A stretch of DNA of 49,286 nucleotides from Arcobacter sp. (GTDB lineage: Bacteria; Campylobacterota; Campylobacteria; Campylobacterales; Arcobacteraceae), in assembly GCA_015663165.1 (NCBI GenBank), contig DQSS01000354.1:1-49286 (forward strand). Reading direction: 5' to 3'. A program made the position numbers and the translations under genes. Below the pieces are notes generated by a model. The model did no database searches. It had not been told where the DNA came from and was given only the letters and a program-made list of their open reading frames with translations. Positions within the stretch are counted from its first letter, which is position 1; each line of letters opens with the position of its first letter. Positions 1-49,286 of this stretch are shown here, piece after piece.

Positions 1-2
1 AT

Positions 3-134
3 ATCCATAATACTACAAATTCTATTGAAGGTGGAGTCTTCTCTCATATGAAAAATAAGATCAGTTTACATAGAGGAATTCCAAAAGGAAAAAAAGTTAA
101 GTTTTATAGATTTTTATTTGATGAAATTGGGTAA
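3..134 (+). mobile_element. C-terminal fragment of a DDE-type transposase (truncated by window edge)
   Basis: Open frame from window edge translates to IHNTTNSIEGGVFSHMKNKISLHRGIPKGKKVKFYRFLFDEIG*, resembling the NTTNxxEGxFSxLKxKxxxHRG C-terminal motif of IS256/IS1249-like transposases. Family assignment is tentative. Confidence 0.6.
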
Positions 135-227
135 AAAAACCTGATTTCAAACCCCCGATAGTTTCATTAAGCCTAAAATAACAATAGATACAATTTTATC
201 AAGTATGTTATTTAACTTATTCATTGT

Positions 228-497
228 TTACTCAGTTTCCATCTCTTTAATCATAAGTGTAAATTCTTCAAACAATTCTTTACACTCTTCATCTTCTAGT
301 TCATTTTCTTTTATTTCTTTTAATATATCTTCTAAATCTTCTTTAAATTCATTCATATCTTTTAGTAATGATTCTTGCTCTTTTGATGGCTTTTTACTAT
401 TTGCTATCTCTTCAAATACATCATCAATTGCATCCTCAATATCTGGGAATACCGTGTCTTCTATTAGTTCTTTTAGTTGTTGTTTACAATCTGTCAT
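228..497 (-). CDS. Small acidic hypothetical protein (89 aa)
   Basis: ORF track. Very Glu/Asp-rich helical sequence, follows the RND gene on the same strand. The opposite Ser-rich ORF looks like its shadow. Confidence 0.6.
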   Translation of the reverse strand: MTDCKQQLKELIEDTVFPDIEDAIDDVFEEIANSKKPSKEQESLLKDMNEFKEDLEDILKEIKENELEDEECKELFEEFTLMIKEMETE

Positions 498-518
498 TTA
501 TTTTCCTTTTTTATTTGT

Positions 519-3500
519 TTATTTTTGTTTTCTTAAATATACTATTTGATAAATCATAGGTACATAGTATAAGTTTAGCACAGTTGCCCATAATATTCCA
601 AATCCAAGTGCCACTGCCATTGGTTGAAGTATAAGTGCTTGACCTGATGCAAAGAATATTAGTGTGCTTAAACCTAATATAGTTGTAAGTGAAGTAAGAA
701 GTATAGGTCTTAATCTTAAAAGTGCAAATTCCTTTAACTCTTCAAGACTTTTAGCCTTTTGAATAAAGTCCATCATAATAATTCCATCATTTACAACAAC
801 TCCTGCAAGTCCTACTATACCAATAAGTCCTGGCATTGTAAGATTTAATCCCATAAGTAAATGTCCAGCAAGTACACCAACAACGGCAAGTGGTATAGTA
901 CTAAGTATAATTATAGATTTTACAATCGAATCAAACATTAAAATAAGTGATATAAAAATAAGCACAGAAGCAATTATAAATGCTTGAAACATCTCTTCTT
1001 TTACTTTTTTATTTTCTTCTTGCTCCCCTTTTACTTTTATACTTACATTTTTTCGTAAATTATCAAGTACTGGATTTAATACCGTATATACTTCTTCACT
1101 TGTAATATCATTTAAAGATGCTGTTATACTTTGTATTCTTGTACCATTTTCTTTAAATATTTGACTTAGTGTTGGAACTTCGTTATAAGAAACAACATCT
1201 TTTAAGAATACTTTTTGATTTGTATTTGGTATAGATAGTTCAAAAGAATCTAAAGATAGTTTTTCTTCTTTGTTTTTACTTTGAAATATAATCTCAACTA
1301 TTCCAGTATCATCATACATTTTACTAAATGCAGCTTTGAAATAATATGGCTTAAGTGCATTCACTATGCTTGTTTCACTAAAGCCTAGATTTTGTCCATA
1401 AGCATTTACAGTAAACTTTAAATCAATATTTCCAAACAATACATCATCTGCAACATTTGCAACACCAGATATGCTATCTAGCTTCTCTTTTATTGTTTTT
1501 ACAGCTTTTGATACTTCTATAGATGAACCAGCACTTATTGAAAGCTCAATATCATTTTTTACTATTCCTGCACCTGGTACATATACTTTTAGCTCATCAA
1601 ATACATCTGAGTTTAACTCTTCTTTTAAGACTTCTGACATTTGATTTGATATGCTATGTGCTGTATTTATTCTTGTCATATCTGTAGCATCGTATTTTGG
1701 GCTTAAAATTGGATTGATATATTTATCAAATATATTTGAAGGCGCTCTTTCTTGTAGATTTATGAAAATATGAAAATAAAACTCTTCACTTTGAGGCAAC
1801 TGTTTTCCATCAAGCTTCAATCCACTAACAGAACTAATAGAATTTAACTCATCACCTATTTCAAAGTTTTTAAGAAGTTTTTCTTCTAGTTTTTGAACTA
1901 TTTGTTCTGTTTGATTTACTGTATGCCCTACTCCAACTGAACCTGATACATATATCTGTGTTGTATCAAACTTTGGCATAAACTCAAACTTTAATGCTTT
2001 TGCAAAACTTATAGTTGCAAAAATTATTATACTTACAAGTACAATTGGAGCAATATATTTAAATCTCAGAACAAAGTCCAATATCGCTTTATATATTGCT
2101 TTATTTTTATCCCAAAAACTATCTGATTTAGTACCTTCTTTATTTACTTTAAATGTATGCTTAGCGTGTAAAGGCAAAAAGAAAAATGCTTCAACTAACG
2201 AACTAAGAAGAAGTATAGATATCATCACGGGCAATATACGCATAAATACGCCTGTATCTCCTGTCATCATAAGTATAGGTAAAAAAGCAAATATTGTTGT
2301 AGCAGTTGCAGTTAACACAGCAGGATACATTTCCACAGCACCATCAACAGCAGCAGTCATTTTATCTTTACCCATTTCAAGGTGTCTGTATATATTCTCT
2401 CCTACAACTATAGCTTCATCTACAAGCATACCAAGAGCCAAAAGAGCCCCAAGTAATGAAAGCATATTTAAACTATATCCAAGTTGCTCAGCACTTATAA
2501 GTCCAATCATAAAACTTGTAGGAATACCAACAGCAACAACAAATGCAATTCTTACATTTATAAAGAAAAATAAAGCAATCGAAAGTAGTATAATTCCAAA
2601 TAATATATTTGAAACAACAGTATTAAGTCTATTTTTTATCCATACAGATGTATCAATATATGTATCAAATTTTATATCTGTATATTTTTTTTGCTCTTCT
2701 TTTAATATATCTTTTATCTCTTTTACTAAAGCTATGCTATCTCCAGTTTTACCTTTATTGATACCTATTGACATATTTTTTTTTGCATTAAAGTGAGATA
2801 CTGTACTTACATCTGCAAGAGTATATTTTATACTTGCTATATCTTTTAAATATATAGATTTATTTGATATATTTAATACTGTATTTTCTAGTTTTGATAT
2901 ATCTTTTTCACCATTTTGACTACTGAGATAATAGTGTCTTTGTGTATCTTTTATAATACCTGCAGGAAATATAGAACTCATTTGAGATACAGTATTTATC
3001 ACTTGAACTTTATCTAATCCATAAGCTTCTATTTTACTATCATTAAATGTAATCAGAAGTTGTTTATCGCTATCTCCCCATACTGTAATATTTGATAAAT
3101 CTCCGAGCTTAGTTAGCTTATCTTTTATATCATTTGCTACTTTTAATAGTTCTTCGTCAGTTTTATCTCCATATATTGCAACACTTATTAAAGGGAAAGA
3201 TTGTACTATTTCTTTTACTGTTGGTTCATCCATATCACTTGGAAAGTTTACTTTTGCTTTTGTAACTATATCTTTTACATCTGAAAGTATATCATCAACT
3301 TCATAGCCACTTTTTAGTTCAACTTTTATATTAAAATACCCAGATTTTACAACTGTAGATATTTTACTAGCTTCAGTTACACTTGCTAACTCATCTTCTA
3401 TTTTAGATACAGCCATAAGGTCAAGCATATCACTACTTGAACCTGGGTATACTCCTGTGATACTTATAGCATCAAGTGAAGATGGCGGAAATATCTCTTT

Positions 3501-3605
3501 TGGTATTTTGATATAAGAAAATACTGTTAGTAAAAATATAAAAAGTAGTAAGATATAATTTAGTATTGGTTTTTCTAGTCCAAATTTTATAATATTTTTT
3601 ATCAT
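519..3605 (-). CDS. Efflux RND transporter permease (AcrB/HAE1-like)
   Basis: 1028 aa. N-terminal TM then large loops, 'GMLVDEAIVVGENIYRHLEMG' and 'GLAGVVVNDGIIMMDFI' TM4/TM10 signatures, duplicated RND architecture. Confidence 0.93.
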   Translation of the reverse strand: MIKNIIKFGLEKPILNYILLLFIFLLTVFSYIKIPKEIFPPSSLDAISITGVYPGSSSDMLDLMAVSKIEDELASVTEASKISTVVKSGYFNIKVELKSGYEVDDILSDVKDIVTKAKVNFPSDMDEPTVKEIVQSFPLISVAIYGDKTDEELLKVANDIKDKLTKLGDLSNITVWGDSDKQLLITFNDSKIEAYGLDKVQVINTVSQMSSIFPAGIIKDTQRHYYLSSQNGEKDISKLENTVLNISNKSIYLKDIASIKYTLADVSTVSHFNAKKNMSIGINKGKTGDSIALVKEIKDILKEEQKKYTDIKFDTYIDTSVWIKNRLNTVVSNILFGIILLSIALFFFINVRIAFVVAVGIPTSFMIGLISAEQLGYSLNMLSLLGALLALGMLVDEAIVVGENIYRHLEMGKDKMTAAVDGAVEMYPAVLTATATTIFAFLPILMMTGDTGVFMRILPVMISILLLSSLVEAFFFLPLHAKHTFKVNKEGTKSDSFWDKNKAIYKAILDFVLRFKYIAPIVLVSIIIFATISFAKALKFEFMPKFDTTQIYVSGSVGVGHTVNQTEQIVQKLEEKLLKNFEIGDELNSISSVSGLKLDGKQLPQSEEFYFHIFINLQERAPSNIFDKYINPILSPKYDATDMTRINTAHSISNQMSEVLKEELNSDVFDELKVYVPGAGIVKNDIELSISAGSSIEVSKAVKTIKEKLDSISGVANVADDVLFGNIDLKFTVNAYGQNLGFSETSIVNALKPYYFKAAFSKMYDDTGIVEIIFQSKNKEEKLSLDSFELSIPNTNQKVFLKDVVSYNEVPTLSQIFKENGTRIQSITASLNDITSEEVYTVLNPVLDNLRKNVSIKVKGEQEENKKVKEEMFQAFIIASVLIFISLILMFDSIVKSIIILSTIPLAVVGVLAGHLLMGLNLTMPGLIGIVGLAGVVVNDGIIMMDFIQKAKSLEELKEFALLRLRPILLTSLTTILGLSTLIFFASGQALILQPMAVALGFGILWATVLNLYYVPMIYQIVYLRKQK

Positions 3606-4504
3606 TTGCTATCCTTTTGAAAGCTCCAAGCCACTATTCTACTTTGTTTATTACCTTGGCTCATATTTATTGTTTTTATTTGTGTTGGGTTTACTTTTTT
3701 TAATTCTTTATATATTGTATCAAGGCTTTCTTTTTTTGATACAAGAGTTGTAAACCATATAGAGTTATTTTTATATATCTCACTTTGTTTTATCATTGTA
3801 GTTATAAAAACCACTTCTCCACCCTTACACCATAGCTCATTATTTTGTCCACCGAAGTTTAGGTTTGCTTTTCTTTTTTTAGATTTTGTAAGATTATTTA
3901 CTTTTCTTTTACTTCCTGCTATTGCTTCTTTTTTTGACTTATGAAATGGTGGGTTACAAATAGTCAATGAATACTTATCGTTTTCTTGTATGATATTTTT
4001 AAAGATATCATCACTTGATGTTTGTAAAAGTATATTTACATTTGAATTTAAAGATTTATTATTTTTTACAATATCTTTTGCACTATTAACTGCATCTTCA
4101 TCTATATCACTTCCTGTAAAACTCCATCCATAGATACTATTTCCAACTATAGGGTAAATACAATTAGCCCCTACCCCAATATCAAGTACTTTTACTGCTT
4201 TACCTTTTGGTATAGTTCCTCTGTTTGATTCTTTTAATAAATCTGCAATATAGTGAATATGGTCTGCTCGTCCTGGAATTGGCGGGCATAGATAATTTTT
4301 GGGAATCTCCCAAAATTCTAGATTGTAAAAGTAACTCAGTAATGCTTTGTTTAAAGCTAGAACTGCATCTGCATTAAAAAAATCTATTGAAAGGTCATCA
4401 TATTTATTTAAACTTACATATTGTTCTAAAGAAGTGTTTGATTTTGTCAGTTCTTTAAAGTCATATCTATCGTTGTGTAAGTTTCTTTTATGGAGAGTTT
4501 TCAT
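3602..4504 (-). CDS. rlmF: 23S rRNA (adenine(1618)-N6)-methyltransferase RlmF
   Basis: N-terminal 'LHKRNLHNDRYDF', 'CPPIPGRADHIHYIADLL', 'LDIGVGANCIYPIVG', 'NPPFHKSKKEA' motifs typical of the RlmF/METTL16-like family. Confidence 0.93.
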   Translation of the reverse strand: MKTLHKRNLHNDRYDFKELTKSNTSLEQYVSLNKYDDLSIDFFNADAVLALNKALLSYFYNLEFWEIPKNYLCPPIPGRADHIHYIADLLKESNRGTIPKGKAVKVLDIGVGANCIYPIVGNSIYGWSFTGSDIDEDAVNSAKDIVKNNKSLNSNVNILLQTSSDDIFKNIIQENDKYSLTICNPPFHKSKKEAIAGSKRKVNNLTKSKKRKANLNFGGQNNELWCKGGEVVFITTMIKQSEIYKNNSIWFTTLVSKKESLDTIYKELKKVNPTQIKTINMSQGNKQSRIVAWSFQKDSK

Positions 4505-4513
4505 TTTGATTTA

Positions 4514-4945
4514 TTATTTAGATTCCACTGAAACATAAAAGTTTGATTTACTTGCTTGCTTATCAAAAAGCTTTGAATCTTTAGATGTATATTTAGAGAT
4601 AATCGCTCTTGCATTTATGTGTGAACTTGTATTTTCAATTAATTCTATTTTATCATTTGCAGTTATTATACTTTTATCTTGAGTCTTTTTAAATCTTGAA
4701 GCTCTATGTGTATCTGTAAAAGAGTATTTAAATACATCAATATCTCTTTTTACATCTATAGTTGCTTTTTTCTTTTCATCTGTAAATCTAAGTATTCTAT
4801 TACCATTTGATGATATTTTCATAGTGATTGCTGTTTCAATATCTTCTGTACCTTCTATAATTACATATTCTTTTTCGTTGATTTGTATTATATCTTCACT
4901 TAGAAGTTTGATTTGTCTGATTGTTGTTTTTTTACCTTTAGCCAT
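4514..4945 (-). CDS. Hypothetical protein (143 aa)
   Basis: ORF starts at the ddl stop (TAATG overlap), same operon direction. No family recognised. Confidence 0.75.
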   Translation of the reverse strand: MAKGKKTTIRQIKLLSEDIIQINEKEYVIIEGTEDIETAITMKISSNGNRILRFTDEKKKATIDVKRDIDVFKYSFTDTHRASRFKKTQDKSIITANDKIELIENTSSHINARAIISKYTSKDSKLFDKQASKSNFYVSVESK

Positions 4946-5982
4946 TATTTTCCCTTTGCTTTTTGTATTTTATTTACATATTCGTATGTTATGTTTATGT
5001 GTTTTGATTTTGGTAGATTGTTTGATAGTTCATTTATAAGTGAATTGAAGTCATCAAATAAATAGTTTGCCATAGATCCTGGAATAGAGTTTATTTCATT
5101 TAAATATACTTCATCATCTATAACAAAAAAATCACATCTTATTAAAGAACCATCAAAAGTATTGTTGTATATCTTTGTAAAGTTGTCTTTTAGTTTAGAT
5201 ATTAGTTCAAAAGATATATCTGCTTTAGCAACCTGCTCTGTTCTATTGAAATCTAAATACTTTTTATCAAAATCTAAAAATTCTTCTTTTTGTGGCTCTT
5301 CTACTATAGAAAAGTTAATTTCTCCATTTATTTTAGTACCTGCTAGATTGTATTCTTTTACTCCATTTATAAATGGCTCTACAATTATCTCATCATCATA
5401 TTCAAAAGCAACATCACAAGCATAAGATAGTTCATCTTCATTCTTAACAATACTTACCCCAATACTAGAACCAAGCTTTGTAGGCTTAATAATTACAGGA
5501 TATTTAGCTATCTTTATATCTTGACCTTTTCTAAAGTATTGACACTCTAATGTTTTTACATCATGAGAACTAGCATATCCTTTAGTAATATATTTATCAC
5601 AAGATACAACAGAAGCAGAAGTTCGTGGACCAATAAATGGAATATTGAAAAACTCAAACATAGAAGCTAAAACACCATCTTCACCATCTCCTCCATGTAC
5701 AAGGTTTAGTACTACATCAAACTCTATAGCCTTTGAGCCAAAAAATGAAGACTTGTAAAACCCACCTTGCGTAATTGAAAGCTTATCAAACTTTTTATAT
5801 TCACCAGTAGAAAATAACTTTGATGTAATCTTCTGCGTTGGTATAAGATAAAACTCTCTATGCTTATCAATAAATATATATATTAGTTCATTTTTTAAAA
5901 CTTTTTTCATAGATATAGAGCTTACTATACTTATCTCATGTTCAAAACTCTTTGCTCCAAATATTATTGCTATTTTTTTCAT
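4945..5982 (-). CDS. ddl: D-alanine--D-alanine ligase
   Basis: 'FGAKSFEHEISIVSS', 'HGGDGEDGVLASMFEFFNIPFIGP', 'EINSIPGSMANYLF' are ATP-grasp Ddl motifs. Confidence 0.95.
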   Translation of the reverse strand: MKKIAIIFGAKSFEHEISIVSSISMKKVLKNELIYIFIDKHREFYLIPTQKITSKLFSTGEYKKFDKLSITQGGFYKSSFFGSKAIEFDVVLNLVHGGDGEDGVLASMFEFFNIPFIGPRTSASVVSCDKYITKGYASSHDVKTLECQYFRKGQDIKIAKYPVIIKPTKLGSSIGVSIVKNEDELSYACDVAFEYDDEIIVEPFINGVKEYNLAGTKINGEINFSIVEEPQKEEFLDFDKKYLDFNRTEQVAKADISFELISKLKDNFTKIYNNTFDGSLIRCDFFVIDDEVYLNEINSIPGSMANYLFDDFNSLINELSNNLPKSKHINITYEYVNKIQKAKGK

Positions 5983-6542
5983 TATCTTTGTAACCTTTTT
6001 AATGCTTCTTTTACAAGCTCAGATATTGTTGAACCTGTACAGTCTTTTAAAACTCTACTTATCTGTTCTTTTTTAAATCCAAGTGATTCTAATGCTAGAC
6101 TTGCTTCACTAGCTTTTGCACCAGTATTATTTTCTTCTTTAGAGCCATCTACAACAAAACCACTAAGTGAAGATAAAATTATACCAGCACTCTTTGGTCC
6201 AATACCAGGAACTCTTTTAAGTGTTCCTACATCAGATGTTGAAACTATTTGAGCAAAGCTACTAGGTGTGAAAGTACTACAAATAGCAAGTGCAACTTTA
6301 GGACCTACTCCATTTACTTTGATAACGGTATCAAATAGTTTTTTTTCATTTAAATCTACAAAACCATATAGGTTATTTGCATCTTCTCTTATAATTTGTG
6401 TTGTAAATAGTTTTACATTGTTATCAACTATAGAACTAGAACAGTTAACAGATACAAATACTTCGTATATTAAACCACTTGTATTTATATGTAAAAATGT
6501 TGGTTCTTTTTTTTCAATTATTCCTTGAATTCCGACTATCAT
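5982..6542 (-). CDS. ruvA: Holliday junction branch migration protein RuvA
   Basis: '[12 protein letters not shown]' and '[14 protein letters not shown]' helix-hairpin-helix motifs; 186 aa. Confidence 0.95.
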
Positions 6543-6658
6543 TTAACTCATCTTGTATTAATATAGTATTTATATTAGCCAAAAATTGTTTCTTTTAAGG
6601 TTAAACCGATTATAATTATTGCTTTTTAAAAATATTAGCATAAAGTAGGAACCAAACA

Positions 6659-7582
6659 ATGAGACACTTTTTAACACTTAAAGATTATTCTAAAGAAGAG
6701 ATCTTAGAGATTATTCAACTATCTATTAAAATAAAAGCAGAAACAAAATCTAAAGTATTTAAAAACTATATGCCAAAACAAACACTTGGTATGATTTTTG
6801 AAAAGTCTAGTACAAGAACTAGAGTTAGTTTTGAAACTGGTATTTATCAACTAGGTGGTGTTGGACTTTTCTTATCTTCAAATGATATTCAACTTGGTCG
6901 TGGTGAACCTATATCTGATACATCAAGAGTAATATCTCGTATGGTAGATATGATAATGATAAGAAATGATTCTCAAAAAGAATTAGAAGAATTTGCTTCT
7001 TATTCAAAAGTTCCTATTATAAATGGACTTACAGACAAATACCATCCAGTACAACTTATGGCTGATTATTTAACCATCATAGAAAATAACTTAGAAAAAG
7101 ATTTAAAAGTTGCATATATAGGTGATGGAAACAATATGACTCATTCTTGGCTTATGTTAGCTTCAAAATTAGGATTTGACTTATCAATAGCAACTCCTAA
7201 AGGATATGAAGTTGATAAAGATATTTTAGCTCAAGCTTTGGAGTTTGCAAAAATATCAGGAGCAACAATCAGAACTACAAATGACCCAAAAGATGCCGTT
7301 AAAAATGCAACAGTAGTTACAACAGATACATGGATATCAATGGGTCGAGAAGATGAAAAAGAAAAAAGAGTAAAAGATTTTGATGGATTTATTGTAGATG
7401 ATATACTTATGAACAACGCAAACAAAAAAGCAATATTCCTACACTGTTTACCAGCATACAGAGAATACGAAGTAAGCACAGAAGTATTCGAAAGACACAG
7501 CGAAGTTATATTCTCAGAAGCAGAAAATAGACTACACGCACAAAAAGGAATAATGGTCTGGTTAGACCAACAAAGAGATTAA
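6659..7582 (+). CDS. argF: Ornithine carbamoyltransferase
   Basis: '[15 protein letters not shown]', '[12 protein letters not shown]', '[14 protein letters not shown]' signature motifs. Confidence 0.96.
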
Positions 7583-7597
7583 GAAAATCTTCCACAA

Positions 7598-7633
7598 AAA
7601 AAAAGGGAAGCTCAAAAGAGTTTCCCTTTTTTA
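7598..7633. terminator. Bidirectional intrinsic terminator between argF and the convergent CNNM gene
   Basis: aaaaagggaagctc-aaaa-gagtttccctttttt: long stem with A-tract and T-tract. Confidence 0.85.
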
Positions 7634-7694
7634 ATACCTACTTCCAAAACAAATAAAGAAGTAGTAAGATTTTAAATAATTTACAGATTGCTGT

Positions 7695-8735
7695 TTATTT
7701 GTTTGTTTTCTTTCGGTTGGCTTTCATTTTTAGAGATGCTAGTTTTCTCATGTCTTCAGTTGTATCAGACTCATCCATAATCTCCAAACCAAGCAAAGTC
7801 TCAATACAATCTTCAAGAGTAACTAAACCCTCAGTTTGATCATACCCATCAGTTACAACTAACATATGACCTTTTACTTTAGTAAATGAATCAAGAGCTT
7901 TAGATACAGGAATATTTTCATTAATAGTATTTATTTCTATCATAATTGATTCTATAGTTACTTTTTTATTTCTAATTGCATGTTTAAATAGCTTTTTAGT
8001 AAGTACCATACCAACGATATCATCAATATCTTTATCATATACAGGCACTCTTGAAAATTTATATGTATTTTTATCTTCAAGAATATCTTCAATAATAGTA
8101 TCTTTTTGAACTGCAAACATAACAGACCTAGGAGTTAAAATATCTTTTATCTTAATCTCTTTTAATGTCAATGTATTTTCAATAATATCTGATTCCATAT
8201 CATTAATGATTCCATCTTCTTCACTTAAAAGTGCTGAATGCAAGATATCTTCTCTTGATATTTGATCACTGTCATTATTTTTATTTATTTTTCTTGTCAC
8301 GAATAAAGTCATTATAATGATTGGATAAGTGATAAATATAAATACTTGTATCACTTTAGAACCTGCTGGTGCTAATTGTTTCCAATAAACTGCACCAATA
8401 GTCTTAGGTATTATTTCTGCAACAAATAGTATTAAAAATGTTAAAAGAATAGTAACAGCCAATATCATATTGTTATCACTACCAAATACATGTTGAGCTT
8501 GAATACCAATAGCAGTTGCACCTAAAGTATTTGCAAAAGTATTAAGTATCAAGATTGAAGCAATTGATTCATCTATATTTGTTTTTAATTTTTTAAGAAG
8601 TTTTCCAGCAGAGGGATTTTTTTCTTCAAGTATAGATGTATATGGTGCATTTGTTGATAGAAGTATAGATTCTAAAATTGAACATAAAAATGAAACACTA
8701 AGAACTAGTGCAAATAATAAAACTAATATATCCAT
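7695..8735 (-). CDS. CNNM/CorC-type (DUF21 + CBS domains) membrane protein
   Basis: N-terminal DUF21 TM region ('FVAEIIPKTIGAVYW') followed by CBS pair ('ILTPRSVMFAV', 'GLVTLEDCIETLLGLEIMDESD'). Confidence 0.9.
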   Translation of the reverse strand: MDILVLLFALVLSVSFLCSILESILLSTNAPYTSILEEKNPSAGKLLKKLKTNIDESIASILILNTFANTLGATAIGIQAQHVFGSDNNMILAVTILLTFLILFVAEIIPKTIGAVYWKQLAPAGSKVIQVFIFITYPIIIMTLFVTRKINKNNDSDQISREDILHSALLSEEDGIINDMESDIIENTLTLKEIKIKDILTPRSVMFAVQKDTIIEDILEDKNTYKFSRVPVYDKDIDDIVGMVLTKKLFKHAIRNKKVTIESIMIEINTINENIPVSKALDSFTKVKGHMLVVTDGYDQTEGLVTLEDCIETLLGLEIMDESDTTEDMRKLASLKMKANRKKTNK

Positions 8736-8864
8736 ATTAGCTCATTTTGTTGTATAAAAACGATGGGGCGATAATTGTCCAAAGTTGTAGGTCCTTTTTT
8801 CCTATTATTATATAGGTATTTGTAAATTTTTATTATTATAACATAAATTGTTAAAAATAGTCTT

Positions 8865-9518
8865 TTAAAATATTGAACCAAAAGAACCAACAATCTTACC
8901 TAAGATATTTATCTCATCTTTTCTTACTACTTGGATAGGATATTCTTTATTATCCGAAATAATATCAAGTTGCCCATCTATTCTTTTTTGAATTCTTTTT
9001 ACAAATAAACCATTCTCATTTACAAAAGCATAAATACCATCTTTACTTACGTCATATTTTGTTTTATCAAGAAAAATAATATTTCCACTGTTAAGTGTAG
9101 GTTCCATACTATCTCCTGTAACATTTATAGCTTCAATATTTTTCATATTTTGTTCACCACCTAACATATTTGTAAAGTATGGTGGAACTTCAAGTTTCTC
9201 ATAATCTTCATCTCCATCATATGCACCACCACCAGCACTTACACTTACACTAGGAAAATACTTAATCCAATACTTATCTGTACTATCTATAAGACTACTT
9301 GGGTCTTGTCCATATAAAAGCCAATTTATTGATATCTTCTTTAAAGCACAAAAATCTAAAATATTAGCAAATGGTATTTTATTTCTTTGTTTGATAGTTG
9401 CAAAATTTGCTTGAGTTATATCTAAAGCACTTGCAACATCTTTATCAAATATTTTCTTATCATTTTCACTGCTTAGTACATCTTTTAACTTTTCAATTAT
9501 ATTTAAAACATCCATCAT
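8865..9518 (-). CDS. XRE/CI-type helix-turn-helix S24 (LexA/CI-like) transcriptional repressor
   Basis: CI-repressor-like HTH 'DKDVASALDITQANFATIKQRNKIPFANILDFC' plus S24 peptidase domain with 'GDSMEPTL' Ser and 'FVKRI' Lys. Confidence 0.88.
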   Translation of the reverse strand: MMDVLNIIEKLKDVLSSENDKKIFDKDVASALDITQANFATIKQRNKIPFANILDFCALKKISINWLLYGQDPSSLIDSTDKYWIKYFPSVSVSAGGGAYDGDEDYEKLEVPPYFTNMLGGEQNMKNIEAINVTGDSMEPTLNSGNIIFLDKTKYDVSKDGIYAFVNENGLFVKRIQKRIDGQLDIISDNKEYPIQVVRKDEINILGKIVGSFGSIF

Positions 9519-9561
9519 TTTCTATCCTTTTTATTTCATATGAAAATATTATAACATAAAA

Positions 9562-9609
9562 TATTGCAAAATGACATATTTTTAGTATAAATTATTTATT
9601 TATGCAATA
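9562..9609. promoter_or_regulatory. Candidate operator: inverted repeat TATTGCA-N34-TGCAATA
   Basis: Perfect 7-bp inverted half-sites upstream of the S24 repressor in a divergent intergenic region. Confidence 0.35.
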
Positions 9610-9641
9610 CTTCTTCAATAAAAAAGCAAAAAGGATATAAA

Positions 9642-9737
9642 ATGGAAAAATCAATCAAACTTTTAAATAACAAATTCACAACTCTATCAAATAACTTTGA
9701 TGTGTTAATATGTAAGATTGCAGACATAATTTTATAA
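9642..9737 (+). CDS. Possible 31-aa small ORF divergent from the repressor
   Basis: ATG preceded by aaaaagg; MEKSIKLLNNKFTTLSNNFDVLICKIADIIL*. Below the ORF-track size limit. Confidence 0.3.
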   Translation: MEKSIKLLNNKFTTLSNNFDVLICKIADIIL

Positions 9738-9820
9738 TTTCTAACAAAACTAATACTTACTAAAGCATTATTTCTATAAAATTTGGAAATTACATTTTAA
9801 ATGAATAAATAAGGTATTAA

Positions 9821-10072
9821 ATGGAAGAAGTAAATTTAATTAACGAAGCATTTAAATTCATGGCTTTAGGTATGGGAATTGTATTCTTATTCTTAATAGT
9901 TATGATTTTTGCTTTAAAATTACAAGCGAAGCTTATAGCAAAGTTTTTCCCTGAAGAGGTAAAAAAATCTGACAATTCGAAACATTTACAATCTAATGTA
10001 AATAACGAAGACCAAGTAACAGCTGCAATCACAGCTGCTATCATACATCATAATAATAACACAAAAGGTTAA
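9821..10072 (+). CDS. oadG: Oxaloacetate decarboxylase gamma chain (OadG-like)
   Basis: 83 aa, one N-terminal TM, 'AAITAAIIHH' tail, immediately upstream of OadA and OadB homologues. Confidence 0.85.
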   Translation: MEEVNLINEAFKFMALGMGIVFLFLIVMIFALKLQAKLIAKFFPEEVKKSDNSKHLQSNVNNEDQVTAAITAAIIHHNNNTKG

Positions 10073-10078
10073 TCAAAT

Positions 10079-11872
10079 ATGGCAAAAAAATTTATTGATA
10101 TAATGGATACAACTTTCAGAGACGGATTCCAATCTGTTTTTGGTGGTAGAGTTCTAATGAATGACTTCTTTCCAGCTGTAGAAGCTGCAAAGAACGCAGG
10201 AATAACACACTTTGAATTTGGTGGTGGAGCTAGATTCCAGTCACTTTATTTCTATTTACAAGAAGATGCATTTGCAATGATGGATAAATTTAGATCTATT
10301 GTTGGTCCTGATGCTAACTTACAAACTCTTTCAAGAGGTATAAATACTGTAATGTTAGACACAGGTTCAAGAGAGTTAGTTGATCTACATGCAAAAATGT
10401 TTGCAAAGCATGGTACAACAACTATTAGAAACTTTGATGCTCTTAACGATGTTAGAAACTTAGAGTATTCAGCACAATGTATCAGAAACCATGGTTTAAA
10501 ACATGAAGCAGTTGTAACTATGATGGATTTACCACCAGGTTGTGAAGGTGCACATGATGTAGCATTTTATGAGAAGACTTTAAGAGGAATATTAGATTCT
10601 GGTTTACCATATGATTCTATTTGTTTTAAAGATGCAAGTGGAACTGCAAATCCTCATAAGATTCATGAAACAATTAAAATGGCAAGAAAGTTATTAGGTG
10701 ATGATACTCATATTAGACTTCATACACATGAAACTGCTGGTGTTAGTGTAGCTGCATATTTAGCTGCACTTGATGCAGGTGCAGACGGTATTGATTTAGC
10801 TGCTAGTCCTGTAAGTGGTGGAACATCTCAACCAGATATTCTTACACTTTTACACGCTACTAAAGGTATGAACTATGACCTTGGTGGATTAGAAGTATCT
10901 AAAATATTAACTTATGAAGAAACTTTAAAAGATTGTTTAAGTGACTATATGATGCCACCTGAAGCAACACAAGTTTCTGCACTTATTCCATTCTCTCCTA
11001 TGCCAGGTGGAGCTTTAACAGCAAACACTCAAATGATGAGAGATGATAATACTTTAGATAAATTCCCTGAAGTTATTAAAGCTATGCAAGAAGTTGTAGA
11101 AAAAGGTGGTTTCGGAACTTCTGTTACTCCTGTATCTCAATTTTATTGGCAACAAGCATACGCAAATGTTATGTTTGGACCTTGGAAGCAAATTGCTCCA
11201 GGTTATGGAAAAATGGTTCTTGGATACTTTGGTACTACACCAACAACTCCAAACCAAGAGATTATAGATTTAGCTTCTAAAAAGTTAAAACTAGAGCCAA
11301 CTAATGAAAATCCTTTAGATATCGCAGATAAAGATCCAAGAAAATCTTTAGCAGCATGGAAAGAAAGATTAGAAATAGAAGGTTTAGCGACAAGTGATGA
11401 AAATATATTTATCGCAGCAGCTTGTGAAGAAAAAGGTATTGCATTCTTAAAAGGTGATTCACCTTTAAGTATTAGAAAAATTAGTGAAGAAGAAACTGAA
11501 GAAAAAGGAAACAATGAAATGGCAGATGGTAATTATACAGTAGTAGTAGATGGTAAGAAATTTAGTGTTCAAGTAGCTCAAGGTGATGTTGAAATTCAAG
11601 TTGCTCCAAGTGCAACTCCTGCAGCTGTAGCTCCAGTTGCATCTCCTGCCACATCTGGAGGAACTGAAGTTGGTGCTAGTGTAAATGGTAGTGTATGGAA
11701 AATGTTAGTACATGTTGGCGATAAAGTTGAAAAAGGTCAAGTAGTATCAATACTTGAAGCTATGAAAATGGAAATTGATATTGAAGCACCATGTGCTGGA
11801 ACAGTTAGTGCAGTACCTGCAAAACCAAATGATGCCGTTGAAGAGGGTCAAACTTTAGTCGTAATTAGCTAA
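10079..11872 (+). CDS. oadA: Oxaloacetate decarboxylase alpha subunit / biotin-containing carboxyltransferase
   Basis: Carboxyltransferase 'DTTFRDGFQS', 'HTHETAGVSVAAYLAALDAGADGIDLA', C-terminal biotinyl motif 'EAMKMEID'. Confidence 0.93.
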   Translation: MAKKFIDIMDTTFRDGFQSVFGGRVLMNDFFPAVEAAKNAGITHFEFGGGARFQSLYFYLQEDAFAMMDKFRSIVGPDANLQTLSRGINTVMLDTGSRELVDLHAKMFAKHGTTTIRNFDALNDVRNLEYSAQCIRNHGLKHEAVVTMMDLPPGCEGAHDVAFYEKTLRGILDSGLPYDSICFKDASGTANPHKIHETIKMARKLLGDDTHIRLHTHETAGVSVAAYLAALDAGADGIDLAASPVSGGTSQPDILTLLHATKGMNYDLGGLEVSKILTYEETLKDCLSDYMMPPEATQVSALIPFSPMPGGALTANTQMMRDDNTLDKFPEVIKAMQEVVEKGGFGTSVTPVSQFYWQQAYANVMFGPWKQIAPGYGKMVLGYFGTTPTTPNQEIIDLASKKLKLEPTNENPLDIADKDPRKSLAAWKERLEIEGLATSDENIFIAAACEEKGIAFLKGDSPLSIRKISEEETEEKGNNEMADGNYTVVVDGKKFSVQVAQGDVEIQVAPSATPAAVAPVASPATSGGTEVGASVNGSVWKMLVHVGDKVEKGQVVSILEAMKMEIDIEAPCAGTVSAVPAKPNDAVEEGQTLVVIS

Positions 11873-11896
11873 ATATAAAATATTTTGGAGAAATCA

Positions 11897-13219
11897 ATGA
11901 ACAAAAAAATAATTATATCTTTATTAATTATGTTTTTTAGTGCTTTTGCATTTAATTTAAATGCGTCTGCTGTGCAAGCAACAGAAGCACAAACTGAAAA
12001 AAAAGAGTACGAATCTAAGACATTGAGTGAACTTATTGATTCATTCTATGCAACTACTGGTATTAACGCTATTGTTAATCCAAGTGATGACGTAATGACA
12101 TCTGAACCAAATGCAAAAGATATCAGACATATGACAACTTTTGAACAAACTTGGGGAAGAATCATAATGTTTATACTTGTTGGTATATTGTTTTACTTAG
12201 CAATTGCTAAAAACTTTGAACCATTATTATTGTTACCTATTGCTTTTGGTGGTTTATTAGCCAATATTCCTTTAGCAAATATGGGTGGAGAGCATGGTAT
12301 GCTTGGTATTATTTATAATATGGGTATAGCCAACGAATTCTTCCCACTTCTGATATTTATGGGTGTTGGAGCTATGACTGACTTTACACCTTTACTTGCA
12401 AACCCTAAAACAGCTCTCCTTGGTGGAGCTGCACAATTTGGAATCTTTGGTTCTTTAGTTGGTGCGGTTGCTATTGGATTTAGTTTACAAGATGCAAGTG
12501 CTATATCTATCATTGGTGGGGCTGATGGTCCTACATCAATCTTTATTGCAAATAGACTAGCTCCTGAGATGCTTGGTGCTATTGCTGTTGCTGCTTATTC
12601 TTATATGGCTTTGGTTCCTGTAATTCAACCTCCAATTATGAAGGCACTTACAACTGAAGCTGAGAGAAGAATCAGAATGCCTAAACTTAGAAAAGTTCAT
12701 AAATTAGAAAAATTATTTTTACCAATTCTTATTTTAATGATGGCTATTTTAGTTTTACCTGAGTCTACTCCACTTATTGGTGCTTTTGCATTTGGTAACT
12801 TCTTACAACAATCTGGTGTTGTTGATAGACTTACTGATACTATGCAAAATTCACTTATCAATGTTGTAACTATATTCTTGGGTCTAGGAGTTGGTTCTAA
12901 ACTAGCTGCTGATAAATTCCTTGTATTAGATACAATGGGAATCATGGTAATTGGTCTTCTTGCATTCTCAGCTGGTACAGCTGCTGGTGTTATTATGGCT
13001 AAAATTATGAATAAACTTAGTCCTGCTGATCAGCAAATCAATCCACTAATTGGAGCTGCAGGAGTTTCTGCAGTTCCTATGAGTGCTAGAGTTGTTAGTA
13101 AAGTAGGTCAAGAATATGATAAATCAAATATATTATTAATGCATGCAATGGGTCCAAATGTTGCGGGTGTTATTGGTTCAGCTGTTGCAGCTGGTGTATT
13201 GTTATCAATATTTAAATAG
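11897..13219 (+). CDS. oadB: Sodium ion-translocating decarboxylase subunit beta
   Basis: Polytopic protein with '[12 protein letters not shown]', '[14 protein letters not shown]', '[15 protein letters not shown]'. ATG at 11897 after GGAG; the ORF track's 11885 is an upstream TTG. Confidence 0.93.
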
Positions 13220-13240
13220 AAAATTTAGGAAGAAAAAATT

Positions 13241-14818
13241 ATGTCTGATATTAAAAACTCACTTGGTTTAGAAAATGTAGGAGAGGTTTATTTAAACCTT
13301 GACGTTGATACTTTAATAGATCACGCTGTAGAAAATGAAGGAGCTAAAATAAGCTCTGCTGGTGCTTTGATGATTGATACTGGTATATTTACTGGGAGAA
13401 GCCCAAAAGATAAGTATTTTGTAAATGCTGATCCTTCAAATAAATACATCGCTTGGGGTGATGTAAATGCAAAAATTGATGCTGATACTTATAAGTCATT
13501 ACTTTTAAATTCAAAAAAGCAATTAGACGGTAAAGATTTATATGTAACTGATGTATATTGTGGTTCAAGTATAAACAGTAGAAAATCTGTAAGATTTATT
13601 ACTGAAATTGCATGGCAAGCACATTTTATTAAAAATATGTTTATTGTTCCACCTGATTCTGATTTAGAAAACTTTACACCTGATTTTACAGTTTACAATT
13701 CTTGTAAAACTACAAATAAAGATTGGAAAGCTCAAGGTTTACATTCTGAAGTTTATGTTGCATTTGATGTAGAAGCAAACGAATGTGTTATTGGTGGTAC
13801 TTGGTACGCTGGTGAGATGAAAAAAGGTATTTTCTCTATGATGAATTACTGGCTTCCTTTAGATGGGAAGATGGCAATGCATTGTTCTGCAAATGTTGGA
13901 GCGTCTGGAGATACTGCACTTTTCTTTGGACTATCTGGTACAGGAAAAACTACACTTTCAACTGACCCAAAAAGAGCTCTTATAGGTGATGACGAACATG
14001 GTTGGGATGATGATGGAGTATTTAACTTTGAAGGTGGTTGTTACGCAAAAGTAATCAATCTTGATGCTTCAAGTGAACCTGAAATATTTGCAGCTATTAA
14101 AAAAGGTGCTATTTTAGAAAATGTAGTTTCAGATGATGAAGGCAATGTTGATTATAATGATGGTTCTAAAACAGAAAATACAAGAGTTTCTTATCCAATA
14201 GACCATATTGAAAATATTCAAGAAGGTAGTATTGCTGGACATCCAACAAATATTATTTTCTTAAGTGCTGATGCATTTGGTGTATTACCTCCTGTAGCAA
14301 AACTTACAAATGAACAAGCTATGTATTACTTTTTAAGTGGTTATACTGCTAAAGTTGCGGGAACTGAAAGAGGAGTAAAAGAACCTACTGCTACTTTCTC
14401 TGCATGTTTTGGTGAGGCATTCTTACCTTTACATCCAACAGACTATGCAAAACTTCTTGGTGAAAAAATCAATAAGCACAATGTAAATGTTTACCTTGTA
14501 AATACAGGTTGGACTGGTGGTGCTTATGGAACTGGTACAAGAATGAGTATTAAAAATACAAGAGCTTGTATAAATGGTATCTTAGATGGTAACATCAACG
14601 ATAGTCAATTTGAAACATTAGATACATTTAACCTAGCTATTCCTAAAACTTTAGCTGGTGTTGATACTGAAGTTTTAAATCCTAAAAATACTTGGCAAGA
14701 TAAAAAAGCTTATGAAGAAGCTTCTGATAAACTTGCTGCTATGTATGTAGAAAACTTTAAAAAATACTTAACAGAGGACAGTGACTTTGATTTTACAGCT
14801 GCTGGACCACAAATTTAA
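13241..14818 (+). CDS. pckA: Phosphoenolpyruvate carboxykinase (ATP)
   Basis: '[10 protein letters not shown]', '[16 protein letters not shown]', '[24 protein letters not shown]'. Confidence 0.96.
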
Positions 14819-14838
14819 GTACAATTAGTAAATAATTT

Positions 14839-14876
14839 AAAAAGGTAATAGAATTATTTCTATTACCTTTTTTTAT
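14839..14876 (+). terminator. Intrinsic terminator after pckA
   Basis: aaaaggtaatagaa-tta-tttctattaccttttttt stem-loop with T tract. Confidence 0.85.
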
Positions 14877-14908
14877 TTTATAACTAAACAAACCATTTAG
14901 GAAATACA

Positions 14909-15403
14909 ATGAAAATAATAGACTTTATAGATGAAGTTAAATTTAACTGTTCAGAAATAGCATATCTAAGTACATATCATATTTTAAACAAAATATACGA
15001 TGATGTTGAAACACAAGAAGAAAATAAAGAAATACTTTTAGATATTTTAGAAAATTATTCTTTAGTATTACAATATCTAAACGACTATGCAGGACCAATA
15101 TATAGAAGACACAATTCATCTACAAAAAAAATATATGACGAGCTTTCTTCTTACTTTGGTTTTGATACAGATAACAAATATACATTTGAACATATTGTAA
15201 AAAAGCTAAAAACTCAAACTCCAAGTTTAATTATGAGTTTAGAAGATGATGAGATAAAACTACAAACAATAGAAAACTTTGAGGAAAAATTAGAAGTTCT
15301 TACTTCATCAAAATATTATACTCAAAATAAAAATGATTTAGAAGAAAAGATAAATAAACTACAAAAAAATATATCGCTAGTAAGAAGAGCATCAAATTTT
15401 TAA
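14909..15403 (+). CDS. Hypothetical protein (164 aa)
   Basis: ORF with AGGAAAT-type RBS. Helical, no recognised family. Confidence 0.75.
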   Translation: MKIIDFIDEVKFNCSEIAYLSTYHILNKIYDDVETQEENKEILLDILENYSLVLQYLNDYAGPIYRRHNSSTKKIYDELSSYFGFDTDNKYTFEHIVKKLKTQTPSLIMSLEDDEIKLQTIENFEEKLEVLTSSKYYTQNKNDLEEKINKLQKNISLVRRASNF

Positions 15404-15797
15404 ATTTGCTTTTCTTTTTTTGATACTTATCTTTTTTACTTCATGTATAAAAGATGATTATATTACACAAACTTACGATAAAGACTTAGTAAAAGAACAA
15501 TTTACCTGTCTAAAACTACATTTAAGCCCCTATTCTTCTAAAACTATTAATACAGCTAAGTCATTGTATACTTTCAACGATAATTGCCAAAATACACTAG
15601 AGATTAAATATAAATCAAAAATTGCTTGTAATAGTAAACACAATACAAATAAGCAATTTAATTCATTTATTCAACTTAGTATTTTAAAAGACAATAAACT
15701 TATTTATGTAGTTTATAAAGATTTAAAAGATGATGTAAATATCAATGAAGAGATAAAAAAAGGATACAAAAAATTATGTCAAACGATCAACCTTTAA
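15396..15797 (+). CDS. Probable lipoprotein, likely non-AUG start (ATT at 15396; ORF track starts at TTG 15420)
   Basis: Frame reads (I)FKFAFLFLILIFFTSC: hydrophobic signal peptide with lipobox FTSC. No ATG between the upstream in-frame TAA (15381) and the lipobox. Confidence 0.6.
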   Translation: MFKFAFLFLILIFFTSCIKDDYITQTYDKDLVKEQFTCLKLHLSPYSSKTINTAKSLYTFNDNCQNTLEIKYKSKIACNSKHNTNKQFNSFIQLSILKDNKLIYVVYKDLKDDVNINEEIKKGYKKLCQTINL

Positions 15798-16708
15798 CAT
15801 TTGGTCCTGTAAATTCAAGAAGATTTGGAATAAGTTTAGGAATTGACCTTTCTCCAGATTCTAAGCAATGTAACTTTGACTGCTTATATTGTGAATTAGA
15901 AAAAGCATCAACAGTAACAAAACAAGACCAATCAATAGAAGTATCAAAATACATAAGTGAAGTACAAAATGCACTTATAAAATATCCAGAAACTCAAGTT
16001 ATAACTATAACTGCAAATGGTGAGCCTACTTTATATCCTTATTTGGATGAGTTAGTAGATGAACTAAATAAGATTAAAAAAGATAAAAAGATATTGATAC
16101 TTTCAAATGCATCTTTAATAAACGATGTAAAGATTTCTGCTATCTTACAAAAAATAGATATAGTAAAACTATCTATGGATTGTGCAAGTAAAGAGTGCTT
16201 TAAAAAACTAGATAGAATAGATAAAAACATAAATCATCTTGATATTCTTGATGGTCTTATCAGATTTTCAAAAGACTTTAAAAATGAATTTGTACTTGAA
16301 GTATTATTTGTAGATACAATAAACAACAAAGAAACAGAAATCAATGCAATATATAAACTTCTATGTACATTACATCCATCAAGAGTAGATATAGGCACTA
16401 TAGACAGACCACCAGCATATGATGTAAAGCCTATATCATACAATGAACTACAAAGTATTGCATATACTATGGAAGGACTTAATATATCGATTGCTCATAA
16501 AACAAAAACAAAACTAGATAAGTTTTTAGAAAAAAATGAGCTTTTAAACTTACTAGATAAAAGACCGCAAACAAAAGAAGATATTGAAAACCTTTTAAAT
16601 GATGAGTCAAAAATAATATTTGAAGACTTAGTAAAAAACAACTTTATAACAACAAAAAACCAAGCAGGAGTAATTTTCTATGGAAGAAACAAATCTAAAA
16701 AAGTGTAG
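15776..16708 (+). CDS. Radical SAM protein (COG0731-like)
   Basis: 'NFDCLYCELEKA' CxxxCxxC-type cluster motif, 'TITANGEPTLYPYLDELV'. Confidence 0.88.
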   Translation: MSNDQPLTFGPVNSRRFGISLGIDLSPDSKQCNFDCLYCELEKASTVTKQDQSIEVSKYISEVQNALIKYPETQVITITANGEPTLYPYLDELVDELNKIKKDKKILILSNASLINDVKISAILQKIDIVKLSMDCASKECFKKLDRIDKNINHLDILDGLIRFSKDFKNEFVLEVLFVDTINNKETEINAIYKLLCTLHPSRVDIGTIDRPPAYDVKPISYNELQSIAYTMEGLNISIAHKTKTKLDKFLEKNELLNLLDKRPQTKEDIENLLNDESKIIFEDLVKNNFITTKNQAGVIFYGRNKSKKV

Positions 16709-16850
16709 AAACTGTACGTACGACGTAAAAAAAGGTATCAGAAGATGCCCATATTGTGGAATAGTAAATCCATCTGTAGATATAAAAGATGTATTTCAAA
16801 TGATATTTATAGTTGTATTAGTTATGGGAATATACACATATTTCCAATAA
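16680..16850 (+). CDS. 56-aa zinc-ribbon protein with C-terminal transmembrane helix
   Basis: MEETNLKKCRNCTYDVKKGIRRCPYCGIVNPSVDIKDVFQMIFIVVLVMGIYTYFQ*: CxxC-N13-CxxC zinc ribbon plus TM. Overlaps the radical SAM 3' end; absent from ORF track. Confidence 0.75.
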   Translation: MEETNLKKCRNCTYDVKKGIRRCPYCGIVNPSVDIKDVFQMIFIVVLVMGIYTYFQ

Positions 16851-16953
16851 AACATAATACTAGCTTATAAATATAATAAGCTATTTAATTAAGACTAATT
16901 TTATCCTATTTAAGATACTATACTCTTATAGAATTTAAATAAGGAGTTAATAA

Positions 16954-17313
16954 ATGAATTTATTACCACAAAATGCACAAGAGATTGAAGTAGTTGGAGC
17001 GACTGTTCCCTTTTATAAATATGAAGAAAATGGTGTAACTTTTATACAATTTGATTCAAGTAAAGCAGGTCATCCAGAGCCTATGATAAATGCGATGTCA
17101 GGTTTACAAACTATACAAGGTGATGAAAAACTTATCATGCTAAATAGTAAGCCACCTATGGGTCTTTTTCCTAAGATAGAAAATGAATTTGATTTTGAAC
17201 ATGAAGAGATAAAACCAGGACTTACTAGAGTTGTTTTTTCTAAAAAGGGTCAAAATACAACTGACACTAATTTTAATGATACTACTTGTGGTGGTGGGAG
17301 CTGTAGTAATTAA
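16954..17313 (+). CDS. DUF2249-like protein with C-terminal CGGGSC tail
   Basis: 119 aa; 'EPMINAMSGLQTIQGDEKLIMLNSKPPMGLFPKI' resembles DUF2249; Cys-Gly tail. Confidence 0.65.
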   Translation: MNLLPQNAQEIEVVGATVPFYKYEENGVTFIQFDSSKAGHPEPMINAMSGLQTIQGDEKLIMLNSKPPMGLFPKIENEFDFEHEEIKPGLTRVVFSKKGQNTTDTNFNDTTCGGGSCSN

Positions 17314-17315
17314 AT

Positions 17316-18548
17316 ATGGCTATTTCTCAAGACTTTGCACCACCATTTAAATTAATATCTCCATATTTTATTATTGGGAGTTTATTTTTTGTAATCTCTT
17401 CTATACTATTATTTGGATTTGATATATCTAGTTTAAATACTATGCAACACACAACATTATCTTGGGTACATATCTTTTTACTTGGATTTGTAATGATGGT
17501 TATATTTGGTGCAATGGCACAGTTAGTTCCTGTAGTTTTAGAAGTTGGTCACTTTGCTGTTGAGTTATACTATATAATCTACCCCCTACTTCTAATAGGT
17601 ACTATTCTTATGGGATACGGCTTTTTAAGCTCACCTGCTCTTTTACCTTATGGTGGGATTGTGGTACTTATATCTTTGATGGTATTTGTACTTGAAACAT
17701 TTTTAACTATAAACAAAGTAGAAAAACTAAACCTAGTGATGATGAGTGTACTTCTTGCAAATACATTTTTATTTATGGGTTTAATATTTGGAATACTTAT
17801 GGCTTTAGGATATGCTGGAACTATAGATATTGATATACTTGCTTTACTTAAAGCACATATATATTTAGTGCTTGCTGGATATGTTGGAGTTACTATTATG
17901 GGAATGAGTTTGATACTTCTTCCCATGTTTTGGTTATCTCATAGTTTTTCTTGGAAACCTGTGACATACGCTTTATGGACTATGTCTATTGCAGTTATAC
18001 TTGTGATGCTTTCTTCTATATTTAGTAGCACTATTTTAGAACAAACTGGATATATACTAACTCTGACTACTCTTATTTTGTACTTTTATCAGATATATAC
18101 TATTTATAAGACACGAGTTAGAATGGATAAAGATATATATTTATTTTCACTTATATTTTCTTATTCATCTTTAGTTCTTAGTATAATTTTAGGGCTTGTT
18201 TATTTACTAAGTCCTAGTCAAGCTTTACTTTTAACTATTGGATGGATTCTATTTCTAGGATATATTACATTTATCATAAATGGTCATTTATATAAAATAG
18301 TTCCATTTTTAGTATGGTATGAAAGATTTTCTCCACTTATTGGAAAACAAAAAGTTCCAATGTTAGCAGATATGGTACCTATAAGAAGTGCAAAGTTTCA
18401 GTTTATATTTTCATCTATGGGTGTAGTACTAGGAGCCATTGGTATATTTTTTGCTTCAAATGATATATTTAAAGCTGGTGTTAGTTTTTTAGTTGTAGGT
18501 TCAATCTTTATGCTAAAAGACTTATTGTATATGATAAATTTCAAATAA
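17316..18548 (+). CDS. Polytopic membrane protein, NnrS / heme-copper-oxidase-subunit-I-like
   Basis: About 12 predicted TMs with conserved-looking His: 'TLSWVHIFLLGF', 'KAHIYLVLAGYVGVTIMGMSLILLPMFWLSH', 'INGHLYKIVPFLVWYERFS'. Confidence 0.65.
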   Translation: MAISQDFAPPFKLISPYFIIGSLFFVISSILLFGFDISSLNTMQHTTLSWVHIFLLGFVMMVIFGAMAQLVPVVLEVGHFAVELYYIIYPLLLIGTILMGYGFLSSPALLPYGGIVVLISLMVFVLETFLTINKVEKLNLVMMSVLLANTFLFMGLIFGILMALGYAGTIDIDILALLKAHIYLVLAGYVGVTIMGMSLILLPMFWLSHSFSWKPVTYALWTMSIAVILVMLSSIFSSTILEQTGYILTLTTLILYFYQIYTIYKTRVRMDKDIYLFSLIFSYSSLVLSIILGLVYLLSPSQALLLTIGWILFLGYITFIINGHLYKIVPFLVWYERFSPLIGKQKVPMLADMVPIRSAKFQFIFSSMGVVLGAIGIFFASNDIFKAGVSFLVVGSIFMLKDLLYMINFK

Positions 18549-18566
18549 AAGAAAAAAGGAAATAAA

Positions 18567-18875
18567 ATGGTAAGTAAAGAAGAATTATTCAAAGCAGTAT
18601 CAACTGTAAATGATCCAGAAGTTGGATTCAATCTTGTAGAGATGGGTTTAATATATGATGCGTCATGCGATGAGCAGTTCAATGCAAAAATCACAATGAC
18701 ACTTTCAACAAAAGCATGTCCACTACACCAGATGATAGTTCAATGGGTAGAAGAAGCAGTTTTAAGAGAATGTGAAAGCATACAAAATGTTGAAGTAGAA
18801 GTTGTATGGGAACCTGTATGGAATATCACAATGGCAACTGAAGAAGTTATGAATAAACTAAGTGGAAATGCTTAA
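18567..18875 (+). CDS. DUF59 / PaaD-like metal-sulfur cluster biosynthesis protein
   Basis: 'VNDPEVGFNLVEMGLIYD', 'STKACPLHQMIVQWVEEAV', 'VWEPVWNITMATEE'. Confidence 0.88.
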   Translation: MVSKEELFKAVSTVNDPEVGFNLVEMGLIYDASCDEQFNAKITMTLSTKACPLHQMIVQWVEEAVLRECESIQNVEVEVVWEPVWNITMATEEVMNKLSGNA

Positions 18876-18878
18876 AAA

Positions 18879-19085
18879 GTGAAAATTATATATGGTACTT
18901 TGATATTTTTCTTTTATTTTATCAAGTACCCTACTGTGATATTTTTACCAATAGCATACTTGTATTTGGACTATCCAAATAATTATCCTATGGATATACT
19001 TGCTTTTATATCTGCACTATTAATTATAAAAGATTGGTTTTTCCCACATGAAAAGCCAGAAAACTGCCAAGGTGTTAAAAAATAA
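18879..19085 (+). CDS. Small membrane protein (68 aa), GTG start
   Basis: Follows the DUF59 gene by 3 nt; hydrophobic. Confidence 0.6.
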   Translation: MKIIYGTLIFFFYFIKYPTVIFLPIAYLYLDYPNNYPMDILAFISALLIIKDWFFPHEKPENCQGVKK

Positions 19086-19697
19086 TCACTCAAATATAAA
19101 AGGTAATATAGATACTATTAACAATATAGCCATAGTTCTGTTAAATATTTTTATTACTTTTTCATCTTTTAAAAACTTTTTTAAAACTACCCCACCAAGT
19201 GTCCAAGAGTTAGTTGAAACTATACCACTCAACAAATAGATAAATGCTATTATCAGTACTTGTAAAATTGTATTATCGTTTGATGTAACAAATACAGACA
19301 TAGATGTAACAGCCATAATCCAAGCTTTTGGATTTAACCATTGAAAAGCTGCACTTTGAATAAAATTAAATGGTTTAGATTTGTTATTTACATCAATAGC
19401 ACTTGTGTTTGTAGCTATTTTATAAGCCATCCAAATTAAATACAACATACAAACATATTTCAAAACTATAAAAACTACAGGATACAATTCAAAAATAGCC
19501 CCAAGCCCTAATCCAATAAGAACAACCATAAAAGGAAAGCCCAATATAATACCAAGCATATGTGGTAGAGTTCTCTTATACCCAAAAGTAAGTCCTGAAG
19601 TTAGTAACATAATATTATTAGGTCCAGGAGATAGTACTGTTGAAAGGGTAAATGTAGCTATTGAAGCCATCATTGTGATAGTATAAATATTTTCCAT
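19086..19697 (-). CDS. LysE family amino-acid exporter
   Basis: 'TLSTVLSPGPNNIMLLTSGLTFG' LysE/RhtB signature; 203 aa. Confidence 0.9.
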   Translation of the reverse strand: MENIYTITMMASIATFTLSTVLSPGPNNIMLLTSGLTFGYKRTLPHMLGIILGFPFMVVLIGLGLGAIFELYPVVFIVLKYVCMLYLIWMAYKIATNTSAIDVNNKSKPFNFIQSAAFQWLNPKAWIMAVTSMSVFVTSNDNTILQVLIIAFIYLLSGIVSTNSWTLGGVVLKKFLKDEKVIKIFNRTMAILLIVSILPFIFE

Positions 19698-19709
19698 TTT
19701 TATTCCCTT

Positions 19710-20837
19710 TTACGCTGATTTGATATCATTTTTAGATATCAATTGTTTAATTATATTCAAACCTTTATATATATCGTTTGAACTACAATGAGTAAAGTTA
19801 AATCTTATCTCACTATTTACATTTTCATTGTTGTAAAACTCTGCACCAGGTACAAATACTACACCTTTTTCCATGCATTTATTTACAAGTTCTGAGCTAT
19901 TTATATCTTCAAACTTTCCATATATAAACATACCACCTTTTGGTTTTGTGTATTTAAACTCTGGAAGTATCTCATCTAAAAAGCCTGCAAATATTTGCAT
20001 ATTTTTTTTGTACACTTTTCGTATAAGATTTTTATGACTTATAAAGTTAGTATTGTTTTTCAAATAATCACTAAGTATAGATTGAGCTAGACCATTTGTA
20101 TGTAAATCCATAGCTTCTTTATATGCTACCAGTGGCTCTAACAATTCTTTTGAAGCTCTTATCCAACCAACTCTAAGTGCAGGTGATAATGTCTTTGAAA
20201 AGCTTCCTAAATGATATGAGTTGTTTGGTATATTTTTACTTATACTGTCATATTTTTTTTCAAAATATATCTCACTATATGGTGCATCTTCTATTAATAT
20301 ACCATCATATTGTTTAACTATATTTGCAACTTCTTTTCTTTTTTCTTCACTATAGGTATATCCTGTAGGATTTTGAAAGTCTGGTATCAAATATGCTAGT
20401 TTAGATTTTTTGAAACTTGTATTAAACATAAATGTATCACAACCACCTTCTTTTAAAGTAATAGAATCTTGACTCATATTATTTAAAGCAAATACATTCA
20501 TAGCGCCTAAATAGGAAGGTGCTTCTATTGTAATACTTTTATTGTTATTATATCTTGATATTATGTCTAGTGCTTGTTGAGAACCTGAAGTAATCATGAT
20601 ATTTTCTTTTGATGTTTCAAACCCATCATTATTATATATTTGTGAAATTTTTTCTTTTAACTTATCTAATCCTGTTGATGTAAAGTATTGCAATGAAACT
20701 GCATCATTCATAACTCTAGCGGCTGATTTCTTTAATTCTTCTTGTGGAAACAATTTTGCATCAGGTAAACCGCCTGCAAAAGATATTGTTTCATTTGTTG
20801 TATTTTCTAAAATTTCTCGTATAAATGATCGTTTCAT
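19710..20837 (-). CDS. PLP-dependent aminotransferase (class I/II)
   Basis: 'ISFAGGLPDAKLFP', 'ITSGSQQALDIISR', 'PDFQNPTGYTYS', 'GSFSKTLSPALRVGWI'. Confidence 0.92.
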   Translation of the reverse strand: MKRSFIREILENTTNETISFAGGLPDAKLFPQEELKKSAARVMNDAVSLQYFTSTGLDKLKEKISQIYNNDGFETSKENIMITSGSQQALDIISRYNNNKSITIEAPSYLGAMNVFALNNMSQDSITLKEGGCDTFMFNTSFKKSKLAYLIPDFQNPTGYTYSEEKRKEVANIVKQYDGILIEDAPYSEIYFEKKYDSISKNIPNNSYHLGSFSKTLSPALRVGWIRASKELLEPLVAYKEAMDLHTNGLAQSILSDYLKNNTNFISHKNLIRKVYKKNMQIFAGFLDEILPEFKYTKPKGGMFIYGKFEDINSSELVNKCMEKGVVFVPGAEFYNNENVNSEIRFNFTHCSSNDIYKGLNIIKQLISKNDIKSA

Positions 20838-20968
20838 CTTTACTCCTTTTGTTTATTTATTTTTGTAGGTGAATTTTAGCGTTTAATGATAATTTATTCT
20901 TCACATATAGACAATATATAATTATCTATTTTTGTTTATTATAGTTACTATTAATTATAAAATAACTA

Positions 20969-21001
20969 TTAAATATAGATATATAATATATCTATATTTA
21001 A
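20969..21001. promoter_or_regulatory. 33-bp perfect palindrome in divergent intergenic region
   Basis: TTAAATATAGATATATAATATATCTATATTTAA: 16-bp arms around a central A. Confidence 0.75.
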
Positions 21002-21050
21002 ACTTATTATATTCATATTATGATATAATTATTTTCAAATAGGAAAAATT

Positions 21051-21932
21051 ATGCATAAAAAAGAAACAACTCTACTACACAGTCAAATAGCAAACGATAT
21101 GATGAACTATATAAACAATAATATTGATACAGACATAAATATAGATGATTTAGCACTACAGTTTGGAATAAGTAAGTATCACTTTCATAAAATATTCAAA
21201 GAACAAATGGGTTCAAATATATATGAAACCATAAAATCAATAAGATTACAAAAAGCATCAAACCTACTAATAACAAACAAATACTCTACAATCACACAAG
21301 TAGCTTCAATATGTGGATATAGCTCACAGACATCATTTATAAGAGCATTTAAACAAAGATTTGACCAAACACCAAAAGTATGGAGAAACGGTGGATATAA
21401 AGAATACTCAAACAAAATACTTTCAAGTTCACAAACAGCATCTCTTTCAAACGCAGACTTTTCACACTTAAAAGTAAAAATAGTAAAAACAAAAGCAAAA
21501 AAAGCATACTATATAAGACAAAAAGGATACAACTCAAAAGCTATGAATACTTGGCAAAAGATGATGGCATGGGTATATACTCATGATATTAAAAACTACG
21601 AACAAATTGGTATATACCATGACAATCCGATTATCACTCCACTTGAAGATTGCTATTATGTTGCTGCAATCGTTCCACCTGCTAGTAAAAAGTTTGATAA
21701 GATGACTCTTCCTTCTTTTAATATAGGTGCAGGTATTTGTGCAACTTTTGAAGTTGAAGGAAAGTATGGAGATATACTTAAACTTATACAGTGGGTTTAC
21801 CATCATTGGCTACCAAACAGTGGCTTTGAAACTACAACTATTCCTTCATATACAATTTTTGAAAAAAATCATTTCTTAGATGATGATGGTATGTTTAAAG
21901 TGACATATTATGTTCCTGTTATATATGTATAG
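21051..21932 (+). CDS. AraC family regulator with C-terminal GyrI-like effector domain
   Basis: Two HTH ('DLALQFGISKYHFHKIFKEQMG', 'QVASICGYSSQTSFIRAFKQRFDQTPKVWR') followed by GyrI-like domain. Confidence 0.9.
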   Translation: MHKKETTLLHSQIANDMMNYINNNIDTDINIDDLALQFGISKYHFHKIFKEQMGSNIYETIKSIRLQKASNLLITNKYSTITQVASICGYSSQTSFIRAFKQRFDQTPKVWRNGGYKEYSNKILSSSQTASLSNADFSHLKVKIVKTKAKKAYYIRQKGYNSKAMNTWQKMMAWVYTHDIKNYEQIGIYHDNPIITPLEDCYYVAAIVPPASKKFDKMTLPSFNIGAGICATFEVEGKYGDILKLIQWVYHHWLPNSGFETTTIPSYTIFEKNHFLDDDGMFKVTYYVPVIYV

Positions 21933-21966
21933 ATATAATTCAAGCCATAAAAACATAGGTACTTAA

Positions 21967-22941
21967 ATGAATATAGAACAATATAAAGAAAAATTAGATT
22001 TATTAACAAATGAGTTAGAAAAAATAGATTTGCTAAATGCAGATACAGATTATAAAGTATTAAAACAACTATTTGATACTACTTATCAAAGTGGTGTATT
22101 AGATATAGTACATTTAGCTAAAAATCTTCAAGATGAGTTTAAACTAACTTTATTTACTTATCTTACCAAGATATCTGGATCATTGTCTTTTTTGGTTATA
22201 CAAATACTTGCAGCAAATAACATCATGCAAAAACACAACTGTAGTAAAAAAGAGTTTTACACAAAGAAAAAGTGTGGAATAGCTATAAATCACTTACGAG
22301 TAGCTAAGACTATAGTAAATGGTGTAAAAGTTGATTGCGGATATGAATTGAGTGGTATACTTACTTGGGCTAGTGGATATAAGATATTTGATACTTTACT
22401 TATAGGTTTTCACCATGATGGATATGAGTTTGAAGCAATGGCTAGCTTTTCTTTAAACGATGGATTTACACTAGGTGAAGCACCTGCTACTTTTGTAGGA
22501 AATAGTTTAAACACTATAAATATAAATTTAAAAAATTTCTTTGTAAAAGATGAAGATATAGTTTCTTCAAATTTACTAGGTAATTATACAAAACAAAAAT
22601 CTGCTTCTAAAACTGTACACTTTTGTATATATGCCATTGGAAATACTGCTTTAGAAAAAATAGAAGATGAAGATTTTAAAAAATCAGGATTTGAAAAATT
22701 AGAAAAAATAAAATCAGACTTTAACAATTCAAATGATATAGATGAACTAGATAACTTAAGAGTAGAACTTTTTATATTATCTCAAAGTATAGTTACAACA
22801 GCCATGGTCTTAAATGGAGGAAAATCTATACTTCTTGAATCTTATTTTCAAAGACTATATAGAGAACTTATTATGTTCAATTCAAATGGATTAAATAATA
22901 CTTTGAAGGGTATATTTAAAGATAGGTTTGCTACAAATTAA
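21967..22941 (+). CDS. Divergent acyl-CoA-dehydrogenase-like protein
   Basis: 'CGYELSGILTWASGYKIFDTLLIGFHHDGYEFEAM' resembles the ACAD middle domain; helical C-terminus 'ESYFQRLYRELIMF'. 324 aa, shorter than typical ACADs. Confidence 0.55.
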   Translation: MNIEQYKEKLDLLTNELEKIDLLNADTDYKVLKQLFDTTYQSGVLDIVHLAKNLQDEFKLTLFTYLTKISGSLSFLVIQILAANNIMQKHNCSKKEFYTKKKCGIAINHLRVAKTIVNGVKVDCGYELSGILTWASGYKIFDTLLIGFHHDGYEFEAMASFSLNDGFTLGEAPATFVGNSLNTININLKNFFVKDEDIVSSNLLGNYTKQKSASKTVHFCIYAIGNTALEKIEDEDFKKSGFEKLEKIKSDFNNSNDIDELDNLRVELFILSQSIVTTAMVLNGGKSILLESYFQRLYRELIMFNSNGLNNTLKGIFKDRFATN

Positions 22942-22985
22942 CAATTTAAGATAAAATCACTTCTTCTAGTAAGCATTAAATATCT

Positions 22986-23594
22986 CTATTTATTACCCGT
23001 AAGCAAAAATATAGGAAAATTTCCATAAGGCTTTTTAGCTACAGTAACCGTCTCAATTTTAAGATTTTTAAACCCAACTTCTAAAGCAATATTTAAAAAC
23101 CAATCTTTATCAAACCCAAAGTGAAATACTCCTGTATCGACACTATGGAATGTTCCGTCTTCAGGTTCTAAGTCTGCAAGTGCAATTTTTCCACCTACTT
23201 CAAGTAAAGAATAAAACTGTTTAAATAGTATTTTTATATCTTTTACGTGGTGTATAGTCATAGATGATATTATCGCATCATATTTATCATCTATTTGTAT
23301 TTTTGTGATATCTACTTCTTTTATCTCTATTTGACAAGTAAAGTCTTTTGACTTTTCTCTTAATACATCTGTCATAGATTTTGACATATCTATACAAGTT
23401 ATTTTTTGTACATATGGAGCTATTTCTTGTGTTAGAAGTCCTGTACCACTTCCAAAGTCCATGATGTGTTGATCTTTTGTAAAAGTAAATTCTTTTAGTA
23501 TTCCATCTGCTATATTTGCTACATTTCCTGTTCTTCTTACATCTTTTTCATAATCATTTGCTTTAAATGCAAAATGGTCTTTTTTGATTTCCAT
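22986..23594 (-). CDS. Class I SAM-dependent methyltransferase
   Basis: 'IMDFGSGTGLLTQEIAPYV', 'DAIISSMTIHHVKD'. Confidence 0.85.
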   Translation of the reverse strand: MEIKKDHFAFKANDYEKDVRRTGNVANIADGILKEFTFTKDQHIMDFGSGTGLLTQEIAPYVQKITCIDMSKSMTDVLREKSKDFTCQIEIKEVDITKIQIDDKYDAIISSMTIHHVKDIKILFKQFYSLLEVGGKIALADLEPEDGTFHSVDTGVFHFGFDKDWFLNIALEVGFKNLKIETVTVAKKPYGNFPIFLLTGNK

Positions 23595-23602
23595 ATTATT
23601 TC

Positions 23603-23791
23603 CTAACTTATTCCATCTGTTGAGCTAGAATTAAATTTTACTAACTCATTATCTTGTATATTAAAAATCACTTCAATAGGTCTACAACATACTTCACAAT
23701 CTTCTACAAAAGGCTCATTATTCATCCCACTATCTAAAAGCATAGATATCTCTTCCCAACAATAAGGGCAAGTAAAATAGTGCTCTATCAT
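23603..23791 (-). CDS. CPXCG-motif cysteine-rich protein (62 aa)
   Basis: MIEHYFTCPYCWEEISMLLD...EDCEVCCRPIEV: paired CPYC/CEVC motifs. Confidence 0.85.
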   Translation of the reverse strand: MIEHYFTCPYCWEEISMLLDSGMNNEPFVEDCEVCCRPIEVIFNIQDNELVKFNSSSTDGIS

Positions 23792-24462
23792 GTAGGTAAT
23801 CCAAACTTTTGAAGTGTAAACTCTCCAATATTATTAAAAAATACATAATATAAAAAGTCTTTTTTTACTTCAAGCCCAGCAAGATATCTTAAAGCCAAGT
23901 TTGCTTGAAATGAAGCTATATTCATAACTATAGGACAGGCAATACCAGCAGGTGTTCTTTCTTTTACAGAAAATACACTAGAAAATGATGACTTATCGAA
24001 AAAACATACTTGACCATGAAACTCTTCCACACTTCCATATACCCAAGGGGTATTTATAGTTTTACTATACTCATCTATTTTAGCTCTTACAGGTAAGTTA
24101 TCTGTAGCATCAAGTATTAGGTCAACTTTAGGTAAATCTTTTTTAGCTATATAGTCTTCAAAGCTACCATTTATAGCATTTACTTTTACATAAGGACATC
24201 TATCAACTATAAGTTCTTTTAAAACATCACATTTATAACGCCCCTCATCCCCACTTTTAAATCCTATTTGTCTATGTATATTATGTACACCAACATCATC
24301 AAAGTCTACTAAGGTAATAGTACCTATTCCACTAGCACCCAAAGCTACACCTAAACTACAGCCTAAACCGCCACAGCCTATTATCACTATATGTTTGTCT
24401 TGTAAACTATTTTGAGTTTCTTCGCCCCACAATTGTATTTGTCTATTAAAGTAATTATTCAT
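23788..24462 (-). CDS. ThiF/MoeB/HesA family adenylyltransferase
   Basis: 'NRQIQLWGEETQNSLQDKHIVIIGCGGLGCSLG', 'DATDNLPVRAKID', 'PWVYGSVEEFHGQV'. Confidence 0.9.
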   Translation of the reverse strand: MNNYFNRQIQLWGEETQNSLQDKHIVIIGCGGLGCSLGVALGASGIGTITLVDFDDVGVHNIHRQIGFKSGDEGRYKCDVLKELIVDRCPYVKVNAINGSFEDYIAKKDLPKVDLILDATDNLPVRAKIDEYSKTINTPWVYGSVEEFHGQVCFFDKSSFSSVFSVKERTPAGIACPIVMNIASFQANLALRYLAGLEVKKDFLYYVFFNNIGEFTLQKFGLPT

Positions 24463-24571
24463 AAAAAGATTGTAGGTAATTTTGGCTTTAAGGTGGTATA
24501 AGTTTCGTATTAGTAAGTGAACTTAAGTTATTTTAAATCAAATCCTTACCACTCATTTGATACAATTGCGA

Positions 24572-26377
24572 ATGAACTTAGAAGAAAAACTAAAAAACTT
24601 ACCATCAAATCCAGGTGTATATCAATACTTTGATAAAAATGGTCGTTTACTATATGTAGGAAAAGCAAAAGTACTTAAAAATAGAGTTAAGAGCTACTTT
24701 CAATTCAAGCCTACCTTAGCACCCTCTTCTAAACTTGGACCTCGTATATATAAGATGATATCAGAAGTTCAAGCCTTAGACTATATAGTTGTACCAAACG
24801 AAAATGATGCTCTTATTTTAGAGAATTCACTTATAAAACAACTAAAGCCAAAATACAATATTTTACTTCGAGATGACAAAACATATCCTTACATATATAT
24901 AGATACAAGTGAAGACTTTCCAAGACTTGATATCACTCGAAAAGTTATAAAATCTAAAGATATAAAATACTTCGGACCTTTTAGTATAGGTGCTAGAGAT
25001 ATGCTTGATAGTATATATGAGATTTTACCTTTAGTGCAAAAAAAATCATGTCTAAAAGAAAAAAAAGCTTGTCTATTTTATCAGATGAAAAAGTGTCTTG
25101 CACCATGTGAAGGAAAAGTATCTAAGCAAGAGTATGCAAAACTAATAGAAAAAGCCCTACTTTTCATACATAATAAAGTAAAACTAATAGTAAGCATAGA
25201 AGAGAAGATGGAGTTTTACAGCGAAAACTTTAGATTTGAAGAAGCATTAGTTTTAAGAGATAGAATAAAAACTATAGAAAAATCACACATAAAATCAACA
25301 CTAGACTTCGCAAACAATGAAAACTTAGACCTATTTGCTGTACAAATAAAAGAACAAAGAGCAGTGATAATAAAAATGTTCGTAAGAGAAGGTAAGCTTA
25401 TCTCAAGCTCTCACAACTATATAAATATAACTGAAATATCATCTTTTGAAGATATATATAAAACAGCGATTATAAACTACTACTCATCAGATTTACCATA
25501 CATATCAAAAGATATTTTAGTAGCACACACTATAAAAAATAAAGAAGAATTAGAGTCATTTATAAGTACTAAATACAACAAAAAAGTAAACATCACACAA
25601 GCTAAAATAGGAAGAAAAAAAGACCTAACAAATGTAGCTATTCAAAACTGTAACGAACTACTAAAAGTAGATAACTCTATATTTAACGCAGAACTTTACA
25701 TAACACTTAAAGACCTATTTAACCTAGACAAAGTGTCATATAGATATGAAGCCTATGACAACTCACATATTATGGGTCAAGCTACAGTTGGAGCTATGAT
25801 AGTATGGGATGAAAATAAGTTTATAAAAGAGGATTATAGATTATACAATCTTGAAGCAAAAGATGAATATGCTCAAATGAGAGAGATGCTTACAAGAAGA
25901 GTACTAAAATTCAAAGAAAACCCTCCTCCTGATGTATGGATAATTGATGGTGGAAAAACACTTATTACCCTTGCTAATGATATCTTACAAAGTGTAGGAG
26001 TTACTATAGATGTAATTGGAATAGCAAAAGAAAAAATAGACAAAAAAGCAAACAGAAGTAAAGGTAGCGCTAGAGATATTTTATATATAAAAAATGAAGT
26101 ATTCAAACTAGAAACATCAGATAAAAGACTTCATTTTTGTCAAAGACTAAGAGATGAAGTTCATAGATGTGCTATAGGATTTCATAAAAAACAAAAAAGA
26201 AAAGAAGATAAGCAAATATCACTTTTACAAGTAAAAGGAATAGGTCCTGCAAAAGTAGCAAAATTGCTAAACTTTTTTGGCACATTTGAAACTGTGAAAT
26301 CATCTTCCTTAGATGAGCTAAAAGAGGTATTAAATGAAAAAGACGCTATACTCTTAGAAAATCACTTTAAAGAATAA
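24572..26377 (+). CDS. uvrC: Excinuclease ABC subunit UvrC
   Basis: 'NPGVYQYFDKNGRLLYVGKAKVLKNRVKSYF' GIY-YIG, UvrBC domain, C-terminal HhH. Likely ATG at 24572 rather than 24557. Confidence 0.95.
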   Translation: MNLEEKLKNLPSNPGVYQYFDKNGRLLYVGKAKVLKNRVKSYFQFKPTLAPSSKLGPRIYKMISEVQALDYIVVPNENDALILENSLIKQLKPKYNILLRDDKTYPYIYIDTSEDFPRLDITRKVIKSKDIKYFGPFSIGARDMLDSIYEILPLVQKKSCLKEKKACLFYQMKKCLAPCEGKVSKQEYAKLIEKALLFIHNKVKLIVSIEEKMEFYSENFRFEEALVLRDRIKTIEKSHIKSTLDFANNENLDLFAVQIKEQRAVIIKMFVREGKLISSSHNYINITEISSFEDIYKTAIINYYSSDLPYISKDILVAHTIKNKEELESFISTKYNKKVNITQAKIGRKKDLTNVAIQNCNELLKVDNSIFNAELYITLKDLFNLDKVSYRYEAYDNSHIMGQATVGAMIVWDENKFIKEDYRLYNLEAKDEYAQMREMLTRRVLKFKENPPPDVWIIDGGKTLITLANDILQSVGVTIDVIGIAKEKIDKKANRSKGSARDILYIKNEVFKLETSDKRLHFCQRLRDEVHRCAIGFHKKQKRKEDKQISLLQVKGIGPAKVAKLLNFFGTFETVKSSSLDELKEVLNEKDAILLENHFKE

Positions 26378-26379
26378 AA

Positions 26380-27402
26380 TTGTCATATATCACAATAAAC
26401 AAACAAAACTTTTTTCATAATTTAGATATTTGTTCAAAAAGAGCAAAATGTAAAGAAAATGTAGCAATAGTACTAAAAGATAATGCATATGGACATGGAT
26501 TGTTAGAAATATCTTCTTTAGCAAAAGAATATGGACTAACAAAAGCAGTGGTTCAAAACATCCAAGAAGCTAAAAAAATCCAATCTTATTTTGAATATAT
26601 CTTAATCCTTGCTGATACGAAAAAAGAGAGTTTGTCACATTCTTTTCACATAACAATCAACAGTATCGATGACATCGAGCATCTGGAAGAAAACACTAAT
26701 ATTCATATCAAAATAGATACAGGAATGCATAGAAATGGAATAGCACCCAATGAACTTGAAAGTACTATACACAAAGCTATTGAGCAAAATTTAAATATCA
26801 CAGGAGTATTTACACATTTTAAAAGTGCAGATATTATGTCGAGTGTTTATTTTTGGCAAAAGTCTATTTTTAGGGACATTAAAAAAAATTTAAGTTTAAT
26901 ATGTGAACAACTAAATATAAGTGAAATAAAACTACATTCTTGTAACTCTTCAGCACTATTTAGAGAAGAGAATTTTAGTGAAGATTTCTGCAGAATTGGA
27001 TTAGCAGCTTATGGTTATGTAGAAAATGAAAATCCTCTATATATTCCAGATTTAAAACCCGTATTATCACTAAATACTCAAAAACTATCTTCAAGAACGA
27101 TAAAAAAAGGTCAAAGTATTGGGTATGGTGGAAATTTTGTAGCAAGTGAAGATATGACATTTTCTACTTATGATATTGGATATGGAGATGGCTTTAAAAG
27201 ATTATCTAATGAGAGATATTTTCAGATAAATAAAAAAGAAAGAACTCTAGGAAATACATCTATGGATAATATGTCTATAAACTCAACAAGAGAAGAAATA
27301 TCTCTATTTGATGATGTAAGACCTTTAGCCAAACTTCACAACACAATTTCATACGAAATACTAACTTCACTAAATCCAAGTATAAAAAGAGTTATAGTTT
27401 AG
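26380..27402 (+). CDS. alr: Alanine racemase (TTG start)
   Basis: 'VAIVLKDNAYGHGLLEIS', 'HIKIDTGMHRNGI', 'DIGYGDGFKRLSN'. Confidence 0.93.
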   Translation: MSYITINKQNFFHNLDICSKRAKCKENVAIVLKDNAYGHGLLEISSLAKEYGLTKAVVQNIQEAKKIQSYFEYILILADTKKESLSHSFHITINSIDDIEHLEENTNIHIKIDTGMHRNGIAPNELESTIHKAIEQNLNITGVFTHFKSADIMSSVYFWQKSIFRDIKKNLSLICEQLNISEIKLHSCNSSALFREENFSEDFCRIGLAAYGYVENENPLYIPDLKPVLSLNTQKLSSRTIKKGQSIGYGGNFVASEDMTFSTYDIGYGDGFKRLSNERYFQINKKERTLGNTSMDNMSINSTREEISLFDDVRPLAKLHNTISYEILTSLNPSIKRVIV

Positions 27403-27651
27403 ATGAATTTAGAAATCATAAAATCTATCAATAAACAAAAAGCAATAAACGCTCTAAATACAATTTGTGAAAATATAAATATTTTAGAAAAAAGAGATAA
27501 ACAAAATACTTCTTTAGACTTAGAAAATATACTAAAACAAACACAAACATATCTAGTGACACTAAACATACAAGAGTTAAACTTACAAGAAATAGATGAA
27601 ATACTATCTTTTGTAGAAGTAACTCATATCAAAATTATGGAAGCCGTATGA
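27403..27651 (+). CDS. Hypothetical small protein (82 aa)
   Basis: ATG directly abuts the alr stop and overlaps the next gene by 4 nt. Coiled-coil-like. Confidence 0.65.
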   Translation: MNLEIIKSINKQKAINALNTICENINILEKRDKQNTSLDLENILKQTQTYLVTLNIQELNLQEIDEILSFVEVTHIKIMEAV

Positions 27652-29486
27652 TTCAACTTACAAACATCGCAAAAAGTTATGGTTCTCAAGACTTATTTAA
27701 AAATCTTGATTTTAGACTAAATAAAAATCAAAGAGTAGGACTTGTAGGAAGAAATGGTTCGGGTAAATCTACTTTGTTTAAACTTATTTTAGGTGAAGAC
27801 CACTATGATGAAGGGGAGATATCTATTCCTAAAGGTTATAAAATAGGTGCTTTAAAACAACATCTTGTATTTACAGAATCTACACTTGTAGATGAAGTAG
27901 CACTTGCACTTAGTGAAGATGATAAGTATTCTATATATAAAGTTGAAAAGTTTTTATTTGGTTTAGGCTTTACGCATGAAGACTTAGACAAATCGCCTCT
28001 TTCTTTTTCAGGTGGATTTCAAATCAGAATCAATCTTGCAAAGCTACTTCTTACCGAACCAAACTTACTTTTACTAGATGAGCCTACGAATTACCTTGAT
28101 ATTTTATCTTTAAGATGGTTGAAGCAATTTTTATGTACTTTTGATGGTGAAGTTATACTTATCACTCATGATAGGGATTTTATGGATGCTGTATCTACAC
28201 ATACTATGGGATTAAATAGAAAACAACTAAGTATCATCCAAGGAGATACTCATAAGTTCTATGCACAACTTCAAAGTGATGATGAGCTATATCAAAAACA
28301 AAAAATAACTCAAGATAAAAAAGTAAAAGAACTAGAAGAATTTATAGCAAAAAACAAAGCCAGAGCTTCAACAGCAGCACAAGCCCAATCAAAAGTGAAA
28401 CTACTAGAAAAAATGGACATCATGGATAGCTTAGGCTATGATAATACTTTAAAGTTTGACTTTAACTTCAAAGATACTCCTGCAAAAGTTTTACTTGAAG
28501 TAAACAACTTATCTTTTGGATATAGCACTGATAATATTCTTTTCAAAGATATATCTTTTACACTTAAAAAAGGTGAGACGATAGGAATAATAGGAAAAAA
28601 TGGGAAAGGTAAATCTACACTTTTAAATACAATAGCAAAAGAACTAACACCTATAAGTGGGAATATAGACTATCATGGAACATCTTCTTTTGGTCACTTT
28701 GGACAAACAAATATATCTCACTTAAATCCTAAAAACAATGTAATGGATGAAATCTATGTATCAAATCCAAAACTTCCAGCATCTGTTGTACGAAGTATCT
28801 GTGGTACTATGATGTTTACAGGCGATAGTGCTGAGAAAAAGATATCTTTACTTTCAGGTGGTGAAAAATCACGAGTAATGCTAGGACAAATAATAGCAAA
28901 AGATGTAAATGTACTATTTCTTGATGAGCCTACAAATCACCTAGATATGGACTCTATAGATGCACTAACAAAAGCTATAAAAAACTTTGAGGGTTCTTGT
29001 ATAATTGTAACACATAGTGAAGCCCTACTTCGTGCTGTATGTGATAGACTTGTAGTATTTTCAAAAGGAAGTGCTAGTACTTTTGATGGAAATTATGATG
29101 AGTTTTTAAGCAAAATTGGATGGAAAGAAGAAAATGACCAAGATAATGTTGAAGTCAAAAAAGAAATTCCAAAAGTAAATAAAAAAGAAAATAAAAAGTT
29201 AAGAAGTGAACTTATTAAACAAAGAAATAAATTAACCTCTCCACTTAAAAAAGAAGTAGATAAGCTAGAATCACAAATAATGAAAATAGAAGAAGACCTA
29301 GAAGTTCATCACGAAGAACTAATATCTGCATCAAATGCTTGTGACAATAGTAAAGTTATGGATATATCAAGAATAGTAACAACACAAGAAAAAGAAGTTG
29401 AAGATAAATTTGAACTACTTGAAATAGCACAAAATAAAGTAGATGACATCACACAAGAATACGATATAAAATTAGAAGGTCTATAA
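27648..29486 (+). CDS. ABC-F family ATP-binding protein
   Basis: Two Walker A ('GRNGSGKSTLF', 'GKNGKGKSTLL'), signatures 'LSFSGGFQIR' and 'LLSGGEKSRV', 'LLLLDEPTNYLD', 'VLFLDEPTNHLD', ABC-F linker. Confidence 0.94.
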   Translation: MIQLTNIAKSYGSQDLFKNLDFRLNKNQRVGLVGRNGSGKSTLFKLILGEDHYDEGEISIPKGYKIGALKQHLVFTESTLVDEVALALSEDDKYSIYKVEKFLFGLGFTHEDLDKSPLSFSGGFQIRINLAKLLLTEPNLLLLDEPTNYLDILSLRWLKQFLCTFDGEVILITHDRDFMDAVSTHTMGLNRKQLSIIQGDTHKFYAQLQSDDELYQKQKITQDKKVKELEEFIAKNKARASTAAQAQSKVKLLEKMDIMDSLGYDNTLKFDFNFKDTPAKVLLEVNNLSFGYSTDNILFKDISFTLKKGETIGIIGKNGKGKSTLLNTIAKELTPISGNIDYHGTSSFGHFGQTNISHLNPKNNVMDEIYVSNPKLPASVVRSICGTMMFTGDSAEKKISLLSGGEKSRVMLGQIIAKDVNVLFLDEPTNHLDMDSIDALTKAIKNFEGSCIIVTHSEALLRAVCDRLVVFSKGSASTFDGNYDEFLSKIGWKEENDQDNVEVKKEIPKVNKKENKKLRSELIKQRNKLTSPLKKEVDKLESQIMKIEEDLEVHHEELISASNACDNSKVMDISRIVTTQEKEVEDKFELLEIAQNKVDDITQEYDIKLEGL

Positions 29487-29487
29487 T

Positions 29488-30744
29488 ATGAATTTTAACA
29501 ACTTTGCTTTAAATCAAAACATCCTAAAAGCACTAGAAGATATCAAATATACAAAAACTACAAGTATCCAAGAAAAAGTTATCCCTTTGATACTAAAAGG
29601 TGAAGATATACTTGCAAAATCTCAAACAGGAAGTGGAAAAACTGCTTCTTTTGTTTTACCTATTTTAAATCAATTTATTGAAGATGAAAAAGTAAAGGTG
29701 AAGAAAAAAGCTTTTATATCTACTATCATTCTTACTCCTACAAGAGATTTAACTATACAAGTAGCACAAACTTTCGAGCTATTTTCAAAGTACTTAGATA
29801 AAAAACCAAAAGTAGTAACAGTTATAGGTGGACTTGAAATACAACAGCAACTTTTAGATATACAAAGTGGTTGTGATATAGTTGTAGCAACTTCAGGAAG
29901 ACTACTAGATATCATAGATAAAAAACAAATAAACTTGTCTTTTGTAAAAAACTTTATTCTGGATGAAGCGGATAAAATGCTTGATTTAGGATTTGCAGAT
30001 GAATTAGACTTGATACTAGAAGAGTTACCTAAGCAAAGACAAAACCTACTATTTTCAGCAACCTACCCAGATAAGATGATGAAAATTGCTTCAAAGATTA
30101 CAGCAAGTGCTTTAAAAGTCGAGATTCAAAAAGAAGCGCCAACAGTTCAAGATATAGAACAAAGAGTTATAGAAGTAAACAAAGAAAACAGAAGTCCACT
30201 TTTAAGGTTTTTACTTAAAACAAACAAATGGAATCAAGTTTTAGTATTTATGGCAAACAAAAGAGCTACAGATAATATTGCAGCAAAGTTTAGAAAGCAT
30301 GGATATCTTGCGGAGTCTTTTCATGGGGATTTAGATCAAGAAGATAGAAACTATACACTTGATGAATTTAAAAAGAAAAATATCAAGATATTATTTTGTA
30401 CAGATATTGCTAGTCGTGGTTTGCATATAGATGATATATCTTGTGTAATAAACTTTGATTTACCAAGAGGAACAGATAGCTATGTACACAGAATAGGTAG
30501 AACTGGACGAGCTGGTAAAAAAGGTGAGGCTATAACATTTATAGACCATGAAGATATAATGCACTTTAAACTTATAGAAAAAAGATGCAATTTGGATATA
30601 ACTTATGAACAAATAGAAGGCTTTGAACTACGGGGTGAGATAAAAGCCAAAGAAAAAGGCTCTGCCCCAATCAAGGGAAAAAGAAAAAGTAAAAAAGACA
30701 AACTAAGAGAAGAGTTAGCAAAAAAGGGAAACAATGAAGTTTAA
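29488..30744 (+). CDS. DEAD-box RNA helicase (RhlE-like)
   Basis: 'AKSQTGSGKTASFVLP', 'LDEADKMLDLGF', 'FSATYP', 'HRIGRTGRAGKKG'. Confidence 0.93.
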   Translation: MNFNNFALNQNILKALEDIKYTKTTSIQEKVIPLILKGEDILAKSQTGSGKTASFVLPILNQFIEDEKVKVKKKAFISTIILTPTRDLTIQVAQTFELFSKYLDKKPKVVTVIGGLEIQQQLLDIQSGCDIVVATSGRLLDIIDKKQINLSFVKNFILDEADKMLDLGFADELDLILEELPKQRQNLLFSATYPDKMMKIASKITASALKVEIQKEAPTVQDIEQRVIEVNKENRSPLLRFLLKTNKWNQVLVFMANKRATDNIAAKFRKHGYLAESFHGDLDQEDRNYTLDEFKKKNIKILFCTDIASRGLHIDDISCVINFDLPRGTDSYVHRIGRTGRAGKKGEAITFIDHEDIMHFKLIEKRCNLDITYEQIEGFELRGEIKAKEKGSAPIKGKRKSKKDKLREELAKKGNNEV

Positions 30745-31225
30745 CAGCAATGTTGTATTTGTAATAGTTATGTTTTTATTTGCTATAACTGTTATATATA
30801 GAAATGATGTAGAAAAAAATAGAGTTGATATCTCTTCTTATCACTTTGATGTAAACGATACTGTACGATACCTTTTAAAAGAAGAGAGTATTTATGTATA
30901 CAATACTTCTAAAAATACTCTAGGAAAAATACACTTCTATAATAGCCCAAAAGGTATACTTTTTGAAGAAGCCTACTTCTTAAATATTCCAAAAAATAAT
31001 TTAGATAAATCTTCTCAAAGCACTAAATATACGAAAGGTTTATCTACTCTTTCATGTAAAGAAGAAAATATATCTATATGTTTAGATTCAAATATAAAAA
31101 GCAATATAAACTATGTACAAAAAGATGGTACAAAATATACTATTCTAAAAAATGATTTTGCATCAAAACTATATGAAAATGTAAATGATTATCAAGAATA
31201 CCTAAATAAAGAGAAACAAAATTAA
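30734..31225 (+). CDS. Hypothetical membrane-anchored protein (163 aa)
   Basis: N-terminal TM 'VVFVIVMFLFAITVIYR'; overlaps upstream helicase. Confidence 0.7.
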   Translation: MKFNSNVVFVIVMFLFAITVIYRNDVEKNRVDISSYHFDVNDTVRYLLKEESIYVYNTSKNTLGKIHFYNSPKGILFEEAYFLNIPKNNLDKSSQSTKYTKGLSTLSCKEENISICLDSNIKSNINYVQKDGTKYTILKNDFASKLYENVNDYQEYLNKEKQN

Positions 31226-31234
31226 CATACTCTT

Positions 31235-33754
31235 ATGTCAAACCTACCTATAAATGAAGTCCTTGATGATATAAAGTCAGCATTTCAAACAAACCATAAG
31301 TTAATACTCCAAGCACCACCAGGTGCTGGAAAAAGTACTGCTGTTCCTATTTCATTTCTAAAAGAATCTTGGATTGAACATAAAATCATAATAATGCTAG
31401 AACCAAGAAGAGTAGCTGTACGAATGGTAGCTTCAAGAATGGCAGAACTACTAGGAGAAAAAGTAGGAGAAACTATAGGATACACCATCAAAATGGAATC
31501 TGTAAAATCTTCTAAAACAAAAGTATTAGTTGTAACAGAAGCAGTACTCGTACGAATGATACAAAGCGATCAAGAACTATCAAATGTAGCCATGGTGATA
31601 TTTGATGAGTACCATGAAAGAAGCATACACACAGACCTATCACTTGCTTTATGTTTACAAAGTCAAGAGCTATTAAGAGAAGATTTAAAAATACTTCTGA
31701 TGTCTGCAACACTAAACGAAAAAGAGCTAACAACCCTACTTCCAAATACTCCCGTAATCACATCAAAAGGAAGACTATACGAAGTAGAAAATATATATCT
31801 TCAATCAAATATACTCCAACCAAATCCAAAAACGATAAATACCCTACTTTTAAAAACTATTTTAAATTCTATTAAAAATGATAGCGGAGATATCTTAGTG
31901 TTTTTAGCAGGATTAAAAGAGATAAAGAACTTACAAAAGTCTTTATCGCAGAATATAAAAGAAGATATACAAATACTTCCCTTATATTCAAGCCTAAGTA
32001 AAAAAGAGCAAGATAAAGCAATAAAGCCATCAAGTACAAGAAAGATAATACTATCTACAAATATATCGCAAACCTCTCTTACTATAAAAGGTGTAAAGGT
32101 TGTTGTTGATTCAGGATATGAAAAACTATCAAGATTCAACTACAACACAAGTATGAACCATCTAGAGCTATCTTTCATATCAAAAGATTCTGCAATTCAA
32201 AGAGGTGGAAGAGCAGGAAGAATAGAAGATGGAAAATGCTACAAACTATGGCACAAAGCAAAAATACTAGAGCAAAGTACAAAGCCAGAGATATTAAGAA
32301 GTGATTTATCTTCTTTGATACTTGACTTATCTTTATGGGGTGTTGATGAATTTGAAGAGCTTACATGGATGGATATACCATCAGAAAAAATCATAAACGA
32401 AACAAAAGAAGTGTTAAACGAACTTCAAATGCTAGATGATGGCTTTAAAATAACATCATTTGGAAAAGAAGCTTTAAGCTTAGGAGTTCATCCTAGATTT
32501 TCATATATGATACTAAAAGCTCATACTTTAGGCTACGCTTATGAAGCTTGTATGCTAGCTTCTATTTTAGAACAAAAAGATATATTTAATACCCAACATA
32601 AAAGTTCAGATATAAAAGAAAGATTTATTGCACTTTATGAAAATAACATACACACGCCATATATCAATACTTTTGTAGCAAAAGACATACTAAAACAAAC
32701 AGACTTTTACTATAGTAAACTAAAGAAAATCAAAAAAATTCAAACTAAAAAAGATATAAACAACTATGAAATCATATCTGTACTTTTACTATTTGCATAT
32801 CCAGATAGACTAGCAAAGATAAGAAAAAAAGATGATGTAAAATACAAACTAAGCAATGCAAAAGGTGCAATACTAGATATAGAAGATACCTTATACAACG
32901 AAGAATATTTATGTGTAGCAAACCTAAATGCAGCAAATAAAGACTCATATATAAATCTAGCTGGAAGTATTTGCCTAAATGATATAGAAAAATATTTCAA
33001 ACACCTAATCAAACAAAACCAAAGCATCACTTACAATAAAGATAAAAATAGATTAGATATCAAAGAACATACTACCTTTTTAAATCTTGAACTTTATAAT
33101 ATAAATGTACAAAATCAAAGCAATATAGACTTTGAAGAACTTATTTTAAAGTTGTTAGAAAAAGAAGGATTATCTCTCCTTTTTTGGAGTAAAAAAGCTA
33201 TAGCACTACAAGATAAAATCAACTATTTGAACAATTATGACTCAAATTTATTAGAAATAGACTTTTCTAACAAATGGCTAAAAACCAATCTTTACTTATG
33301 GATAAAGCCATACTTAAAGGGGATTAACACCATTACAAAACTACAAGACTTAGATGTATATAATATCTTGTTAGGACTTATAAATTGGAACGACCAACAA
33401 ACCCTAGAACAACTTCTTCCAACATCTATAAAAGTACCAAGTGGCTCAAATATCTATATAGATTATTCAAATATAAACACAGCTGTATTAAGTGTAAAAA
33501 TCCAAGAGATGTTTGGTCTTATGAATACTCCAAAAATCTTAAACAACACTATAGATTTACAAATACACCTTTTAAGTCCTGCTAAAAAACCCATACAAAT
33601 AACATACGATATAAAAAGCTTTTGGGAAAATTCATACGGTGAAGTAAGAAAAGAGCTAAGAGGAAAGTACAAAAGACACTATTGGCCAGAAGACCCATAT
33701 GAAGCTATTGCAACAGCAAAGACCAAGAAGCATATGATGAAAGGCTTAGAGTAG
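31235..33754 (+). CDS. hrpB: ATP-dependent helicase HrpB
   Basis: 'QAPPGAGKSTAVP', 'DEYHERS', 'QRGGRAGR', C-terminal 'YGEVRKELRGKYKRHYWPEDP'. Confidence 0.94.
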   Translation: MSNLPINEVLDDIKSAFQTNHKLILQAPPGAGKSTAVPISFLKESWIEHKIIIMLEPRRVAVRMVASRMAELLGEKVGETIGYTIKMESVKSSKTKVLVVTEAVLVRMIQSDQELSNVAMVIFDEYHERSIHTDLSLALCLQSQELLREDLKILLMSATLNEKELTTLLPNTPVITSKGRLYEVENIYLQSNILQPNPKTINTLLLKTILNSIKNDSGDILVFLAGLKEIKNLQKSLSQNIKEDIQILPLYSSLSKKEQDKAIKPSSTRKIILSTNISQTSLTIKGVKVVVDSGYEKLSRFNYNTSMNHLELSFISKDSAIQRGGRAGRIEDGKCYKLWHKAKILEQSTKPEILRSDLSSLILDLSLWGVDEFEELTWMDIPSEKIINETKEVLNELQMLDDGFKITSFGKEALSLGVHPRFSYMILKAHTLGYAYEACMLASILEQKDIFNTQHKSSDIKERFIALYENNIHTPYINTFVAKDILKQTDFYYSKLKKIKKIQTKKDINNYEIISVLLLFAYPDRLAKIRKKDDVKYKLSNAKGAILDIEDTLYNEEYLCVANLNAANKDSYINLAGSICLNDIEKYFKHLIKQNQSITYNKDKNRLDIKEHTTFLNLELYNINVQNQSNIDFEELILKLLEKEGLSLLFWSKKAIALQDKINYLNNYDSNLLEIDFSNKWLKTNLYLWIKPYLKGINTITKLQDLDVYNILLGLINWNDQQTLEQLLPTSIKVPSGSNIYIDYSNINTAVLSVKIQEMFGLMNTPKILNNTIDLQIHLLSPAKKPIQITYDIKSFWENSYGEVRKELRGKYKRHYWPEDPYEAIATAKTKKHMMKGLE

Positions 33755-33764
33755 CCCTTATGTA

Positions 33765-34097
33765 CTATTGTATTATACTATCAATGATACCTAATATTTG
33801 ATTTATAGTTTTTTGATTTGCTTTTTCAATAAATTTTATATTTCTTGAATTATAATCTATTGACTTCATTTGTTCAGCCATTATAAACCCAGTGATATTT
33901 TCACTTTCTACTTCAATATGAAATGGAAAATCCATATTTGTATTGGTAATAAGACAAGCAAAGGCAAGTCCAAGATGCTTATTAAATACTTTATTACTTA
34001 TTATTATAGCGGGTCTTCTTCCCTTTTGTTCATGACCACTTTGTGGTTCAAAACTTAATGCTACTATATCACCTTGATTAGGGATATATTTTACCAT
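33765..34097 (-). CDS. mazF: MazF/PemK family toxin
   Basis: 'YIPNQGDIVALSFEPQSGHEQKGRRPAIIISNKVFN', 'CLITNTNMDFPFHIEV', 'GFIMAEQMKSIDYNSRNI'. Confidence 0.92.
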   Translation of the reverse strand: MVKYIPNQGDIVALSFEPQSGHEQKGRRPAIIISNKVFNKHLGLAFACLITNTNMDFPFHIEVESENITGFIMAEQMKSIDYNSRNIKFIEKANQKTINQILGIIDSIIQ

Positions 34098-34201
34098 TCT
34101 TCTAAACCAACTTTATTGTCAAACTCTTCACACGCTTTATAATTAGATGGTAACTGTTTAACCAAATCACTAATATTATATTTTTCTCGTTTATTTGTAT
34201 A
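34091..34201 (-). pseudogene. mazE: N-terminally truncated MazE antitoxin remnant (C-terminal toxin-binding part only)
   Basis: Open frame YTNKREKYNISDLVKQLPSNYKACEEFDNKVGLEEW*, overlapping the mazF start. It resembles a MazE C-terminal tail ending VGxEEW. Upstream in-frame TGA at 34202-34204; no ATG and no AbrB-like domain. Confidence 0.7.
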
Positions 34202-34206
34202 TCAGA

Positions 34207-34235
34207 AGTATATCATCTGTTTTATTGACTGTCAA
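34207..34235 (-). promoter_or_regulatory. Near-consensus sigma70 promoter for the mazE-remnant/mazF unit
   Basis: Minus strand TTGACA-N17-TATACT. Direct repeat TGATATAC x2 (34197-34204 and 34208-34215 on +, as gtatatca) overlaps the -10. Confidence 0.7.
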
Positions 34236-34250
34236 TATATAGCTAAATAA
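34234..34250. repeat. Imperfect direct repeat flanking recombinase, copy A
   Basis: aatatatagCtaaataa; 16/17 match to 34980-34996. Confidence 0.5.
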
Positions 34251-34255
34251 AAGAC

Positions 34256-34288
34256 ATAAAAAAAGTAGAAACATTACATCCCTACTTT
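34256..34288 (-). terminator. Intrinsic terminator of the recombinase gene
   Basis: Minus strand AAAGTAG-N13-CTACTTT followed by T tract. Confidence 0.7.
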
Positions 34289-34310
34289 CATTCAATTAAT
34301 CTTTAACAAA

Positions 34311-34952
34311 TTAGCTAGCTAATACATCCGTACCCATAGCAGATTCTCTTATATTTCTTTTTTTAACATAGTTATTTAAACCTATATGGTTGTTGTATCC
34401 TAGTAGTTTTGCTATTTTTCTTACACTTAAACCTACACTTAGTAATTCTTCAATTTTATCTCTTTGCTCATCAAACTTTGACTTTTGTATTGTGCCTTTT
34501 GGTTTACCAAGACATACACCTTCAAGCTTTTTAGCTGTAAGTGCTTCTTTAGTTCTTAAACTCATTAAATCTTTTTCTAGGTCTATTGTCATACCTATTA
34601 TACTTAGTATCATCTTTGTAAGCATATCATCCGCACTTATTAAGTCAAGGTTTTGTTTTACACTTATGATTCTAACTCCACCTTTTAGTAGAAACTCTAC
34701 CATAGATAAAACAGTAGATATCGTTCTACCAAATACATTTAGATCAGAAACTAAGATTGTACAACCTTTTTTACAATCTTCTAAAAGTATAGAAATATTC
34801 TTTTCTTCATCAGGAACATTTACTTCTATCTCTACATTTTTAAACAAAGAAAGTTTGTTTTTCTTAAGATATTTAGCAATTTCAATTGCCTGATTATTTG
34901 TATATTCTTCATTATTTTTATTTACTCTTATAAAACTTATTATCTTTTCCAC
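34311..34952 (-). CDS. Serine recombinase (resolvase/invertase) family protein with substituted catalytic residues
   Basis: 'FIRVNKNNEEYTNNQ' (RVS to RVN), 'VSDLNVFGRTI', 'DLEKDLMSLRTKEALTAKKLEGVCLGKPKGTIQKSKFD', C-terminal HTH 'LSVRKIAKLLGYNN'. GTG start. Confidence 0.85.
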   Translation of the reverse strand: MEKIISFIRVNKNNEEYTNNQAIEIAKYLKKNKLSLFKNVEIEVNVPDEEKNISILLEDCKKGCTILVSDLNVFGRTISTVLSMVEFLLKGGVRIISVKQNLDLISADDMLTKMILSIIGMTIDLEKDLMSLRTKEALTAKKLEGVCLGKPKGTIQKSKFDEQRDKIEELLSVGLSVRKIAKLLGYNNHIGLNNYVKKRNIRESAMGTDVLAS

Positions 34953-34968
34953 ATTTTCTCCTAGTTAT

Positions 34969-35012
34969 ATATATTGTATAATATATAGTTAAATAATAAC
35001 ATATATTGTATA
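34969..35012. promoter_or_regulatory. Direct repeats atatattgtata x2 upstream of recombinase
   Basis: Identical 12-mers at 34969-34980 and 35001-35012, 32 bp apart. Confidence 0.45.
34980..34996. repeat. Imperfect direct repeat flanking recombinase, copy B
   Basis: aatatatagTtaaataa; 16/17 match to 34234-34250. Confidence 0.5.
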
Positions 35013-35189
35013 TCAATTTGTTTAATGTTTATACATAATGATATACCATAATAGCTTTAACTAATATTAAGAATTGCATTATTTATAAGATATATTTAGA
35101 TCTCTTTCCCTTCTCTTTATTTGTTAAATTCCTTATCAAGTACTTTTTAGATAAAATCTCTTTTATATATAGAACAAAGGAAAGTCTTC

Positions 35190-35735
35190 ATGAAATTAGT
35201 AGTTGGAATTACAGGAGCAAGTGGAGTTAGTTTAGGTCTTAAATTTATCTCACTACTTCCCAAAAGTATAGAAGTTTATGCTGTGATATCGTCAAGTGCC
35301 AAAACAGCACTAGCATATGAACAAAATATCTCTATGCCAAACAATTCAAACATAACTTTTTATGACGATGAAAGTATAGGTGCTTGTATAGCATCTGGGT
35401 CATTTCAAACTGATGCTATGATTATCTTACCTTGTAGTATGAATACAATTGCAAAATGTACTGTTGGAATAGCTGATACACTAATTACAAGAGCATTTTC
35501 AGTTATGTTAAAAGAAAAAAGAAAAGTAGTTTTAGCACCAAGAGAGATGCCTTTTAATACAATCCAATTAGAAAACATGACAAAATTATCAAGTCTTGGA
35601 GTTATCATTGCCCCACCAATGCTTGGCTACTATTCACAACAACAAACTTTAGAACAAATGGAAGATTTTATTATAGGTAAGTGGTTTGATAGTTTAGATA
35701 TCAAGCATAATTTATATAAAAGATGGGAAGGATAG
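35190..35735 (+). CDS. ubiX: Flavin prenyltransferase UbiX
   Basis: 'VGITGASGVSLGLKFI', 'PCSMNTIAKCTVGIADTLITRAFSVMLKEKRKVVLAPREMPF'. Confidence 0.95.
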   Translation: MKLVVGITGASGVSLGLKFISLLPKSIEVYAVISSSAKTALAYEQNISMPNNSNITFYDDESIGACIASGSFQTDAMIILPCSMNTIAKCTVGIADTLITRAFSVMLKEKRKVVLAPREMPFNTIQLENMTKLSSLGVIIAPPMLGYYSQQQTLEQMEDFIIGKWFDSLDIKHNLYKRWEG

Positions 35736-36214
35736 AAATGGCAAAAAGAGCTATATACAGTGGTACTTTTGATCCTATTACAAACGGACATATAGATATA
35801 ATCAAGCGTGCTTTAAATGTATTTGATGAAGTTATTATTGGTGTTGCATCATCAAATACTAAAAAACCAATGTTCACATTAGAACAAAGAGTACAGTTAA
35901 TAAAAAGTGCAACAAAAGATTTAAAGGGTGTAGATGTAAAGCCTTTTGATACTTTACTTGTAAAGTTTGCAAAACAAAACAATATATTAAGTATAGTACG
36001 AGGACTAAGGGCAGTAAGTGACTTTGAGTTTGAACTACAAATGGGTTATGCAAATAATTCACTTGATGATAGTATAGATACTATTTACTTTATGCCCAGT
36101 TTACAAAATGCTTTCGTAAGTTCTTCAATAGTGAGAGAACTTATAAGATTTGATGGAAACTACAACCATCTTATACCCACAAATATCAAAGAGGAGATTA
36201 AACAATGTATTTAA
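35723..36214 (+). CDS. coaD: Pantetheine-phosphate adenylyltransferase
   Basis: 'AIYSGTFDPITNGHIDIIKRAL', 'SIVRGLRAVSDFEFELQM', 'SSSIVRELI'. Real start probably the internal ATG at 35738. Confidence 0.95.
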   Translation: MGRIEMAKRAIYSGTFDPITNGHIDIIKRALNVFDEVIIGVASSNTKKPMFTLEQRVQLIKSATKDLKGVDVKPFDTLLVKFAKQNNILSIVRGLRAVSDFEFELQMGYANNSLDDSIDTIYFMPSLQNAFVSSSIVRELIRFDGNYNHLIPTNIKEEIKQCI

Positions 36215-36771
36215 TAATAGAAGGAATAGACACAGCAGGTAAATCAACACAGTTAGATATCCTAAAACAAAAATATCCAATGGCACTTTTTACTAAAGAA
36301 CCAGGTGGAACAGCTATGGGTACAAAAGTACGTGAAATGGTTCTAGGTGGTGAAGCAAAAAGTAAAGTAGCAGAGATGTTACTATTTTTAGCAGATCGTG
36401 CTGAACATAGCTTTGAAGTTATTAGACAAAATCCTGATGAATTTATCATAAGTGATAGAGGTGTAATCTCTGGTATAGGATACGCAAAAGATGTACCAAT
36501 GGAAATAGCAATATCTCTAAACCTTATAGCTTTAAATGGAGCAGTACCATCTAAAATAGTCCTTCTAGAATTAAGCCCTGAAGAACTTACAAAAAGACTT
36601 GGTGCTAAAGAAAATGATTCTATAGAAAGTAGAGGTACGGAGTATCTTTTAGAAGTTCAAAATAGAATGAAGCAAGCAATCAAAGAGCTTAATTTTGATG
36701 CAAAATTTATTGATGCTAGTTTAAGTATCAGTGAAATATCTCAACAAATACAGGACTATATCAATGAGTAA
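36205..36771 (+). CDS. tmk: Thymidylate kinase
   Basis: 'IIEGIDTAGKSTQLDIL', 'FTKEPGGTAMGTKVRE', 'DRGVISGIGYA'. Confidence 0.94.
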   Translation: MYLIIEGIDTAGKSTQLDILKQKYPMALFTKEPGGTAMGTKVREMVLGGEAKSKVAEMLLFLADRAEHSFEVIRQNPDEFIISDRGVISGIGYAKDVPMEIAISLNLIALNGAVPSKIVLLELSPEELTKRLGAKENDSIESRGTEYLLEVQNRMKQAIKELNFDAKFIDASLSISEISQQIQDYINE

Positions 36772-37975
36772 CATCCAAAGCCTAAGAGGTATGAAAGATA
36801 TTTTAGATAAAAATAGTGAGTTATTTACTTACTTCATAGACAATGCTTCAAAAATAGCATCAAGGTATGGTTTTTCATATCTTGAAACTCCTATCTTAGA
36901 AGAAACAGCACTATTTAAAAGAAGTGTTGGAGAATCTAGTGATATTGTTGGAAAAGAGATGTATCAGTTTATAGACAAAGGTGAAAATGATGTATGTCTA
37001 AGACCTGAAGGAACTGCTGGGGTAGTTAGAATGTTTGTACAAAACAAACTAGACCGTGCAGGTGGTACAAGAAAATATTTTTATCATGGACCAATGTTCA
37101 GATATGAAAGACCTCAAAAAGGACGGCTTCGAGAGTTTCATCAGTTTGGATGTGAATCTTTTGGAGAATCGAATGTATATGAAGATGCAAATATCATCTT
37201 AATGATTAGTGAAATTCTATCTTTCTTTAAGATTGAATATAACTTACAACTTAACTCTTTAGGTTGTAAAGAATGTATGCCAAGCTATAAAGAAAATTTA
37301 GTTAAACATCTGGAAGGTTTATCTTTATGTAGTGACTGTGATAGAAGAGTTTTAACAAACCCTATACGAGTACTAGATTGTAAAAATGACTCATGTCAAA
37401 ACGAACTAAAAGATGCTCCAAAAATCACAAATAGCCTATGTAGCATTTGTGATACTGACTTTGAGAAACTAAAAGTTATCCTTGATAAAAACAACATAAC
37501 TTATGAAGTTGATTCAAATTTAGTGCGTGGACTGGACTACTATACTAAAACTGCCTTTGAATTTGTAAGTACAAATATAGGTGCGCAAAGTGCAATAGCT
37601 GGCGGTGGAAGATATGATAGACTTGTAGAATTTTTAGGTGGAAGAGAAACTTCTGCTATTGGTTTTGCTATAGGTATTGAAAGACTTTTAGAGCTTATCA
37701 TAAAAAATGAAACAAAAGAAGAGGTTCTGTATATTGGAGCTATGAGTGAAGATGCTATAGATACAGTGTTTACAAAAGTATCGCAAAAAAGAAAAGAACT
37801 TAAAGTTATAACAGACTACAAAGTAAGAGGTTTTGGAAAACACCTTAACAATGCTCAAAAACTGGGAGCTACAACAGTAGCACTTGTAGGAGAAAATGAA
37901 ATAAAAGACAATACTATCTGGATAAAAAAACTTGAAACAAAAGAGGAACAAACTATCTCTTTAGATGAGTTTTAA
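36764..37975 (+). CDS. hisS: Histidyl-tRNA synthetase
   Basis: 'SLRGMKDIL', 'LRPEGTAGVVR', 'FHQFGCESFG', 'VRGLDYYTKTAFEF'. ATG at 36764 overlaps the tmk stop. Confidence 0.95.
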   Translation: MSNIQSLRGMKDILDKNSELFTYFIDNASKIASRYGFSYLETPILEETALFKRSVGESSDIVGKEMYQFIDKGENDVCLRPEGTAGVVRMFVQNKLDRAGGTRKYFYHGPMFRYERPQKGRLREFHQFGCESFGESNVYEDANIILMISEILSFFKIEYNLQLNSLGCKECMPSYKENLVKHLEGLSLCSDCDRRVLTNPIRVLDCKNDSCQNELKDAPKITNSLCSICDTDFEKLKVILDKNNITYEVDSNLVRGLDYYTKTAFEFVSTNIGAQSAIAGGGRYDRLVEFLGGRETSAIGFAIGIERLLELIIKNETKEEVLYIGAMSEDAIDTVFTKVSQKRKELKVITDYKVRGFGKHLNNAQKLGATTVALVGENEIKDNTIWIKKLETKEEQTISLDEF

Positions 37976-37988
37976 GAGGAAATAAAAT

Positions 37989-39791
37989 TTGAATAATTAT
38001 GGATTAGATATATGGGGAGATGATAACTTTATAATACAAGATGGTGTTGTAAAGCTAAATATCAGCCCTTATCCTGCTGTTGTAGATATAGTAAAAGAGC
38101 TAAGAGCAGAAGGAAACAAATGTCCTTTACTTCTAAGGTTCCCACATATCACACAAAAACAGATATCTAAACTATACACAACTTTTAATGATACTATCAA
38201 AGAATATGATTACAAAGCATCATTTAAAGCCCTATTTCCACTAAAAGTAAACCAAAATCCAAACTTCTTACTTCCTTTACTAAAAAATAGTGAAGAATTA
38301 AACTATGGACTAGAAGCAGGAAGCAAAGCAGAACTGATTCTTGCAATGGCTTACAACAACAAAAATGCACCCATAACAGTAAATGGATTCAAAGACAAAG
38401 AGATAATAACTCTAGGATTTATAGCAAAACAACAAGGTCATAATATCACTTTAACTATAGAAGGTATAAATGAACTAAAAACTATCATAGAAGTGTACAA
38501 TGAGTTAAATCTTCCTTGTCCAAATATTGGATTAAGAGTAAGACTACATTCAAGTGGTGATGGTATTTGGGCAAAGAGTGGTGGAATAAACTCAAAGTTT
38601 GGATTAAGTGCTACAGAAATACTTGATGCTTTTGAATTAGTAAAAGAATATAATATGTTAGAATCACTTACAATGATTCACTTTCATATAGGTTCTTCTA
38701 TGTCAAATATATCTCCACTAAAAAAAGCTTTAAAAGAATCTGGACATATATATGCTCAACTAAAACAGTTAGGCGCTAATAATTTAAAAGCTATAAATAT
38801 TGGCGGTGGACTTGCTATTGAGTACTCACAATTTCAAAGTAAAAAGCAATATTCACTTGCAGAATTTTGTAGTGATGTTGTCTTTACTCTTAAAGATATA
38901 GCACAAAAAAATGATGTAGAAGAACCTGATATTTATACAGAATCTGGACGCTTTATTGCTGCACCAAATACTATACTTATCACTCCTGTATTAGAATTAT
39001 TTTCAAGTGATTATGATGAAAATAGTCTAAGACCAAAAGAAGTTAATCCAGAAATAATAAAAGAGCTTTATTCCTTATACAATGAGATAAAAGTAAAAAC
39101 TGCGAGAGAATATATGCACGATAGTTTAGATCATCTTGAGTCAATATTGACACTTTTTGATTTAGGCTATGTAGATTTACAAGATAGAAGTAATGCAGAG
39201 GTTTTAACGCATCTTATAATTAAAAAAGCTATACAGTTATTGGAGTTTAAGGATTATACAGAACTTAAAAATATAGAGCAAAAAATACAAGAAAAGTATC
39301 TTTTAAACTTTTCTATATTCCAATCACTTCCAGACTTTTGGGGAATTGGGCAAAACTTTCCTGTTATGCCATTAACCAAGCTTAACACTATTCCAACTAG
39401 GAGTTCAACTCTATGGGATATCACTTGCGATAGTGATGGAGAGATACCTTTTAATCCAAAAGAACCTTTATATTTACATGATGTAGATTTAGAAAAAGAG
39501 GAGTACTTTTTAGGCTTCTTTTTAGTTGGTGCATATCAAGATATACTTGGTATGAAACACAATTTATTTACATCTCCAACAGAAGTAAATATTGACTTTG
39601 AAAAAGACAAGTACAAACTATCATCACTTATAAAATCCCAAAAAACTTTAGATATTTTTGAAGATTTGGATTATGATATTGAAGATTTACAGAACAGATT
39701 ATTTTCAAAAATTCAAGATGAAAATTTAAAAGATATATTAAACAACTATTTAAATGACAATGGTTATTTAAAAACAACAGAAATAAAATAA
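37989..39791 (+). CDS. speA: Biosynthetic arginine decarboxylase (TTG start)
   Basis: 'YKASFKALFPLKVNQNPNFLLPLL', 'GLEAGSKAELILAMA', 'MIHFHIGSSMSNI', 'ESGRFIAAPN'. Confidence 0.94.
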   Translation: MNNYGLDIWGDDNFIIQDGVVKLNISPYPAVVDIVKELRAEGNKCPLLLRFPHITQKQISKLYTTFNDTIKEYDYKASFKALFPLKVNQNPNFLLPLLKNSEELNYGLEAGSKAELILAMAYNNKNAPITVNGFKDKEIITLGFIAKQQGHNITLTIEGINELKTIIEVYNELNLPCPNIGLRVRLHSSGDGIWAKSGGINSKFGLSATEILDAFELVKEYNMLESLTMIHFHIGSSMSNISPLKKALKESGHIYAQLKQLGANNLKAINIGGGLAIEYSQFQSKKQYSLAEFCSDVVFTLKDIAQKNDVEEPDIYTESGRFIAAPNTILITPVLELFSSDYDENSLRPKEVNPEIIKELYSLYNEIKVKTAREYMHDSLDHLESILTLFDLGYVDLQDRSNAEVLTHLIIKKAIQLLEFKDYTELKNIEQKIQEKYLLNFSIFQSLPDFWGIGQNFPVMPLTKLNTIPTRSSTLWDITCDSDGEIPFNPKEPLYLHDVDLEKEEYFLGFFLVGAYQDILGMKHNLFTSPTEVNIDFEKDKYKLSSLIKSQKTLDIFEDLDYDIEDLQNRLFSKIQDENLKDILNNYLNDNGYLKTTEIK

Positions 39792-39804
39792 TAAGAAAGA
39801 GCAT

Positions 39805-40524
39805 ATGACACTACTACAACTTATAAAAGAAGATTTTTCACTACCAAGAGCAAATGACCCTGCTTTACATTCAAGCTTTGAATTGATATTTAACTACCCA
39901 GGTGTTTGGGCAATTGTAAATTATAGAATTGCAAACAAACTTTATACTAAAGGTTGGAAAAGATTTTCAAGAGTATTAAATGGACTTAGCCAGTTTCTTA
40001 CAAATGTAGATATTCATCCTTGTGCAACTATTGGAAGAAGAGTCTTTATAGACCACGGTTTTGGTGTGGTTATTGGTGAAACTACAATCATAGAAGATGA
40101 TGTGCTTATATATCAAGGTGTTACATTAGGTGGAGTAAACCTTACAAAAGGTAAAAGACACCCTACTATTAAAAGCAATTCAGTTATAGGTGCAGGTTCT
40201 AAAGTACTTGGAAATATAACAATTGGAGAAAACTGTAAAATTGGTGCAAACTCAGTAGTAGTTAAAAATGTACCTTGCTCGGCAACAGCAGTGGGGGTTC
40301 CAGCAAGAGTCATCAAAAGTACAAATGCAGATTGCAACGAACATATAGAACAAAATCAAGCAGACCTTCCAGATGTATCAAAAGAGATGATTGTATACCT
40401 TATGAAAAGACTAAGCGTAGTAGAAAAAGCTTTAAAAGAACAAGACAATATAGATATATCAAAAGAAGATAAAGAGCTTGAAGAGTACTATTCCAACTTT
40501 ATAGATTCTATGGAAACTAAATAG
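39805..40524 (+). CDS. cysE: Serine O-acetyltransferase
   Basis: 'NVDIHPCATIGRRVFIDHGFGVVIGETTIIEDDVLIYQGVTLGG' left-handed beta-helix repeats. Confidence 0.94.
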   Translation: MTLLQLIKEDFSLPRANDPALHSSFELIFNYPGVWAIVNYRIANKLYTKGWKRFSRVLNGLSQFLTNVDIHPCATIGRRVFIDHGFGVVIGETTIIEDDVLIYQGVTLGGVNLTKGKRHPTIKSNSVIGAGSKVLGNITIGENCKIGANSVVVKNVPCSATAVGVPARVIKSTNADCNEHIEQNQADLPDVSKEMIVYLMKRLSVVEKALKEQDNIDISKEDKELEEYYSNFIDSMETK

Positions 40525-41255
40525 TGGTTATTACCCTTTTAGCTTTTGGAATAGCTACAGGGTTTATTGCTGGTTTCTTTGGAGTTGGAGGAGGAATGGT
40601 TCTTATTCCTATGCTTTTGTTTGCAGGTTTTTCTATGAAAAATGCTATTGCTATATCTATCCTTCAGATGGTGTTTACATCTATTTTTGGAACATTCTTA
40701 AATGCAAAGAAAAATAAAGCTATATTAAAAGATGGTTTATTTTTAGGACTTGGTGGTTTTGTTGGTGGATTATTTTCTGGATATATCATATCTTTTCTTA
40801 GTAATGAAGAATTGAAATATATATTTATTACTATTGTTGTCCTTGCTATATATAGAGTAAGTACTACTTCCTCAAAGCAAATTACACAAAAAACAAATCA
40901 TAATATTTATTTACTACTAATTATAGGATTTATTATAGGCTCTATTGCTATGAGTATCGGAGTTGGTGGTTCTATTATGCTTACCCCTATTCTTGCATCG
41001 TATATGTACTATAGTTTAAAGGATGCTTCTTCTATGGGATTATTTTTTGTAGTATTTTCTTCTATTGCTGGATTTATATCTTTATCTTATCAAGGTTCTA
41101 TGCTTTACTATGAAGGAAGTTTAGTAGGTATCGCTTCTTTACTTGGAGTTTATTTTGGAATAAAAGTAAAAAATTCAGTAAATATAACTTCATACAAAAA
41201 GTTTATTCTTACTTTGTATGTAGTTATTTTCCTAAGTATAGTTATAAAACTTTAA
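40524..41255 (+). CDS. TSUP (TauE/SafE) family membrane permease
   Basis: 'GFIAGFFGVGGGMVLIPMLLFAG' and the repeat 'GSIAMSIGVGGSIMLTPILAS'. Confidence 0.9.
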   Translation: MVITLLAFGIATGFIAGFFGVGGGMVLIPMLLFAGFSMKNAIAISILQMVFTSIFGTFLNAKKNKAILKDGLFLGLGGFVGGLFSGYIISFLSNEELKYIFITIVVLAIYRVSTTSSKQITQKTNHNIYLLLIIGFIIGSIAMSIGVGGSIMLTPILASYMYYSLKDASSMGLFFVVFSSIAGFISLSYQGSMLYYEGSLVGIASLLGVYFGIKVKNSVNITSYKKFILTLYVVIFLSIVIKL

Positions 41256-41265
41256 AGTTTAAAGT

Positions 41266-41760
41266 TTAATTTTTTCCCATACTAGCTATAAGTTCAGCTA
41301 GTTCGTCTTCATTTACAGCTTCACCATCTGAATCATCTATATGTTTTGCTTCAGGTGCTTTTATAGAAGCTACTCCACTTAATGTTGTAGCCATCATTTG
41401 AGAGATATCAATCATAGTATTCATAACTCTTTCTATCTTTTGTCTGTGGATATCTTGGTATTGCATAGTTGACATGATTTCAAATACTATATTTCTAATA
41501 TCATCTACAATTATAAGTGCTTTTTCTTCACTTTTTTCTTTAATACAAGTTTCACTAGCATCAAGCTCTACTAAAACTTGATCAAGCATAGTCATGATCT
41601 CTGTAGCTTTTTTCTCACTATCAACTGTTATAGATGATAATTGTCCAGCCATATTGTCTTTTGTAGCTTCTGAGTCTGATTTCTCTTCTTTTTTCTCTTC
41701 AACTACCATATCATCTAAATTCTCTGAGTTCATTAATGCATCTAATTCTTCTTGTGTCAT
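41266..41760 (-). CDS. CheZ-like phosphatase (remote CheZ of Campylobacterota type)
   Basis: 'MTQEELDALM' N-terminus, helical core with 'MQYQDIHRQKIERV' (QxQDxxxQ, like CheZ QFQDLTGQ), C-terminal 'DELAELIASMGKN'. Confidence 0.7.
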   Translation of the reverse strand: MTQEELDALMNSENLDDMVVEEKKEEKSDSEATKDNMAGQLSSITVDSEKKATEIMTMLDQVLVELDASETCIKEKSEEKALIIVDDIRNIVFEIMSTMQYQDIHRQKIERVMNTMIDISQMMATTLSGVASIKAPEAKHIDDSDGEAVNEDELAELIASMGKN

Positions 41761-41863
41761 GATATACCTTTAATTATTTATTCTTATATAATAACAAAAT
41801 AAATATTAAAAACTATATTTAATATTTTTAGTTGTACAGTATTGAAAAATGCAAGGAGTTATT

Positions 41864-41935
41864 ATGGATATATTATATGCACTCTATAGAACAAATAAAA
41901 AAAGTAATATTAAAAGAGAAAATCAAAGAAGTTGA
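41864..41935 (+). other. Possible small ORF (23 aa) with strong Shine-Dalgarno
   Basis: AAGGAG 5 nt upstream of ATG; MDILYALYRTNKKSNIKRENQRS*. Confidence 0.25.
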
Positions 41936-42082
41936 TACCCCCTTTTAGTGAAAGATACTGGCATGTTTTACAAACAATCCAAGGCTCACTTGAAAGTTGT
42001 TTATTGATTATTGAATAGTCTTAAAACTATAATATTTTAAGGCTCATTTATACTTTATTATATAGTACAATATATAAGTTAT

Positions 42083-43144
42083 CTAGTGAACTAATTCTCG
42101 TATCAATTCAGTAGCATAACACCCTTTTTGAAGTGTAAATTCTAACTCAAAATGATTTTTTTCTTCGTTGTAATTTGATGAAACATCATCTGGGAATATC
42201 CATGCAAATCTTCTTGTACCATCTACAATTGTTTGTACCACAAACTCTTCTTCTATTTTTGCTGCTTCTCCTACTGCCATCTTTGCTTTTTTACCTGCAA
42301 GTAGTCCTGTAGGTACTCTATCTTTTAGATTAAACTTTGAAGACTCACTTTCTAAATCTTCAGCAAAAAATATTCTTCCATAAGGGTAGTGACTCATTAC
42401 ATCACCTTCTATTACTTTAAAAGGGTGTGGTTGTGATTTTAGTTCTTTTACTTGAGATACTGTCATATTTAATTTATCTGCTATTTCTTTAGGCTCAAAA
42501 GCAGTAACTAACTTAGATATTTCTACTCTTTTTGATAGCCATTGGTTGAATATATAACTTTGATAAGAGTTTAAAAACATTTGTTTTAGTTTTCTATTTT
42601 TTTCTTTTAGAGTACCTTCACAAATAGCCTTACCTTTTATGTAGTTATCTCCATCTATTCCAAATCTTTGAAATCCAAAATAATTAGGCATACCAAAAGT
42701 AGCAATCTTTCCAAGAACTTCTTCAAGTTTTAAAGAATCTCTTTCAAGTACTCTTTTAAGTCTTATAAAAAATTTATTTCCTTTTAGGTGTCCTATTTTT
42801 ATCTTATTGTTATGGTAAGTAGTTTCAAGGATTTTCATCTTTGGATGACTAAACTTTTCTATTTGTTCTTTGTATTGTTTATGAATAGATAAATGCTGTA
42901 TAGTCATAGCATTTTTATCTTTTAGTCCTGCATATCCTATATCCCTACTCTTACAGCCTATTGTGTCTGAAAGTATTTGTATAGCATCCCAAGTGGATAA
43001 ATCTTTTTTTCGTAGTTTAATGATGATATGTTCACCCTCACCTGAAAATTCATACAATGGTATCTCTGTAACAACAAAGTCATCTTTACTTTGCTTGAAG
43101 TAAATATCTATTTTACTATGGTTTAAAAAAAACTGTTTTTCCAT
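42083..43144 (-). CDS. truD: tRNA pseudouridine(13) synthase TruD
   Basis: 'KKDLSTWDAIQILSD', 'IGYAGLKDKNAMTIQHLSI', 'NYFGFQRFG', 'KGCYATELIREL'. Confidence 0.95.
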   Translation of the reverse strand: MEKQFFLNHSKIDIYFKQSKDDFVVTEIPLYEFSGEGEHIIIKLRKKDLSTWDAIQILSDTIGCKSRDIGYAGLKDKNAMTIQHLSIHKQYKEQIEKFSHPKMKILETTYHNNKIKIGHLKGNKFFIRLKRVLERDSLKLEEVLGKIATFGMPNYFGFQRFGIDGDNYIKGKAICEGTLKEKNRKLKQMFLNSYQSYIFNQWLSKRVEISKLVTAFEPKEIADKLNMTVSQVKELKSQPHPFKVIEGDVMSHYPYGRIFFAEDLESESSKFNLKDRVPTGLLAGKKAKMAVGEAAKIEEEFVVQTIVDGTRRFAWIFPDDVSSNYNEEKNHFELEFTLQKGCYATELIRELVH

Positions 43145-43201
43145 ATTTTTATCCTATATAATTTATGATACGATTGTATCTAAAATGACAGGAAAATATG
43201 T

Positions 43202-44044
43202 TTAAAAGTGATGTCCTTGACATTTGCACTTATATTTTCCTTTGATAGCTTTAGCAAAAATATTTAATTTTATATTATATATTTTTGCAATTTTTACTAT
43301 TTTCTTTTTATTCTTAGGATTAAAAGTAAATAACACTTCATACTCTTCTCCACTACAAGCAATGTTAGGTTTGATTTCATCAAAAAATTCAAATCCTAAT
43401 TTATTCATCTTTGATAATCTTTCTAATTCAAAAGATAAACCATCAGAGATATCCAAAGCACTATTTATATATGGTGCAATTTCATAAAAAAACTTAGCAT
43501 TTAGTTTAGGGCTTATAAATTTTGATTTTTTAGATACTTTTTTATTTTGAAATAATCTTTCTAAATCTTTTTTTGTACTTCCAAGAGTTCCAGTATAACA
43601 AACTAAATCATCTTTTTTTGTTCCACTTCTATATATAGGGTTTGAAGTAATAGATATAATTGTTATAGAGATATCAAGTTTATTGTTTGATATAGTATCT
43701 CCACCTATTATGGTGATGCCATATTCTTTTGCTATTTTATTAAATCCACTTGCTAATTCTTTTAAATCTTTTTTTGTATATTCTTTTGGAATTGCTACAG
43801 TTAAAAGTGCATATTTAGGAATCGCATTCATAACAATTGCATCTGAGATATTGACAAGCATAGATTTAATTGCTATTTGTTTTAAGCTCATCCATTCTTT
43901 TTTGAAATGTACATTTTGGAAAAATCCATCCATGCTGTATACATATCTTTCATCTTTTTTTAGCTCATTTTCTACAACAGCTCCGTCATCGCCTATAAAG
44001 TTGTTATTTGCGATTTTTTTTATAAAATAGTTTTCTTTGTTCAT
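43202..44044 (-). CDS. thiL: Thiamine-monophosphate kinase
   Basis: 'FIGDDGAVV', 'YSMDGFFQNVHF', 'IIGGDTISNNKLDISITII', 'SALDISDGLSFEL'. ORF track extends to 44098; internal ATG at 44044 preferred. Confidence 0.88.
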   Translation of the reverse strand: MNKENYFIKKIANNNFIGDDGAVVENELKKDERYVYSMDGFFQNVHFKKEWMSLKQIAIKSMLVNISDAIVMNAIPKYALLTVAIPKEYTKKDLKELASGFNKIAKEYGITIIGGDTISNNKLDISITIISITSNPIYRSGTKKDDLVCYTGTLGSTKKDLERLFQNKKVSKKSKFISPKLNAKFFYEIAPYINSALDISDGLSFELERLSKMNKLGFEFFDEIKPNIACSGEEYEVLFTFNPKNKKKIVKIAKIYNIKLNIFAKAIKGKYKCKCQGHHF

Positions 44045-44195
44045 AAAGTAATTATAGCCAGTATAGATTAAACTATTGTCTGCTTCACTTTGTAACAAGC
44101 AATCATATATTTGTTTATCTTATTTATATATTTAAAGTATCTATTTAAAGTATTGTGTTATTATCTAATTAAATTAATTTATTCAAGGAAATTAG

Positions 44196-45914
44196 ATGAG
44201 TATTCCAATTCATAAATATGATGTTGTAATTGTAGGTGCAGGACTAGCAGGTTGTGCAGCAGCAAGAGAAGCAGCAGCAGCAGGTTTAAGTGTATGTGTT
44301 CTTACTAAATTACACCCATTAAGAAGTCATAGTGGTGCAGCTCAGGGTGGTATCAATGCTGCTTTTAGCGATGAAGATAGTACAGAACTACATGAGTTTG
44401 ATACAGTTAAAGGTAGTGATTATTTATGTGATCAAGATGCTGTAAGACTTATGTGTGAAGGTGCTCCTGAAACAATCAGATGGGCTGAAAAAATGGGGGC
44501 TGTTTTTTCTAGAAGTGAAGATGGTAAAATAGCACAAAGACCATTTGGTGGACAAAGTTCTCCAAGAGCCTGTTATGCAAAAGATAGAACAGGTCTGACA
44601 CTATTACATACAATCTTTGAACAAGCGCACAGAGATGGTGTTGAGTTTAAAGATGAGTACTATGTTGCTGATATCATCTATAAAGATGGTAAAGTAAATG
44701 GTGTGTTTGCTTATAACCTTGTAGATAACGAACCAATGATATTCAATGCTAAAGCTGTTATGTTTGCTACTGGTGGATATGGTAGAGCATTTAGAATCAA
44801 TTCAAATGCACATGCAAATACAGGTGATGCACTTTCAATAGTTGCACGTCACGGTCTTCCATTAGAAGATATGGAGTTTGTACAATTTCACCCAACAGGT
44901 ATTGCTGGGTCTGGTGTACTTATTTCTGAAGCGGCAAGAGGAGAAGGTGGAAAATTATTTAACTCTCTTGGAGAAAGATTTATGGAAAAATATGCTCCAA
45001 ACAAACTAGAACTTGCTTCAAGAGATGTTGTTTCTAGAGCTATTACTCAAGAAATTCTTGAAGGTAGAGGATGTGGCGAAGATAAAGACCATGTTCATAT
45101 TGACTTAACTCACTTAGGTGCAGATTTAATCAACTCAAAACTTCCTGAACTAAGAGACTTAGCTATTACATTCCTAGGTCAAGATATGATTGAAGAGCCT
45201 ATTTCAATTGCAGCAACAGCTCACTACTCAATGGGTGGTATTCCTTGTGATATGGCTGGACATGTAAGACTTGATACAAAAAACTTTGTTGATGGATTCT
45301 ATGCAGCTGGTGAATGTGCTTGTGTAAGTGTACATGGTGCAAATAGACTTGGAGCTAACTCAGTTCTTGAAGCATTATTCTTTGGAAGACATGTAGGTCA
45401 ATCAATCGTTACAGATTTAAAAGCAAATAAAATTGCATTTAAAGAAGCAAGTGCATCTGATGTAGAAGCTGTAATGCAAAGACTTGAAACAATCAAAACT
45501 GGAAATGGTGAGGAAAGAGTTCCTACTCTTAGAGATGAACTTCAAGATAGTATGACAAAAAATGCTGGTGTATTTAGAACAGAAAAATCTCTTTTAGTTC
45601 AAAAAGAAAAACTTAAAGAATTAAAAGAAAGATTCAAAAATGTAAGAATAGATGATAAATCTAAGATTTACAATACTGACTTACAAGAAGCAGTTGAACT
45701 TTCTCATATGATTGACTTCTCAGCATTTATTGTTGAAGGTGCAATTTTAAGAAAAGAAAGTAGAGGTGCTCACTATAGAGAAGAGTTCCAAACTAGAGAC
45801 GATGAGAACTTCTTAAAACACACTATGACTTATATGGATAAAAATGGTGAATTAAGTACAGAATATATGGATGTAGTTTTAGGTAACCACGAGTTAGCTG
45901 AAAGAACCTACTAG
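44196..45914 (+). CDS. Fumarate reductase/succinate dehydrogenase flavoprotein subunit (SdhA/MfrA-type)
   Basis: '[22 protein letters not shown]', '[13 protein letters not shown]', '[23 protein letters not shown]', '[19 protein letters not shown]'. Confidence 0.94.
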
Positions 45915-45920
45915 GAGATA

Positions 45921-46907
45921 ATGATGAGTAACGAAACAAAAAAATTAACAGTTAAAGCGTTTAGATTCAATAAAGATACAGATTATCTTCCATATTATGA
46001 TACTTTTGAAATGGAAGTATCTAAAGATGAATTAATCTTAGATGTAATGAACAGAATCAAATGGGAACATGATGGAAGTTTTTCTTATAGAAGATCTTGT
46101 AGACATGGAATTTGTGGATCATGTGCTGTAAAAGTAAATGGTAAAGCAACACTTGCGTGTAAAGATAGAGCTTTTGATCTTGTAGATATTTTCGGTGAAG
46201 AATTAATCATCGATCCACAAGATAAAAGAAGAGCATATAAAGATATGGTTATTGATAAAGCTGATTTCTGGAATAAGTATGATTCAGTACAGCCTTATTT
46301 AGTAGCAGATATCGATGAAAACCCTACAGAAGAAAACTTAGTTTCTATTGAAGAAAATGAAAAGATTGATGAAGCTGATTTATGTATTCAGTGTGGTGCG
46401 TGTTACTATTCATGTCCTGCTGTTGAAGTTAACCCTAACTTTGTAGGGCCTGCTGCTTTAGTAAAAACTTGGAGATTTAATGCTGATGTTAGAGATAACG
46501 CTCATGAAAGCAGACTTGAAAACTTACAAGATATTGGTTCTGGTATGTGGGATTGTGTTAAGTGTTTTGAATGTGCGGAAGCATGTCCTAAGGAGATTAA
46601 TCCAATTGATAAGATTACTAAACTTCACCAACAAACATTTGAAAAAGGACTTGCTAGAAATAATGTAGCTGTTCGTCATGCTGTTGGATTTAAATGGTCT
46701 ATACAAAAGCATGGTATTTTAGATGAAGGTGAATTAGTAAGATATTCTGAAGGAAACATCGGTGTTATGAAACACATTCCTGAAGCAATTGCTATGTTTA
46801 CCAAAGGTAAGATTGTAATGCCTTGGAATATGCCAAAATCTAAAAACTTAGAAGAAATACAAAAGCTAGTTGAGATAGCATCAACTGCGAAATTTGGGAG
46901 AAGATAA
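45921..46907 (+). CDS. Fumarate reductase/succinate dehydrogenase iron-sulfur subunit (SdhB/MfrB-type)
   Basis: 'SCRHGICGSCAVKVNGKATLAC', 'CIQCGACYYSCPAVEV', 'CVKCFECAEACPKEINPI'. Confidence 0.94.
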   Translation: MMSNETKKLTVKAFRFNKDTDYLPYYDTFEMEVSKDELILDVMNRIKWEHDGSFSYRRSCRHGICGSCAVKVNGKATLACKDRAFDLVDIFGEELIIDPQDKRRAYKDMVIDKADFWNKYDSVQPYLVADIDENPTEENLVSIEENEKIDEADLCIQCGACYYSCPAVEVNPNFVGPAALVKTWRFNADVRDNAHESRLENLQDIGSGMWDCVKCFECAEACPKEINPIDKITKLHQQTFEKGLARNNVAVRHAVGFKWSIQKHGILDEGELVRYSEGNIGVMKHIPEAIAMFTKGKIVMPWNMPKSKNLEEIQKLVEIASTAKFGRR

Positions 46908-47797
46908 TGGAAAAATTAAAATACGCTTTATATACAGGTTGTACAGCAAGAGAATCTACACCTGAATTACTAAAATCGACAATGGCTATTGCTGATAAAT
47001 TAGGTATCGAACTTGTACTATTAGATGAGGCTTCATGTTGTGGGGCTTCTCACTTACAAGATTTTGATGAAAACTTATCTTTATCTTTAAATGCAAGAAA
47101 TATTTGTTATGCTGAAAAGCTTGGTCTTACTATGGTAACTATTTGTAATACTTGTCAGTTAAATACATCTCTTACTAAAGAAAGATTAGATACAGACCCA
47201 GTAATGAAAGCAAAAATCAATGAAGGTCTTAAAGAGATTGGACTAGAATATAAAGGTACTTCTGAAGTTAAGCATTTTTTATATGCACTTCAAGATGACT
47301 TTGGATATGACAATATTGCTGCACTTGTAACAAACCCACTAAGTGATATAAATATTGCATCATTTTATGGATGTCACAATATCAGACCATCTCACTTACA
47401 AAATAAGTCAAATGGTGGAGAAAATTCATATAGACCAGTATCTTTAGATAACTTAGTTATAGCTCTTGGTGGAAATGCTGTAGATTATGAATCAAAAAAT
47501 AAGTGTTGTGGTTTCCATGTAGAGTTACAAAATCCTGAAACGGCAAATAAGCTAAGTGCTACAGCTATGACTGATGCTATTGATAACAATGCAGATGTTA
47601 TAGTTACTCCATGTCCACTTTGTCACTTAAGAATGGATGTACAACAACATGGTATTTCAGCACAAGCTGGAAGAGAAGTAAATATTCCAGTACTTCACTT
47701 ACCTCAAATGGTAGGGATTGCTCTTGGAATTGATCCTATTGAATTAGGTCTACACCATAATGTTACACAAACAGGACTAGACGCAATCAAAAAATAA
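46907..47797 (+). CDS. CCG-domain (HdrB-like) subunit, SdhE/MfrE-type
   Basis: 'CCGASHLQDF', 'CNTCQLN', 'FYGCHNIRPSH', 'KCCGFHVELQNP', 'TPCPLCHLRMDVQQ': two Cys-rich CCG domains. Confidence 0.92.
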   Translation: MEKLKYALYTGCTARESTPELLKSTMAIADKLGIELVLLDEASCCGASHLQDFDENLSLSLNARNICYAEKLGLTMVTICNTCQLNTSLTKERLDTDPVMKAKINEGLKEIGLEYKGTSEVKHFLYALQDDFGYDNIAALVTNPLSDINIASFYGCHNIRPSHLQNKSNGGENSYRPVSLDNLVIALGGNAVDYESKNKCCGFHVELQNPETANKLSATAMTDAIDNNADVIVTPCPLCHLRMDVQQHGISAQAGREVNIPVLHLPQMVGIALGIDPIELGLHHNVTQTGLDAIKK

Positions 47798-47818
47798 GGT
47801 TTTACACCTTATTCAAAA

Positions 47819-47849
47819 GTCAAGCTAAATTAAATAAATTTATCTTGAC
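47819..47849. terminator. Candidate bidirectional hairpin between convergent genes
   Basis: GTCAAG-c-TAAATT-aaata-AATTTA-t-CTTGAC. Confidence 0.5.
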
Positions 47850-48331
47850 ATGTCTTTATAAATAGACAAATAATACAAAATATATCCAGCATCTTTTGGC
47901 ATCCAAGAATACTCTTCTCTAGCATTTGCTTCACTTATATCTTTTTTCACACCTTTATCAAATCTTTTAATTATGTCTGACATTTGTTTTTTCATTGTTT
48001 CATTTGTAGAGCTATAAATAAATGTAGGTAAATATTTCTTAGGTACCACAATCTTTAAGTCAATATTCTTTTTTAAAGCATTTAGTAATATTCCTATTTG
48101 ATAAATAGTATATTCTTTTTCTTCTATATTATTATTGCCACTTAGTCTATATCCAACTGAAGTAAAAGTTTTTAATTCAGTTTTAATATCTCTTATAACT
48201 CTATCATCATCCATACTATTATATATAATAGGTAATTCTATATCATCTATTGTTACAAGTTCTGGATCATAATCTCTTTTTGTAAGTCTTATACTCTCGT
48301 ATGCTTTTGCAAATATCCCACCAAATCCCAT
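47840..48331 (-). CDS. Hypothetical protein (163 aa)
   Basis: Intact ORF immediately downstream of cmoA, same strand. Confidence 0.75.
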   Translation of the reverse strand: MGFGGIFAKAYESIRLTKRDYDPELVTIDDIELPIIYNSMDDDRVIRDIKTELKTFTSVGYRLSGNNNIEEKEYTIYQIGILLNALKKNIDLKIVVPKKYLPTFIYSSTNETMKKQMSDIIKRFDKGVKKDISEANAREEYSWMPKDAGYILYYLSIYKDMSR

Positions 48332-48332
48332 T

Positions 48333-49043
48333 TTAAGCCTTTATTCCGATAAACATACCGAAATTTATCCATTTGAATACACAATCAAAATGTTTAAATC
48401 CAGCATCTATTATCATCTTTTTATTTTCTTCATAAGTATAAGGTATAAGTATATTTTCTAGTGATTCTCTTTTTTGAGATATTTCAAATTCACTATACCC
48501 TTGCTCTTTTTTAAAGTTGTAATACTCATCTATAAATTGTTTATTTAAAGTATTCTCTTCACTTATTACTTTTTCACTAAATATAAATACTCCCCCTACT
48601 TCTAAAGAATCATATATCTTTTTGATAAGTTTTTCTCTTTGTAGTGGTCTTATGAACTGTAAGGTATAGTTTGAAATAATAACACTAGAAGATTTAAAAT
48701 CAACATTAAAAATATCATCATTTATTAGCTCTATATTTATACCAAATGCATGAGCTTTTTGAAACGCTCTTTTAAGCATAGCTTCTGAATCATCTATTCC
48801 TATAAGCTCTAAGTTTACATCACTGTTTTTAGAGATATTTATAAGTGTAGATGCAGTTGAACAACCCAAATCATACACCCTACTTTCATCCTTACAGTAC
48901 TTTAGTGCAAATGATGTAGTAAGTTCTAACATCTCTTTATAGTAAGGTACAGAGCGTCCTAGCATATCATCAAATACACTTGCAACTTCTTCATCAAACT
49001 CAAACTGTTTTTTTATTTTATTTTTAAATACTTCGTCTTTCAT
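48333..49043 (-). CDS. cmoA: Carboxy-S-adenosyl-L-methionine synthase CmoA
   Basis: '[24 protein letters not shown]', '[15 protein letters not shown]', '[35 protein letters not shown]'. Confidence 0.94.
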
Positions 49044-49134
49044 GGTGGCATTATAGCAAAGGTTAAAACATAAGCACTTTAAACTAAATACTACTATAAT
49101 ACAAAATTAAATTTAAAGACAAAAAAGATAAACA

Positions 49135-49286
49135 ATGATACATGAATTTGCACAATGGATTACAGATATGATTTTTGATATGGGATACTTCGGTATATTT
49201 TTACTTATGGCAATTGAAAGTTCTTTTATACCATTTCCTAGTGAAATAGTTCTTATACCAGCAGGGTATTTAGCACAAAAAGGTGA
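49135..49286 (+). CDS. DedA family membrane protein (N-terminal part, runs off the window)
   Basis: MIHEFAQWITDMIFDMGYFGIFLLMAIESSFIPFPSEIVLIPAGYLAQKG: DedA N-terminal motif 'ESSFIPFPSEIVLIPAGYLA'. Confidence 0.85.
   Translation, partial: MIHEFAQWITDMIFDMGYFGIFLLMAIESSFIPFPSEIVLIPAGYLAQKG

Follow-up and report, generated by a model that had tools for sequence, protein, structure and literature searches.

One close known relative of the locus considered here is the chpA-type MazEF (PemIK) system of Escherichia coli. In the E. coli complex, MazF is contacted chiefly through MazE residues 54-67 (site II) and 68-82 (site I), and the toxin is inhibited in vitro and in vivo by a peptide of 12 aa that binds at the 54-67 site (PMC12557383). 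On the toxin side, the basic or polar residues of the loop flanking the catalytic threonine are reported to move upon RNA binding (PMC10864209). For closer relatives, searches of related genomes provided a comparison set of about 80 loci, together with some further ones. In nearly all of them the frame that overlaps the start of the toxin gene encodes a whole MazE of about 80 aa; the overlap is uniformly 7 nt in the close family, and more than 30 loci, mostly from Campylobacterota, combine this identical overlap with a full MazE of ~81 aa. Several genomes of the same family contain loci whose sequence is identical to that of named Arcobacteraceae/Arcobacter records, which makes an Arcobacteraceae the probable host. 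Aligned upstream DNA gives these intact relatives a common promoter (TTGACA, a 17-nt spacer, TATACT), and their mazE genes start with an AAGGA-type Shine-Dalgarno sequence followed by ATG. A tandem GATATAC-N4-GATATAC element, operator-like in appearance, overlaps the -10 box of mazEF promoters throughout the close family. The mazF starts are weak in all loci, with predicted duplex energies of about -3 to -4 kcal/mol for most, assuming an E. coli-type anti-Shine-Dalgarno. Given this weak Shine-Dalgarno and the overlap with the end of mazE, translation of mazF in intact loci probably depends, to judge from the anatomy, on ribosomes finishing mazE.

In the window, by which we mean the whole 49,286-nt stretch of Arcobacter sp. 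DNA analysed, the corresponding locus and its surroundings contain the following features.

34097..33765, minus strand: mazF, toxin gene of the MazF/PemK family, 110 aa, ATG start, open frame.
34201..34091, minus strand: upstream frame YTNKREKYNISDLVKQLPSNYKACEEFDNKVGLEEW, 36 codons ending in GLEEW and a stop, with no ATG.
34189..34091, minus strand: mazE remnant, codons 50-81 (the toxin-binding tail, REKYNISDLVKQLPSNYKACEEFDNKVGLEEW) and the stop, overlapping mazF by 7 nt (34097-34091).
34189..34190, minus strand: deletion junction in the alignment of upstream DNA, where the leader ATACAAATAAA is joined directly to CGAGAAAAATAT (MazE codon 50).
34235..34207, minus strand: retained ancestral mazEF promoter, TTGACA at 34235-34230, 17-nt spacer, TATACT at 34212-34207, with TG before the -10.
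34214..34197, minus strand: operator-like tandem repeat GATATAC-TTCT-GATATAC, with T at 34204 in place of the conserved G that precedes the second unit.
34174-34172 (ATT) and 34165-34163 (TTG), minus strand: near-cognate starts, the sole candidates for a mini-antitoxin, without a good Shine-Dalgarno.
34311..34952, minus strand: serine recombinase/resolvase-like gene, a neighbour conserved in the genus with ubiX-coaD-tmk and lying outside the mazEF unit.

The locus is likely a young mazEF remnant, derived from an ordinary type II operon and silenced by a deletion that affected both genes. The preliminary description had reported an antitoxin-like frame of about 36 codons, without an ATG or an AbrB-type domain and overlapping mazF by 7 nt. 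This is borne out, and the frame can be recognised as the tail of MazE: the 36-aa stretch matches residues 46-81 of a full-length relative (E=3.6e-10, 67% identity) and residues 47-81 of a second query (E=1.3e-13, 80% identity), a similarity far beyond chance. A Pfam search of the 36 aa finds no domain, against PF04014 at residues 6-50 in an intact relative. By this comparison, next to nothing is left of the AbrB-type DNA-binding domain (PF04014), and the toxin-binding tail (50-81) is practically complete; the window has the C-terminal tail of a MazE antitoxin and lacks the N-terminal swapped-hairpin domain and a translatable gene. The tail itself is not decayed, carrying four nonsynonymous and four synonymous changes, like intact loci.

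How was the rest of mazE lost? With L034 and L035 as proxies for the ancestral operon, the alignment shows one internal deletion of ~159 nt, which fused the native promoter and leader to mazE codon 50. The lost segment, whose limits are known to a base or two, comprises the Shine-Dalgarno sequence, the ATG and MazE residues 1-49; at the clean junction, microhomology amounts to about 1 nt at most. The promoter TTGACA...TATACTTC(G)GATATACA is common to the window and its relatives, and in the window codon 50 follows directly. The geometry of the module, with the antitoxin upstream, the overlap with the toxin and the common promoter, is kept around a truncated antitoxin gene. Compared with the intact Campylobacterota operons (e.g. 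L032, L033, L034 and L035), the window thus shares the promoter, the operator-like repeat, the 7-nt overlap and a tail about 80% identical, whereas those relatives encode an 81-aa MazE behind an AAGGA-type Shine-Dalgarno and the window is shorter by about 159 nt. With E. coli chpA-type MazEF it has in common the MazF fold family, the residues E23, R28 and T51, an antitoxin tail upstream with a short overlap and a shared promoter, but its antitoxin lacks a start codon, a Shine-Dalgarno and the AbrB domain, and its MazF carries the substitutions D17E, P49L, K54N and R55M.

The retained upstream region differs from that of the relatives at one conserved base, the T at 34204, where all aligned relatives with the GATATAC element have G. 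The TGA noted upstream of the frame is present and in frame (34204-34202). As it falls after the -10 hexamer and ahead of the predicted transcription start (about 34200), it is probably absent from the mRNA and irrelevant; what stands in the way of antitoxin translation is the lack of any good start. An antitoxin start beyond the TGA was considered and rejected, as no in-frame start exists there and the TGA precedes the predicted transcript. No conserved RNA structure was found in the leader (fold z-score 0.04). In this weakly structured leader the mazF AUG is the first AUG of the predicted transcript, and translation of mazF from its own AUG may still be possible. A promoter-like match (TTGTCA-16-TATAAT, 11/12) is present on the plus strand at 34116-34143, antisense to the mazE remnant; such matches around the remnant are not enriched over shuffles.

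The toxin had been described as apparently intact, which is true of its reading frame, where neither a stop nor a frameshift interrupts the 110 aa, and less so of its residues. The product matches PF02452 (PemK_toxin) with E=1.3e-23 and 83.7 bits against a cut-off of 23.1, as well as 18 solved MazF/PemK/Kid sequences. Alignment to E. coli MazF shows that the catalytic-type residues E23, R28 and T51 are kept, R28 and T51 being R29 and T52 in E. coli numbering. Its membership in the MazF/PemK toxin family is clear from the profile and the catalytic Arg/Thr pair, and it is 91-92% identical to MazF of the intact Campylobacterota loci. A simple marginal reconstruction on a FastTree topology places five amino-acid changes on the branch leading to the window, and four of them (D17E, P49L, K54N and R55M) fall at near-invariant columns. 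At columns at least 93% conserved, these four of five contrast with 29 of the 196 changes assigned to other branches (Fisher p=0.003), a result that depends on the cut-off (p=0.01 at 90%, 0.07 at 97%) and rests on only five substitutions, three of which possibly stem from one event. P49 is invariant in 97 of 97 other homologues of a broad set across phyla. P49L, K54N and R55M sit beside the catalytic T51, in the loop reported to shift its basic or polar residues when RNA binds (PMC10864209). Together with D17E, these changes suggest a weakened toxin; inactivation is not established, because R55M also occurs in one homologue that has a full-length MazE (L083) and position 54 is variable among distant homologues. 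The B. subtilis MazF likewise lacks the proline.

The wider pattern of substitution suggests that the damage is young. The window branch of mazF carries 5 nonsynonymous and 22 synonymous changes, against 196 and 546 on other terminal branches, and this comparison shows no general relaxation of constraint across the whole protein. Since synonymous changes dominate, purifying selection acted on MazF until recently, and its damage is recent. The base changes are not significantly clustered (p=0.22). A template switch or conversion as the origin of the P49-R55 changes was set aside on the same value, no donor being found in the window or the genome.

Full-length mazE, which the preliminary description had proposed to look for in related genomes, is thus present in nearly all loci of the close family with identical overlap geometry, and a few loci show parallel decay. 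L128 (G416) has lost MazE residues 1-11 together with the usual promoter element, and in its MazF the position aligned with the catalytic R29 of E. coli MazF is mutated (R28I); mutation of the corresponding arginine abolished cleavage in another MazF (PMC10893535). In L021/L175 (G047), about the first 31 MazE residues are missing and mazF contains several stops. L023 and L146 are decayed in other ways. As in the window, the N-terminus of MazE is gone from L128 and L021/L175, the C-terminal tail persists and MazF shows damage or suspicious changes. Unlike them, the window keeps both the promoter and an open mazF, and they have decayed further, through R28I and the lost promoter element in the one and multiple stops in the other. 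In this bacterial group, loss of mazE integrity appears to go together with damage to mazF, in a few cases that were not systematically ascertained. Of the two options raised for the truncated frame, an antitoxin pseudogene is the one that gains support, from the single internal deletion of Shine-Dalgarno, start and AbrB domain and from the two loci with a lost MazE N-terminus and MazF decay. Neither the deletion junction nor a close MazF relative was found in viral contigs, and the plasmid homologues of MazF are all below 60% identity.

As a disarmed remnant, the operon would still be transcribed from the retained promoter, autorepression by MazE would be lost and useful amounts of antitoxin would no longer be made. 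Synthesis of MazF would also fall sharply, the gene having no strong Shine-Dalgarno of its own and probably depending, in intact loci, on ribosomes that finish mazE. Toxin and antitoxin would be disarmed together by one 5' deletion, and the deletion would therefore be survivable. The MazF changes P49L, K54N, R55M and D17E may have attenuated the toxin, whether earlier or later than this event, and further decay of the locus would be expected. As hrpB and mazF are convergent and lie 10 nt apart, antisense read-through from hrpB is conceivable and could lower mazF expression further.

Elsewhere around the locus, ABC-F, DEAD-box helicase and hrpB genes and mazEF lie between alr and the resolvase-like gene (26380-34952), and in several members of the genus alr stands directly beside the latter. 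The serine recombinase-like gene is about 78-84% identical across the genus, a conservation unusual for a recombinase. Of eight genus genomes searched, seven, among them that of the window, have it next to ubiX-coaD-tmk. With that position, and with no adjoining mazEF in the other genomes, the resolvase was rejected as part of a mobile mazEF cassette.

Could the surviving tail still act as an antitoxin? In this reading, which we consider unlikely, a peptide of 24-27 aa initiated at a non-AUG codon (ATT or TTG) occupies the RNA-binding site of MazF and neutralises it, without DNA binding or autoregulation. The proposal made in the preliminary description has in its favour that the tail is exactly the toxin-binding part: residues 50-81 correspond to the two MazF-contacting segments of the E. 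coli complex, and the balanced substitutions in the tail also favour it. In L100 and L105, a MazE-type tail upstream of mazF is attached to an N-terminal domain that does not look AbrB-like (MSITTY...), suggesting domain exchange in antitoxins and indicating, on these two sequences, that the tail is modular. Where the proposal falters is initiation. The remnant frame has neither ATG nor GTG and its own Shine-Dalgarno is lost; with the same E. coli-type anti-Shine-Dalgarno, intact mazE starts score -3.8 to -10.7 kcal/mol, compared with -3.0 for ATT and +1.7 for TTG. Nor has a start site evolved at the ATT, because CGAGAAAAATAT upstream of it is ordinary MazE coding sequence, present in intact relatives too. 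None of the other loci compared retains just the tail beside an otherwise healthy MazF. A working mini-antitoxin is conceivable in mechanism, but no finding speaks positively for it. A comparable peptide is SamF (PMC12557383), a 12-residue lab-selected MazF inhibitor, which is likewise short, free of DNA binding and directed at the MazE 54-67 site, but is artificial, unrelated in sequence and expressed from an engineered ATG; translation of the tail in the window is hypothetical. Should the tail be translated, it would be a natural counterpart of such engineered MazF-inhibiting peptides. An extended version, in which the deletion gave rise to a natural DNA-binding-free mini-antitoxin of 24-27 aa (from ATT or TTG), paired with a partly attenuated MazF under a non-autorepressed promoter as a stable hypomorphic pair, seems quite unlikely.

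An artefact, with a full-length mazE in the true genome and a deletion that was introduced by misassembly or belongs to a minority in a strain mixture, is very unlikely. The assembly is fragmented, with 398 contigs and 6% contamination, which leaves some room for such an artefact. However, the clean junction offers no repeat that could confuse an assembler, neither the locus nor a close MazE occurs a second time in the assembly, and the MazF substitutions and the operator change are independent signs of altered constraint.

That a different MazE-type antitoxin encoded in the genome controls MazF in trans, as also suggested earlier, is highly improbable: non-cognate MazEF pairs are reported to cross-neutralise (PMC10893535) and contig C160 encodes a second MazE-like protein beside its own MazF (PF04014, E=2.7e-5), but this MazE matches an intact relative of the lost one with only 34% identity (E=1.8e-4), its MazF is 27% identical to that of the window, and in an assembly that is 94% complete no closer MazE was found, C160 being the only other one above the Pfam cut-off. 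The window's genome (G000) contains five further PemK/MazF-type matches, on contigs C160, C215, C203, C295 and C55, two of them lying within much longer open frames, of 218 and 384 codons.

Toxin-antitoxin loci are often found in decay, so the class is not new. The disarmed mazEF remnant is instructive for the precision with which the missing piece is defined, for its surviving promoter and toxin frame and for the decay series that it forms with L128 and L021. It suggests a rule: where a toxin relies on the antitoxin gene for its translation, loss of the antitoxin through a 5' deletion need not set the toxin free.
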